IMG/VR virus record: IMGVR_UViG_3300035698_028977
Coordinates: 1 to 46,309 of that record
DNA length: 46,309 nt
Strand: one strand, 5' to 3'
From: a virus
Shown here piece after piece: positions 1-46,309 of this stretch. Both the position numbers and the translations under genes were made by a program. Numbering within the stretch: the stretch's first letter is position 1; each line of letters starts with the position of its first letter. The notes beneath the pieces were generated by a model. It saw nothing but the letters and a program-made list of their open reading frames with translations. It was not told the DNA's origin and made no database searches.

Positions 1-608
1 CCCAGGAGGTTCGATGCCCGGTCCATCAGCTTCTCGTTCACAGCGGCGAGTTTGCTGGCTACCATCTGTCGGCCCTCCGGGGAAATCTCCCGCTCTATGG
101 CGCATGCAGGACGTCGAACAATCATCTTGTCCCCAAGGGGCTCCCCCCAGTTCTTGTGGAACATTTCACTAGAGACCACACGGAAATGTTCACTAGGATC
201 AGGAATGTTGGGGTCCATTACATGAACGGTGCCATCTTCTTTGACATCCACCACAACTGAAGCGTGGGACCATGGCCTATTTTCAGGGTTCCAGGCAATA
301 ATGACAGGCACACCTTTGTCCGTCCAAGCCTTCAGCATTGAGAGGGTGGCAGGGACTACCAAAGTTCCACGCATCCCGAAATACTGGGCTGTGGCAAGCA
401 ACTCTTCCCATGAGGCCCCTCGGAGGGGGGAAGCCCCCATCACCCGGTTCACATCTCCCTCGGTGACATTTTTCCCGTGGGCGTGCATAGCGGCAGTAAG
501 GCTTGTCGCCATACACGTAAATTGGCTTTCTTGCCTTAATCCCGGCACATTCGCTTTGCTATGCTTCAGCACGAGGCTTTCTCCGATAACAGTTTTGGCA
601 AAGGCCAT
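1..608 (-). CDS. C39-like papain-fold cysteine peptidase (C-terminus cut by window edge)
   Basis: The frame opens at an ATG at 608 and runs off the left edge, giving about 202 residues. The order of catalytic residues fits the bacteriocin-processing peptidase C39 family: Gln26 or Gln29 and Cys32 in QESQFTCMATSL, His115 in WSHASVVVD and Asp132 in VMDPN. C39 domains cut leader peptides after double glycine or serve as amidase or isopeptidase-like domains. Here there is no ABC transporter next to it, so a virion or lysis role is only a guess. An AAGG lies 4 bases before the ATG. The first 50 bases overlap the 3' end of the upstream endonuclease gene in another frame. Confidence 0.72.
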   Translation of the reverse strand, partial: MAFAKTVIGESLVLKHSKANVPGLRQESQFTCMATSLTAAMHAHGKNVTEGDVNRVMGASPLRGASWEELLATAQYFGMRGTLVVPATLSMLKAWTDKGVPVIIAWNPENRPWSHASVVVDVKEDGTVHVMDPNIPDPSEHFRVVSSEMFHKNWGEPLGDKMIVRRPACAIEREISPEGRQMVASKLAAVNEKLMDRASNLL

Positions 609-1407
609 GTGCCTTGTGTCGCAGGATGCCCCCTAAAAGGCCCCTATCAATACCAAACCGGGCATCGCATCGAACACACTTTTTGGACTTTTCTCGAAAA
701 AGGGGCAGTACCCCCAGGTTGAAACTGGACAGCCCTGTAGGGGGAATCACCTGAACCAAAAACCCCTCAGATTGGTAAAAAGCACACTTTCGCCGGAGAC
801 GGCTCAGATATGATGAGCCCAGCTTTCGGTGGTCCGCAAAACCAGCGTACTCAACTACAAGGTTTCCCTCAAGAACCCAATCAGCCAAATAAGGCCCTAT
901 CCGCACCTGGAAATGATGGGGAATCCCTTTCTCGTGCCAATAGAAGTCAATGAGACCCTCAGGATAGGTGGCTGGCTCACCTTCAGAAGTGCGACACATC
1001 AAGTCGCCCCGGGGAATACCTCTTCCACGTCTAGCAGCCCCCACAACAGAAGGGTCCACCCCCAACTGAACCGCAAGAGCGACATCTGGAACTTCCCCAA
1101 GAGGTTGCTTGTCCCAGTCTACAGTCTGCGGCCCCCTCAATCCTTTCAACCGCCGGGCCCGTGATACACTGCTGCGCGAGATCCCTACCTGTTCGGCGAT
1201 CTGGGAATCTGGGAGAACCCCCAACTGAACTCCCCCCCATCTCTTGGAGTGGTATTTCAAGATTCCTCTTTTAAGTCGGGCTTTTCGAACGGCAGCAGAA
1301 GTCACCCCCAACTCAACAGCCAAACGAACGTCAGGCACATCACCTAGAGGCTGCTTATCCCAGACTATTCCTCGATGACCACTATTGTTGATTGACACCG
1401 CGGTCAC
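559..1407 (-). CDS. Homing-type endonuclease: three HTH repeats, Vsr/DUF559-like nuclease, zinc finger
   Basis: 282 residues from a GTG start two bases after the upstream stop, with GAGGTG 5 bases before it. Residues 16-49, 57-90 and 98-131 are three copies of a W..QLG..PD..IAVQLGV....V..AR unit, which looks like a small helix-turn-helix. Residues about 145-222 contain ADWVLEGNLVVEYAG followed by Y..R...K..FYQSEGF, the pattern of very-short-patch-repair (EDxHD) homing nucleases. Cys244/Cys247 and Cys270/Cys273 form a terminal zinc finger. The protein probably binds DNA sequence-specifically and cuts it to spread its own gene. It is wedged between, and overlaps, structural-looking genes, as free-standing homing endonucleases often are. 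Confidence 0.7.
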   Translation of the reverse strand: MTAVSINNSGHRGIVWDKQPLGDVPDVRLAVELGVTSAAVRKARLKRGILKYHSKRWGGVQLGVLPDSQIAEQVGISRSSVSRARRLKGLRGPQTVDWDKQPLGEVPDVALAVQLGVDPSVVGAARRGRGIPRGDLMCRTSEGEPATYPEGLIDFYWHEKGIPHHFQVRIGPYLADWVLEGNLVVEYAGFADHRKLGSSYLSRLRRKCAFYQSEGFLVQVIPPTGLSSFNLGVLPLFREKSKKCVRCDARFGIDRGLLGGILRHKAHGLCQNCYRRKPRAEA

Positions 1408-1409
1408 TG

Positions 1410-3056
1410 TTACACCTCGTCCCAGGAGCCCTCGAACGACTTGAGCGCCAGCCGTTTGACCTTCAGAGCAATCCCTTTCTGCCGGGCCAAACGGAGTAGG
1501 GCCACCATCACCAGGGCGATGTCCTCAAGGCCCCAGCGGAAGAAGCTCGTCACGTCCTGGACGTTCGGCGGCGGATCGTAGGGGGCACCCCCACCTACGG
1601 TCTTCCAACCCTCGGACCAGTTCACGTCCTCGGCCAGGTCAGCTGCGAACTCGACGGCCTTGAGCGGGTCCTTGCCCAGTTCGTTGTAGATTTTCGCCAC
1701 CATGCCCTGGATCTCCGGGGTGATGCGGGCCTCGAAAACCTGGACCGGGGACATCAAGCCCTCCATGCTGGGCACCTGGGCGTCGGCCAGTTCCTTCGAC
1801 AGATACTTGGTGAGAACAGTTTCGGTCCACTTGGCGACTCGGGGCTGCCGAGTCTTCTTCAGGAGCATGATGCAGACGGCGGCAAGTTGAATGGCACCCA
1901 GAGCGTCTCCGGGGAATGCCCCAGCCCACCCGGCGGCAACACGCTGGACCCGGTCGGAATTATCCATGCTGGGGCCCCGGCCCTCGAACAGATTCCAGAG
2001 ATCCTTGGCCAACGCACCATTGCGACGCTGCCAGATAAGATAGATGAACCCGGTGGCGATGGCCTTGATGCCACTCCCGTAGGTCTGGCGCTTTGCGACC
2101 GCCTTCAGGTCACCGAGGATGCGATCAGGCACCTTGGCCTTCTGGCCCAGATAGTCGAAGAAGTCCTGGCTCGTCTTGAGCATCGACCAGGAAGCCCAAC
2201 GGGGGCTGAGTCCATAGTCCTCTTTCGGGGGAACATAACCACGTTCCGGTGACAGATGGACTTCAATGTCCACATCAGCGACAATGTGGAACACAAGATT
2301 CCGCCCTTGTACCTTCCAGGTGACCTTGGACTTGCCGAGGGTTTTGTTGACACTGAACGACACGCCCATGTCCACTGTGCTCAACGGTGGGTCGGCGGCT
2401 TCCTCGTCAAGGTCAATGAGCCACTGATCGTTTTCCACGGAGTCGTCCCAGCGGTCGCCCTTATGGCCCCAACCCGATTTGAGCTGGGATGCCAGGAGGT
2501 GGAAGAACGTCTGGGCTCCCCGTCCTTGGAGGAACTCTTCCCACTGGCGCTGGAAACCCTTGGGGTCGGAGACAACCCGTTTCAAGTCCTTGGTCAGAGC
2601 ACGGATGATCTTGGGGATCGATACCGAAACCCTGGCCGCCATCTGGACAACATCCGCTGTCATGACCTTGTCCAGATTCGGCTCTTGGCTTTTGACCCGG
2701 AACTCGTCGTAGAGGTATTCCGTCTCCACGTCGTTGTACAATGTCTCAAAGTCCCATTCGGGTAGCCATCTGACCAGGAGCTTGATGAACTGGTTGTAGT
2801 CCTTCACGTGGGACCGGAAGCTGTCCATTAAGGGCATCAAGACGCCCTTAATGTCAGACGCTTCCTTGAGGGTAAACCCCCATTCCGCCAAGATCATTGC
2901 CTGCTTCTCCCGATGCATCCAAGCATCATTGATGATCTGGGGCACCTTCATCCGCCTGAGATTGACGACAATCTCTCCAAGTCCAGCCACTTGAAGGGCT
3001 TTCATCAAGGTAGCCAAAACCTCAGGAGCATTGTACTTGTTGAGCGCCGTTTTCAT
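1410..3056 (-). CDS. Unknown 548-residue protein
   Basis: The start at 3056 was chosen because it forms an ATGA overlap with the stop of the upstream gene; upstream in-frame starts would lie inside that gene. The protein is mostly helical with a few Trp-rich stretches, a GGGAPYDPPPNV linker near residue 500 and no clear signal peptide. I recognise no family. Its size and place in a leftward run of coupled genes with the signature-bearing proteins suggest a virion or assembly component, but this is inference. Confidence 0.72.
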   Translation of the reverse strand: MKTALNKYNAPEVLATLMKALQVAGLGEIVVNLRRMKVPQIINDAWMHREKQAMILAEWGFTLKEASDIKGVLMPLMDSFRSHVKDYNQFIKLLVRWLPEWDFETLYNDVETEYLYDEFRVKSQEPNLDKVMTADVVQMAARVSVSIPKIIRALTKDLKRVVSDPKGFQRQWEEFLQGRGAQTFFHLLASQLKSGWGHKGDRWDDSVENDQWLIDLDEEAADPPLSTVDMGVSFSVNKTLGKSKVTWKVQGRNLVFHIVADVDIEVHLSPERGYVPPKEDYGLSPRWASWSMLKTSQDFFDYLGQKAKVPDRILGDLKAVAKRQTYGSGIKAIATGFIYLIWQRRNGALAKDLWNLFEGRGPSMDNSDRVQRVAAGWAGAFPGDALGAIQLAAVCIMLLKKTRQPRVAKWTETVLTKYLSKELADAQVPSMEGLMSPVQVFEARITPEIQGMVAKIYNELGKDPLKAVEFAADLAEDVNWSEGWKTVGGGAPYDPPPNVQDVTSFFRWGLEDIALVMVALLRLARQKGIALKVKRLALKSFEGSWDEV

Positions 3057-3640
3057 CGGTGGGACCTTTCCATTTTCCCCAGGTAACGGGTTGCGACCCG
3101 ACTGGCCAAACGCAGATACCAACCGGTCTGCTTCTCGAACAGTTCCCCCAGCTGGTCGGCGTAGACCCCCCGATACTCCTTGACCTTCTTTTTGTCTCGA
3201 ATGGTCAGGTTGTAGAAAGTCATATCGTAGAGGTCTTGGCCCCGGTTGTAGATGATCTCAACGTAGTTGCCCTTCGACCGTTGCTTGTTGGGCCACTTGA
3301 TAGCGAGGCCCTTGTCCCCCGAAAGGGCCGTGACCTGAGCACCGAGCATGGCCTTCAAACGCCCCACCCCTCCCATCTGTTCGGCAATCGTCTTTGCCAC
3401 CTGCCCGGCCGTCTTCTGTCCGGCTGCTTGCATGTCCGCCCTCCTGTACGAGCCGCTTTTTGTCTTGAAGTAACCATCCGGCCCTTTGGAACAATGGCTA
3501 CTGCCAGGATTCACGTACTTGCAATAGATACTCCACGCTGTGGCCCATACTTGCGCCTCGTCATAACCCGGTGATTTTTTATGGATTTCTTTTGCGAGAT
3601 CCTCAATTTTCTGCGGGAGATCTTTGGCTTGGTGTATCAT
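3053..3640 (-). CDS. Unknown 195-residue protein with a phage-type Cys/Tyr N-terminal segment
   Basis: Start at 3640 overlaps the upstream stop as ATGA, and its own stop overlaps the next start the same way, so it is translationally coupled on both sides. The N-terminal part (KIEDLAKEIHKK then AWSIYCKYVNPGSSHC) resembles a short segment seen in many uncharacterised large-phage proteins. The rest is basic, with a central Gly-rich stretch followed by predicted beta strands (YVEIIYNRGQDLYDMTFYN). No catalytic motif is evident. Confidence 0.7.
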   Translation of the reverse strand: MIHQAKDLPQKIEDLAKEIHKKSPGYDEAQVWATAWSIYCKYVNPGSSHCSKGPDGYFKTKSGSYRRADMQAAGQKTAGQVAKTIAEQMGGVGRLKAMLGAQVTALSGDKGLAIKWPNKQRSKGNYVEIIYNRGQDLYDMTFYNLTIRDKKKVKEYRGVYADQLGELFEKQTGWYLRLASRVATRYLGKMERSHR

Positions 3641-4497
3641 GCTGCCCCTCTGATTAACATCTTTTGCAGAAATCCCACAGGACAACCGATTCCTCGGGGT
3701 TTACCCTCCCATGTAGGAATCTGATGTGCAAACGTAGTGGCTAACCAAGCATAACCAGATCTACTGATATGGGCGATTTGGATATCGGGGTAGAAGTGGG
3801 CCATGCTCGCTAGTTTCTGCTTCTTGTCTTCACTCACCCACCCGGACACTTCAACCCAGATGTCCAGATCAGGGAGATAGAAGTCCGGCCGGTAAGTCCT
3901 TGGCCCAATCAAAAAGACCTGAGGTTCATACTGGAACTGGATCCCAAGAAGGTTCAGAACCCGGGCCACATCTGCTTCCCAAGTAGACCGCAAGTAAAGG
4001 CCGAGATCCTGGCGCACCCCCCCCTTCCCGCGTCCAGATCCTGGGAATGGGGGATGCCCTACTAATGCCTTTGCCTGTTTAGCCACTCTGGCATCTGTTT
4101 CCTTTGTTAATCCCTTATTCCAACCCCCACCCACAACACCCCCGGCGGCGGCCCATTGAGACCGTTGTTGCGCTGTGTATCTTCCCTTGATGGTTTTTAT
4201 GCGTTTAGCCGCTGATTCCGGGGTGGTAGCCGGAAGTGCCCGAGCCTGTTCTATCAGTCGATTCCGGTAAACCGAATCTAATGTGAAACGTGCTTGTTTG
4301 GTGGCGGATATCTTCCGACCTCGTTCAGATACAAGGGTGGGATTATCCGCATGCCACTTCTTCAAAGTGGCTGACTTTGCTGCTGCCGTAGCCTTGGATG
4401 CACAAGGTTGAGAGCAAAACTTGGGTTTTCGCCCGGTCCGAGCTAAAATTTCCGCACCACAAAAAGCACATGGGCCGTAGGACACCTTCAACCGCAT
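3637..4497 (-). CDS. Endonuclease with zinc finger, NUMOD-like motif and PD-(D/E)XK-type core
   Basis: 286 residues. An N-terminal C10..C13 and C28..C32 pair makes a zinc finger. WNKGLTKET near 126-134 looks like a NUMOD3 DNA-binding motif. The nuclease core has Glu174 (RSTWEADVARVL), Asp205 (YRPDFYLP) and Glu216 in WVEVSG, the order of a PD-(D/E)XK site, though the usual Lys of ExK is replaced (EVSG). The ATG at 4497 is used; a TTG at 4503 would instead give a TTGA overlap. It sits inside an operon of unrelated genes, consistent with a mobile homing endonuclease. Confidence 0.72.
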   Translation of the reverse strand: MRLKVSYGPCAFCGAEILARTGRKPKFCSQPCASKATAAAKSATLKKWHADNPTLVSERGRKISATKQARFTLDSVYRNRLIEQARALPATTPESAAKRIKTIKGRYTAQQRSQWAAAGGVVGGGWNKGLTKETDARVAKQAKALVGHPPFPGSGRGKGGVRQDLGLYLRSTWEADVARVLNLLGIQFQYEPQVFLIGPRTYRPDFYLPDLDIWVEVSGWVSEDKKQKLASMAHFYPDIQIAHISRSGYAWLATTFAHQIPTWEGKPRGIGCPVGFLQKMLIRGAA

Positions 4498-4499
4498 GT

Positions 4500-4802
4500 T
4501 CAAAAACCCCCCACACAGAAAGCCCCGGGGTCATCGAACTTGCCTTCCATCTCCTTGATGCACTTGGTGACCTTGTGCTTGGCGTCCCCGGTCAGTGTCT
4601 TCCAGAACTTGTTCACCGATTTCTGGGTCCAGCCATTCGGTAGAGTGTCCCACTTGGCGGCAGCCTTGCCAACCCGGCGCAAGCCCTCGTAAATTTCGGG
4701 CTCATCCTGGGCCAAACACAAGAAGGCATGGTCGAGACTGGCGGTACGGGAGAACAGACCGTGGAGGGCCTTTGTTTGCTTTTTTGCGGATCCCATAATC
4801 AT
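4500..4802 (-). CDS. Unknown 100-residue helical protein
   Basis: Start chosen at the ATG at 4802 because GAGG lies 5 bases upstream; a second ATG at 4796 and a TTG at 4823 are possible. The protein is short, basic and helical and ends FDDPGAFCVGGF. The DPGAFC string resembles the end of a recurring large-phage domain, cut short here just before the endonuclease gene, so the homing gene may have trimmed it. First gene of the leftward operon after a divergent promoter region. Confidence 0.6.
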   Translation of the reverse strand: MIMGSAKKQTKALHGLFSRTASLDHAFLCLAQDEPEIYEGLRRVGKAAAKWDTLPNGWTQKSVNKFWKTLTGDAKHKVTKCIKEMEGKFDDPGAFCVGGF

Positions 4803-4834
4803 GTCATCCTCGGGTAAATTCAAACCCTGATTCT

Positions 4835-4855
4835 CTATCGAAGGTATCCCGATAG
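4835..4855. promoter_or_regulatory. Inverted repeat in divergent intergenic region (operator candidate)
   Basis: CTATCG at 4835-4840 and CGATAG at 4850-4855 form a perfect 6-base inverted repeat with a 9-base centre between the leftward operon (start 4802) and the HU-like gene (start 4925). AT-rich sequence with TAGGATATT near 4886-4894 may hold a -10 for the HU-like gene. The position suggests an operator acting on one or both directions; no regulator is identified. Confidence 0.35.
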
Positions 4856-4924
4856 GACAATCAACGAAACGAATCGGTAAAATAGATAGGATATTTGGAT
4901 GAACAACGCCTAGGAGTCGTTAAG

Positions 4925-5194
4925 ATGACATACCCCGCTCTAGTGACAAGGGTGTCGGAGCTGTCCGGTTATCCGTCAGAAGTAGTCCGCAAGATATTGG
5001 AATCTTTCCCTGACGCCCTTATCGCCCTCCCCGAAGGTGAACGGGTGCTCACCCCAATGGGACGTTTTGAGGCAATCAGACGAGCCGCCAGACTAATCCG
5101 GCCACCGAACGGAGGATCCCCTGCACGGGTTTCTGAGCAGGTTGTCATCAAGCTGCGACCGGGGCTTCACTTGAGACGGCCCCCATCTCGCTAG
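4925..5194 (+). CDS. HU/IHF-like DNA-binding protein
   Basis: 89 residues from an ATG with AGGAG 8 bases upstream. The pattern is that of the HU/IHF fold: an N-terminal helix pair (VTRVSELSGYPSEVVRKIL), then VLTPMGRFEAIRRAARLIRP, equivalent to the G.G.F...R.AR..R.P strand, then PNGGSPARV and KLRPGLHLR, matching the F.PG..L end. HU proteins bend and wrap DNA; phages use them in genome packing or transcription. It diverges from a minus-strand operon and meets the next minus gene stop to stop in a shared CTAG. Confidence 0.72.
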   Translation: MTYPALVTRVSELSGYPSEVVRKILESFPDALIALPEGERVLTPMGRFEAIRRAARLIRPPNGGSPARVSEQVVIKLRPGLHLRRPPSR

Positions 5195-5433
5195 TGGATT
5201 TCGGGCTCATCGACAACTACGTCGAGAGATCCCACAGCGGTCCCGAGATCGACCCCATCGACCAGACCTTCCCCATATCCGTCTCGGAGACCAAGTAGGT
5301 ATCCGACCTTCAACGCTTCGCCGGGATCCTCAGGGGGACGTATATCCCCCGGAACAGGGCGCCGTAACACAGACAGAAAACGAGCCAGGAAAGAAGGCTT
5401 CTGTGCAGATAGGGTAGAACTGAGCATTTTCAT
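5191..5433 (-). CDS. Unknown 80-residue protein
   Basis: A good Shine-Dalgarno (GAGGGGAG) precedes the ATG at 5433. The N-terminus is basic (KMLSSTLSAQKPSFLARFLSVLRRPVP), the middle is Gly-rich (YLLGLRDGYGEGLVDGVDLG) and the end acidic. Its stop and the HU-like gene's stop share the palindrome CTAG. No family recognised. Confidence 0.6.
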   Translation of the reverse strand: MKMLSSTLSAQKPSFLARFLSVLRRPVPGDIRPPEDPGEALKVGYLLGLRDGYGEGLVDGVDLGTAVGSLDVVVDEPEIH

Positions 5434-5495
5434 CGACTCCCCTCTCTACATACACTACACCACTTACGAGGGGTTTGAGGCCACTAAACAATGGT

Positions 5496-5879
5496 TCAGT
5501 TATTCAACCGGGAGGATAGCACCATCATTTCCAGGACTTCTTTGACGATATCGGGACCCGTTTTACCCAAGGTTCGATGGATGATAACTTGGATAGCCCC
5601 GGCCAGATGCCGTTCTGTTCCCGTTTTCTCATCATCTGATGCTTCGGCATAAGTGGTCAGAAAGTCCGGTTCCTGCGTTAGCCGTACCAAGGCTGATGCA
5701 AAGGCCTCTCGGCGGGTTGCTTCAGTGAGTAACGCGTGAGCAATTTGCTGGACTCCCCCATTCTTCCACCTCTGTGACTTTTCTTGGTCTTCCGGAGATC
5801 GAAACTCATGGACAGAAGATATCCGGCCAAACTCATCCTGGTGGACATGGACCTCGATCACAATAATTTCATCGGTCAT
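5496..5879 (-). CDS. Unknown 127-residue protein
   Basis: Start at 5879 gives an ATGA overlap with the upstream stop. It begins with a beta-rich segment (MTDEIIVIEVHVHQDEFGRI) followed by a helical, acidic half. No motif recognised; coupled to the next unknown gene upstream, so the two may act together. Confidence 0.65.
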   Translation of the reverse strand: MTDEIIVIEVHVHQDEFGRISSVHEFRSPEDQEKSQRWKNGGVQQIAHALLTEATRREAFASALVRLTQEPDFLTTYAEASDDEKTGTERHLAGAIQVIIHRTLGKTGPDIVKEVLEMMVLSSRLNN

Positions 5880-6310
5880 GGCAGTATGTCTTCTCGGAGA
5901 TGGAATTCTTTCGGCTGTGAGGACGTGGTATCTATCAGCGTCCACCGAAATGCCACTTGCCGGGTTGGGGAATCAAGGTACAAGTATTCTTGATCTGCTT
6001 TGGTTGGTTTCCGTATAACCAACACACTGTGTTGGTCGGATAACGTAACCCGCCAAGACACATTGGCTAGAACTCCCATTGCCCCCTTAATATCGAGTTC
6101 CAGGTTGCGTTCATGGAGGGAACCAGTCAAGAACAAATCCAAAACTCGAACCTGATCACAACAAGCCACCACAAACAGGGTCTTATGTTCGAGGGTGCTG
6201 GACCCACCCTCGTAATCAACGTAGGTCAATCCGATAAGGGTCTCTCGGGTTATTTTGAGAATCTCTTGGACCCGCCAGGCGGCAGGACGCTTTATCTCAT
6301 CTGTTGGCAT
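5876..6310 (-). CDS. Unknown 144-residue protein
   Basis: The ATG at 6310 lies inside the last 19 bases of the tiny membrane-protein gene upstream, with AAGAGG about 8 bases before it. The sequence alternates strands and helices (TLIGLTYVDYEG, HKTLFVVACCDQVRVLDLFL, HSVLVIRKPT) with no recognised family. Coupled on both sides. Confidence 0.65.
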   Translation of the reverse strand: MPTDEIKRPAAWRVQEILKITRETLIGLTYVDYEGGSSTLEHKTLFVVACCDQVRVLDLFLTGSLHERNLELDIKGAMGVLANVSWRVTLSDQHSVLVIRKPTKADQEYLYLDSPTRQVAFRWTLIDTTSSQPKEFHLREDILP

Positions 6311-6417
6311 TGGAGCAGCCTCTTGATGAGCCAGAAGGGGAGATAGACGAGGAGGCCAAATCCAACGGCCTGTCCAACAACGATAACGGCTCCGAGTGCG
6401 ATAACGAGATTTTCCAT
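6292..6417 (-). CDS. 41-residue single-span membrane protein
   Basis: A short frame with a strong Shine-Dalgarno (GAGGGGGG, about 5 bases before the ATG at 6417). Residues about 4-31 are an unbroken hydrophobic stretch beginning LVIALGAVIVVGQAVGFGLL, followed by a positive end (IKRLLQCQQMR), so the C-terminus should face the cytoplasm. It lies 33 bases downstream of the GroEL gene and overlaps the next gene by 19 bases. Could be a holin-like or inhibitor protein; the function is not known. Confidence 0.6.
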   Translation of the reverse strand: MENLVIALGAVIVVGQAVGFGLLVYLPFWLIKRLLQCQQMR

Positions 6418-6449
6418 TGGTCCCCCCTCACCATATCCACCCGCTTGCG

Positions 6450-8081
6450 TTATCGGCTAAGCCCTTTTTGGGCAATGGATGCCTCGACAGTCAGTAGGGT
6501 CGAAGACACCGAGACCGCCGCCCGGATGGCAGAAACGGCCACGGATGTTGGGTCTACCAGGTCATCCCGCACAACGATGATCTTGTCCTGGAGGACGTCA
6601 CAGGCGACCCACTTCCAGATGGCCGGGTCAACCCCGTCTTCCTCACGTTCCATCACCTCTTGGAGATCGTGGGCGACGACCGTGCCAGACTTCCCGGCGT
6701 TCTCGGCCAGGGCTGCTACCGGGCGTCGGAGTGCCTGGACCACTGCCTGCCATCCGGCCATGTAGTCGGGGTTCGGGAAGTCTGGCTTGCCCTTGTCGAT
6801 GATGAGACTGGCGGCCAGGTACGCAGAACCCCCACCGGGGACGACCCCCTCGCGGAGAGCTGCTTGTATGGATCCCAGCGCATCTTCGACCCGAGCCCTA
6901 CGTTCTTTCAATGCCGCTTCTGTCACCCCACCGACCTTGAAGATGGCGAGACCCCCGGACAGCTTAGCTAACCGTTCCTTGATGCGGTCGCTGTCATAAT
7001 CCGACGTGGAGTGCTTGTCTTCGGACCTGAGCCAGTCGATGCGTTTCTGGGTGGTGTCCTTGGCTTCGGGGTACGCCTGGAGCAAAGCTGAATTGGTCGT
7101 GATGGTGATCTTCCGCAGGGACCCAAACCAGTCGGGATTCCAAAACTGGGAGCTGTACCCGGCGGCCGGGTCACAGAAGTCGGCCCCGGAGATGGCGGCG
7201 ATGTCTTTGAGGGCCTCGACCTTTTGGGCACCGATACCTGGGGCGTTGAGGGCGCAGCACTTCATCGTGCCCTCCTTGTTGTTGACGACCATCGTCGTCA
7301 GAGCCTGGTTGCCGTAGCCCAAGGCGAAGAGGACGAGCTCATTTTTGGGCCACTGACTGGCCGTCTCCAAGAGCTCCCGGACATCCTCAAACTTCTTGAG
7401 TTCCATGTTGACGACGGCAACCAACGGTCCTTCGATGACCCGTTCCCCGGTGCTGTCCGTTATGAAAGCCGGGGACGCAGCGCCCTTGTCGAGCTCCATC
7501 CCTTCCTTGAATTCCAGGATGCACTCGATGCCTGGACTATCCTCGATAGACACGGTTCCGTCTTTGCCGACGGCCATACACGCCTTGGCCAGGCATCGGG
7601 CGATCTCATGGTCATGGTTGCTGGCAACCAATGCCACCTGTTCCACCTCCTGTTGGGTCTTAATGTCCGCACAGATGGAATATACGGCCTCGATTGCCGA
7701 CACGGAGGCGTCCCGCATCCCCCGGACAACCTGCTTCGGGTCCAGGCCACCCATGACGAGCTTGTGGCCTTCCCGGAGAATCTCGGCAGCGATGATGGCT
7801 GTCGTCGTGGTGCCATCACCGACTTCGTCGTTCACGGTCACGCACGCCTCTTTGATGATCTGGGCACCCTGATTCTGGATGGGGTCTTCGAGCGTGACTT
7901 CCCGGGCGACAGTCACGCCGTCCTTCGTCACTAGAAGGCCCCCAAAACGGTCGAGCATCGCTGTACGTCCCTTGGGGCCAAAAGTGACGGCAACGGCCTT
8001 GCAGACCATCTGAGCGCCTTCCAGGAGGCGTTTGCGGGCGTTGTCACCGATGGTGACGTCACGGGGGTTCGACTGATTCAT
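6450..8081 (-). CDS. groL: GroEL-type chaperonin subunit (60 kDa)
   Basis: 543 residues, close to the 548 of E. coli GroEL, and collinear through the whole family: TFGPKGRT near 33-40, the nucleotide site GDGTTTTAIIA with the Asp-Gly-Thr at 89-91, the hinge segment RARVEDAL holding the ATPase Asp equivalent to D398, and GVVPGGGSAYL. The usual Gly-Gly-Met tail is absent (the end is SIAQKGLSR). It forms ATP-driven folding rings with GroES; no GroES gene is in the window, so a host or distant phage co-chaperonin is needed. Phage GroEL is known in some large phages, where it helps fold phage proteins. Start supported by GAGAGG upstream. Confidence 0.96.
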   Translation of the reverse strand: MNQSNPRDVTIGDNARKRLLEGAQMVCKAVAVTFGPKGRTAMLDRFGGLLVTKDGVTVAREVTLEDPIQNQGAQIIKEACVTVNDEVGDGTTTTAIIAAEILREGHKLVMGGLDPKQVVRGMRDASVSAIEAVYSICADIKTQQEVEQVALVASNHDHEIARCLAKACMAVGKDGTVSIEDSPGIECILEFKEGMELDKGAASPAFITDSTGERVIEGPLVAVVNMELKKFEDVRELLETASQWPKNELVLFALGYGNQALTTMVVNNKEGTMKCCALNAPGIGAQKVEALKDIAAISGADFCDPAAGYSSQFWNPDWFGSLRKITITTNSALLQAYPEAKDTTQKRIDWLRSEDKHSTSDYDSDRIKERLAKLSGGLAIFKVGGVTEAALKERRARVEDALGSIQAALREGVVPGGGSAYLAASLIIDKGKPDFPNPDYMAGWQAVVQALRRPVAALAENAGKSGTVVAHDLQEVMEREEDGVDPAIWKWVACDVLQDKIIVVRDDLVDPTSVAVSAIRAAVSVSSTLLTVEASIAQKGLSR

Positions 8082-8113
8082 GAGAGACCTCTCGGGCAGT
8101 TCGTCTGCCTACC

Positions 8114-8818
8114 TTACCCGAAAGTGGAATGTTCTCGACCTAGTTCCAGATGGCCTTGAACGGGATGGTGGGCCTTGATGTCGGCCTTCCAAGCTCGTGA
8201 TTCTGGAGTCGGGCGCCGGGCCATCCGGCCAATCCACCGACCGGCGACCCGATGGGCTGCCCGTTTCCACTTGACCCATCCCTCGTCAGCCAGAGCCTGG
8301 ACTTGCTCTTCGGTGCAGACGACCGGATGGGGTGACACTTTGACCATGTGGGGGACACAGACCTTGCCCAACGTCTTGCAGACCTTGGCGACGGCCGAGA
8401 TATTGTCCGGGGCGTCCTCCCAGATGTGCAGGGCCTCGACCTCGGGGTACGTGCGCAGGAGGGTGTTTGCCACCGTGGCCTTGAACCCCTTGGTCGTGCC
8501 CCCGGGGTTCAGGTGGATCTCATTGAAGTTCAACCCCGCCTGTTTGAGTAGTTCGGGGATTCGGTAGCGGTGACTGGAACCGAGAGGCCGGCCGGTGCAG
8601 AGGACGGCATAGACATCCGGGTTGCCGATGCTCTGCTTGGCTGCCCGGACGGTCGAAGAGATCCACCAGCTGGAACCAGGCTTGGGCGGAACACAGGGAG
8701 GGTTCATCGAGATCGGCTCGAACACCCACGACGACTTGCCCCACCAATCCGGTCGGTCAGGTGACCGGAACAGGGTCCCGTCAAAGTCGTAGATGTGGAG
8801 TTCGAGCACGTCGGTCAC
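8114..8818 (-). CDS. HAD-superfamily phosphatase, Swiss-army-knife RNA-repair-like type
   Basis: 234 residues. The first HAD motif DFDGT is at 11-15, followed by LFRSPDRPDWW and a later second WW, the hallmark spacing of the SAK HAD domain (HAD_SAK_1). Motif II is CTGRP near 75 and an acidic motif WEDAPDN near 135. Such enzymes hydrolyse phosphate esters, possibly nucleic-acid ends. The stop of the upstream gene overlaps its start as ATGA. With RtcB in the same genome, a role in RNA end healing is possible but not shown. Confidence 0.75.
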   Translation of the reverse strand: MTDVLELHIYDFDGTLFRSPDRPDWWGKSSWVFEPISMNPPCVPPKPGSSWWISSTVRAAKQSIGNPDVYAVLCTGRPLGSSHRYRIPELLKQAGLNFNEIHLNPGGTTKGFKATVANTLLRTYPEVEALHIWEDAPDNISAVAKVCKTLGKVCVPHMVKVSPHPVVCTEEQVQALADEGWVKWKRAAHRVAGRWIGRMARRPTPESRAWKADIKAHHPVQGHLELGREHSTFG

Positions 8819-9033
8819 CGTCTCGCCCGTCTTCGGACCGGGAGATCCGGCTTCGTGAAGGGGAGCAGATCGGCTCGAAACTCGGGGTGCTCATCTGCGA
8901 TGACCTTCACCCGGGCCCGCATGAGGGTGTCCGGGACACGCCGGCAACACGAAGCGATCAACCGGCCCAGGTACGGCTTGAGGGCCGGGTTCTGGTCGGC
9001 TGCATCTGCCAGCTGTCTCTTCAGACTCGGCAC
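8815..9033 (-). CDS. Small protein with the A..NP.L..YL signature
   Basis: 72 residues from a GTG with GGAG 6 bases upstream. The segment LADAADQNPALKPYLGRLI is a variant of the signature shared by four other proteins in this window, and HPEFRADLLPF may be a second weak copy. Very basic end (PVRRRARR). Coupled by ATGA to the HAD gene. Function unknown. Confidence 0.55.
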   Translation of the reverse strand: MPSLKRQLADAADQNPALKPYLGRLIASCCRRVPDTLMRARVKVIADEHPEFRADLLPFTKPDLPVRRRARR

Positions 9034-9042
9034 ACCAGGCTC

Positions 9043-9606
9043 CTACCAGCTGTACAGGCCCTGGACCTTCTTCACGAATCCCTGGTCCTCCTGGGAGATG
9101 AGTCCCAGGGATTGCAGGGCACGCCAGTCCCACTTCTTCCAGGCTTTCTCGACGTCGGCAATGTGCTCTTTCTGTTCCCGTATCCGAGAGTACGCGTCCT
9201 GGATGGCGTCCCGGATATCGAACCCTGCCTGTTCTCTGAGGTCATCCACCATCTGCATGGCGTCTTCGGGGGTCATCCTATTGGGGTCCGGGCGACGGGC
9301 GGTCTTCTCCCCGGATTCCCGCAGGATGGGGAGCAGGTGCCGACGGATGCCCCCGGGGTTCTCTTGGGCGAGTTTCTGGGTGGCGGCCCGAAGACCTAAC
9401 TCACGTCGTCCTGCTTGTTCTTTGAATTCCATCATGTACACCGCCATGTCGTGAATTCCGATACCCGCCTGGCGTAGTACCTGACGGGCTTGGGCTTCGA
9501 GATTTCCAGATTCCGTGAACCGTGCCCGTCTCCGGGCATCCCAGGCTTGCTGGAGGAGTGCGTCAGCTTCGGGCACGTTGGTCATCGTCTTGCCCGCCCT
9601 TACCAT
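9043..9606 (-). CDS. Unknown 187-residue protein with LAQENPGGIRRHLLPILR signature
   Basis: Helical throughout. The signature KLAQENPGGIRRHLLPIL lies mid-protein (about 79-96) and is nearly identical to one in the next gene upstream, so the two share a domain or sorting element. The ATG at 9606 follows the upstream stop by 6 bases; an in-frame ATG at 9585 with AGGGCGGG before it is an alternative. Probably structural, inferred from context. Confidence 0.65.
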   Translation of the reverse strand: MVRAGKTMTNVPEADALLQQAWDARRRARFTESGNLEAQARQVLRQAGIGIHDMAVYMMEFKEQAGRRELGLRAATQKLAQENPGGIRRHLLPILRESGEKTARRPDPNRMTPEDAMQMVDDLREQAGFDIRDAIQDAYSRIREQKEHIADVEKAWKKWDWRALQSLGLISQEDQGFVKKVQGLYSW

Positions 9607-9612
9607 CGAAAA

Positions 9613-10332
9613 TCACTTCTTTGCAGCCCGTTCGATCTTCTTTTTGCCCGCCGGGGACTTGACCCAATCCCGGCCGTCTTTGATGGCCCTTTTCATAGCG
9701 TTCTTGGCACCACCTTGCCCTGGTCCCTGATTCTCGATGTAGAAGTCATCTTTGTACAGGGTTTTGTTACTTCCCGAGCTCTTCACATTGAGGTGATAGG
9801 AGTCTCCCTTGTGGGCTTGGGAAATCCCCAGAATCAGGATGTAGGCAGCACCACCCGCAACCGACTCTTTGTGGACCTCTCCATATTTGGGAAGCCGTTC
9901 CCGTTCCTTCTTGGCCTTGTCGGCGGCTTCCCGGAGCAGGGGCACCAGATGCCGACGGATACCGCCGGGGTTCTGTTGAGCCAGCCGGACGATAGCTTTG
10001 CGGAGACCAGTATCCTCGCTGGCGAACATGGCACTCGGGAGCTTCATCCCCAGCGAGTGGGCCGCCTTGAAGACGTTGTTGCGGATAAGCGCCGGGTCCC
10101 AGCTTTTGCCACGACTCCCAAGCTGGGACAGACGGCTGATGGCCTCGTCGGCACCCCGGTCGAGATCCAGCTTGTCGATGAGCTTTATCTGGACGTCTCG
10201 CAGAAGATCAACCGACATCTGGTCGCCCGCCTTCTTCAGGACCCGCTGGACCTCGATGAGACCCTTGCGGTCCACGACGCCAAAAAGCATCTGCTTGGCC
10301 CATTGGTAATCCGCTTGTTTCTTGTGTGCCAT
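9613..10332 (-). CDS. Unknown 239-residue protein with LAQQNPGGIRRHLVPLLR signature
   Basis: The first ~105 residues are helical; the signature IVRLAQQNPGGIRRHLVPLL follows, then a Lys-rich linker and a C-terminal beta-rich part (YHLNVKSSGSNKTLYKDDFY) ending in a very basic tail. Likely the same class of protein as the gene downstream. No enzymatic motif. Confidence 0.68.
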   Translation of the reverse strand: MAHKKQADYQWAKQMLFGVVDRKGLIEVQRVLKKAGDQMSVDLLRDVQIKLIDKLDLDRGADEAISRLSQLGSRGKSWDPALIRNNVFKAAHSLGMKLPSAMFASEDTGLRKAIVRLAQQNPGGIRRHLVPLLREAADKAKKERERLPKYGEVHKESVAGGAAYILILGISQAHKGDSYHLNVKSSGSNKTLYKDDFYIENQGPGQGGAKNAMKRAIKDGRDWVKSPAGKKKIERAAKK

Positions 10333-10341
10333 GGGGATCTC

Positions 10342-10953
10342 CTACGAGAGGTACGCTATGACCTCGAACTTACCACTCGCCATCTGGTGGAAGGTGATGA
10401 CGAGCATCGAGTTGGTGATCGAGATGGGCGAGAAGATGTCGTCCGGGTTCGTCTCAGCCAAGTCGATGTTGATCCGTCCTTCGGGCTGGCTGAAATGGTG
10501 GGAGCTGACGACCTCGTCCATCTCGATGCCGTAATCCTGGAGCACACCGATGGCCTTGGAGTAACCGTCCTCGGCCTTCCGAAAATACTTGTTCCCATCA
10601 AGGCCCTCCAGACCAAACACCCGCTGGACGAGCCGCTTTTTCTTGGGGTCCATCCGGGCGGTCTGGCGGCCTGTCTTCCGCATGGCGGCCTGACGCCGTT
10701 GGAGCCGTTTGAGGTTTTCGAGATGCTTGCCCAACACCCGGATGGCGTTGACGGCCTTCTGGGCCTCCCCGAAATCATCCACCACAGCGGGCTGTCCCCG
10801 ACCCCGAAGACTCCAAACATCCACGACGCCCTTCAGAATCTGCAAAGCACCTTCGGCTTGGTCAAGCCCCCATTGAAGATCCCCGCCTTTGAGGGCGGCC
10901 CTACAGACATGTTTCCTGGCGACTCGTCGGGCCAGGATTTGGGTCTTGTTCAT
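10342..10953 (-). CDS. Unknown 203-residue protein
   Basis: The ATG at 10953 has GGAG 6 bases upstream and is preferred to a TTG at 10965. Basic N-terminus (MNKTQILARRVARKHV), helical middle and a beta-rich end (INIDLAETNPDDIFSPISI). Last leftward gene before the RNA block. No family recognised. Confidence 0.65.
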   Translation of the reverse strand: MNKTQILARRVARKHVCRAALKGGDLQWGLDQAEGALQILKGVVDVWSLRGRGQPAVVDDFGEAQKAVNAIRVLGKHLENLKRLQRRQAAMRKTGRQTARMDPKKKRLVQRVFGLEGLDGNKYFRKAEDGYSKAIGVLQDYGIEMDEVVSSHHFSQPEGRINIDLAETNPDDIFSPISITNSMLVITFHQMASGKFEVIAYLS

Positions 10954-11066
10954 CTCGATCTCCAAGTTCCAATCCTACTGGAGCGAACGGATAGGGGTTT
11001 TACCGACAATGGGCTCAGCAGAAAGATCAAACGAGTAGCCAAAATGAGTTACCCGAATTTTCGGGC

Positions 11067-11094
11067 TTGACATCCGTCTAAACTCGTGTATCGT
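11067..11094 (+). promoter_or_regulatory. Sigma-70-like promoter candidate
   Basis: TTGACA at 11067-11072 and TATCGT at 11089-11094 are separated by 16 bases, close to the bacterial consensus. It would start transcription near 11101, just before a hairpin (GTGCGG/CCGCAC, 11106-11120) and a Shine-Dalgarno for the 31-codon frame. It may also feed the tRNA block if the terminator after that frame is leaky. Confidence 0.5.
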
Positions 11095-11132
11095 AATCCG
11101 TGTAGGTGCGGAACCCGCACCAGGAGAGAACG

Positions 11133-11228
11133 ATGGGACGCTTGTTTACCACCACGACGACCTCAACAGGGCGGCTTAGTAGCTGGTCGTCCCTGTATGA
11201 GCGGACGCCGGAGGTGGCAACCGGGTAA
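11133..11228 (+). CDS. Possible 31-residue leader or small peptide gene
   Basis: An ATG preceded by AGGAGAGAACG opens a 31-codon frame (MGRLFTTTTTSTGRLSSW...) that ends before a strong terminator. Promoter, 5' hairpin, ribosome site, short frame and terminator form a complete small transcription unit of about 185 bases. The five-Thr run is odd. It could equally be a regulatory RNA with an incidental frame. Confidence 0.4.
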   Translation: MGRLFTTTTTSTGRLSSWSSLYERTPEVATG

Positions 11229-11252
11229 CCTGAATCGACTACGGTCAACCCC

Positions 11253-11287
11253 AACCCCCCTCCGGCAACGGCAGGGGGGTTTTTTTG
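11253..11287 (+). terminator. Rho-independent terminator
   Basis: CCCCCC and GGGGGG arms (11255-11260, 11274-11279) around a short GC-rich loop are followed by seven T. It closes the small transcription unit that begins at the 11067 promoter. Confidence 0.8.
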
Positions 11288-11311
11288 TACCTGGGGGACA
11301 ATTTCCATGCC

Positions 11312-11350
11312 AGACCGCAAGGAATGGCAACTAGACCGTAAAGAATGACA
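11312..11350 (+). repeat. Imperfect tandem repeat, 18 bases with 21-base period
   Basis: AGACCGCAAGGAATGGCA (11312-11329) is followed by AGACCGTAAAGAATGACA (11333-11350), 15 of 18 identical. The two copies would face the same side of the helix two turns apart, so they may be a protein-binding site controlling the tRNA block that follows. Confidence 0.45.
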
Positions 11351-11415
11351 GTAAGGGTTCCTGTCACCCGAAGGAAGGCAGGCAGCGGAATCTTTGACAA
11401 TTAGCGAACGACACC

Positions 11416-11449
11416 GTGCTGGCGGCCTGCCACTCCGCCAGCACATTTT
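11416..11449 (+). terminator. Strong hairpin just upstream of the first tRNA
   Basis: A perfect 10-base stem (GTGCTGGCGG with CCGCCAGCAC, 9-base loop) followed by ATTTT ends one base before tRNA-Leu. It may be a weak terminator or a processing structure; similar perfect hairpins occur before tRNA-Tyr (15100) and tRNA-Glu (17181). Confidence 0.5.
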
Positions 11450-11532
11450 GCCGGGGTGTTGGAATTGGTAGACATGCGATCCTCAGACGGTCGTGCCCTA
11501 GCGGTGTGGGGGTTCGAATCCCCCTCCCGGCA
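11450..11532 (+). tRNA. tRNA-Leu(CAG)
   Basis: 83 bases with a long variable arm. Acceptor GCCGGGG pairs with TCCCGGC; anticodon stem CGATC/GGTCG around loop CTCAGAC; T-arm GGGGG-TTCGAAT-CCCCC. CCA is not encoded. Confidence 0.92.
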
Positions 11533-11534
11533 CT

Positions 11535-11694
11535 GTGGTGGTGGCATAGAAGTGGAAAGCCTGTCTGAGCTTCAGCCCTTTGCACGAGGGCCGTCGATGC
11601 AGGGAAAACAGGAATGTGGCCGGAGTAGAACGGGCCCGGTCGATAGAACCTGATCAACCTCGACTATGCGGGTGGCCATCCCGCCTACCATCAC
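11535..11694 (+). ncRNA. Unassigned structured RNA A
   Basis: A 10-base closing helix (GTGGTGGTGG at 11535-11544 with CTACCATCAC at 11685-11694) encloses about 140 bases lying between two tRNAs. Inside are the string CATAGAAG directly after the helix, small hairpins (GCCCT/AGGGC, GTCGA/TCGAC) and a hairpin GCGGG-TGGCCAT-CCCGC next to the 3' strand, placed like a tRNA T-arm but without TTC. RNA B at 14.8 kb has the same CATAGAAG and a TGGAAAT hairpin. No known family recognised; there is no convincing reading frame. Confidence 0.45.
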
Positions 11695-11699
11695 ATCTT

Positions 11700-11786
11700 G
11701 GAAGAGCGCCGGAGATTGGTGAGCCGGGGCTGCCTGCTAAGCAGTTGGTCCTTCGGGGCCTGGGAGTTCGATTCCCCCCTCTTCCG
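11700..11786 (+). tRNA. tRNA-Ser(GCT)
   Basis: 87 bases with a long variable arm. Acceptor GGAAGAG/CTCTTCC, anticodon loop CTGCTAA between GCTGC and GCAGT, discriminator G. One T-stem mismatch. Confidence 0.9.
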
Positions 11787-11788
11787 CT

Positions 11789-11892
11789 GGGTTTCGGGTC
11801 ATCCAACTGGTCAGGAGCGAGAGCGGAGCGCCTGGTTCGCCAGGTTGGGCAGGACGCACTCGAATACAGGTTCAACTCCTGTACCGGAACCC
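11789..11892 (+). ncRNA. tRNA-like RNA of 104 bases, identity unclear
   Basis: The ends GGGTTTC and GGAACCC can pair as an acceptor, a D-loop-like AACTGGTCA and a T-arm-like ACAGG-TTCAACT-CCTGT are present, and CCTGG-TTCG-CCAGG forms an extra hairpin. No standard anticodon arm can be drawn, and three unpaired bases separate T-arm and acceptor. It fills the space between tRNA-Ser and tRNA-Leu exactly. Either a decayed tRNA with an insertion or a dedicated tRNA-like RNA. Confidence 0.4.
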
Positions 11893-11895
11893 TTT

Positions 11896-11980
11896 GCGGG
11901 AATGGCGAAACGGTAGACGCTACAGGTTGAGGGCCTGTTGTCCTTTGATGGACGTGGGAGTTCGAATCTCCCTTCCCGCA
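11896..11980 (+). tRNA. tRNA-Leu(GAG)
   Basis: 85 bases. Acceptor GCGGGAA/TTCCCGC, anticodon arm ACAGG-TTGAGGG-CCTGT, long variable arm, T-arm GGGAG-TTCGAAT-CTCCC. Confidence 0.92.
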
Positions 11981-11986
11981 TTATTG

Positions 11987-12038
11987 GAGGGCCTGGTGTC
12001 CTTTGATGGACGTGGGGGTTCAAGTCCCCCCCGGTTGC
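11987..12038 (+). pseudogene. Truncated duplicate of tRNA-Leu(GAG)
   Basis: From GAGGGCCTG onward the sequence repeats the preceding tRNA-Leu (half the anticodon arm, the variable arm GTCCTTTGATGGACGTGGG and a T-arm GGGGG-TTCAAGT-CCCCC) but lacks the 5' half, and the acceptor strand is lost. It looks like the product of recombination inside the array. Confidence 0.7.
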
Positions 12039-12044
12039 ACAACT

Positions 12045-12133
12045 GGAAGGGCGTCGGAGGTTGGTGAGCCGTGCTCGCTTGGAAAGCGGGTGGTCCTTAC
12101 CCGGGCCCGAGAGTTCAATTCTCTCCCCTTCCG
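12045..12133 (+). tRNA. tRNA-Ser(GGA)
   Basis: 89 bases. Acceptor GGAAGGG/CCCTTCC, anticodon arm CTCGC-TTGGAAA-GCGGG, long variable arm, discriminator G. Confidence 0.92.
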
Positions 12134-12137
12134 CTGT

Positions 12138-12223
12138 GGAAGGGTGTTCGAGTTGGTTTATGATAACGGCCTTGAAAGCCGTTGAGGGTCAAACCTCCGT
12201 GGGTTCGAATCCCACCCCTTCCG
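12138..12223 (+). tRNA. tRNA-Ser(TGA)
   Basis: 86 bases. Acceptor GGAAGGG/CCCTTCC, anticodon arm ACGGC-CTTGAAA-GCCGT, long variable arm, T-arm GTGGG-TTCGAAT-CCCAC. Confidence 0.92.
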
Positions 12224-12265
12224 TATCAAAGGGAGCCCGACTCATCTGTTGGGGAGGAAAGACCG

Positions 12266-12934
12266 TTAGTCCATCGCACAGTAGTAGTGGTACTTGATGC
12301 CCTCTTTGCTAAGAGCTTCCAAGACGTCTCGGAAGGCCATGTTCGGGATCCTCTTTTCGTTGTCCACGACCCAACGGTAGAACTGCTTGATGGACGCCTT
12401 GCCGCCCTTAAGGGCCGGAATGCAGGTAGGCTCGTTGTGTTTGTCGTCCAGGTTGCGGATACGGAAGGAATCCCATTCGGCTTCCAGGAAGACATACTTG
12501 CCGGTGACCTTGATTGGCCCGAATCCGGCAGGGGCAACCCGGACACCCTTCTCGAACGTGATGTTAAACTTGGGATTGTGTGAATCCCGTTTCTTAGCGG
12601 CTTTGAGGATTTCCTCAGCCTGCTTTTTGGCCTGATCGTACTTGAGGCCCTTGAGACGCCATGTCCATTGATCGATGGCTTGTTTGATTTCGGGGTCTTG
12701 TACCATATCGATATCGTACAAGGCGAGGGTCTCGACCTTCTTACCTCGCTTACCGGCGTACTTCAGTTCGGAAACCCGAACAGCACTCCGGTAGACGTGA
12801 AACCGGAGGGAATCGTTTTCACCACCCTTGCCGGTCAGAGAGGTCTCGGCGAACTTTCGAAGCAACGGAACAAGGTGCTGCCGGAACTCGGGGTTCCGGT
12901 TAGCCAACTTGATTAGGTCTTTGCGTAGGGACAT
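12266..12934 (-). CDS. Unknown 222-residue protein with N-terminal LANRNPEFRQHLVPLLR signature
   Basis: Start supported by AGGAGG 7 bases upstream. The first 27 residues (MSLRKDLIKLANRNPEFRQH...) carry the signature also found in the proteins at 9043, 9613 and 19830. The rest is basic and mixed alpha/beta with no recognised family. It lies opposite in direction to the tRNAs around it. A virion protein with an N-terminal sorting or cleavage tag is a reasonable guess. Confidence 0.72.
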   Translation of the reverse strand: MSLRKDLIKLANRNPEFRQHLVPLLRKFAETSLTGKGGENDSLRFHVYRSAVRVSELKYAGKRGKKVETLALYDIDMVQDPEIKQAIDQWTWRLKGLKYDQAKKQAEEILKAAKKRDSHNPKFNITFEKGVRVAPAGFGPIKVTGKYVFLEAEWDSFRIRNLDDKHNEPTCIPALKGGKASIKQFYRWVVDNEKRIPNMAFRDVLEALSKEGIKYHYYCAMD

Positions 12935-12989
12935 GGGTCATCCTCCTGATGCCTTACGGAATGGAGGGGATAGACAAATAACCGACTAT

Positions 12990-13060
12990 GGGGGTGAGCG
13001 CTGGTTGAGTCAGACGGTCTCCAAAACCGTCCTGCGGGAGTTCAAATCTCCCCACCCCTG
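12990..13060 (+). tRNA. tRNA-Trp(CCA)
   Basis: 71 bases. Acceptor GGGGGTG/CACCCCT, anticodon arm ACGGT-CTCCAAA-ACCGT, T-arm GGGAG-TTCAAAT-CTCCC, discriminator G. Confidence 0.9.
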
Positions 13061-13076
13061 CTATCACGTTTTCTCC

Positions 13077-13213
13077 GGGGGAGTGGCGTAACTGGTAAAT
13101 GCAACAGATTCCAAATCCATGTAACAGCCAACCCGCTCTAGCTCTCGGGTCTCTTCGGAAACCCAACCGCACGAACACACAAGCATGTCCTGGTTCGAAT
13201 CCAGGGCCCCCCA
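13077..13213 (+). ncRNA. Aberrant tRNA with about 65 extra bases in the anticodon/variable region
   Basis: A D-arm (GCGT-AACTGGTAA-ATGC), a loop TTCCAAA that could read CCA, and a perfect T-arm CCTGG-TTCGAAT-CCAGG are present. However, about 65 bases containing a GGGT...ACCC hairpin separate the anticodon loop from the T-arm, the anticodon stem pairs poorly, and only five acceptor pairs form (GGGGG/CCCCC). Its 3' end touches the stop codon of the convergent HNH endonuclease gene. It is likely a tRNA gene disrupted by insertion, or an intron-bearing tRNA. Confidence 0.45.
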
Positions 13214-13972
13214 CTACAGCACAGCCTCAAATTTAAGAGGCACTTTGAACACCTTATTCTTACCTCGACCTGTGATGGTGATCCCGTACTTCCCCAGGGT
13301 TTTTCGGACAGCATTGTCACTAACGCCCAACTCTTTTCCAACCTTTTGAAATCCCTTCTCAATCACAAGAACGAGCAGATCCTGAGCAGGGGGCCAGTCG
13401 ATTTTGTAAGATTTGGGCATGGCACGAGCAGCACAGCGACGGCATTGGGTCGCCTTGTGGGAAATTTTTCGATTACAGGAGATGCACCTTTTCTCGGGGT
13501 TTCTATTCTCCGGACGGACCGGTCGGCAGAACGTCTCTGTTTGAGAATGGCAATTGGGGCACAACAGACGAAGGTTCTCCAACCGATGGTCTCGGTTATC
13601 TCCGTTGATGTGGTCAATTTGAAGGACTAACGGCTTCTCCTGCCAAATGGAAATCCCACACACGTAACACTTGTTCTTGAGCAGCCCCTCTCGGATGAGA
13701 TATTGTTTGGTGCGAGAATGTATCGGTCTCTCTCCATTCTTGACTAAAATCTCATCCAATGGTCTGGAGGGGTGTTTCCCTCTGCCTATTTTACGGCCCC
13801 GAAGGTGGGATGTATCAAGACCTAAATCCTCCACCCTCCTCCAGAAAGTAGAGTAGTTCCCAGGACGGACTGACAACTTCAATTTCCGTAAACAGTCCGC
13901 CACCGAAACACTAGTACGGAGAGATTCTCGAAACTGATCCTTGGTGTAACGTGACCATCTTGATTTTCCCAT
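13214..13972 (-). CDS. HNH homing endonuclease with zinc ribbon and HTH
   Basis: 252 residues from the ATG at 13972 (GGGGG about 8 bases upstream; a GTG at 13978 is the alternative). An N-terminal DNA-binding segment precedes the HNH site: Cys102/Cys105, QIDHINGDNRDHRLENL (120-134) and Cys138..Cys141-His142. A CxxC pair (ISCNRK...CRRC) follows, and a helix-turn-helix (GFQKVGKELGVSDNAVRKTL) ends the protein. It is a free-standing homing endonuclease set inside the tRNA array, directly beside the aberrant tRNA, which is probably its insertion scar. Confidence 0.85.
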   Translation of the reverse strand: MGKSRWSRYTKDQFRESLRTSVSVADCLRKLKLSVRPGNYSTFWRRVEDLGLDTSHLRGRKIGRGKHPSRPLDEILVKNGERPIHSRTKQYLIREGLLKNKCYVCGISIWQEKPLVLQIDHINGDNRDHRLENLRLLCPNCHSQTETFCRPVRPENRNPEKRCISCNRKISHKATQCRRCAARAMPKSYKIDWPPAQDLLVLVIEKGFQKVGKELGVSDNAVRKTLGKYGITITGRGKNKVFKVPLKFEAVL

Positions 13973-14078
13973 TGCCACCCCCCCTTTCCAGCTTACAAAT
14001 TCCCGACTCCACGGAAGGTGGTATTATAGAAGGATTACCAATCGGAGGTTTACGGTTCAACTCCCAAATTCCCTTTTA

Positions 14079-14152
14079 GGGTCGGTAGCCTATGTGGCCA
14101 TGGCGGGGCACTGAAAATGCTCAGACGGTTGGTTCGATTCCACCCCGGCCCA
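14079..14152 (+). tRNA. tRNA-Phe(GAA)
   Basis: 74 bases. Acceptor GGGTCGG/CCGGCCC, anticodon arm GGGCA-CTGAAAA-TGCTC, D-arm with GG, T-loop TTCGATT with one stem mismatch. Confidence 0.85.
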
Positions 14153-14381
14153 CTTTTTCTCGATTGGGGGGCTTAGGTAATCTTCCAATAGAGTAGACAG
14201 GATAAGATGAGGTTCCACGGAACCGACGTAGGTCAGGCGATGTAGGATCACTGCTGGGGGAAGTTCCTGGCAGGGCTGGCCCCTTGGGAGTCCCGAGGTA
14301 ATGGGCTGCTTGTGTCCGAAGTTCTATCGGCACTCGGTTCCCCGTCCGAGGTACAAAACGGGGATGTGGTCTTTGACATAT
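14153..14381 (+). other. 229-base non-coding stretch before the tmRNA
   Basis: No supported gene. It holds a palindrome GGTTCC-AC-GGAACC near 14212 and further GC-rich arms, so it may be an additional structured RNA or the tmRNA precursor leader. TTTGACATA just before the mature 5' end is too close to serve as that RNA's -35 box. Confidence 0.3.
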
Positions 14382-14751
14382 GGGGGTGAAACGGTTTCGA
14401 CGGGGACGGACGAAACCGAAAGTGCATGCCGGGAGATGTCTTGGACTCCCGTGACCAACCCAGGACAACCTTAAGTGCCAACGACAACGTAGCACTTCAG
14501 ATGGCGGCTTAGCGGCCCCATCCGTGGACCCAGATTTGCTCGGCGGTCTGGTGAAGCGTCATTTAGGCGAGCTGGTTCAGGCTGGAGTGTGGACCCCGTG
14601 TTTCTCTGCCTGAACGAGATTGAATTGGGGTAAGCTGCGGCGAGAGTTCGCCTGCTACACTCTGCTGCGGCGAGATTAAGAGCAAGCCAAGCATGTGGAC
14701 GACTTTCGGCAGAGGCGCCTCCGGACCTCGGTTCAACTCCGAGCACCTCCA
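14382..14751 (+). ncRNA. ssrA: tmRNA (transfer-messenger RNA)
   Basis: The 5' end GGGGGTGAAACGGTTTCGACGG is the tmRNA signature, and it pairs as an acceptor (GGGGGTG with CACCTCC) with the 3' end after a T-arm CTCGG-TTCAACT-CCGAG. Length 370 bases. The tag frame starts at GCC 14477 and ends at TAG 14510-14512, encoding ANDNVALQMAA, so the tag ends MAA rather than the common LAA. It rescues stalled ribosomes with SmpB, whose gene is not in the window. tmRNA genes occur in some large phages. Confidence 0.95.
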
Positions 14752-14795
14752 AATCAGGCAGGTTCCCTTTTGAATGGGGGGAGCTTTCCTGTTTT

Positions 14796-14940
14796 GATCC
14801 GGACGATGACGGGGGCATAGAAGCGTGGCACACCGTGGAGTCTCCCGAGTCTGGGTTGAGGGCTTCCGGCCCAGCCCAAAAGCGTAGCCGGTGTGGGGTG
14901 GAAATCCCCGGCCTGATTCCCAAACCGAGGCACCTTCATC
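14796..14940 (+). ncRNA. Unassigned structured RNA B (relative of RNA A)
   Basis: GATGACGGGGGC leads into CATAGAAG (14816-14823), the same string that follows the closing helix of RNA A. A hairpin TGGGG-TGGAAAT-CCCCG (14894-14910) corresponds to the TGGCCAT hairpin of RNA A. TTCATC at 14934-14939 can pair with GATGA at 14805-14809. Internal arms include CTGGG/CCCAG. Closing pairs are weaker than in RNA A, and the ends are approximate. Confidence 0.35.
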
Positions 14941-14944
14941 AGGG

Positions 14945-15064
14945 TGTCCATGAAGGGCGGATTGGGAGCAAGTAACCATGCCTTGGTGCCTGGACTCGGG
15001 CATTGGCGAAGGGCCTTTGATAACCAGGCTGTAATCGGTTGGCCTGCCCAATTTGACGGCAGTG
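14945..15064 (+). ncRNA. Structured RNA with strings resembling 23S rRNA domain V (helices 88-89)
   Basis: In order it carries CATTGGCGAAGGGCC (15001), GATAACCAGGCTG (15019) and CTGCCCAA..TGACGGCAGTG (15044-15064). Bacterial 23S rRNA has GAATGGAAGGGCC, GGATAACAGGCTG and CCGCCCAA..CGACGGCGGTG in the same order, with longer loops between. A long-range helix GGATTGGG/CCCAATTT can also form. The resemblance is by eye and partial; ordinary structured RNA is the alternative. Confidence 0.35.
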
Positions 15065-15137
15065 CGGCCCTTCGGGGCTGGGCATAAAGGGCCGCCGAAC
15101 CGATCCTGCGGGTGTGCACCATCGGCCGCAGGATCGG
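15065..15137 (+). terminator. Tandem strong hairpins ahead of tRNA-Tyr
   Basis: GCGGCCCTT/AAGGGCCGC (9 perfect pairs, 15065-15095) is followed by CCGATCCTGCGG/CCGCAGGATCGG (12 perfect pairs, 15100-15137). There is no T-run, so these may be processing or boundary structures rather than terminators. Confidence 0.45.
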
Positions 15138-15170
15138 CCTCTTCTCGAAAAAACCATTTCCAATTCTTCC

Positions 15171-15253
15171 GGGGGTGTAGACCGTTATGGAGGCGGGCAG
15201 GGTTGTAGCCCCTGCGTCGATTGGCCCGGAGGGTTCGATTCCTTCCACCCCCA
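15171..15253 (+). tRNA. tRNA-Tyr(GTA)
   Basis: 83 bases with the long variable arm of bacterial tRNA-Tyr. Acceptor GGGGGTG/CACCCCC, anticodon arm CAGGG-TTGTAGC-CCCTG, T-loop TTCGATT, discriminator A. Confidence 0.88.
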
Positions 15254-15265
15254 CTACTTTCCCTT

Positions 15266-15348
15266 GGATGGCATGGCCAGCTGGTGCTGGCGTCGGGCCG
15301 TAACCCCCTTCCCGATTGGGCAGCAAGGTTCGATTCCTTGGTCATCCA
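15266..15348 (+). tRNA. tRNA-Tyr-like (GTA) with C at position 33
   Basis: 83 bases, class II. Acceptor GGATGGC/GTCATCC and T-arm CAAGG-TTCGATT-CCTTG are sound and the variable arm CCC-GATT-GGG is intact. The 17-base anticodon arm has only three pairs around loop CCGTAAC, with C instead of the near-universal T at position 33. If charged it would read Tyr codons; it may instead be a decayed or repurposed copy of the tRNA just upstream. Confidence 0.55.
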
Positions 15349-15360
15349 CAAATGCAGTTT

Positions 15361-15443
15361 GCCGGGGTGGTGGAACAGGTATATCACGGAGGACTTAAAA
15401 TCCTCTGCCTTCGGGCATGCGGGTTCGACTCCCGTCCCCGGCA
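15361..15443 (+). tRNA. tRNA-Leu(TAA)
   Basis: 83 bases. Acceptor GCCGGGG/CCCCGGC, anticodon arm GAGGA-CTTAAAA-TCCTC, long variable arm, T-arm GCGGG-TTCGACT-CCCGT. Confidence 0.92.
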
Positions 15444-15446
15444 CTT

Positions 15447-15529
15447 GCCAGGGTGGCGGAATGGGCAGACGCGCTGAGCTTAGGCCTCAGTGGGCTAGTC
15501 CCGTGCAGGTTCGATTCCTGTCCCTGGCA
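15447..15529 (+). tRNA. tRNA-Leu(TAG)
   Basis: 83 bases. Acceptor GCCAGGG/CCCTGGC, anticodon arm CTGAG-CTTAGGC-CTCAG, T-arm GCAGG-TTCGATT-CCTGT. Its 3' end is one base from the RNase P RNA. Confidence 0.92.
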
Positions 15530-15530
15530 C

Positions 15531-15739
15531 TTGGTCATCGAGGGTACGCACTACCCCGGCATATCGCCGGGATGTGAGGAAGCTCAGGACATCTCCGCTG
15601 AAGGTGGGAGGCTCACGCCGACTGCACCACCGAGGATGCAACTCGAACAGCCCTAGCGGGTGAGCGGCGCTATGATGGGCGGGTAGAGGCCACTAGATGA
15701 ATGTGCCCATAGAACAGAATCCTGGCTACGGGTGACCAA
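15531..15739 (+). ncRNA. rnpB: RNase P RNA (compact bacterial type A-like)
   Basis: Conserved regions are present in order: GAGGAAGCTCAGGAC (CR I), CTGCACCACCGAGGATGCAAC (CR II-like), TAGATGAATG (CR IV) and ACAGAATCCTGGCT (CR V). Helix P4 forms as AGC(U)CAGGA with TCCTGGCT and keeps the universal bulged U. P1 closes the molecule: TTGGTCATC (15531) pairs with GGTGACCAA (to 15739). Two 5' hairpins (GGGTA/TACCC, CCCGGC/GCCGGG) follow P1. About 209 bases, far shorter than the ~380 of E. coli. The ribozyme trims tRNA 5' ends; here it lies 1 base after tRNA-Leu(TAG) and 3 bases before tRNA-Leu(CAA), so it is probably cut from the same transcript. Confidence 0.85.
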
Positions 15740-15742
15740 CAT

Positions 15743-15826
15743 GCGAGCGTGGCGAAGCTGGCTTACGCGCCTGTCTCAAAAGCAGGTGTCCTTCGGGGCA
15801 TGGGGGTTCGAGTCCCCCCGCTCGCA
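15743..15826 (+). tRNA. tRNA-Leu(CAA)
   Basis: 84 bases. Acceptor GCGAGCG/CGCTCGC, anticodon arm CCTGT-CTCAAAA-GCAGG, long variable arm, T-arm GGGGG-TTCGAGT-CCCCC. It starts 3 bases after the RNase P RNA. Confidence 0.92.
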
Positions 15827-15829
15827 CAT

Positions 15830-15902
15830 GCCGACGAAGCTCAGATGGCAGAGCACCTGATTTGTACCCAGGAGGTTCCCGGTTCGATCCCGGCCGTCGG
15901 CT
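15830..15902 (+). tRNA. tRNA-Thr(TGT), first copy
   Basis: 73 bases. Acceptor GCCGACG/CGTCGGC, anticodon loop TTTGTAC with stem CCTGA/CCAGG (last pair A-C), T-arm CCCGG-TTCGATC-CCGGC. Confidence 0.88.
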
Positions 15903-15949
15903 CTCTGACCCCCTCTCAGCAAACGGAGGCCAATGTGAGACCTCGTGAC

Positions 15950-16156
15950 ATGGACGACTTCCGGCTAACCAGCGAGGAACGTCTCTTAGGAGACCGCCTG
16001 GAGGCTGTCCAAAATGAACGGCGGAGACGGGCTATGGCCTATGGCCTACCTCCAAGAGCACCTCAAAGAATACCTGCCGGAGTGGCTGGCAACCTGGTCA
16101 CGGCCTGGAATGCTCCTTCCGCCGCCCGACGATTATTCACCCTCAAGCCGATGTAG
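15950..16156 (+). CDS. Possible 68-residue protein gene between two tRNA-Thr genes
   Basis: The ATG at 15950 opens a frame whose first 32 residues look protein-like (MDDFRLTSEERLLGDRLEAV then QNERRRRAMAYG); the remainder is Pro/Ala-rich. Its stop TAG is formed by bases 8-10 of the following tRNA-Thr. Another frame beginning near 16015 also looks protein-like (YLQEHLKEYLPEWLATW), which would fit a frameshifted gene. No clear Shine-Dalgarno. Confidence 0.35.
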   Translation: MDDFRLTSEERLLGDRLEAVQNERRRRAMAYGLPPRAPQRIPAGVAGNLVTAWNAPSAARRLFTLKPM

Positions 16157-16219
16157 CTCAGTTGGAAGAGCACCGCCCTCGTAATGCGGATGTCGCGGGT
16201 TCGACTCCCACCGTCGGCT
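16147..16219 (+). tRNA. tRNA-Thr(CGT)
   Basis: 73 bases. Acceptor GCCGATG/CGTCGGC, anticodon loop CTCGTAA in stem CCGCC/TGCGG (one weak pair), T-arm GCGGG-TTCGACT-CCCAC. Confidence 0.86.
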
Positions 16220-16481
16220 TTTGTTATGCTACAGTGTCCTTGACGGGAGGGATCATGGAAGCTGTCCACAACGATGAAGACCTCACCCGGGCGCAGGAAG
16301 CCGATTGATGGCCAGCACTCGCCGCAAACAACGTTGGACAAACCGCAACCGGAAGCACAACAACCGGTGGTGGATGTGTTGTTCTGTCTGTCCCGTCTGT
16401 TATCGACGGGCTGGACTCCAGATCCCAAGCAAACCACTCCCTTCAGAACGCCGAGCACGGGTCTCTGAGAGGGAATTTCTC

Positions 16482-16554
16482 GCTGGTGTAGCTCAGCAGG
16501 CAGAGCAGGACTCTTGTAAAGTTCAAGTCGCAGGTTCGATTCCTGTCACCAGCT
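16482..16554 (+). tRNA. tRNA-Thr(TGT), second copy
   Basis: 73 bases. Acceptor GCTGGTG/CACCAGC, anticodon arm GGACT-CTTGTAA-AGTTC, T-arm GCAGG-TTCGATT-CCTGT. It is only distantly similar to the first TGT copy, so the two were probably acquired separately. Confidence 0.9.
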
Positions 16555-16561
16555 TTGTGTC

Positions 16562-16722
16562 GGGTTCCTATACGGACGCTGACCCATGGGGTTGCGCACA
16601 GCGCCAGGTGAGATCCCTGGGCCCGGCTCCAAACCCCTTCGGGTAGTCGGGATTCAGTTCCCGTCATAACGTTCAGGGAGAGGGGGATAGCAGGTAGAGT
16701 GGACGTCCCCTGTCAACTTCAG
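16562..16722 (+). ncRNA. Unassigned structured RNA D (domain-V-like strings)
   Basis: GGGGTT/AACCCC encloses GCGC-ACA-GCGC and CCAGG/CCTGG hairpins; a further hairpin CGGG-ATTCAGTT-CCCG follows. The string GGGTTGCGCACAGCGCCAGG (from 16588) is close to GGGTTGCGGACAGTGTCTGG of bacterial 23S rRNA domain V, and GGGGATAGCAGG (16683) recalls GGGGATAACAGG further along the same domain. No reading frame is convincing. The 3' flank CTGTCAACTTCAGCCGA is repeated at 16942. Confidence 0.35.
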
Positions 16723-16723
16723 C

Positions 16724-16930
16724 CGATGTAGCCCGAGACGGAGGTGCAAGAGTGAGCGTGTTACGGACAGTGTTGTATCTTCGATCCTGTGATGGATGGG
16801 GACCGAGATGTCCCCCGGCATCTGTGGTCCAAGGGTACATCCAAAAAAGAATCCGGGAACTGCGATCTGGGCGCCGACTCGCCTCTCAGGGGCGACAGGA
16901 TTGGGTTCCTGTCGTGATTCAAGGAGGGAA
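16724..16930 (+). ncRNA. Unassigned structured RNA E (relative of RNA D)
   Basis: It starts with the first 11 bases of a tRNA-Thr (GCCGATGTAGC) and then departs. GATGT..CCC can pair with GGG.ACATC around 16838, GGGGAC/GTCCCC and TCGCC/GGCGA form hairpins, and CGACAGG-ATTGGGTT-CCTGTCG mirrors the 8-base-loop hairpin of RNA D. GTTACGGACAGTGT (16760) matches GTTGCGGACAGTGT of 23S rRNA at 13 of 14. The 3' flank is shared with RNA D. Confidence 0.33.
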
Positions 16931-16953
16931 ATGAACGTACTCTGTCAACTTCA

Positions 16954-17025
16954 GCCGACGTGGCTCAGTGGTAGAGCACGGCCTTGGTAAGGCCGGGATC
17001 ACGGGTTCAAATCCCGTCGTCGGCT
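16954..17025 (+). tRNA. tRNA-Thr(GGT)
   Basis: 72 bases. Acceptor GCCGACG/CGTCGGC, anticodon arm CGGCC-TTGGTAA-GGCCG, T-arm ACGGG-TTCAAAT-CCCGT. Confidence 0.93.
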
Positions 17026-17044
17026 CTGGCTCTTCGGAGCCTTT

Positions 17045-17173
17045 GGGGGAGTGGCCAAAGAAAAGTGCATCTACTTTCACCCTGCCCCGGCATCTGGCCG
17101 GGAACTGCAAAGCAGATTCAGGAGTTTCTCATCACCGATGGGTATATAGAAACGTTCAATTCCAGGCTCCCCC
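17045..17173 (+). ncRNA. Unassigned structured RNA F closed by GGGGGAG/CTCCCCC
   Basis: A 7-base terminal helix like a tRNA acceptor encloses three hairpins: CCCGGC/GCCGGG, CTGC-AAA-GCAG and GTTTCT/AGAAAC containing CATC-ACC-GATG. The 5' end GGGGGAGTGGC resembles a tRNA start, but no T-arm or anticodon arm forms. It may be a tRNA-like RNA of unknown role. Confidence 0.35.
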
Positions 17174-17180
17174 GCTTCGT

Positions 17181-17213
17181 CCCTGTCGTCCAGCCAGGTC
17201 CAGGACGACAGGG
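17181..17213 (+). terminator. Perfect 11-base-pair hairpin before tRNA-Glu
   Basis: CCCTGTCGTCC (17181-17191) pairs fully with GGACGACAGGG (17203-17213) over an 11-base loop. There is only a short T-rich tail (GATTCTTCT), so a boundary or processing function is as likely as termination. Confidence 0.5.
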
Positions 17214-17222
17214 GATTCTTCT

Positions 17223-17298
17223 GGCCCCGTAGGCTAATTGGTTTAGGCCGCCACACTCTCACTGTGGAGATTTGCCGGTTCGAGTCCGGTCGGGGCTA
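17223..17298 (+). tRNA. tRNA-Glu(CTC)
   Basis: 76 bases. Acceptor GGCCCCG/CGGGGCT, anticodon arm CCACA-CTCTCAC-TGTGG, T-arm GCCGG-TTCGAGT-CCGGT, discriminator A. Confidence 0.9.
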
Positions 17299-17306
17299 TT
17301 TCAGAT

Positions 17307-17367
17307 GCCTGCCAATGGCAGGCGGGGATCAACGGGTCAGGCCCGGAAGGGAGCAGCCCAGATCCCC
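17307..17367 (+). ncRNA. ffs: Miniature SRP RNA (4.5S domain IV)
   Basis: GGTCAGGCCCGGAAGGGAGC followed by AGCC is the signal-recognition-particle domain IV core: a GGAA tetraloop on CCC/GGG and the symmetric CAG/AGCA internal loop that binds Ffh. GGGGATC (17324) and GATCCCC (17361) close it as a 44-base hairpin. A second hairpin GCCTGCC-AAT-GGCAGGC lies directly 5'. The unit is much shorter than the 114-base E. coli 4.5S RNA. It lies 8 bases after tRNA-Glu and 5 bases before tRNA-Arg, so it is probably released by tRNA processing. It could bind host Ffh as a substitute or a decoy. Confidence 0.8.
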
Positions 17368-17372
17368 ACCTT

Positions 17373-17445
17373 GCGCCCGTAGCTTAATGGATAGAGCGCT
17401 GCTCTCCGGAAGCAGAGGCTCCGAGTTCGAATCTCGGCGGGCGTG
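17373..17445 (+). tRNA. tRNA-Arg(CCG)
   Basis: 73 bases. Acceptor GCGCCCG/CGGGCGT, anticodon arm CTGCT-CTCCGGA-AGCAG, T-arm CCGAG-TTCGAAT-CTCGG, discriminator G. Confidence 0.92.
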
Positions 17446-17498
17446 CAAAATTTGGGCTCAGCCCTTCCCCCACGGAGTAGACAAGGAGAGGGGGTACG

Positions 17499-17756
17499 AT
17501 GATGAGTGATTACAAAATCTTGCCAGGGGCAGAAAAGCACCCGGGGTTTATCCTGGTGGTCCACACCCTTCGGAAGCGTGGGATGGCTGATGAGTATGTC
17601 GCACGGGAGATCGTGGACATCGCCTACAAGCGGGGATACGACTTGACCTTCCAGCAACACATCGTCGAAAAGCTGGTTAGAAGGGTGCCCTTGGAAAAAG
17701 GCGGTATCCCAGATTCGGAGCGCACGGGTGGTACCGGGCGTCATCATGGCGGGTAG
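17499..17756 (+). CDS. Unknown 85-residue protein
   Basis: AAGGAGAGGGGG lies just before the double ATG at 17499/17502. Helical and basic (RGMADEYVAREIVDIAYKRG), ending Gly/His-rich. Its stop codon TAG (17754-17756) lies inside the rRNA-like RNA that follows. No family recognised. Confidence 0.6.
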   Translation: MMSDYKILPGAEKHPGFILVVHTLRKRGMADEYVAREIVDIAYKRGYDLTFQQHIVEKLVRRVPLEKGGIPDSERTGGTGRHHGG

Positions 17757-17925
17757 GCTTAGAAGCAGCCATCCCCTAACGAGTGGAACCGTGCTCCGCC
17801 GCCCCTGAGATGCCCCGACTTATTGCTGGCTCTGGTAGTCGGGAACAGTGGGGGGCGAACGGTCTACAGCAGCGGGCCCAGCAAAGTGAAGACCTTTGGC
17901 GTAACAGCACACCATGGTGATCAGG
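17742..17925 (+). ncRNA. RNA resembling the 23S rRNA GTPase-associated centre (L11-binding domain)
   Basis: GGCTTAGAAGCAGCCATC (17756-17773) is identical to the conserved hairpin of the bacterial L11-binding domain (about positions 1063-1081 in E. coli 23S), with GTA before it also matching. CCTAACGAGTG (17775-17785) follows as in CTTTAAAGAGTG, and the second conserved loop GCGTAACAGC appears at 17899 after about 113 inserted bases that fold on their own (CCGACT/AGTCGG, GGTCT/AGACC). Flanking ATCATGG and CCATGGTGAT can close the domain. In ribosomes this RNA binds L11 and the factor GTPases. A free copy could capture L11 or related factors; that is inference. Confidence 0.72.
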
Positions 17926-18002
17926 TAGGCTCAGTTTTCGACCGGTCAGGTATAACTAGGTGCACGGCAAAGAAGGCTAACAACCAAAGAGGGCTGACAA
18001 CC

Positions 18003-18455
18003 ATGATGCCAAACGAACAACACCTACACTGGCTCGTCTGGATTGCCATCGCCATCTTGATGGTGGTGGCCGGAATCGGGCTCTTGCTGCTCTGGGTTCA
18101 ATCTCTGAAGAAGACCGAGCGCAAGGGGTTGACTTGGAAGGGGCTCAAGCCACTGATAGCACCCATTTCCCTGACCATCGTGTTCATCTGTGCGCCGCTC
18201 ATCCTCGTTCTGGGACCCAAGATGTCGTCCAAGCCGGTCAACATCCACGTGCCCCAGAAGATCCAAGACGATTTCGCCAAGTCCTACGAACAGGAACAAC
18301 AAGACCTCAAGCCACAGACGGCTGGGGAGTTGAAACAGGAACGGAAACAGGCCCCCATCCGCAAGGAACAGGAGGCCCTCAAGAAGGCAGCCAACAAATC
18401 GATGGCTGACTTCCGCGAACAGATCCTCAATAGGGAAAAGGGAGACTTACAATGA
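18003..18455 (+). CDS. Two-span membrane protein with C-terminal coiled coil
   Basis: 150 residues from the first of two adjacent ATGs (AGAGGG 9 bases upstream). Hydrophobic spans at about 10-32 (LVWIAIAILMVVAGIGLLLL) and 50-71 (LIAPISLTIVFICAPLILVL) are followed by a charged, Gln/Glu/Lys-rich helical tail. Its stop overlaps the start of the SPFH lipoprotein gene (ATGA), so the two are probably partners in the cell envelope, much as NfeD-like proteins accompany SPFH proteins. Confidence 0.72.
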   Translation: MMPNEQHLHWLVWIAIAILMVVAGIGLLLLWVQSLKKTERKGLTWKGLKPLIAPISLTIVFICAPLILVLGPKMSSKPVNIHVPQKIQDDFAKSYEQEQQDLKPQTAGELKQERKQAPIRKEQEALKKAANKSMADFREQILNREKGDLQ

Positions 18456-19504
18456 GCCGCATCCACCTCGTGCTTCTCGTCCTGATCGCCACACTGGCCC
18501 TGTCGTCCGGATGTACCGAGCCCATTCCGGCCGGACACGTCGGGATGGCGTGGGAGTCCGAAGGCTTCCACAAGGAGGTGCTCGCCCCCGGGCGCCACGA
18601 CTGCTGGGGCCGCTGCAAGATGTACCTGATGGAAGTCACCGACAAGACTTTCAAGATGCCCATGTCGGTCACCTGTGCCGACGAGTTGGAATTCAACTTC
18701 GTGGTCTCGTTGCTGGTCGCCGTGGACAAGACCAACAACGAAGCCATCCTCGATGCCTTCAGCAACCTGACTCCGACAGGCCATGTCCCCGACACCGCCG
18801 GCAGTGACACGGTTGGGCTCATCTCCATCGAGCAGCTGTTCGAGACGTACGTCCAGCGCCCCGCCGAACAGGAGGCCCGTAAAGCCGCCGCCAAGTACGA
18901 AACCCGGGAGATCATCAAGAAGCGGGCCCAAGTGATAGAGGACATCATCACAGCGGTGCGGGGCTCGACGGTGGGTTCCATCGTCAAGGTCAAGCAGGTC
19001 AACGTCGGCAGCCTGGACTTCGACCCCCAGATCAAGAAGGCCCAGCAGCTCAAGGTCCAAAAGCAGATCGAGATCGAAACCGAACGGGCCGATGCTCTCA
19101 AGCGGGTGGCCAAGTCGGAGGGTGATCTGAAGGTCGCGCACGTCGAGTACAAGAAGGAGCTGGTCGAGGCCGCCATGATCGCTGACGCCAACCGGGTCAT
19201 CGGGGCTTCCATCACCCCACAATACCTCGCCTACAAGCAGCTGGAGGTCATCAAGAAGGCGGCCAGCGGGCCGAACAACTGGGGCTTCGTACCCTACACG
19301 GACCAAGTGAACGGTCTCGACTACACGAAGTGGACGACAACCCAGGGAGTGCTCGACATCGAACTGCTCAAGCGCATCCAGGACGCCAAGGCGGCCGTCC
19401 AGGACATGGAGACAGAAGAGGATGGCGAGCCCAAGAAGGTCGAAAAGGAACCCGCCCCACCCGGGAGGCCTGCTCCGACCCCTCCCGCACCAGCCCAGCC
19501 GTAA
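18452..19504 (+). CDS. SPFH/prohibitin-like lipoprotein
   Basis: 350 residues. A signal peptide with lipobox LSSGC (Cys21) predicts a lipid-anchored protein exported across the inner membrane. Residues about 25-180 show the band-7 pattern: IPAGHVGM, a conserved APGRHDCW turn, strands, then VQRPAEQEARKAAAKYETRE. A long Glu/Lys/Ala coiled coil (about 190-255) and a Pro/Ala-rich end follow. SPFH proteins form large membrane cages that shield proteases or channels. In phages they may guard the envelope or block superinfection; here this is inference. It overlaps the membrane-protein gene upstream. Confidence 0.82.
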   Translation: MSRIHLVLLVLIATLALSSGCTEPIPAGHVGMAWESEGFHKEVLAPGRHDCWGRCKMYLMEVTDKTFKMPMSVTCADELEFNFVVSLLVAVDKTNNEAILDAFSNLTPTGHVPDTAGSDTVGLISIEQLFETYVQRPAEQEARKAAAKYETREIIKKRAQVIEDIITAVRGSTVGSIVKVKQVNVGSLDFDPQIKKAQQLKVQKQIEIETERADALKRVAKSEGDLKVAHVEYKKELVEAAMIADANRVIGASITPQYLAYKQLEVIKKAASGPNNWGFVPYTDQVNGLDYTKWTTTQGVLDIELLKRIQDAKAAVQDMETEEDGEPKKVEKEPAPPGRPAPTPPAPAQP

Positions 19505-19510
19505 CCCGCC

Positions 19511-19696
19511 CTACAACGGTTCCCTGCCATCCGGCTCGTTGATCTGCACCTGGACTTCCTGAATCCCGGAAATTGTCCGGGTGCAGTTGTGAACGACCCG
19601 GGCCACTTCTTCGGTGGTCTCGGCCTCATAGGTGTTCTCGGGAAACGCAGTCCCCGCACTCTTGGACGTGTAACAATGGACGGTGTACTTGGACAT
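19511..19696 (-). CDS. Unknown 61-residue protein
   Basis: GGGAGG lies about 6 bases before the ATG at 19696. Beta-rich start (MSKYTVHCYTSKSAGT) then a helix with EVARVVHNC. It converges on the SPFH gene, leaving 6 bases between stops. No family recognised. Confidence 0.6.
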   Translation of the reverse strand: MSKYTVHCYTSKSAGTAFPENTYEAETTEEVARVVHNCTRTISGIQEVQVQINEPDGREPL

Positions 19697-19724
19697 GAGG
19701 CACCTCCCATTTCAATATACCTAC

Positions 19725-19811
19725 GGAAGGGCGTCGGAGGTTGGTGAGCCGTGCCTGATTCGAAATCAGGTGGTCAGAAATGGCCCGAGAGTTCAATTCT
19801 CTCCCCTTCCG
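19725..19811 (+). tRNA. tRNA-Ser(CGA)
   Basis: 87 bases. Acceptor GGAAGGG/CCCTTCC, anticodon arm CCTGA-TTCGAAA-TCAGG, long variable arm. The first 31 bases are almost identical to tRNA-Ser(GGA) at 12045, so it is a relocated duplicate. Confidence 0.92.
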
Positions 19812-19829
19812 CTAAATGACTTGGACTAG

Positions 19830-20243
19830 TTACTTGGTCATCTCTTCCAGCATGGCAATCAGGTTCATGAGCTGGAACCAAACCCCTTTGGGATAGCTAC
19901 CCCCCTCGAATTTTCCTTTTCGGGCGTCGGGTATAATCATCCTGGCGAGAGCATGAGCTTCCCGGAGAAGACGCTGGGGGTCCCCGGCCTGGATAGCGAG
20001 GATTACAGGTTTGAGGGTGCGCTTGCGGAGCATTTTCGCTCCCTCTCCGCCACCTCCATACCTATCCGGCATCGCTTCGACGTACTTCCGGAGATCCCGG
20101 GAGACCTTGTAGTCTTCCCAACTGAACGGCTTCTCTGTCAGCCATTCGTATGAGGCCGTACGACGAAGCAGCGGTACCAGATGCTTTCGTGTTTCTGGGT
20201 GCTTGTGGGCTATCCGGATGATTTCTTGGCGTAGTGTGGGCAT
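19830..20243 (-). CDS. Unknown 137-residue protein with N-terminal IAHKHPETRKHLVPLLRR signature
   Basis: The signature occupies residues 9-28, as in the 12266 gene. The rest is helical and basic with a Gly-rich turn (PDRYGGGGEGAK). Isolated leftward gene between a tRNA and a divergent promoter region. A virion role is inferred only from the shared signature. Confidence 0.68.
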   Translation of the reverse strand: MPTLRQEIIRIAHKHPETRKHLVPLLRRTASYEWLTEKPFSWEDYKVSRDLRKYVEAMPDRYGGGGEGAKMLRKRTLKPVILAIQAGDPQRLLREAHALARMIIPDARKGKFEGGSYPKGVWFQLMNLIAMLEEMTK

Positions 20244-20305
20244 CGTGACCTCCCTACTCCCCTGGGGGATAGAACAAAAAACGGAAAGGCGGGAAACCTT
20301 CGTGG

Positions 20306-20311
20306 TACAAT
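20306..20311 (+). promoter_or_regulatory. Possible -10 box of a nearly leaderless promoter
   Basis: TACAAT ends 6 bases before the ATG at 20318 and no Shine-Dalgarno precedes that ATG. If TACAAT is the -10 element, transcription would begin at or close to the start codon. No good -35 is visible. Confidence 0.3.
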
Positions 20312-20317
20312 AGACCT

Positions 20318-20626
20318 ATGAGTGTGACATTTCATTACGTGGGACAGACCTTGGAATCTATCGTCAAGGAGATACCTTCCCCAACCGTCTACCCGATAGA
20401 TGATGTGTGGACAGTCCTCTGGAAAGACGGCGATGTCCATTTCGGAGTCGGTATAGGGCACGACCGGTCCGGTTGCGCCGAGGGAATCCTTGATGTGGAC
20501 CAGCCTGACAACCTGGATATTCTGGAATCGAGGGGGGTTTTGGGTGCCCGGGTTGTCCGAAATGGGCAGTTCAAGCTGGAGGAGATACTGATGGCCCGCG
20601 GCATAGAACCTGACTGGATATCCTGA
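20318..20626 (+). CDS. Unknown 102-residue protein
   Basis: Beta-rich N-terminal half (VTFHYVGQTLESIVKEI, VWTVLWKDGDVHFGVGIG) and helical end. No Shine-Dalgarno, so it may be leaderless. Its stop overlaps the next start (TGATG). No family recognised. Confidence 0.62.
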   Translation: MSVTFHYVGQTLESIVKEIPSPTVYPIDDVWTVLWKDGDVHFGVGIGHDRSGCAEGILDVDQPDNLDILESRGVLGARVVRNGQFKLEEILMARGIEPDWIS

Positions 20627-20847
20627 TGAGCACCCACACCCAATGCCGGATTCGCCGGGGCCGCATCGTCACTGTCTCCTGGATTCCCAGCAAGAAGGCT
20701 GTGAAGGGCAAGATTGTGCGGCTCAAGGACGACGCTGGCTGGACTGACGGGTGGGAGGTTCTGAAGGTCTGGGGCACCAAGCCCTCGTCCTGGGTCGCCG
20801 ACAGCGCCCGGGACTACATGCATCACCGGAAAGCGACGGACATTTGA
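20626..20847 (+). CDS. Unknown 73-residue small basic protein
   Basis: Coupled to both neighbours by TGATG. It begins with a beta-barrel-like pattern (RIRRGRIVTVSWIPSKKAVK then GKIVRLKD), Trp-rich in the second half. This could be an OB/SH3-like fold protein; no family assigned. Confidence 0.6.
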   Translation: MSTHTQCRIRRGRIVTVSWIPSKKAVKGKIVRLKDDAGWTDGWEVLKVWGTKPSSWVADSARDYMHHRKATDI

Positions 20848-21734
20848 TGAAGAATGTCAAAGACACGAGTAAGACGCTGCCCAAGGTCAGGGGCACGGGT
20901 CCGAAGCTCAAACGGGTGGACCGGGCCAAGGTGGCAGAAGCTCTTGGCGCAGAACCTGGACCCCGACCGAAGGTGCGGCCACGACCGGGGCAGGAATCGA
21001 AGATTAGGAGAACATCGGAGGATGTGACAGATCTGACTGATCGCCGGTTCCAGAAAAACCTTGTTGAGCCCCTGAAAGAGGCTCTGGGTCCGGACTTCGG
21101 AGAAGAGGCCATCGTCAGCGGGCTCACCGAAGCGGCCGAACGACACAAGGCATACGAAGCATTCGACGCAGCCAGAGCCAAGGACATGCGCAAGAGAGGG
21201 CTGAATCCGGCGACATGCTACTGCTTTCCATGTGTATATCACCTGGAAAACCAGACAAAACCTCCGGAGGACGCCGTAGGCGAGGGCGAAGGCACACAGG
21301 CTGTTCTCCATCCTACAGCGCCGAAATGCTCCAAAGGTAGCCAATGGGCCGCTAGGTGTCTGTTTCACATGCTGGACCCGCCGCCGAACAGCCTGAACTA
21401 CGATGGGCCTATCCCGACCCATCAGAAAGCGCTCGACATTCTAGTCGTGGAAGGGCTGCTCAAGTCCGAAAACGACAGCTATCTGTGGGAAGACCCCCAG
21501 ACCGGGAAAGCTCTGAGTCAACAAGCCCGGGGCAAGACCCTGCTCCCGTTGACCCAGAACGAGTTGCGTCTGATCGTGCGTGATGCTCTGATGCGTATCG
21601 TGCGGGCGAATGCGGAACACGGTGGCGGGCGCATCCTCGATGAAGATGATATCGACATCGCAGCCCGCAACGTAGCGGTATCTGCCGAGGCTGTCTGCGG
21701 CATCTATCCGAATATCCGGTTGAGGATGTGTTGA
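20847..21734 (+). CDS. Unknown 295-residue protein with Cys clusters
   Basis: Start at 20847 shares TGATG with the previous stop. The first 60 residues are Lys/Arg/Pro-rich and probably disordered. CYCFPC and a later CSKG...CLFH may bind zinc. The C-terminal third is helical. No recognised family; probably nucleic-acid-binding, judged only from its basic start and Cys pairs. Confidence 0.62.
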   Translation: MKNVKDTSKTLPKVRGTGPKLKRVDRAKVAEALGAEPGPRPKVRPRPGQESKIRRTSEDVTDLTDRRFQKNLVEPLKEALGPDFGEEAIVSGLTEAAERHKAYEAFDAARAKDMRKRGLNPATCYCFPCVYHLENQTKPPEDAVGEGEGTQAVLHPTAPKCSKGSQWAARCLFHMLDPPPNSLNYDGPIPTHQKALDILVVEGLLKSENDSYLWEDPQTGKALSQQARGKTLLPLTQNELRLIVRDALMRIVRANAEHGGGRILDEDDIDIAARNVAVSAEAVCGIYPNIRLRMC

Positions 21735-21735
21735 G

Positions 21736-21871
21736 TTCATTTTCATCATCGGGTATGATGTCTACACGGACACCTGCTACGTGTGGTCGTGGGAGGACGT
21801 TGAACATCTGAAAAATTCTGTCACCATTCTGCCCCGAAGCCGCAGAACGGTGGGACAAATTGCGGGCGTAA
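21736..21871 (+). pseudogene. Remnant of tRNA-linked PD-(D/E)XK endonuclease (C-terminal end, frameshifted)
   Basis: The frame reads [20 protein letters not shown] and EHLKNSVTI, then after one frameshift PEAAERWDKLRA and stop. This is the C-terminal end of the endonuclease at 43018 ([20 protein letters not shown] ... [10 protein letters not shown]). The stop TAA (21869-21871) consists of bases 8-10 of tRNA-Gly, exactly as in the intact gene. Confidence 0.8.
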
Positions 21872-21933
21872 CTCAGTGGTAGAGTGCAACCTTCCCAAGG
21901 TTGACGTCGCGAGTTCAAATCTCGTCGCCCGCT
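21862..21933 (+). tRNA. tRNA-Gly(CCC)
   Basis: 72 bases. Acceptor GCGGGCG/CGCCCGC, anticodon arm CAACC-TTCCCAA-GGTTG, T-arm GCGAG-TTCAAAT-CTCGT. Its first 10 bases also encode the end of the endonuclease remnant. Confidence 0.92.
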
Positions 21934-21940
21934 CTTGAAA

Positions 21941-21968
21941 GTCGCGGGTTCAAGTCCCGCTATCCGTT
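21941..21968 (+). pseudogene. 3' tRNA fragment (T-arm and acceptor strand)
   Basis: GCGGG-TTCAAGT-CCCGC is a perfect T-arm followed by TATCCGT, like an acceptor strand, but no 5' half is present. It stands directly after tRNA-Gly, the same arrangement as at 42919 and 45376. Confidence 0.6.
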
Positions 21969-22092
21969 CTCTAGGTGTCGTTCACTAACTTCGTTACTGG
22001 AAAGGATATCCCATGTCAGTACTTTGAATTCCCAGCCACGACAACAGCGACGGTGTTGTTGGACAGGTCGGGAACCTGACAGGGGGTGTCCT

Positions 22093-22302
22093 ATGTCTCA
22101 CCGAACCCTTCACTTCTGTTTCTTCGGCCGCCTGGACTTCCAACTGCCCCATTCGGGGAAACACTGGTATCGAAGCCAGTTTCTGCCTCCTGGTTGCCGG
22201 AGGTGGTACAAGAAACAGGCTGTCCGGAAGATGCGCCGATGGGCCAAGAGGGACCCGGAGAACGCTCCGACCAAGCGGGCCTACTCGGACGACTGGTGGT
22301 AG
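22093..22302 (+). CDS. Unknown 69-residue Trp-rich basic protein
   Basis: AGGGGG lies 7 bases before the ATG. Leader hairpins (ACAACA/TGTTGT and CAGGT/ACCTG) precede it. The protein has many Trp, Arg and Lys residues (CRRWYKKQAVRKMRRWAKRD) and ends SDDWW, a style common among small proteins of large phages. Probably nucleic-acid- or host-protein-binding; not known. Confidence 0.6.
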   Translation: MSHRTLHFCFFGRLDFQLPHSGKHWYRSQFLPPGCRRWYKKQAVRKMRRWAKRDPENAPTKRAYSDDWW

Positions 22303-22601
22303 CGGCTACTGGAAGGCGGACCAGTCGTGCCCACCGTCATGGGACAAATCCCACCCATAGGGCCGGAACAGAATCACGGACGGTTGCCCGCAACCTATTG
22401 CATCACCTGATTCAAGTACACGTATGGATCCCTGTCCAGAGGGGGAGCACCTGGATTACCCGTACTTTGCGGAACCGTCGCTCCCCCTCCGTCGGGCCGT
22501 ATACAAGATGGCACAAAGCTCTACACCAGATCGTCAATTCTTGTAGCGTTTGTCGCTTGAGCACGAACGAGGTCTTCTTCATGGGGTTCTTCCTGATCCA
22601 A
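22303..22601 (+). other. 299-base stretch without a firm gene; long-range hairpin
   Basis: GGGGGAGC (22441-22448) pairs perfectly with GCTCCCCC (22480-22487), and GGTTGC-CC-GCAACC lies near 22381. A 40-codon frame starts at 22424 but has no ribosome site. It may be another structured RNA. Nothing else is visible. Confidence 0.3.
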
Positions 22602-22886
22602 TCACCAATTATGATCCAACCCTGCAGCGTAGTTGGTGGCGTTTTCCAGGACCAGCTCCAGCTCGTCCGGCTCCAGCTTGACGGGTTCCCGGGTGTCGGT
22701 ACGGGTACAAGACAGGAGGACCAAGACGACGGTGTTGTCCTCGATGATGGTGAAGTCCTGTGGCCACTGGATGTGGTAGATGACTTCGACAACGGGGGCG
22801 TCCGCGTCCGGTGTCATTCGCTCGAATTGAACGTGTAGGAGCGGGCGGTCATCGACCCCCCGCTCATGGGTGGTCAGGACTTCCAT
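22602..22886 (-). CDS. Unknown 94-residue protein
   Basis: The ATG at 22886 has AGGTGA about 6 bases upstream; a GTG at 22895 would overlap the upstream stop as GTGA. Beta-rich (VVEVIYHIQWPQDFTIIED then NTVVLVLLSC), acidic end. No family recognised. Last gene of a short leftward operon. Confidence 0.6.
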   Translation of the reverse strand: MEVLTTHERGVDDRPLLHVQFERMTPDADAPVVEVIYHIQWPQDFTIIEDNTVVLVLLSCTRTDTREPVKLEPDELELVLENATNYAAGLDHNW

Positions 22887-22891
22887 GAGAG

Positions 22892-23365
22892 TCACCTTTC
22901 CGACCGCTGGGCCGCTCCCGTGATGGTAAGCTTGGCGCCCTTGACCCTGACCGACTTCTTGACCTTGGTACGCGGGAGCTTGGCGATGACCTTGTTCTTG
23001 ATGGCCGCCTGGGCGTCGGCGACTCCCTGCTCTTCGAGCAACGCCTTGGTGGCGTCCTTGCCGAGTGTCAAGGCCTCGTCCATCACCTCTGTCAGCATTT
23101 CCAGCGCAGCCTCGCGGGTGGCGCCCATGCGCTTGACCAGCAGAGCCAGGGTCGGCAGCAACGGGATGCTGGCCGTCGGGGCCTTGTCGGTGTCGTGACC
23201 GATTTGCAGTTCGTCCACCTCCAAGGTCATGTTGATGACCAGGCCACGGATGGTCCGGTCCGGGTCAGCACCGTCGCGGGCGTCACCGGCCGTTTTGGCC
23301 ACGACCTTGAGGGCCGCCTTGATGCCCGCCTCAACTGCCAAACGAAGATTGGGGGTGTTGTCCAT
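22892..23365 (-). CDS. Unknown 157-residue protein
   Basis: GGAGAG lies 5 bases before the ATG. The protein alternates helices with a strand-rich part around 41-70 (TIRGLVINMTLEVDELQIG) and has a basic tail. No recognised motif. Confidence 0.65.
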   Translation of the reverse strand: MDNTPNLRLAVEAGIKAALKVVAKTAGDARDGADPDRTIRGLVINMTLEVDELQIGHDTDKAPTASIPLLPTLALLVKRMGATREAALEMLTEVMDEALTLGKDATKALLEEQGVADAQAAIKNKVIAKLPRTKVKKSVRVKGAKLTITGAAQRSER

Positions 23366-23439
23366 GATGTCTCTCCTGGGTTTCAGATTCGCTTCTCACC
23401 CTGTCTACTCAATTGGGGGTGGGGCTAAGCCCCGGAAGG

Positions 23440-24645
23440 TCAGATTTTGAAACTTTTTCGGCGCTTCGATTCACGATCGATAGCTCGGGAGGCCCGACGG
23501 AAGTCATCCTTGTTCATTAGACGACAAGAGTGGAACAGCGGGCAACCGTTGATGGCTCGTGGCCCGGCTTTGTCCATGTACTCCCAGATGAGACCCAGGT
23601 TCTCCGTGTATTGCTTGAACAAACCCAGGCGGGCCGTTTCGTGACGTTCCGTGATGGCCATCCATTCCTTGTGGGCCACACCGACTTCCTTGCATTTGGC
23701 CTTCCACTCGGCTTCGGCATTCTTCTCGAAGTCCTCGAAAGCGGTTTCGTACTTCCGCTCCAACACCTCCTGCTTCGCCCAGACCTCCTCGCACCCCTGT
23801 TCCCAACCGTCCAGGGTCACGTCGTAGGAGTCCTGGAGCATCCGGTTTTGGGTCTCGATGTACGTCCGGTAAGTGTCCAAGTCAGCCTTGTTGGCGGCCT
23901 GCCACTTGATCTTGTGTTTGATGTCGGCAACCTTCTCGGGGTCCTCCTGGACCCATTTGGGAGCGGGAGGCCGTTTCGGCGTCGGGGGCAGCTCCGGCTC
24001 TTTGGGAGCTGCCGGTCGGGGTGGGTACCCTGGTTCGTCGCCGGGGTATTCCGGAAGCTTCTTTTCGGCTTCGTCCATCACGTCGTCAGGTGGGCTGATG
24101 CCCCCAAATGCCAGGGGCATGAAAACTATTCCGACATCGGCCCCCTGACACTGCTTATCGGTCCAGACCTGACCGTCGCAAAAAGCGAGCACAAATTTGC
24201 GGAGCTTGTCGTCGGGGTAGGCACCGATCTCCAGCTCATGGCCCTTGATGGCATCCCGGCCTTGGTACTCCAGACGGAGTGATTCAGACCCGGGCAACAG
24301 ACTCCCGGACATCTGGATGTCCTGTCGGTACTGCTCCAGGGCATCCAATGCCTGGTCTCGGGTGGCGGCGTCGGGCACCTCGAAACAGATGCCCTTCCGG
24401 TTGTTGATGAACAGCCGGTAGGTCGGGCGCTCCCAGATCCAGAATCGAAACTCGGAACCGGTCCAGCAAAAGCTCTGACGCCCCAGCAGACATTGGTGGA
24501 CATGGACCAGGGACTTACCGATGGGCCGCAGGAAGGTCCGCACCCCCTGCATCATCTCCAGGTAGTAGGAGCAGTCCCGTTCTGTCTGCATCAGATTGCC
24601 GACATCGGTCGTCGGGCGGGTTTCGAGGATAGTGCTAGCAGGCAT
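23440..24645 (-). CDS. Unknown 401-residue protein with Pro-rich linker and coiled coil
   Basis: The start at 24645 has GGAGA 7 bases upstream and overlaps the upstream stop by 11 bases. The N-terminal half is globular with an FRFWIWERPTYRLFINNRKG segment. Residues about 215-255 are Pro-rich (PGDEPGYPPRPAAPKEPELP), then comes a long charged helical region, then C..F.SC near the end. Possibly a structural or scaffold protein; no family recognised. Confidence 0.68.
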   Translation of the reverse strand: MPASTILETRPTTDVGNLMQTERDCSYYLEMMQGVRTFLRPIGKSLVHVHQCLLGRQSFCWTGSEFRFWIWERPTYRLFINNRKGICFEVPDAATRDQALDALEQYRQDIQMSGSLLPGSESLRLEYQGRDAIKGHELEIGAYPDDKLRKFVLAFCDGQVWTDKQCQGADVGIVFMPLAFGGISPPDDVMDEAEKKLPEYPGDEPGYPPRPAAPKEPELPPTPKRPPAPKWVQEDPEKVADIKHKIKWQAANKADLDTYRTYIETQNRMLQDSYDVTLDGWEQGCEEVWAKQEVLERKYETAFEDFEKNAEAEWKAKCKEVGVAHKEWMAITERHETARLGLFKQYTENLGLIWEYMDKAGPRAINGCPLFHSCRLMNKDDFRRASRAIDRESKRRKSFKI

Positions 24646-24913
24646 GCCAGTCTCCGAAAATGTCAGCCGGTCCGTCGTCCGGCCCAACAGTCTTGGCCAT
24701 CCCGGTCCAGCCAATGCCCTTGAAGTTGTAGTCACCCCGCTTGATGGCGGCCAATTCGGTATCGACTGCCCTGCCGTAATCCGGGTGCCGCTTCTCTTCG
24801 TCGGCGCATTCCAGACAGATCAGGTCGGTGTTGAACTTGCTCATCGTATGGCTCGTTGCCCTCTCGCCACAGCGTTGGCAGCAGCCATTCCAGTCTTTTG
24901 AGAGATCCATCAT
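24635..24913 (-). CDS. Small zinc-ribbon protein (92 residues)
   Basis: Starts at 24913 with GGAGG just upstream and an ATGA overlap with the previous stop. CQRC and CLEC form a four-Cys zinc ribbon with MSKFNTDLICLECADEE between. HPDYGRA...AIKRGDYNFKGIGW follows. This layout is a common conserved unknown in large phages and some bacteria. Function unknown. Confidence 0.72.
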   Translation of the reverse strand: MMDLSKDWNGCCQRCGERATSHTMSKFNTDLICLECADEEKRHPDYGRAVDTELAAIKRGDYNFKGIGWTGMAKTVGPDDGPADIFGDWHAC

Positions 24914-25263
24914 GCCACCTCCTTGAAGATGCTGGCGGTTGGTCCCATCGAAAGAATGAGATGGTGGATGTCCCGACGAGACAGACTGCGCTCGACCACC
25001 TTCCAGCCGAAGCTTTCCCAACGCCCCTCCGTGGGGACCAGGATGTGGCCATCTCCGGAGGCACATACCACGTCTCGAACCGAATGGCCCCAATCTGCGG
25101 GTTCTCCGATTCCTGTTAAAGCCCACGCTTTGTCATATCGGAGCATGTCCACCGGGAATTCCCCGCTCCCCCGTACGATGAAGTAACGGGGGCGTTTGGT
25201 ATGGGAGCCCCGAGGGGTGTAGGGGTCAACCTCGTTGCCGATCTGGTCAATCCACTTGCTCAT
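24910..25263 (-). CDS. Unknown 117-residue protein
   Basis: Overlaps both neighbours by ATGA. Beta-rich in the first half (PRYFIVRGSGEFPVDMLRYD), ending with a helix. Coupled directly to the CobT-like gene, so it may act with that protein, but no family is recognised. Confidence 0.65.
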   Translation of the reverse strand: MSKWIDQIGNEVDPYTPRGSHTKRPRYFIVRGSGEFPVDMLRYDKAWALTGIGEPADWGHSVRDVVCASGDGHILVPTEGRWESFGWKVVERSLSRRDIHHLILSMGPTASIFKEVA

Positions 25264-27923
25264 CCCGTTTTCCTCATCCGGCGTCCCCGTTTGGGCGCCC
25301 GAATGTCCACCAGCTCATTGAGCTTCGCCAATAAAAGTCTGGGGAAGTCGGCCATCTTGGTCGTGTATACGTTATCCGGGAACAAGGTCTGGACATACTG
25401 AGCCCCATACCCCATCCCCACGCCCACGATGTGGATACCAGCCTGTTTGGCCAACCGGATCTGTCGGTTGATGACCTCGGTGTGCCCTCCGTTCGGGCAG
25501 CCATCTGTCACCACGAACAGGAACCGGTGGGCTTCGTCCCGGTAGTTCAAGGCATCGAGGGCGTACTGAATGCCATCGGACATGGGCGTGCCCCCATTGG
25601 CCCGGGTGTTGGCGAACCGCCAGCGTATCGACTTGAACCGTTCGTGGAACATCTTGAAGATGTCGTACTGCACACCATGCCGACGGTGGTACGTGCCCTT
25701 GTCCTCGGCTGAAACCGGAGCCTCCGCCTGCCAACCGTTGCGGAAACCCAGGACCATTGTCGGAAAATCCAACCCGTCGAACGGCTCCGTCAGGGCCGTC
25801 ATGATCCGGGTGGCGTCCTTTCGGAGCGTGTCCATCGACCCCGATTCATCCAGCACAACCGCTACGGCCATGCTCATGTCCACCTGGATGTCCGGCTGGA
25901 AGTAGGCTCTGGTCGGGAAATCTTGGGCGTTCAGGGCAGCCTTGGAGTCCACCAGGAAACGAGACGACAGCCCCCGACCCTTCGGAACACCATGGACCGT
26001 ATGACTCATCTCGATCGATTTGATGACCGTTCGTAACCGGGCTCGCAGGAAGGCGGTCTCTCGCTTGACCGACCTGATAATTCGGTCGGCGGCTTCACCG
26101 TCGTGAGCCTTCCCTTTGGCTGACGGCTGAACGAGGTGCGCCTCATCCATATCGGGGTCATAAGGGTTCCAGGGAGCCTCACCTTCCCCGATGTCCGAAT
26201 TGTCCTTTTCCCGAACGGCATCGAAGGCATCCTCCAGAGCGGAGTTGCCGTCTTTCAAACCGAGGTCTTTCCCGTCGGCGGCCTGGTCCAGGGCATCCTC
26301 GGCTACATCGGTCCAATCATCCCCAGGGTGGTCCTTCTTGTCGTGGTGGTGTCCCCCGGCACTTCCCGGACATCCCCCACTGTCGGAGCCACCGTCGGTT
26401 TCATCGCCCTGCTTATTCCCGCCGTCGCTTGGGTCTCCCGTGCCCCCGTCGTTTTCGTCGTCACCCTTATCGGCACCCTTGCCGCCGGAGTCACTGTCTT
26501 TGTCTTTCCCATCGTCTTTGGCACCCTTGCCGCTGGAGTCACTGTCGCCGTCCTTGTCTTTCCCGTCGTCTTTGGCACCCTTACCGCCGGAGTCACTGTC
26601 GCCGTCGTCACCTTCCTTACCCGTGTCGCCACCACCGGCTCCGTCGTTTTCGTCGTCACCCTTATCGGCACCCTTACCGCCGGAGCCTCCGGTTTGGTTG
26701 CTATCGTCCTGGCCATCGGCCTTGCTGTCACCCGACTGATCGTCGCCATCGGATTCGTCGCCGTCACTGCCGGCATCGCCAGCAGGACTGTCGAAATCCA
26801 TGTCATCGAACCCGTCGAAGTCCGGACCGTCCTGGCCACTTCCTTGGCCAGGTTGCTGTTGCTGTTTCGGCTCAACCTCCACTTCCTCCTGGAAGCCACA
26901 CACGGTGCAGGTCGCGATACCTACACCCTTGACCTTGCCGCCATTGCCATCCGATTTCGGGCGGACCTTGATCTTGTTGGCGGGGGCACTACATGCCGGG
27001 CACTCCTGATTCCCGTCTCCGGTCTGACCCTGTTGGGCCTGTTCATCTTCGTCGGCGCCCTTGCCCAGTTCGGCCAATTCGGCGATAACGTCCATCGCTA
27101 CTCGGAGGCACCCAAGATCATCGTCCCGGGACATCCCGATGGTTTCCCGAAGCATCGGGGCCAACGGTCCGTTGAGGACCATCTCGACTGCCTTGGGGTT
27201 GTCCTTTTGGTACTGGGCCATGACGAACCGTTGAGTCTCGGTGTTGTAACCCAGCCCCACGTCCCTAAAGACCCCGATGATGACCGAGAGTGCCCCAGAT
27301 TTGCCACCGTGAGCACGCACGTCCAAGGCGCCCTGCTGCTCCTGCAACAGGATGAAATCCTGGAGGTCACAGAGCTTGACGTACACACCGTCGTAGTCCT
27401 CTCGACCCCGGCGCTCGATTCGGATATCCTCAATCACGTTGCTCCACTGTTGGAGCGCCCCGTAATACTTTGACCAATCCTTGACCTTGGCCCACCGGGG
27501 AAGCACCAAGGAAGAAACTTCATCGGCCCGCAATATGCGCCTGCACGAGTACTTGGTGTGGAACGCTTCGTGATACGCCCCACCCGTGAGCCCCAGTGCC
27601 GTTCGAAGCGGGAGCTTGTCAGGCGTATTGGCGATCACGATTTGTGCCTTCGGCGCCCGGTGAGTATTAGCCGACCGGATCCATTGCTCTAGGTCCACCC
27701 CGGTCGGAACACATCCGGGGTTGGCCCCGGCCCACACGCACAGGGCCTTTGTCAGGAACCGGGCCGTCCACCGGTCTGCGTTGAAGAACTGGCTTCCTCG
27801 ACTACAGACCGCAGGCGCGTGCGCACCCAGGATACCGATTACAGACGCCTTGTGCGTCCGGCGGTACTTGTCCCCTCTGATAATGGGGACGGCCTCTTTG
27901 GATGTCGTCTGTGCTGTCTGCAT
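25260..27923 (-). CDS. CobT-like protein: HEXXH N-terminal domain, acidic repeat linker, VWA domain
   Basis: 887 residues. The N-terminal domain carries YHEAFHTKYS (His118-Glu119-x-x-His122), a zincin-like motif. Two CxxC pairs (CPAC, CTVC) may hold zinc near 320-350. Residues about 365-560 are a Gly/Asp/Lys low-complexity linker with repeats of GGKGAKDDGKDKD type. The C-terminal VWA domain has the metal-site motifs DESGSM, TRANGGTPMSDG and VVTDG. CobT partners the AAA+ protein CobS in cobalt chelation and has many relatives that remodel other targets; the divergent CobS-like gene fits this pair. AGGA lies about 12 bases before the start. Confidence 0.85.
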   Translation of the reverse strand: MQTAQTTSKEAVPIIRGDKYRRTHKASVIGILGAHAPAVCSRGSQFFNADRWTARFLTKALCVWAGANPGCVPTGVDLEQWIRSANTHRAPKAQIVIANTPDKLPLRTALGLTGGAYHEAFHTKYSCRRILRADEVSSLVLPRWAKVKDWSKYYGALQQWSNVIEDIRIERRGREDYDGVYVKLCDLQDFILLQEQQGALDVRAHGGKSGALSVIIGVFRDVGLGYNTETQRFVMAQYQKDNPKAVEMVLNGPLAPMLRETIGMSRDDDLGCLRVAMDVIAELAELGKGADEDEQAQQGQTGDGNQECPACSAPANKIKVRPKSDGNGGKVKGVGIATCTVCGFQEEVEVEPKQQQQPGQGSGQDGPDFDGFDDMDFDSPAGDAGSDGDESDGDDQSGDSKADGQDDSNQTGGSGGKGADKGDDENDGAGGGDTGKEGDDGDSDSGGKGAKDDGKDKDGDSDSSGKGAKDDGKDKDSDSGGKGADKGDDENDGGTGDPSDGGNKQGDETDGGSDSGGCPGSAGGHHHDKKDHPGDDWTDVAEDALDQAADGKDLGLKDGNSALEDAFDAVREKDNSDIGEGEAPWNPYDPDMDEAHLVQPSAKGKAHDGEAADRIIRSVKRETAFLRARLRTVIKSIEMSHTVHGVPKGRGLSSRFLVDSKAALNAQDFPTRAYFQPDIQVDMSMAVAVVLDESGSMDTLRKDATRIMTALTEPFDGLDFPTMVLGFRNGWQAEAPVSAEDKGTYHRRHGVQYDIFKMFHERFKSIRWRFANTRANGGTPMSDGIQYALDALNYRDEAHRFLFVVTDGCPNGGHTEVINRQIRLAKQAGIHIVGVGMGYGAQYVQTLFPDNVYTTKMADFPRLLLAKLNELVDIRAPKRGRRMRKTG

Positions 27924-28110
27924 TCGTTCGTTTCCAATCCTTTCGGAACGGGTGCTTTCCCGTCCTTCACCTTATTTACCCGCTCGGGCTGTCGGCTGAG
28001 CCCATTTCTTTTCATTTCTCTTGGTCTTTTTTTACACTTCGTGGGCTTAGCAGCACAAGTAAGCGGGTAGAGAAATTGAGAGTAGGAAACCGCAGTCCGG
28101 GGAGGACGCC

Positions 28111-29337
28111 GTGGTAGACGAAACGAAAACGGGTCTTGAATGTAAAATATGTGGACACATCGAGAAGGACTTTCTCGGCAACCACATCCTAGAGACCCAT
28201 GGGATAACCGCTCAGGAGTACATCGATAAGTATCCGGGCGCGCCCACGGCCAGTCAGCGGCTCATTGACAGGTTCAACGGCGAAAAGAGCCCCCGCCGGG
28301 AGCTCCCGCCTAATCCGGAAGATCTAACAATATCATTCGCGGGTTTCGATTTCCCGGTCAATCCGGGAGTACCTGCAGAGGCCTGTTTGCCGATGCCCGC
28401 TCATTATCGGATCCCCCGATTTGGGGGATTGGGTGAAGACATCCAGCATGCGGCCGTAGCGTTGCGCTTCCGGCGCAGCACCTACATCTGGGGGCTTCCC
28501 GGCAGTGGGAAAGATGCGTTGTTCCACGCCTGGTCGGCTATGACTCGGACCCCCGCCCTCATCCGACAGGTGAAACCAGGCGCTGACATCGAATCCTGGT
28601 TTTTCTCCAGAGGCTTCAACGAGACCGGGACCTTTTGGGAAGAAGGTGAGACCCTCAAGGCCCTTCGGGATGGCTACACGACGGCCGAAGGCACGAAGAT
28701 CCCGTACCTGCTGTTGATTACGGACTTCGACCGGGCCGACAGAGCACAAGCCGAACATATTCGCCTCATCACGGACTCAATCCAGGGACGTATTGATGGT
28801 CCGGCCGGGATGATTTACACGGTGTTTCCTGGAACCATCATAACAGCAACGGCCAACACAGCGGGCTCCGGAGATGATCGGGGTCGAATGATATCGGCCA
28901 ACCCGCTCGATGCTTCCCTGATGGACCGTTTCGAACGCAAGTTCAATTTCCGCTGGATGGACTGGCGGGATGAGGTGGAGATCATTCGAGTCAAATTCCC
29001 CACTTTACTCCACAGGGCACCCTCGGTGTTTGACAAAATGGGATATGTCACGAAGGCCCTCCGGGAGGCCATCCTGAATGGTGACCTCTACGGCGAGTTC
29101 AGCCACCGAGCCCTGTGCAACATCCTGGGCCATGCTAGTGATATGCTGGCATGCAACCCGAACCGCACGGTGCCCAAAAATTTGTTGCGGCTTGCTTCCC
29201 GGGCATGGTTGGACGGACTTCCGGACGAAGAAAATCGGGATATTGCCCGCAAGATCATGGACCCGCACGTCAAGATGCTTGACGAAGGCGACACGTCCCA
29301 CATCAAGGACGGTGGTGTGGCACCTGGATGGAAATGA
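28111..29337 (+). CDS. CobS/MoxR-like AAA+ ATPase with N-terminal Ros/MucR-type zinc finger
   Basis: 408 residues from GTG (GGAGG 6 bases upstream). Residues 11-44 (CKICG...H...H, then GITAQEYIDKYPGA) look like a Ros/MucR-type zinc finger. Walker A is GLPGSGKD (128-135); LLLITDFDRAD is the Walker B region; ITATANTAGSGDDRGR and SLMDRF are sensor and arginine-finger regions as in CobS. It should form an ATP-driven ring working with the VWA protein encoded divergently. The target is unknown. Confidence 0.87.
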   Translation: MVDETKTGLECKICGHIEKDFLGNHILETHGITAQEYIDKYPGAPTASQRLIDRFNGEKSPRRELPPNPEDLTISFAGFDFPVNPGVPAEACLPMPAHYRIPRFGGLGEDIQHAAVALRFRRSTYIWGLPGSGKDALFHAWSAMTRTPALIRQVKPGADIESWFFSRGFNETGTFWEEGETLKALRDGYTTAEGTKIPYLLLITDFDRADRAQAEHIRLITDSIQGRIDGPAGMIYTVFPGTIITATANTAGSGDDRGRMISANPLDASLMDRFERKFNFRWMDWRDEVEIIRVKFPTLLHRAPSVFDKMGYVTKALREAILNGDLYGEFSHRALCNILGHASDMLACNPNRTVPKNLLRLASRAWLDGLPDEENRDIARKIMDPHVKMLDEGDTSHIKDGGVAPGWK

Positions 29338-30221
29338 CAATGACGACCACAAACATCAAAATCAGTGCTTCGAACTTCCGGGAACCCTTACTCCAAATAC
29401 TCGGGAGCCTGACTGAATACAAAGCCAACCGGCCCATAGCGTTCAAGGAAACCTATGACCCCGTTTGCCTTCTCCTGGATATTACCGCGGACCAGTACGG
29501 GAAACAGACCGGGAGTAACTGTAACTGGGTCGAGAAATGGATACAATGGGCGTTTCGAGCTCTCCGCAAGGAAGGGCTTGGAGTTTCGGCTGGGCGCGGT
29601 CAATGGGCATTGACCACCCAAGGGGTCCTCATGGCACAAGCGGCACAAAATCTGACGGCGACCACCATGGACCCAACCCCCGCCAAAATAGCGGCACCCG
29701 TTACCATTCCGGTAATGGGGGTCAGTGTGGCTGTTGGTCCTGGGGAACCGGACAAAGGTAGTTATCATCCTGACCCTTACATCAGGGCACTGGCCGTCCA
29801 AAACACGAAGTGTTTTGGTCACTACACCCCCAAGGGTGGGGCCCTGTGTGAGCACTGTCCGCTTCAAGGACCCTGCAAAAATGCCATGGCAGCCCTATTC
29901 TCAATGATGGCCGGGGAGTTGGCAGTCGGAGACCAAGAAGCAGAACGTGAAGCCGCTCGGGTAAAAGCCCAAGTCCAAACACCAACACCGGACCCCGCTC
30001 CCGCTCCCGCTCCTGCTCCATCCCGCCCTGGATCTCCCCATCAAGGCCAAGGTGGTGGGGAAGCCAAATGGGGGAAAGGTCAAAAGATCGAAATCCAACA
30101 GCAATGCCTTTGCAAAGCCTGTGGTCAAGAAATCCAGCAAGGGGGAGAGGCCGTATGGGTGCGGTCCTCGTCAGGTAATGACAAGGCCGGAGTTTTCCAC
30201 CCCGAGTGTTACGGAGCCTGA
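29334..30221 (+). CDS. Winged-helix and zinc-finger protein, 295 residues
   Basis: Start at 29334 overlaps the ATPase stop (ATGA); ATGs at 29328 and 29340 are possible. Residues about 15-95 resemble a winged helix like the Mrr N-terminal domain (WVEKWIQWAFRALRKEGLGV...WALTTQG). A Cys cluster CEHCPLQGPC follows, then a Pro/Ala linker and a C-terminal CKACGQ...GVFHPEC finger. Likely DNA-binding. Linked in operon to the CobS-like gene. Confidence 0.65.
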   Translation: MTMTTTNIKISASNFREPLLQILGSLTEYKANRPIAFKETYDPVCLLLDITADQYGKQTGSNCNWVEKWIQWAFRALRKEGLGVSAGRGQWALTTQGVLMAQAAQNLTATTMDPTPAKIAAPVTIPVMGVSVAVGPGEPDKGSYHPDPYIRALAVQNTKCFGHYTPKGGALCEHCPLQGPCKNAMAALFSMMAGELAVGDQEAEREAARVKAQVQTPTPDPAPAPAPAPSRPGSPHQGQGGGEAKWGKGQKIEIQQQCLCKACGQEIQQGGEAVWVRSSSGNDKAGVFHPECYGA

Positions 30222-30222
30222 C

Positions 30223-30714
30223 ATGAGAACCAAGCAAGCCAGTTATCTCGTTCAAGTAGCGAGCGCTCTTGAAAGCTTCGGCCAAACCATTCGGGGTAAG
30301 TTGGACAAAGGCAACCTCGACACCGATGAACAGATCCAGCTGGGTACCCGACTCCTGATTTTGACGAAGATGTCCAATATCTTGCTGGATATTTTCAAGA
30401 CTCGTCTCCGGGAAACGGCCGTCCAGCAGGATAGCCAACCGGGGACACAGCACTTCAATGCCACGGATGGTTCCCGGTGCGCTGTGACCATCCCGAAGTC
30501 TTCCCTGGCAGTCAGGAAAAATGTTGATATCTCCGAACTCAAGCCCGTGTTAGGGACCACCCTATTCGATTCCCTGTTTGAAACCTCGGTGGTTTACAAA
30601 CCCCGCAAGGAATTCAGGACACGGGTAGCTTCGTGTGCTCCGGACTTGATCCAGGCTGCCCTGGGTGTCGTAGAGATTAGGGAAGGTACCCCCCGGGTGT
30701 CCTTCAAGGGGTAA
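30223..30714 (+). CDS. Unknown 163-residue protein
   Basis: GGAG lies 8 bases before the ATG. Helical N-terminal half with SALESFGQTIRGKL and a beta-rich second half (SRCAVTIPKSSLAVRKNVD). No known family. Part of the same operon. Confidence 0.62.
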   Translation: MRTKQASYLVQVASALESFGQTIRGKLDKGNLDTDEQIQLGTRLLILTKMSNILLDIFKTRLRETAVQQDSQPGTQHFNATDGSRCAVTIPKSSLAVRKNVDISELKPVLGTTLFDSLFETSVVYKPRKEFRTRVASCAPDLIQAALGVVEIREGTPRVSFKG

Positions 30715-30720
30715 ACGGTA

Positions 30721-31035
30721 ATGGACACACAACAAATAGAGATGGTGCGGGTAATGCAGGAAGTTGCCCGTATCGAAACGGAGATACACACAGCCGACAC
30801 CCAATACGGTACCGTGCGTCCCGAAGGTCCCAGCGACGGTCGGTTGTATGAACGGCTTGGGATCTTTACTGTGGCCATGGGCCGGGTCGGGTGCTGCCCC
30901 ACCAGGGCGCTGAATCTGATCGAACAGATGGCCAAGATGACCCTGGAGGGCCGGGGCTACCTGAACCTTATGGGTCTTGTCTTGCGGCCAGGAGAAAGGG
31001 TCTTCGTGCCGTCTCTGGATATCCCAAAGAGCTGA
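30721..31035 (+). CDS. Unknown 104-residue protein
   Basis: AAGGGG lies about 10 bases upstream of the ATG, and the previous stop is 4 bases away. Long N-terminal helix with the acidic stretch MQEVARIETEIHTADTQYG, then GRVGCCPTRALNLIEQM. No motif recognised. Confidence 0.6.
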   Translation: MDTQQIEMVRVMQEVARIETEIHTADTQYGTVRPEGPSDGRLYERLGIFTVAMGRVGCCPTRALNLIEQMAKMTLEGRGYLNLMGLVLRPGERVFVPSLDIPKS

Positions 31036-31046
31036 TTGGAGGAGTC

Positions 31047-32093
31047 ATGAACAAGGAAATGCCGCCGTGCCCCTGTGGAGTAAGGGGCTTCTTCGAACCC
31101 TACGGGGGAGGGGTGATGGGTTCCGGTCACAGCTCCTTCCACTACTATTGCGCCCAGTGCCGTAGGTCGGCCATAAAGATCACTCAAGGATGGCTGCGCG
31201 TCTTCCTGATAGACAGACACCAACACGACCCTCCACAGTATGTGCTCGACTACGCCAACACGACCCTCATGATCGTGGCCCGGTCCTACAGTGCCAAGGT
31301 GGAACTGCTCCGGGAACGGTACATCGAAGATCGGATGCGGGAACTGGCCGGACCGTTCGGGTTCGACTACAACAAAGGGTGCCGCCACCACTTCCTCCGT
31401 GACCCGGATGACAAGATTGTCAGGGATGGGGACAGCAAGCTTGTCTTCGAGTATCAGGACTCGGAGGGCAACCGTATCGACGTAGACGCCCGCCAACTAC
31501 GGGACGCTTTGGAGCAAGTCCACAGCACGGTTCCCGCACCCTCCATGTTTCTCACACCACCCATCCTCCCCCAGATGCCGAAACACCTAGTCGGCTACGT
31601 GTGGCATGCGGATTCCGCTGACCCAAAAACCGGTAAGCCAGGATGCTGGCGCCAAACCGACCCCGAAGAGTCGGCCACGGCCGTCGTCCCGACCGACCCC
31701 CTTCGTAAACGGCACGACGACTTCTTCGATACCATCTTCGAGGCTGTCGAGAAGGCCACGGGTCAGGCCATCACCCGACAGGAGATCCCCAACCGCTACT
31801 ACCCGGATCTCGTGAATTCCGAGCCTTGGTTCGCATTCCGGGTGGGGGAGGTAGACTTCGTAGCCGGTCCCCGGAAGCGGGTCATCAACTTCACGATGGA
31901 GAGCGAAACCTTCTTCCCGACGGAGAACGTGCGCTCCCTGGCCGAGCGGGACAACGTGACCTACTATGCCGACAAAGGCTGGAAGGGGGATCAGGCTCGC
32001 ACCAAAGAGGCCACCATCCACGCCTGGGACAAAGAGAAAGCCATCGAGTACCTGACGGCCATGATCCAGGCATCTCTCAAGAAGGCGGCTTAG
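31047..32093 (+). CDS. Unknown 348-residue protein with N-terminal zinc-binding Cys
   Basis: GGAGGAG lies directly before the ATG. CPCG (8-11) and CAQC (about 35-38) make a zinc finger. A helical region and a C-terminal domain with beta strands (PWFAFRVGEVDFVAGPRKRV) follow. It precedes rtcB in the operon, but no functional link is visible. Confidence 0.65.
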   Translation: MNKEMPPCPCGVRGFFEPYGGGVMGSGHSSFHYYCAQCRRSAIKITQGWLRVFLIDRHQHDPPQYVLDYANTTLMIVARSYSAKVELLRERYIEDRMRELAGPFGFDYNKGCRHHFLRDPDDKIVRDGDSKLVFEYQDSEGNRIDVDARQLRDALEQVHSTVPAPSMFLTPPILPQMPKHLVGYVWHADSADPKTGKPGCWRQTDPEESATAVVPTDPLRKRHDDFFDTIFEAVEKATGQAITRQEIPNRYYPDLVNSEPWFAFRVGEVDFVAGPRKRVINFTMESETFFPTENVRSLAERDNVTYYADKGWKGDQARTKEATIHAWDKEKAIEYLTAMIQASLKKAA

Positions 32094-32130
32094 CATCACC
32101 CCTTGTCGGGTAGATAGGGCAGGAGGAGCC

Positions 32131-33531
32131 ATGTCTTTCAAATACCATGTCATCCAGGAATCATTTCGGCGCTTCGTGCTCCCCAAGGTGGGGGACATGA
32201 AATGCCCGGCGTTAGCGTTTCTGACCCCCGAGCTCTTCGAGGGGACCAACGAGGGTCTCTGGAAACAGACGGCCCAGTCGGCTTCCTACGAAAGCGTGAC
32301 CGACGTGTACCTGATGCCCGACACCCACCTGGGTTTCGGGGTCCCCATTGGGGGCGTTGTCCTGACCGAAAACACCCTCATTCAGGCCGGGAGCGGGTAC
32401 GATGTTTCTTGCGGAATGCTCCTCATGGAGACCGACCTGCACGCATCCGACGTCGTGGACCGCAAGAAGCGCCAGGCGTGGATCCAGGAGGTCGAAGCCC
32501 GGGTCGCCACAGGGCTCGGTTCGCACCAGCCCCCTCGGATGGTCCCCCGGAGCTACAACACGGTCCGGGAGATTTTCCGGACCGGCGCCACGTCCCTGGG
32601 GACGAAGCCCGAGCTGTGTGAACGGCTCTGCATCCCGATTGACGAGAACCACTTCAAAGAGGGTCTGATCGAGAAGGCTACGAAGAAGGCGGCCCCCCAG
32701 CTCGGGTCTCTCGGGGGCGGAAACCACTTCATCGCCATGCACATCGACCCGACGGACTCGTCCGTTTGGTTGATCATCCACTGTGGGTCTCGGGGCTATG
32801 GCTGGCAGACAGCCAACCACTTCTACTACGAAGCGGCCCGGTTGCGGGGCCTGCGGCCCAAGCGCCGGGAGGAAGCGTGGCTGAGAGCCGATGAGCGGAT
32901 GGGCCTGGAGTATTGGGCGCACCACAACACGGCGGCCAACTACGCCATCGCCAACCGACACGTCATCGCCCAGGAGCTCCGGGAGGCCACAGAGGTCGTG
33001 TTCGGCGAGACGGCCCGGACCTTCTACGAAATCAGCCACAACCTGATCCAGCGGGAGACCGTGGACAAGGATGGGACCCAGAGGTTCGTCCACCGCAAGG
33101 GGGCCACCCGGGCCTTCCCGGCCGGGCATCCTGACCTGGTGGGGACGAAGTGGTCCGAGACCGGGCACCCCTGCATCATCCCCGGCTCGATGCTCCATGG
33201 GTCCGCCCTCCTTTTCCCAGCCGAGAAGGCTTGGGAGAGTGGCTGCTCCGTCAACCACGGGGCCGGGCGCCTGATGGGCTGTGGGGACGCCAAGCGGAGC
33301 CTGCGGGCTATCCAGGACGAGATCGATGAGGAGATGCGCACGACCAAGGTCGAGTGCACCGACGGGACCGTAATCGTGGGCGTCGAGACGAACCAGGCCC
33401 AAACCCCTCTGGATGAGAGCGGCTACGCCTACAAGAATCTCGATACGGTGCTCGGCGTCCTGGAAGCCGAAGGCATCGCCAAAATCGCCCGCCGGATGTA
33501 CCCGGTGGCCAACATTGCGGGGGTGCGCTGA
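32131..33531 (+). CDS. rtcB: RtcB RNA ligase
   Basis: 466 residues covering the whole family: MPDTHLGFGVPIGG, the metal-site Asp-Cys in GYDVSCGM, GSLGGGNHF, IHCGSRG, the guanylylated His in VNHGAGRLMG, and YKNLD near the end. It joins 2',3'-cyclic phosphate (or 3'-phosphate) ends to 5'-OH ends using GTP and Mn. In phages it is thought to repair tRNAs cut by host defence nucleases; the 25 tRNAs here fit this. It could also act in splicing of split or intron-bearing tRNAs. GGAGG precedes the ATG by 5 bases. The next gene starts at its stop (TGATG). Confidence 0.96.
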   Translation: MSFKYHVIQESFRRFVLPKVGDMKCPALAFLTPELFEGTNEGLWKQTAQSASYESVTDVYLMPDTHLGFGVPIGGVVLTENTLIQAGSGYDVSCGMLLMETDLHASDVVDRKKRQAWIQEVEARVATGLGSHQPPRMVPRSYNTVREIFRTGATSLGTKPELCERLCIPIDENHFKEGLIEKATKKAAPQLGSLGGGNHFIAMHIDPTDSSVWLIIHCGSRGYGWQTANHFYYEAARLRGLRPKRREEAWLRADERMGLEYWAHHNTAANYAIANRHVIAQELREATEVVFGETARTFYEISHNLIQRETVDKDGTQRFVHRKGATRAFPAGHPDLVGTKWSETGHPCIIPGSMLHGSALLFPAEKAWESGCSVNHGAGRLMGCGDAKRSLRAIQDEIDEEMRTTKVECTDGTVIVGVETNQAQTPLDESGYAYKNLDTVLGVLEAEGIAKIARRMYPVANIAGVR

Positions 33532-33764
33532 TGAAATTCAACACCACCTACGAGTCCCGTCAGGTAGATGTAACCGATGAAATCGCCAAGGAGTGGGGCA
33601 TCCACGGAGGGCGGAACGCTTTCTTCCTGTGCCGGATAACTCGGGTCGAGGGAAGCCTCCCCGAACTGTGGGTGGACCTCACCCGGGTCGCTGTATTCAA
33701 CACCAACACGGAAGGTGATGTCTTCCGAACGTACCTCGAAAACCTGCAAGAGGGAGAAAACTGA
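33531..33764 (+). CDS. Unknown 77-residue protein
   Basis: Overlaps the rtcB stop and the next start (TGATG both sides). Beta-rich: KFNTTYESRQVDVTDEI, then NAFFLCRITRVEGSLPELWV. Co-translated with RtcB; a role with it is possible but not shown. Confidence 0.62.
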   Translation: MKFNTTYESRQVDVTDEIAKEWGIHGGRNAFFLCRITRVEGSLPELWVDLTRVAVFNTNTEGDVFRTYLENLQEGEN

Positions 33765-34048
33765 TGATGAAGAGGCGGCGGTACACCAACGAAATGTTCG
33801 ATGCTATCTGTAGATACGTTGACGGACACCCCGGGTGTACGGCTCGGGAGGCGGGAAACAACGTGTACCCCGAATTCCACCCGGGGTCTTCCCGGGTTCC
33901 CCCTTTGCGTATTGCCGGGAGGATTCGGGATTGGACCCGTGGCTTACTTCGGGTCCTGGGAAGGGGGAGGAGCATCCGGACGGAGCAGGACGGCCAGGCC
34001 ATCCATTACTACCTGGTCGATGATGAGGAAGAAACCGACATCAACTAA
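33764..34048 (+). CDS. Probable winged-helix DNA-binding protein, 94 residues
   Basis: MFDAICRYVDGHPGCTAREAG followed by RVPPLRIAGRIRDWTRGLLR and a strand-strand end (GQAIHYYLVDD) looks like a small winged helix. Basic centre and acidic tail. Starts at the TGATGATG overlap with the previous gene. Confidence 0.55.
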   Translation: MMKRRRYTNEMFDAICRYVDGHPGCTAREAGNNVYPEFHPGSSRVPPLRIAGRIRDWTRGLLRVLGRGRSIRTEQDGQAIHYYLVDDEEETDIN

Positions 34049-34064
34049 CGGAGGGCAACATCCC

Positions 34065-34775
34065 ATGGCACTCACATTTGCAATCGCAATGGCGTCTCTG
34101 GTCGTCATCGGACTCATCGCGGCGGTGGTGTGGCGATTCACGTTCGTCATCAACGTCGAGGCTTTCGGCAACCAGGTCAAGAAACTGCTCATGGCCAACA
34201 ATGTTGACCGGGCAATCAAGCTCTGCAACACCGTACCCCGGAACCCCATCCTCAAGGCCGTCAAGAACTTGCTGGTCCACGCCAACCGAATCTACTCCCT
34301 TGAACTGGCCTACCAGGAATCGGCCCAGGCTCTGAAAAAGGGCAAATCAGTGTTGTGGCTCCAAATCAGTGTTTCCATGTTGATGTGGGCCTCGATTGTC
34401 GGCATGGCTATCAGCCTGATTGTTTTGGGGCCGGAAAAGGGCCCTGCAGAAACGTGGATCTACATCTGCATGGGGGTCTACGTGGTAGTCAACATAATCA
34501 TTTCTGGCCTCACCGCCGGGGGAGCGACCTGTGCCAAAAAGGGTCTGGATCTCATCACCGAAATCCGCACCGCCTTGTATCTACGAGATGGGAAGTACCT
34601 GCCGCCCACCCTCAAATCTCGGAGGGCCACCCCCGAAGAGGTACGGGCGTGGCGGGACTCGATGGGCGACTTCGAGACCGAAATGAAGGCCAAACGGGCT
34701 ACCGGAACGAAGTTCGACATCAACGAAGAGTACGACGAACAGGCCGGAGACGACGGGGTGCTCCCGGCCATCTGA
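34065..34775 (+). CDS. Three-span membrane protein, MotA/TolQ/ExbB-like layout
   Basis: 236 residues from ATG with GGAGGG about 10 bases upstream. A first span at 3-24, a cytoplasmic part with NNVDRAIKLCNTVPRNPILK as in TolQ/ExbB/MotA proteins, then two spans at about 103-124 and 133-155 and a charged C-terminus. The family makes proton-driven channels, but the key pore residues cannot be checked by eye, and no ExbD/TolR partner is adjacent. Confidence 0.5.
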   Translation: MALTFAIAMASLVVIGLIAAVVWRFTFVINVEAFGNQVKKLLMANNVDRAIKLCNTVPRNPILKAVKNLLVHANRIYSLELAYQESAQALKKGKSVLWLQISVSMLMWASIVGMAISLIVLGPEKGPAETWIYICMGVYVVVNIIISGLTAGGATCAKKGLDLITEIRTALYLRDGKYLPPTLKSRRATPEEVRAWRDSMGDFETEMKAKRATGTKFDINEEYDEQAGDDGVLPAI

Positions 34776-34784
34776 GAGGTTCCC

Positions 34785-35198
34785 GTGTGTAAACGGTGCA
34801 TAGCCAAAACAACCATTATTGGGAAGGTCGTCCCTGGTATCATCCTGGTGCGGGCCACTGTCCAGGGCTGCTCCATGGAGCCCAATGAATTTGGGTTGGT
34901 CAAGGGAGACGACCTCATCCACACGTTCATGCGTATCCCCAGGTCGCATCCCTTCTATGGGCTCTCGGACAATGAAGCCAACACTCGGGCAGAAGCCGAT
35001 GGCCTTGCCCCCCTGATGGACTGGTCCAAACTCTCCCTGGGATTTTCCAAACGATTCCTGGTAGACCTGAACACCGGCTGGTGGGTCGTCAAGGCATGCC
35101 TTCAGGCGGGGTATGATCCCGACTTAGATGGCGCTGCTGGTGTCTGGTTGTTCCACCGGATGGGTGTCCTGTTTCAGGAGTGGGGGCAGAAACAATGA
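34785..35198 (+). CDS. Unknown 137-residue protein
   Basis: GTG start with GAGAGG 5 bases upstream. CKRC at the very N-terminus and a later C may bind metal. Mixed fold with Trp-rich second half (DLNTGWWVVKACLQAGYDP). The stop overlaps the next start (ATGA). Confidence 0.58.
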   Translation: MCKRCIAKTTIIGKVVPGIILVRATVQGCSMEPNEFGLVKGDDLIHTFMRIPRSHPFYGLSDNEANTRAEADGLAPLMDWSKLSLGFSKRFLVDLNTGWWVVKACLQAGYDPDLDGAAGVWLFHRMGVLFQEWGQKQ

Positions 35199-36304
35199 AC
35201 AAGGAATGGGGATGGACCTGGCCGCTTCCGGGAAATGTACCGTGGGATCTTCGTGAGAATCGGTACATTTGGATTTGGGAAGACAACGAAAACAGGGTCC
35301 ACAATCGGGGCATGCATTTCTCTGCTGATGGGGGACAGCCCGTCCATGCCGTTGAAGCGGGAACGGTTATTGAGGCTGATTTGGTTGTCAAAATCAAAGG
35401 AGCCAGTGGTTTCATCGTCTACAACTGGGTCAAAGCCCATCCCGAACTCAAGCCCGGTGTTCAAGTGGCACAAGGGGAGTTGATAGGTACAACTGCCCCC
35501 AATGGTCTGGAGTTGTGGATTTGGGCGGAGTATCCCGGAGAACACCTCTTTCCCCACGGGAAGTGCATCGACCCCTACCCCTTTCTGCTACCCGCCTGGT
35601 GCCAGGTGACCGACCGATTTCATCGGGATTCCCCACCCCCACCGGCTGACCCGGACGAGATACGAGATCTCGTCCGCTCGATTCAGGAACATGCCCTCTG
35701 GCACTACCCGATTTCGATTTCGGTTCCCCCCAAGGGAGTCTCCGAAGACCTTATGGAAAGGGAAGACGGTGACTTCAAGATGCCTGATACTAGCGATTGG
35801 CCCAAAAAGATAAGGCGGTATGGTGGTGGCATGCACGAATGCCTGAGCCTCAACTATGTGTACGTGGAACCAACAACGGAGACGTGGCGGGGAGACACCG
35901 GCCGGGAAGACCATGACCCCCGGAACACGGCCTTCCGGGTCTGGATCGAAGGTGGCGGTTGGCTGGACCAGTCCCAGGACCCGGACATCCCTGCACCACC
36001 AGAGGGTTGGACGGAGTACAACAAGTGGATATCATGTCACGACTTCCGGCTGAACTGTGGCGCAGAGACCATGGAACAAGCCCTGATACAGTTGGCCATG
36101 AAGGTCAAGTTCTACTACGAAGACAACGGTGACGACCGGAAGGTCCCCAAGGAATGCGACGGGGACTTCGAAAATTGGGGCGAAGACGACGAACGGTACG
36201 TGAGCGAATGTGAGGACGCCGGGGACGGGTTCTGCGAGAGGTGCGGTTACCTGATCGACGCCCCGGAGATTGACGACGAGGAAGATGAGACAGCGGGAAG
36301 TTGA
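35195..36304 (+). CDS. Protein with decayed M23 (LytM-like) domain, 369 residues
   Basis: Residues about 38-115 follow the M23 peptidase pattern: GMHFSADGGQPVHAVEAGTV (H..SAD), GFIVYN, KPGVQVAQGELIGTT and then LELWIWAEY where active enzymes have HLHFE. The catalytic H.H is thus lost (W.W), so it is probably a peptidoglycan-binding or structural relic. The second half is acidic and ends with CERCGYLI. No signal peptide. Confidence 0.6.
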   Translation: MNKEWGWTWPLPGNVPWDLRENRYIWIWEDNENRVHNRGMHFSADGGQPVHAVEAGTVIEADLVVKIKGASGFIVYNWVKAHPELKPGVQVAQGELIGTTAPNGLELWIWAEYPGEHLFPHGKCIDPYPFLLPAWCQVTDRFHRDSPPPPADPDEIRDLVRSIQEHALWHYPISISVPPKGVSEDLMEREDGDFKMPDTSDWPKKIRRYGGGMHECLSLNYVYVEPTTETWRGDTGREDHDPRNTAFRVWIEGGGWLDQSQDPDIPAPPEGWTEYNKWISCHDFRLNCGAETMEQALIQLAMKVKFYYEDNGDDRKVPKECDGDFENWGEDDERYVSECEDAGDGFCERCGYLIDAPEIDDEEDETAGS

Positions 36305-36641
36305 ACAGGTCGAAGAGGCTCTCCGGCAAGGAGGATGGTTCGGGTCGGACACCAAAGCATTCCGGGCTGCCGTTGTCATGATTCTGGGCCTCGCCCGACG
36401 CAAGCACCTGGACGACTTCTGCAAGCTGACCGGCTACCCCAGAGCCGACATCCAAAAGTGGATGCGCAGGTTGCGCAAGTATGGCTACTGGAGGAGTGAG
36501 GACAAGATGACCTGGGCCAACTGGCACGAAGAATATGGCCAGATGGCCTTCATTCTCGACGTCGGGGTGGTCGTCGGTGAATTGGAAGTGACGCACGATG
36601 AGAACGGAGAGAGGCTCTATGGGGAATCCACACAATCCTGA
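36285..36641 (+). CDS. Unknown 118-residue protein, HTH-like
   Basis: GAGG lies 4 bases before the ATG at 36285, inside the end of the previous gene. VMILGLARRKHLDDFCKLTG and ADIQKWMRRLRKYGYW look like a helix-turn-helix. DNA binding is plausible. Confidence 0.55.
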   Translation: MRQREVEQVEEALRQGGWFGSDTKAFRAAVVMILGLARRKHLDDFCKLTGYPRADIQKWMRRLRKYGYWRSEDKMTWANWHEEYGQMAFILDVGVVVGELEVTHDENGERLYGESTQS

Positions 36642-37236
36642 CCGCATGAAACCAGTTTCTAACGAGCGGGTGGATGAACTCTTAGCCATGCTTCAGAGCT
36701 ACCTCGATACGGGTGGTTCTATTTCAGTCGAGATCGCACAAAAGGAACAACCAGGTCTTGTCCGAGCTATTTATCGACACGTAGGCAAATGGCCTGAAAC
36801 ACTTGAACGACTCGGTTACACCTCCGCTTCGGTTACCCGAAAACCCTGGAAATGGCACAAAGAAGCCATCTTGTCTGAGCTGGAAAAGCATGCCGACGAG
36901 ACGGGGAGGCTTAGCAAGAATGCTGTTCCAGGTTCTTGCTATTTCGCAGCTACAAGGGAATTCGGCTCATGGGATGCTGCTCTTGATGCTGTTGGATTGA
37001 AGAGACCCAACAAAAGATGGTCCAAAGAGGCTATATTGGCTGAATTGAAACGACATGCTCGTGGGGTATGGGGCCCTACGATACGTGCTGTTCCACGTTC
37101 TTGCCACCGCGCAGCTACAAGGGAATTCGGCTCATGGGATGCTGCTCTTGATGCTGCTGGATTCAAACGTAAGTACGGGCAGGCCCGCAGGCTCAGGGGG
37201 AAGTACAAATCCCAACGGAGACGGCCCAATGGGTAA
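36619..37236 (+). CDS. Homing-endonuclease-associated repeat protein inserted at the start of a neighbour gene
   Basis: 205 residues. Two clear copies (about 73-123 and 125-177) of the HNH-associated repeat, ending TREFGSWDAALDAVGLKR and TREFGSWDAALDAAGFKR, plus a degenerate first copy. There is no nuclease domain. Its first nine residues MGNPHNPDR are the same as those of the next gene, encoded by similar but not identical DNA (36619 and 37229). The gene therefore seems to have inserted just after the neighbour's ninth codon, keeping the old start and rebuilding a second one. Confidence 0.75.
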   Translation: MGNPHNPDRMKPVSNERVDELLAMLQSYLDTGGSISVEIAQKEQPGLVRAIYRHVGKWPETLERLGYTSASVTRKPWKWHKEAILSELEKHADETGRLSKNAVPGSCYFAATREFGSWDAALDAVGLKRPNKRWSKEAILAELKRHARGVWGPTIRAVPRSCHRAATREFGSWDAALDAAGFKRKYGQARRLRGKYKSQRRRPNG

Positions 37237-37792
37237 TCCACATAACCCTGACCGCTACGGGGAAACCTGGCCCCAACACAAGATAGATGCCTGTTTGCAC
37301 GTACTCCAACGAGTAAAACCCCATGTGGTGGTGTCAGGCGGGTACGCTTGGCACTTCATGGCGCCGGTCGGGCACCCAGAGTACAAGCACGGGCATGACC
37401 ACAAGGACATCGACATCTACGTCCCCAAACACCAGGTCAGCACCGTCATCAGTCTGCTCCTGGGACTCGGGCTCCGCAAGGTCACAACCAAGTACGACCG
37501 GCTCGACAACCCGGAGGAATTCCGGCGCTACGAGAAGGTGGTCGAGGACGGTGAGCACCCACCCTTCCGCATCACCATTGACTTCTTCGTGGAGAAGGCC
37601 CCGCTGCCAACCACCGAGATCAACGGCTGGTCCGTGGTCGAGCCCGGAACCTTGCTGGGCTTCTACACGCAGGGGCACCACGGCAGCTCTGAATGCTTCG
37701 CCGTTCAGGCCGCCCGCAAGCTCCTGGACAAAGGCATTGACCCCGTGTTGCGGCCGGAGCTCGTGGAGATACCGGAAAGGAGCGGACCGTGA
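37229..37792 (+). CDS. Nucleotidyltransferase-fold protein
   Basis: 187 residues. VVVSGGYAWHFM and later HKDIDIYV give the GG...DxD signature of the Pol-beta-type nucleotidyltransferase fold; a third acidic residue may be in ITIDFFVE. Relatives include AbiEii-type and aminoglycoside-type enzymes, and similar proteins are common in large phages. Substrate unknown. It overlaps the repeat protein's last codons and the next gene (GTGA). Confidence 0.66.
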   Translation: MGNPHNPDRYGETWPQHKIDACLHVLQRVKPHVVVSGGYAWHFMAPVGHPEYKHGHDHKDIDIYVPKHQVSTVISLLLGLGLRKVTTKYDRLDNPEEFRRYEKVVEDGEHPPFRITIDFFVEKAPLPTTEINGWSVVEPGTLLGFYTQGHHGSSECFAVQAARKLLDKGIDPVLRPELVEIPERSGP

Positions 37793-37980
37793 GGATTGTG
37801 GTTGCTGACATCCCCGCCGGGTACGAGGACAGGTACCCGTTCCAGAACGGCGAGACGGTATTGCTTCTCGGAGAGATAGAGAACATGCCCGGCCATATCG
37901 CTGTCGTGACCCGGGATGGCAAAGTCCACTTCGGATACCACAACGACACCTTCCGAGAGCCCACAGAGGACGAGATGTGA
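37789..37980 (+). CDS. Unknown 63-residue protein
   Basis: GTG start overlapping the previous stop as GTGA. Beta-rich, with the pattern ETVLLLGEIENMPGHIAVVT then RDGKVHFGYH, like a small SH3-type barrel; acidic end. Function unknown. Confidence 0.58.
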   Translation: MRIVVADIPAGYEDRYPFQNGETVLLLGEIENMPGHIAVVTRDGKVHFGYHNDTFREPTEDEM

Positions 37981-38017
37981 AAAACCACTCGATCGAAACC
38001 CCAACAGGAGGAACCCG

Positions 38018-38308
38018 ATGAAGGTAACGCTCGCCAGAGACGTAGAAGCAGCCCGAAACAAGACATACCAGGACCCGTTCAAGGCAATGGTGACATGCCC
38101 CCATTGCGGCAAAGAAGCCCCGTTGGCTTTTGTAGCTCACGAGGGGCTTGACGAAGATGACCGTGACACGTCACGTGACGCCGTCTGTAGTCTCTACAAA
38201 ACGACCGGACAAAGAGGGGATGGCCTCTGGCTCCATGATTGGTGTGCCGTGGCCGTCTATTTCTGCCGTGGCTGCCTCAAACCGCTTGCCGACTACAACC
38301 AGGGCTGA
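38018..38308 (+). CDS. Zinc-ribbon-like 96-residue protein
   Basis: AGGAGG lies 7 bases before the ATG. CPHCGKEAPL and CRGCLKPLAD are two CxxC knuckles around a His/Trp-rich centre (LWLHDWCAVAVYF). Likely metal-binding; role unknown. Confidence 0.62.
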   Translation: MKVTLARDVEAARNKTYQDPFKAMVTCPHCGKEAPLAFVAHEGLDEDDRDTSRDAVCSLYKTTGQRGDGLWLHDWCAVAVYFCRGCLKPLADYNQG

Positions 38309-38313
38309 AGGGC

Positions 38314-38556
38314 ATGAAAAAGCTACGAGACTATGCACGGGACGGCCTACGAGCGGACTGTGGCGTAGATGTCATCACGGCAACGGAGCTCAAAGCCAAC
38401 CTTGGGGAATGCCTCACACTAACCCAACTTGGGAAGTCGTACTGTATCAAGCGTAAAGGCCAGATCATGGGTTTTCTGGTCTCGGAAAGAGATGCCGACG
38501 TCACACATGAAGTCCTGACAGACGGCACCTGTGCCACGATTTCGGAAGCAAAATAG
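38314..38556 (+). CDS. Phd/YefM-type antitoxin-like protein
   Basis: 80 residues. DVITATELKANLGECLTLTQ then LGKSYCIKRKGQIMGFLVSE is the Phd/YefM DNA-binding and dimer fold (strand, helix, strand, hairpin). No Doc or YoeB-like toxin is next to it; the following gene is a nucleoside hydrolase. An orphan antitoxin could neutralise a host toxin that would otherwise block the phage. Confidence 0.6.
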   Translation: MKKLRDYARDGLRADCGVDVITATELKANLGECLTLTQLGKSYCIKRKGQIMGFLVSERDADVTHEVLTDGTCATISEAK

Positions 38557-38557
38557 T

Positions 38558-39484
38558 ATGGACGTCATCTTCGACATGGAAACCGGCGACCCGGACGACT
38601 TCATGTCCCTCGCCCTGCTCTGCGGCCACCCCCGGGTGAACATCATCGCAGTGACGGTGACGCCTGGGACCCCGCACCAGATCGGTGTCGTCCGCTACTG
38701 CCTGGACCGATTCGGGTTGGACATTCCCGTGGGGGCGTTCAACATCGACCACCGGAAGGCTCGGGGCACCCCAGATGAACGCTACGTCAAGTGCGTCTCG
38801 GAGTGGCACTACCGGACTTTCGGGGACATCCCTCCGAGCAAAGACGCCAGTGATGGCGGGGATATCTTGTACGACGAGTTCTATCCAGACGTCACCTTGA
38901 TCACGGGAGGACCCCTCAAGAATGTGGGATCTCTGCTCGATATCTGGGAAAGAACTTGCTCTAATCGGCCAAACAAACTCGGTCCCCTGGTAGCCCAAGG
39001 CGGGTTCGCCGGAGAGGGTGTCGTCCCACCCGACAAGCAACTCCCAAAATTCAAGGGCATGGTGACCTGCCCAACGTACAACCTCAATGGTGACCCGAAG
39101 TCCGCCCAGAAGGTGCTCGACAGCCCCTTGTTTGCCAGCAAACACTTCGTCTCGAAGAACGTGTGCCACGGTGTCGTGTACGACCGGGAGATGCACGAAC
39201 AGGTCAAGGCCGTCCCCAACCCCCACCTGGGGCTCCAAATCATCATGGAGGGGATGGAGAACTACCTCCGGCGCCATCCCAAGGGCAAGAAGTTCCACGA
39301 CCCCCTGGCTGTCTGTTGCGCCATCAACCCGAGCATCGGCACATGGGCCGAAGTCGAGTTGTACCGAGAACGGGGTCAGTGGGGTTCCCGGCTGAAACCC
39401 GGCTCCGGGACTTGGATCATCGTGGACTACGACCGGGACAAGTTCATCAAGACGCTCACCGAGACGGGGGACGCCCATGCTTGA
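38558..39484 (+). CDS. Inosine-uridine-type nucleoside hydrolase
   Basis: 308 residues. The N-terminus VIFDMETGDPDDFMSLALLC is the calcium-site motif of the IUNH family (D.D.G.DD with Met-Glu substituted). ITGGPLKNV matches the GPLTN motif, and HDPLAVCCAINP near 250 supplies the conserved His-Asp. These enzymes split nucleosides into base and ribose. In a phage this would serve nucleotide salvage or removal of a signal or antiviral nucleoside; inference. Confidence 0.82.
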   Translation: MDVIFDMETGDPDDFMSLALLCGHPRVNIIAVTVTPGTPHQIGVVRYCLDRFGLDIPVGAFNIDHRKARGTPDERYVKCVSEWHYRTFGDIPPSKDASDGGDILYDEFYPDVTLITGGPLKNVGSLLDIWERTCSNRPNKLGPLVAQGGFAGEGVVPPDKQLPKFKGMVTCPTYNLNGDPKSAQKVLDSPLFASKHFVSKNVCHGVVYDREMHEQVKAVPNPHLGLQIIMEGMENYLRRHPKGKKFHDPLAVCCAINPSIGTWAEVELYRERGQWGSRLKPGSGTWIIVDYDRDKFIKTLTETGDAHA

Positions 39485-39746
39485 CCACATGACCGACGAG
39501 CAGTGCCGCAAGGGGTTCCACGGGATTCTGAAGGCCCTTGAAACGGTCGAGCCGAAGGATCTCCGGGGACTCCGGTTCAACGCCCAGTTCCACCTGAACT
39601 TCACGGACAAGCAACGGGCCGAGTGGAAAAGCCAGACCGAACACCGGATGTGCGGGTGCTGGCTGATGAGCAACGGGGATGCAAAGGTGTCCTGTTCCTG
39701 CAAGGGCACCTACATGATGCTGCCCGAACCGGAGGACGAGACATGA
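39477..39746 (+). CDS. Unknown 89-residue Cys-rich protein
   Basis: Starts inside the hydrolase gene (8-base overlap). Helical N-terminal part; MCGCW and CSCKGTYM give a possible zinc site. Next gene overlaps by ATGA. Confidence 0.58.
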   Translation: MLDHMTDEQCRKGFHGILKALETVEPKDLRGLRFNAQFHLNFTDKQRAEWKSQTEHRMCGCWLMSNGDAKVSCSCKGTYMMLPEPEDET

Positions 39747-40084
39747 GATTCGAGCCCGGATTCGTCTACCTGGTCATCGGGCCAACCGAAGTCAACTTGG
39801 CCGATGACTCGGGTGTCCTGGTCATCGACGGGTTTGGGGGCGGCTGGATGACCCCCACCCTCATCCGGCGCCGTGTCGATGAGTACCGGCAAATGGCCGA
39901 CGCCAAGGACATCACCGTCGTTCTCGTGACCACCTGCCCTGTCGCCATGAACTGCTTCGGCCACGACGACTACGAAGAGGTCTTCGTCAGGGGCAGGTCC
40001 CTGCTCGACCTCCATGACGCAGACTGGCTCTGCCACTGCAGCCTGGGGAGCCTGTATCAGCGGGAACGACTGGAGGTGGAGTGA
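39743..40084 (+). CDS. Unknown 113-residue protein resembling the end of an ABC/OLD-type ATPase
   Basis: GVLVIDGFGGGW...IRRRVDEYRQMADAKDITVV followed by LVTTCPVAMNCF resembles the Walker B, helix and STHSP (switch) strand of AAA_21/OLD ATPases, but no Walker A is present and the Walker B Glu is missing. It could be a truncated, inactive relative. Family assignment is weak. Confidence 0.45.
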   Translation: MRFEPGFVYLVIGPTEVNLADDSGVLVIDGFGGGWMTPTLIRRRVDEYRQMADAKDITVVLVTTCPVAMNCFGHDDYEEVFVRGRSLLDLHDADWLCHCSLGSLYQRERLEVE

Positions 40085-40356
40085 TGCCTGACGCCAACAA
40101 GTTCGACAAGCTCCGGGAGGTCGGCTACCGAATCCCGGTCATCTGCGGTTTGTGCCTGTCGGGCCAGTTCACGTGCCAGAGCATGTGGGGCCACTGCCGC
40201 CGCCACACGTACACACACGGCAAACACACGGGTGAACGGGATCTGGGTGTCCACCGGTATGGTACATGCGAACATGCCCGGCCAGCAGAAGATGCGGCTG
40301 TCTGGATTCAATCATACTTGGAGTTTGCGGAATGGTTACGGTCCGAGACCTCGTAG
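40084..40356 (+). CDS. Unknown 90-residue protein with CGLC motif
   Basis: ATG at 40084 (GGAGGTGGAG upstream; GTG at 40081 possible). ICGLCLSGQFTC...GHCRRH and a final HRYGTCEHA suggest a zinc-binding domain common among unknown phage proteins. Confidence 0.6.
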   Translation: MPDANKFDKLREVGYRIPVICGLCLSGQFTCQSMWGHCRRHTYTHGKHTGERDLGVHRYGTCEHARPAEDAAVWIQSYLEFAEWLRSETS

Positions 40357-40553
40357 ACACCATCGAGGGCATCCAAAAGGTCGCCCGAAACCTTCGAGCC
40401 TGTGCATCCTCGAAGCCCGTTGACGGGATGGATCAGCCCACTGTCCTGGCCCAGGCCAACGGGCTCTACGGCCACGCCATGTATCTCGAAAATGCCGCCA
40501 CAGAGCTCAAAACCCTCATCCCCGACGACGAGGTGCAGGTTCCCACCGACTAG
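40332..40553 (+). CDS. Unknown 73-residue helical protein
   Basis: Starts within the previous gene (25-base overlap), with GGAG 9 bases upstream. Four short helices are likely (VRDLVDTIEGIQKVARNLRA, then LYGHAMYLENAATELKTLI). Last gene of the long rightward operon; it meets the HD gene stop to stop in CTAG. Confidence 0.58.
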   Translation: MVTVRDLVDTIEGIQKVARNLRACASSKPVDGMDQPTVLAQANGLYGHAMYLENAATELKTLIPDDEVQVPTD

Positions 40554-41173
40554 CCTTCCGTCAGGGCTTCGTAGCAGTCCAGGAACATCTTCATCGCCGT
40601 CTTGGGTGGCCAAAATCTCAACCGTAGGTGTTCGAGCTCTTCGGGAATGGGTGGCAGCCCCCAGTTCTGGTCCTTAATGGGGCCACACTGGGATTTTTCT
40701 ACAACCAAGGCCAAGATATCAGCTGCTCGAACCTCCGGCACCGTGTAGAAGTAGGGCTCCAGATTCAAGGCTCGGGCGATGGTTTGGTTGATCATCCGTT
40801 CCAGGTCACCCCAGGATATCAGCTGGCCATCTGGCATCTGGGCCTTGATGAATTGCCGGACCGGTGCCTGAATGTCGTGGGTGTAGGCTTCACATGCGTC
40901 GTGCATCAACCCGTGCAATGCCTTACCCGAATCGGGCCACAGAATCGAGATGATATTGGCCACCAAGCACGAGTGCTCGGCCACAGTCAGCGGAGCCACC
41001 TGGCCCCCGAAACGATACTTGTAAGCTATCCCGTAGGCGATGTCTTCGAGTCTGACATTCTGGGGTTTGGGGCTGATCACACAAAAGCCGACCCCCGAAT
41101 GAGTCGGGATCCAGCCTTCCCATCGGGGAGGCCGGTGCAGTGGCTTCAAGATGTCTTGGGGACTGATTGACAT
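40550..41173 (-). CDS. HD-domain phosphohydrolase (YfbR-like)
   Basis: 207 residues. VAEHSCLVANI gives the first His, GLMHDACEAYTHDI the HD pair and AADILALVVE the final Asp, the order of metal ligands in HD enzymes. YfbR-like members remove phosphate from deoxynucleoside monophosphates. Phage copies probably adjust the nucleotide pool. It stands alone on the minus strand. Confidence 0.75.
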   Translation of the reverse strand: MSISPQDILKPLHRPPRWEGWIPTHSGVGFCVISPKPQNVRLEDIAYGIAYKYRFGGQVAPLTVAEHSCLVANIISILWPDSGKALHGLMHDACEAYTHDIQAPVRQFIKAQMPDGQLISWGDLERMINQTIARALNLEPYFYTVPEVRAADILALVVEKSQCGPIKDQNWGLPPIPEELEHLRLRFWPPKTAMKMFLDCYEALTEG

Positions 41174-41227
41174 GTTTGTCTCCGTGGGGCAGATACATAC
41201 ACTACTCTACCGAAGACAAAAACCAGA

Positions 41228-42847
41228 CTAACCAGATTCCAACCGGGTGTTCCAATACAGGTAATCTCGCCAGGCCTGGGGCATATCCTCCCGCCAGGCC
41301 AAATCCGGGAAGGGGGTCCCAGGCAACGAGCGGGGACGCACGGGCGCCAGACGGAGCCGCATGTTTGCCTGCTCGGGCGTCCGGTTGCCCTTGCGCTGGT
41401 TGCAGCTCACACAGCAGACGACGATGTTCTCCCACTTGGTCGTGCCACCCTGGTTCCGGGGCCTCACGTGGTCGAAGGTGAACTCCGACTGAGAGACCTT
41501 GGTCCCGCAATACTGGCAGTTGTGAACCGCTAACCCGTTGGCAATGTAGCTGTGACTATCTGCCACCTCAATATTGAACACCTCAACCGACGTGGGCGCC
41601 GGGTTTACGGATAGAACCTTACGGAAAACAAAGTTCTCGTCGCCGTAGATGGTCTTTCTATCGGGGGTATCCTCCACCCCCACCACGTCCTTCATGAACC
41701 GAGAGTAGTTTCTGGCATTGAGGACAAGCCCCCAAGCAACCTTCCGGTGCGGGCGGCGCACGACCTGAACAGTTGGGTAAATACCCAACCCCCACAACAT
41801 GGACTGGGCTTGGAAAACTAAATCGTCCGCGACTAGGTATAGAGATATCCTCCTCAAATCATGGTTGAAATTGCCATCCCCCAAGAACAACCCCCGCAGG
41901 TAATCCGGGTAATAGGAGCCCAGTAGTTCCCATGGGGTTCTTTTCTCTTGCTTGCTCCCGCAGAAGTGTCGAAAAATCTCGGATAGCCCTTTGGAGCACA
42001 CCCTTACGACACACCTGTTGTTTTTGGGGTCGGTGTTCAATGAAGGGTGGAACCCTAAGCGGGTGTAGAAACGGACTACATCTGCCGCTAGGGTATCCTG
42101 TTCCTTCAAGTGGAAAGTGAACGTAACCCTCTGTCCCCCAGTGCAGTTTCCTTCTGCGGCAAACAAGCCCAAGATGTAAGCGTGTTCCGCAGACATTTCC
42201 AAACGGGTGGGCACCCCTACCTCATGCGGTCTGCGGGACGTATAGACCCGACCGTCCCTGACACGCATCCATCTCCCACGGGAAAGGAACTCCGCAGCAT
42301 CAAAATCCAGATAAACAGATTTGTCGTATCTCACATTCCTTGGGAACATGAGATACGTTGGAAACTCCTGGATGGGAACCCATTTTCCCCCCGGGGACAA
42401 GAAAGGGTGATCCGGTGTGACTTGTGTCTCTATGGCGGATCCCCGGTGGCGAAGAACTAGGACAGGGGACCTCCGGCTCCCCGTCGCCACCACTGTCTGG
42501 GGAACCCCAAAAGCGTCAATCACCCGGTCACCCGCTTGGATACGCGAGATATCCTGCTGTGAACCGTTCGCCATCAGTACCCGCGTCCCTGCTGAGAAAC
42601 AAACACCCTTGTCCCGGAGCCAAACGTTCTTCCGGTTGAACTTCACCCCACGTCGGAACAAGCCGACAACCCGGTGCAGAAATCGGACGACCGATGGCAT
42701 CGGGAACACCTGAGACGGAGATCGGATGACCCTGTCTTCGTATTCCTCCACGACCGTAGCCCGGCCGCTCACGACCCACGTGATGGCCTTTTTCCAGGAC
42801 ACCCTGTTGATAGGCATAAATCCGTCTGTCAACACCAGCGTATCCAT
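41228..42847 (-). CDS. HNH endonuclease interrupted by a 361-residue intein
   Basis: 539 residues, of which 178 are the host protein. ATG at 42847 has GGAGGG about 6 bases upstream. The host protein begins [20 protein letters not shown]; after splicing, WLRDKGV joins [20 protein letters not shown]...[15 protein letters not shown], a complete HNH/McrA-type nuclease site with its CxxC zinc pairs. The intein sits immediately before the first zinc Cys, which serves as the +1 Cys. The host protein is a typical phage HNH nuclease, possibly itself mobile. Confidence 0.9.
41519..42601 (-). mobile_element. Intein with LAGLIDADG-type homing endonuclease
   Basis: Codons 83-443 of the HNH gene. It starts [20 protein letters not shown] (block A, catalytic Cys1) and ends [16 protein letters not shown] before Cys+1 (blocks F and G). 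Block B includes TPDHPFLS. The middle carries two DOD motifs, [11 protein letters not shown] and [13 protein letters not shown], so the homing nuclease is probably active. All residues needed for self-splicing are visible. Confidence 0.92.
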
Positions 42848-42868
42848 TTTACATCCCTCCGGTGCCCT

Positions 42869-42874
42869 ATAATA
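42869..42874 (-). promoter_or_regulatory. Possible -10 box for the intein-bearing HNH gene
   Basis: TATTAT within TTATTATAGG reads toward the HNH gene about 22 bases before its start codon. No clear -35 was found at the usual distance. Confidence 0.3.
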
Positions 42875-42918
42875 ACATCGGGTTCTCTCTTTTTTGACAG
42901 TGGACAGGAACATTTCAG

Positions 42919-42950
42919 TCGGGACGGTCAGATTTGAACTGACGACCCAC
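42919..42950 (-). pseudogene. 3' half of a split tRNA (T-arm and acceptor)
   Basis: Read on the minus strand: T-arm GTCAG-TTCAAAT-CTGAC, acceptor strand CGTCCCG and discriminator A. The acceptor strand pairs at all seven positions (one G-T) with CGGGGCG of the 5' half at 43716-43722. The two halves flank the endonuclease gene and tRNA-Pro(GGG). Confidence 0.65.
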
Positions 42951-42953
42951 TTG

Positions 42954-43027
42954 TCTGGCTGGGCGGATTTGAACCGCCGACCCCTACGTCCCCGACGTAG
43001 TGCGCTACCAGACTGCGCTACAGCCAG
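42954..43027 (-). tRNA. tRNA-Pro(GGG)
   Basis: 74 bases. Acceptor CTGGCTG/CAGCCAG, anticodon arm CTACG-TCGGGGA-CGTAG, T-arm GGCGG-TTCAAAT-CCGCC. Bases 8-10 (TAG) are the stop codon of the endonuclease gene. Confidence 0.92.
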
Positions 43028-43650
43028 AGTTTATCCCACCTTTCTCGGGCTTCCGAACACACTGTGACCGTAGACATCAAGTGGGAAACGTCATCCCAAG
43101 ACCACACATAGCAAGTATCCGTATACAGATCGTAGCCAACAATGAAATCGAAGTCTCCTTTCTGGTATCTCTTCCGGCCCCCCTTTTTCGACCCGCTCCG
43201 GCGAAGCGACACAACAGGAAGCACTGTACATGTTGTATCAACAACACATTTAACCTGAATTCGATAGATGCCCTTTTTCGGAACATCTACGAGCCAATCA
43301 GCCCGGTCTCCATCAAATGGAGACCCGAATGGGATGAGCTGATGGATCACCATCCGCAAGAGCGCTGCTGATTCCGCTACTTTTGCTTTCTCATTGGATG
43401 TGAACCGCTTCCCCCGGGCTATCCGATGAAGAGCAGATTCCTGACCTCGGTCTTTCTTCGGAAGTCCTCCAGGGCGCCTCCCCCGAAGTCTTGCCTTCCG
43501 TTCTTCCCCGGTCAGGGGGTATCCCTGGAGCCACGCTGAAAGTGATCCTTTCGAGGCCCCGGTCTGTTGGTGTATCTCTCGAATGGACAACCGTCCCTTG
43601 ACTCGAAGACGGACACATTCGGCTTTCAACTCTGGTTTGGCTGCTGGCAT
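43018..43650 (-). CDS. PD-(D/E)XK homing endonuclease ending inside tRNA-Pro
   Basis: 210 residues. Residues about 21-42 ([20 protein letters not shown]) are a helix-turn-helix. The nuclease core has Asp118 in DRADWLVDV and Gln132-x-Lys134 in RIQVKCV, then [13 protein letters not shown], the layout of the I-Ssp6803I family, known from a tRNA intron. AAGGGGG precedes the ATG, and both lie in a T-arm-like string GGGGGTTCAAATG. The stop TAG is bases 8-10 of tRNA-Pro(GGG). Two decayed copies elsewhere in the window end at tRNAs the same way. Probably a mobile element that travels with or targets tRNA genes. Confidence 0.8.
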
Positions 43651-43698
43651 TTGAACCCCCTTGGACAGTATTTGAACCTATCCGGGTTCAGATGTCAA

Positions 43699-43722
43699 GC
43701 TGCCAGACTGCGCTACGCCCCG
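43699..43722 (-). pseudogene. 5' half of a split tRNA-Pro-like gene
   Basis: CGGGGCG, then TAGCGCAGTCTGGCAGC: an acceptor strand and D-arm almost identical to those of tRNA-Pro(GGG) and tRNA-Pro(CGG), after which the sequence leaves the tRNA pattern. Its acceptor strand matches the 3' half at 42919-42926. It begins two bases after the stop codon of the preceding gene. Confidence 0.65.
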
Positions 43723-43723
43723 A

Positions 43724-43951
43724 TTATGGTAACGGCGTCTCCAAAACCCTCTTTCGTCTTTCTTCCCAGGTCTCGATTCGTACGAACGTGAAGATGAGGC
43801 TGTCGAGGGCAACCTCGACAGCCTCCACGGTATAACCAATCAACCCCGTGATGTCCATGTCCGGTTCAACCTCAGCACCTTGGGCCGGGACACCATCGTA
43901 TTCGTCCTCGGGGTAGAACCTGACCGTCACCTTTCTGCTCTTGTTGGTCAT
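43724..43951 (-). CDS. Unknown 75-residue protein
   Basis: AGGAGG lies 5 bases before the ATG. Beta-rich and acidic (KVTVRFYPEDEYDGVPAQG, then LDSLIFTFVRIE). It is flanked by tRNA-Arg(TCG) and the split tRNA half. No family recognised. Confidence 0.62.
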   Translation of the reverse strand: MTNKSRKVTVRFYPEDEYDGVPAQGAEVEPDMDITGLIGYTVEAVEVALDSLIFTFVRIETWEERRKRVLETPLP

Positions 43952-43964
43952 ACCGACCTCCTAG

Positions 43965-44038
43965 CGACCCTGGAGGGAGTCGAACCCCCGACCACCTGAT
44001 TCGAAGTCAGGTACTCTAATCCACTGAGCTACAGGGCC
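43965..44038 (-). tRNA. tRNA-Arg(TCG)
   Basis: 74 bases. Acceptor GGCCCTG/CAGGGTC, anticodon arm CCTGA-CTTCGAA-TCAGG, T-loop TTCGACT, discriminator G. Confidence 0.9.
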
Positions 44039-44218
44039 GTGTTATTCCAGATACTTCTCGACGGCCATACACGGAACGGCCGTCATACTCAACCCAGTTT
44101 GGTTGCGGCCACCAGTCCTCCGGTTCGGTATAGTGCTCCCGTAAAGTCGAAAGGAAGCGTCCACCTCGTAGGTGGGATGGACGAGCCGGAGCAGCACGTC
44201 CTCGTCAAACTGTAGTAT

Positions 44219-44238
44219 CCCCGCCAATCCCGGCGGGT
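44219..44238 (+). terminator. Hairpin before the capsid-like gene
   Basis: CCCGCC-AATCCC-GGCGGG, about 20 bases ahead of the ribosome site of the 44264 gene. A similar GC hairpin (CCCC/GGGG near 45597) precedes the related gene at 45637. It may be a leader structure rather than a terminator. Confidence 0.35.
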
Positions 44239-44263
44239 GCAATGATCCAAAGGAGGATCTACT

Positions 44264-44800
44264 ATGTTCGACCACGAAGCCTTCAAAACAGCCCTAGAGG
44301 AAGCTAAGGACAATCCCGGAGAGCTCGGGACCCTATTTGCTGAAGTGATAGCAACATTCTCCGCATGGATTCAAGAAATGCGGCCCTTTGTCGGAAGTGC
44401 TGACCTAGTAGATTGGAAATTTGAGGCTGAAAAAGTCGCCAACCAGGTCCGAACAGACTTCCAAAATGCCTCCAAAATGGAGTCCTGTAAAAGGGAGAAA
44501 GTGAGCGCCCCCCTGAACCCCCACGTTATGGCTGATGGCTTTGCCGCAGTCGAGAGTCGATCTGTCCGGATCCGATCAATTGCCATGCACCCTGAAGACT
44601 TCGCTGATATTCGGAAGTTCGGTCGAGACCTTTGGGATATCGAAACCCGGAAGCCCTTTCTCATTCATGGCATCCTGGGGTACATCTGGAGTGCTGTTCT
44701 GTACGTCTCAACAGACGTCACCCCCGGAAATGTCTACATCATGGGTGGCATTGAGGGCCAACCTATAACCTACTGCACCATCCAACAGATTGACCGGTAG
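44264..44800 (+). CDS. HK97 capsid C-terminus-like protein, copy 1
   Basis: 178 residues, AGGAGG 7 bases before the ATG. After a helical N-terminal third, MADGFAAVESRSVRIRSIAM introduces MHPEDFADIRKFGRDLWDIE ... GILGYIWSAVLYVSTDVTPG NVYIMGG. This recalls the final part of HK97-fold major capsid proteins (hP.dw..ir...GtLwG.pVv.s..vp.G.vyv.). It is far shorter than a full capsid protein, so it may be a minor or decoy capsid domain. A paralogue lies at 45637. Confidence 0.5.
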   Translation: MFDHEAFKTALEEAKDNPGELGTLFAEVIATFSAWIQEMRPFVGSADLVDWKFEAEKVANQVRTDFQNASKMESCKREKVSAPLNPHVMADGFAAVESRSVRIRSIAMHPEDFADIRKFGRDLWDIETRKPFLIHGILGYIWSAVLYVSTDVTPGNVYIMGGIEGQPITYCTIQQIDR

Positions 44801-44874
44801 TACCCCCGGCCGGATTCGAACCGGCGACCCCGAGTTCCGCAAACTCGTGCGCTATCCAACTGCGCTACGGGGGC
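44801..44874 (-). tRNA. tRNA-Arg(GCG)
   Basis: 74 bases. Acceptor GCCCCCG/CGGGGGT, anticodon arm CGAGT-TTGCGGA-ACTCG, T-arm GCCGG-TTCGAAT-CCGGC. A GCG rather than ACG anticodon is unusual in bacteria and avoids the need for inosine. Confidence 0.88.
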
Positions 44875-44880
44875 AAACAG

Positions 44881-44954
44881 CACTACCGATGGGACTCGAA
44901 CCCATGACCTCCGGAGCCACAATCCGGCGCTCTAGCCAACTGAGCTACGGCAGC
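44881..44954 (-). tRNA. tRNA-His(GTG)
   Basis: 74 bases. Anticodon arm CCGGA-TTGTGGC-TCCGG and T-arm ATGGG-TTCGAGT-CCCAT are sound. Acceptor GCTGCCG/CGGTAGT has two G-T pairs, and the usual extra G at -1 is not evident (T precedes). Confidence 0.85.
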
Positions 44955-44979
44955 ATTGATGGTACTTCAACTGTCAGAC

Positions 44980-45324
44980 CTACCTGTGGCGCTTCTTCCG
45001 ACCCGTAGACTCCCGCATTTTCATAAACGATCCGACCGGCACCTTACGGATGTGCGTCAGGGCCCTCTGAAACCGCCCGTCACTCAAGAGCCCCTCGATA
45101 GTCCCGAGATGCGTGTTCCGAAGTTCGTCGTGGGAAAACAAACCGTGGATGGTCTTGTGGCACTCCCGGCAAATGACTCCAATCTCCACATTAGCCTGTC
45201 TGCGTGTTTGAAGGTGGTGGCGTTGCATCAAACGGGCTGGACAGAGACGGTTACACAGGGGGCATGGGGCCTCGTCAGCCCCCTTCGGTAGGTCGAGTGC
45301 TTGCCTCATCCTCTTTTTTCGCAT
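44980..45324 (-). CDS. Small HNH endonuclease
   Basis: 114 residues. CPLCNRLCPARLMQRHHLQT then EIGVICRECHKTIHGLFSHD gives the four zinc Cys and the HH...H of the HNH site. Very basic at both ends. GAGAGGTGGG precedes the ATG. Set between tRNA-His and tRNA-Pro(CGG), another nuclease gene placed within a tRNA group. Confidence 0.8.
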   Translation of the reverse strand: MRKKRMRQALDLPKGADEAPCPLCNRLCPARLMQRHHLQTRRQANVEIGVICRECHKTIHGLFSHDELRNTHLGTIEGLLSDGRFQRALTHIRKVPVGSFMKMRESTGRKKRHR

Positions 45325-45375
45325 CCCACCTCTCTGTTCTCTTTACCTTCATCCGGGACTATCTGAGCCTAGAAG

Positions 45376-45410
45376 TCGGGATGGTCGGATTCGAACCGAC
45401 GGCCCGAACG
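45376..45410 (-). pseudogene. 3' tRNA fragment after tRNA-Pro(CGG)
   Basis: Minus strand: T-arm GTCGG-TTCGAAT-CCGAC, acceptor strand CATCCCG and discriminator A, with no 5' half nearby. Almost the same as the 3' half at 42919. Confidence 0.6.
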
Positions 45411-45413
45411 TAG

Positions 45414-45487
45414 TCGGAGAGGGGGGATTCGAACCCCCGACCCTCGGTCCCCGAAACCGATGCGCTGCCAGACTGCGCTACTCTCCG
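45414..45487 (-). tRNA. tRNA-Pro(CGG)
   Basis: 74 bases. Acceptor CGGAGAG/CTCTCCG, anticodon arm TCGGT-TTCGGGG-ACCGA, T-arm GGGGG-TTCGAAT-CCCCC. Bases 8-10 (TAG) end the endonuclease remnant. Confidence 0.92.
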
Positions 45488-45587
45488 AGTTTGTTCCACT
45501 GCTCTGCCGCTTCAGGGCGTATCGAAACGGTAGCCTTCAGATGCTCGACCTCGTCCCAGGACCACACGTAACAAATGTCCGTTGTCA
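45478..45587 (-). pseudogene. Remnant of tRNA-linked PD-(D/E)XK endonuclease (last ~36 codons)
   Basis: TTDICYVWSWDEVEHLKATV then SIRPEAAEQWNKLGE and stop, matching the C-terminus of the 43018 endonuclease and the remnant at 21736. Upstream codons do not continue the family. The stop TAG is bases 8-10 of tRNA-Pro(CGG). Confidence 0.8.
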
Positions 45588-45636
45588 ACTCACCAACCCC
45601 ACATGCGGGGGTATGGTGGTGGAAAAGGAGGACTCC

Positions 45637-46044
45637 ATGTCTTGGGCAAAATGGGTGGAAAAAACCCAACGGCTGGCCGATCTGACAAAACAGAACCTTC
45701 AGGCAATCTCCGACCAACAGCCGACCCGAGTGATTCGGGTCGAATCACTGACCCCCGAGCATCTGGCTGACGGTTTTTCCAGCGTTCGATCCAACAAAGT
45801 GGCTGTCCACTCCGTTGTGGCAAGCAGCCCCGACTACGTCGCCATCCGACGGATTTTCCGATCCACAGACATTCTTGATCTCGAATGCAACGCCGAGCTT
45901 CTCAAAATGGGGTTGAGGGGGCACTTATTCGGAACGCCCGTTTTCGTTGATGGGGAATCCCCATCGGGCAACATCTTCATCATAGGTGCTCCCGGTGACC
46001 AGCCCATGACCCACTATGCTTTGATCAAAATCGGTCATCGCTAA
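45637..46044 (+). CDS. HK97 capsid C-terminus-like protein, copy 2
   Basis: 135 residues, AAGGAGG about 5 bases before the ATG. LADGFSSVRSNKVAVHSVVA, then SSPDYVAIRRIFRSTDILDLE and GHLFGTPVFVDGESPSGNIFIIG align with copy 1 at 44264. Probably the same fold; roles unknown. Confidence 0.5.
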   Translation: MSWAKWVEKTQRLADLTKQNLQAISDQQPTRVIRVESLTPEHLADGFSSVRSNKVAVHSVVASSPDYVAIRRIFRSTDILDLECNAELLKMGLRGHLFGTPVFVDGESPSGNIFIIGAPGDQPMTHYALIKIGHR

Positions 46045-46082
46045 GTGCCCAACTACACCCCGAGGGTATGGTGGATGGTGAG

Positions 46083-46309
46083 ATGAGTGAAAAGGACTTC
46101 AACGACCTGCCCGGAATCCAACCCTCGTTTCGGCGTGATGCTTGGGGGAGTGCCCTTGTCCAACGGGTTCACCTAACCGCCTGCGACAACACGGAGTGCC
46201 CGTCCCTTTGGGGGCAACTCAAGATATGGTGGTGGCTCCGGACACTGAAGCGGAACTACGGGGACTACCACTATGAGAAGGGCCTCGACAAGGTGGCTGC
46301 CGCTGCATC
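46083..46309 (+). CDS. Unknown protein, cut by the right window edge
   Basis: 75 codons are visible from the ATG at 46083 (GGTGAG upstream). Contains CDNTECPSLWGQLKIWWWLR and Tyr-rich NYGDYHYEKG. It follows the capsid-like copy 2 by 38 bases. No family recognised. Confidence 0.55.
   Translation, partial: MSEKDFNDLPGIQPSFRRDAWGSALVQRVHLTACDNTECPSLWGQLKIWWWLRTLKRNYGDYHYEKGLDKVAAAA

Follow-up and report, generated by a model that had tools for sequence, protein, structure and literature searches.

RNase P RNA is the catalytic subunit of the enzyme that removes the 5' leader from precursor tRNAs. RNase P ranks among the most ancient ribozymes, and it is generally regarded as an enzyme of cells (or organelles). 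Among its reduced forms is a minimal archaeal RNA called type P or type T. This type P RNA was described from Pyrobaculum (PMC4919922). Type-A catalytic domains deprived of the S-domain still cleave, less efficiently, with P18 dispensable in that context, and the catalytic domain of the Pyrococcus RNA (P. furiosus), which lacks P18, is active without protein; an interaction between P8 and P18 has also been described (PMC5839562). Phages are known to encode RNAs of translation in tRNA/tmRNA arrays, and an Rfam survey of circular megaphages of ~0.5 Mb detected only tRNAs and a tmRNA (PMC8172020), a result to be expected if a compact RNase P RNA escapes Rfam. Searches of the open-access literature yielded no description of an RNase P RNA encoded by a phage, most subscription journals and bioRxiv falling outside the scope of the search, and this absence is weak evidence for novelty.

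The window, the whole stretch of DNA analysed here, is the complete IMG/VR virus record IMGVR_UViG_3300035698_028977 (46,309 nt). ARAGORN found 25 tRNAs and one tmRNA in it. The tmRNA (14382-14751, plus strand, also found by Rfam) lies upstream of a plus-strand array at 15171-17446 with the order Tyr, Tyr, Leu, Leu, RNase P RNA, Leu, Thr, Thr, Thr, Thr, Glu, Arg. Within this array, a 209-nt compact type-A-like RNase P RNA gene (15531-15739, plus strand) is preceded at a distance of 1 nt by tRNA-Leu(UAG) (15447-15529, plus strand) and followed after 3 nt by tRNA-Leu(CAA) (15743-15826, plus strand), both detected by ARAGORN and Rfam and both without an encoded CCA. ARAGORN itself gave 15447-15530 and 15743-15827 for the two genes; its tRNA-Leu(UAG) call is one base too long, the discriminator being the A at 15529, and with the first base of tRNA-Leu(CAA) at 15743 the gap measures 213 nt. 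A CCA is encoded in 0 of the window's tRNAs, and no promoter-like site was seen in or around the array. A megablast search with 11 kb of the window gave no match to named phages, so the phage is left unplaced. The window also encodes a divergent GroEL (6450-8081, minus strand), an RtcB RNA ligase (32131-33531, plus strand) and a VWA/CobT-like protein (25260-27923, minus strand), the GroEL and CobT-like proteins having distant matches only. A 561-aa ORF (41228-42913, minus strand) combines Hint/intein, LAGLIDADG and HNH domains.

At gathering thresholds, Rfam reported only tRNAs and the tmRNA in the window, and the RF00010 threshold was missed. A relaxed scan, which keeps the best clan member only, placed the full RNaseP_arch model (RF00373, positions 1-288) exactly on 15531-15739 with 28.1 bits (E = 2.5e-6 for 501 nt) against a family threshold of 84 bits, and the minimal (type P/T) archaeal model had no reported window match in the Rfam scans. 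A covariance model, R1, built from 18 phage homologues with the window excluded, matched at 137.9 bits (E about 1e-40), its sole match there. The single-sequence folding energy of the RNA was uninformative (z = -1.3). Together with the P1, P2 and P4 helices, the R1 and RF00373 matches confirm 15531-15739 as an RNase P RNA gene.

The helices of this RNA, all on the plus strand, carry names that we assigned from general knowledge of bacterial RNase P RNA. P1 pairs the first bases of the molecule, UUGGUCAUC (15531-15539), with the last, GGUGACCAA (15731-15739), and so closes it. The RNase P-defining pseudoknot consists of P2, in which GGGUA (15542-15546) pairs with UGCCC (15704-15708), and P4, in which AGC[U]CAGGA (15581-15589; together with GAGGAAG of CR I it spans 15576-15589) forms eight of eight pairs with UCCUGGCU (15720-15727) around a bulged U at 15584. 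Model R1 sets the 5' strand of P2 within the loop of P3 (CGGCAuauCGC), a placement that we rejected; GGGUA-CGC (15542-15549) was taken as the P2 site because the flank CGCACUACCC...GAUGUGAGGAA matches the relatives L065, L066 and L080. The 6-bp P3 hairpin CCCGGC/GCCGGG (15555-15571) was read from the sequence and also appears in the predicted fold. Likewise read from the sequence, with covariation on an alignment of relatives (A2), were P5 CAUC/GAUG (15590-15593/15635-15638), P7 GGUGG/CCACC (15603-15607/15627-15631) and a mini-hairpin GGC/GCC (15610-15612/15617-15619) that stands in place of P8-P14. CR III/J5-15, GCAACUCGAACA (GCAAC...GAACAG, 15638-15649), was located on two alignments, A1 and A2. 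It is followed by P15 GCCC/GGGC (15650-15680, counted across relatives), which encloses P17 UAGCG/CGCUA; the loop of P17 holds the P6 3' strand AGCGG (15663-15667), which pairs back to CCGCU (15595-15599) to form the P6 pseudoknot and is partly supported on A2. CR IV, AGAUGAAUG (15695-15703), and CR V, ACAGAA (15714-15719), complete the core.

P18 is missing from the window, where GGGUAG runs via GGCCACU directly into AGAUGAAUG, and so is the S-domain with P8-P14 and CR II; the compact relatives lack these parts as well. That P18 and P8 were lost together makes sense in view of the described P8/P18 interaction (PMC5839562). The mini-hairpin that replaces the S-domain (A2 columns 62-91; window 15603-15631) has a conserved motif of its own, GGGAG...UCGUU..ACC, which may serve as a minimal point of contact with the tRNA elbow.

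The original prediction, that two tRNA-Leu genes flank a compact RNase P RNA carried by a phage, is borne out by the R1 and RF00373 matches and by the covariation of P2 and P4. Its length of about 209 nt and its spacings of 1 and 3 nt were exact, and P1 and the bulged P4 that it described are present. The covariance-model match that it asked for is significant, with RF00373 in the relaxed scan (below the gathering score) and with R1, and both helices of the P2/P4 pseudoknot form and covary. Its assignments of CR I, IV and V stand, but the block that it named CR II is CR III/J5-15, since CR II belongs to a part of the S-domain that this RNA lacks.

The window's RNA shares P1-P7, P15, P17, the P2/P4 and P6 pseudoknots, CR I, III, IV and V and the P4 bulged U with bacterial class A (RF00010). 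It differs from class A in lacking P18 and P8-P14, in measuring 209 nt against a 367-position model, in scoring below threshold and in lying inside a phage tRNA array; some other phage relatives are full-length RF00010 members above the Rfam threshold. All core features tested mark it as an RNase P RNA, but the missed class threshold and the absence of P18 and the S-domain set it apart from standard class A. Archaeal RNase P RNA (RF00373), its best Rfam match, likewise has no P18; however, the window scores far below 84 bits, and the known carriers are phages of bacteria. As in the minimal Pyrobaculum RNA, nearly the whole specificity domain is gone, leaving a natural catalytic-domain-only form. 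Unlike that RNA, an archaeal one with archaeal protein partners, the phage form retains a bacterial-type P6 and P15/P17 and a conserved P7 mini-hairpin, and its named carriers are bacteriophages, not archaea; the shared reduction looks convergent. In common with known phage tRNA/tmRNA arrays, the window holds both kinds of translation RNA, but it differs from them in having a processing ribozyme inside the array, which is unreported in the papers found.

Searches of IMG/VR recovered 62 stretches with a CR IV-CR V pattern and 106 with a P18-less pattern. Model R1 matched ~100 of the IMG/VR contigs scanned (training members and near-duplicates counted), with exactly one match per record in 17 of 17 carrier records. 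A strict pattern for the compact form matched 23 of the RNase P candidates, the window included. The same pattern had one match in 84,980 cellular genomes, which was spurious; it should be noted that the pattern is strict and that other cellular compact forms are possible. This sole cellular match, in Bradyrhizobium (L161), was discarded as a chance hit, with no CR I upstream and no tRNA. Cultured carriers include the Microbacterium phages Zooman, Big4, A3Wally and one more, as well as Stenotrophomonas phage DLP_6; homologues in sequenced phage isolates sit between tRNA genes, and the RNase P RNA gene has no annotation in the Zooman and DLP_6 records. The megaphages LR756502 (642 kb) and LR756511 (595 kb) are carriers too and are, among named phages, the closest to the window in the P3/CR I flank. 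The phage loci are graded from full-length class A RNAs above the Rfam threshold (L018, L004, L040, L015, L041) to compact forms below it (L005, L063-L066, L069 and others). One further locus, L020, is probably a host gene and was set aside; it matches RF00010 at full length with 316 bits and has no tRNA in its vicinity. The window's RNA, which the original prediction had called unusual, is no isolated case but a member of a widespread phage family, whose gene was without annotation in all records inspected for it.

Several relatives depart from the common architecture. In L008, L017 and L059, the usual 5' strands of P1/P2 are seemingly missing, and the CR IV-proximal strand pairs with the 3' end of the RNA (GACGAGTT/AACTCGTC in L059), an apparently rearranged topology. 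A differently reduced phage RNase P RNA at L037:10599-10795 seemingly keeps P8/P9-like hairpins and CR II and is missing CR III and P15. On the minus strand of L080 (~20-840), a close relative of the window's RNA is split between CR III and CR IV by an insert of ~650 nt, in which Rfam found no intron and which contains a 210-aa ORF resembling a GIY-YIG homing endonuclease. Two large phage contigs with the compact RNA, L081 (494 kb) and L109 (371 kb), have a tRNA-Pyl(CUA) called by ARAGORN ~5.4 kb downstream, a possible amber suppressor.

The fold is supported by covariation across these relatives. A first MAFFT alignment (A1) put the window's P3 wrongly, so fixed sequence anchors were used for counting P2, P4, P5 and P15 over 58 non-redundant sequences, L020 among them. 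In P4, 462 of 464 cells were paired and single positions showed up to five pair types; with the strands slid by 1-3, 19-44% of cells paired. P2 was paired in 97% of cells (257/265, 53 sequences; slid 35-42%), P5 in 166 of 200 (slid 26-31%) and P15 in 160 of 200 (slid 20-52%), and up to six pair types per position occurred across the anchor-counted helices. When CR I/CR V pairs were collected without requiring P4, 67 were found, with all eight P4 pairs in 64 and seven in 2. On the second alignment (A2; 18 sequences without the window, trimmed at P2), from which model R1 was built, both sides had changed in 27 of the 33 pairs of the structure, and the covariation score was 0.678, against 0.187 (sd 0.018) for shuffled and 0.078-0.158 for slid pairs. 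P6 was paired in 65% of cells on A2, a low value partly because the alignment fits one subgroup. CR I, the J5/15 GCAA, CR IV, CR V and the bulged U of P4 are invariant or nearly so. Every core helix shows compensatory changes, and these extend over dozens of divergent lineages, a sign of continued selection on the fold.

Most carriers also share the placement of the gene near tRNA genes. When L020 is excluded from these layout counts, 19 of the 49 tRNA-bearing loci have a tRNA that begins no more than 30 nt 3' of the P4 end, against 1.8 expected, and the downstream tRNA in such loci usually begins 1-8 nt after P1. At eight loci, the window included, tRNAs adjoin both ends of the RNase P RNA within 0-12 nt. 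In L004 and L065, two loci where no tRNA adjoins the gene, P1 is unusually long, at 25 bp and ~17 bp (with a single mismatch), respectively, as though a long P1 protected ends that are set elsewhere by tRNA processing.

We infer, with a probability of roughly 0.8, that the window encodes a type-A-core RNase P RNA that is carried in a tRNA-array transcript, excised by tRNA processing and used, usually with host RnpA, in maturing the phage's tRNAs. The gene would be transcribed as part of the tRNA array; 3' processing of tRNA-Leu(UAG) would generate the ribozyme's 5' end, and its 3' end would arise when RNase P cuts at the start of tRNA-Leu(CAA). With both ends set by tRNA maturation, the gene would be excised by the very pathway that it serves. 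From the layout it is reasonable to expect processing of the flanking tRNAs in cis and a partnership with host RnpA, both raised by the original prediction, as well as ribozyme ends made by tRNA processing, which it raised for the 5' end. RNase P capacity would thereby be raised during infection for the many phage tRNAs and the tmRNA, the latter being likely a further substrate. A ribozyme without an S-domain should bind its substrates more weakly unless RnpA or co-transcription compensates, but the residual cleavage by type-A catalytic domains deprived of it (PMC5839562) speaks for the proposed role.

The predicted partner protein would be borrowed from the host in most carriers. RnpA (PF00825) was not found in the window, and of the 76 carrier records searched, many of them fragmentary, only one had it. 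The exception is the megaphage LR756502, in which an ORF at L163:5124-5492 (LR756502.1, about 525,123-525,491) matches PF00825 with E = 3.4e-14, has the RNR motif and is similar to solved RnpA structures; the same record contains a terminase. LR756502 has both the compact RNA and RnpA, so this megaphage encodes both RNase P subunits. A 37%-identical relative of its RnpA occurs in the viral contig L166. The near-general absence of an RnpA gene from carriers, together with the almost complete loss of the substrate-binding S-domain, would also fit an RNA with an RNase P-like fold that cuts no tRNA and acts as a decoy or regulator, titrating host RnpA or disturbing host RNase P. We consider this unlikely: a decoy would not need in full the catalytic core, whose CR I, J5/15 GCAA, CR IV, CR V and bulged U are near-invariant, the position within tRNA transcripts fits processing, and one megaphage encodes an RnpA of its own.

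Less probable still is that a host rnpB gene was captured and is now a nonfunctional remnant in decay. The reduced size of the RNA, the graded phage series from full-length class A to compact forms and the L080 relative split by an endonuclease gene could be taken in favour of this, but the compensatory changes in all core helices across dozens of divergent lineages, and the conservation of the reduced architecture itself, speak against it. A chance resemblance or host DNA misplaced in a viral record, to which the lack of an Rfam match at curated thresholds might point, is dismissed, since an independent model gives an E value of 1e-40, phage isolates sequenced in full carry homologues, and the P18-less signature has no real match in 84,980 cellular genomes.

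Beyond the reading of the window as a tRNA-maturing ribozyme, we give about even odds to a broader proposal, that these RNAs form a phage-specific class of RNase P RNA (type-A core, no P18, a mini-hairpin for the S-domain) that would be self-excised from tRNA transcripts and that, together with phage RnpA in at least one 642-kb megaphage, would make up a complete viral RNase P. If so, some phages carry an autonomous tRNA-maturation system. The natural catalytic-domain-only form recurs in tRNA-rich phages and is invisible at Rfam thresholds. It also serves as a warning that surveys of phage RNA genes have overlooked an entire class. It offers ready-made minimal RNase P RNAs for testing the roles of the specificity domain and the protein, and tractable isolates are available, such as phage Zooman in M. 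foliorum. Our findings suggest that phages bring their own tRNA-processing ribozyme and that large phages control tRNA maturation besides tRNA supply.
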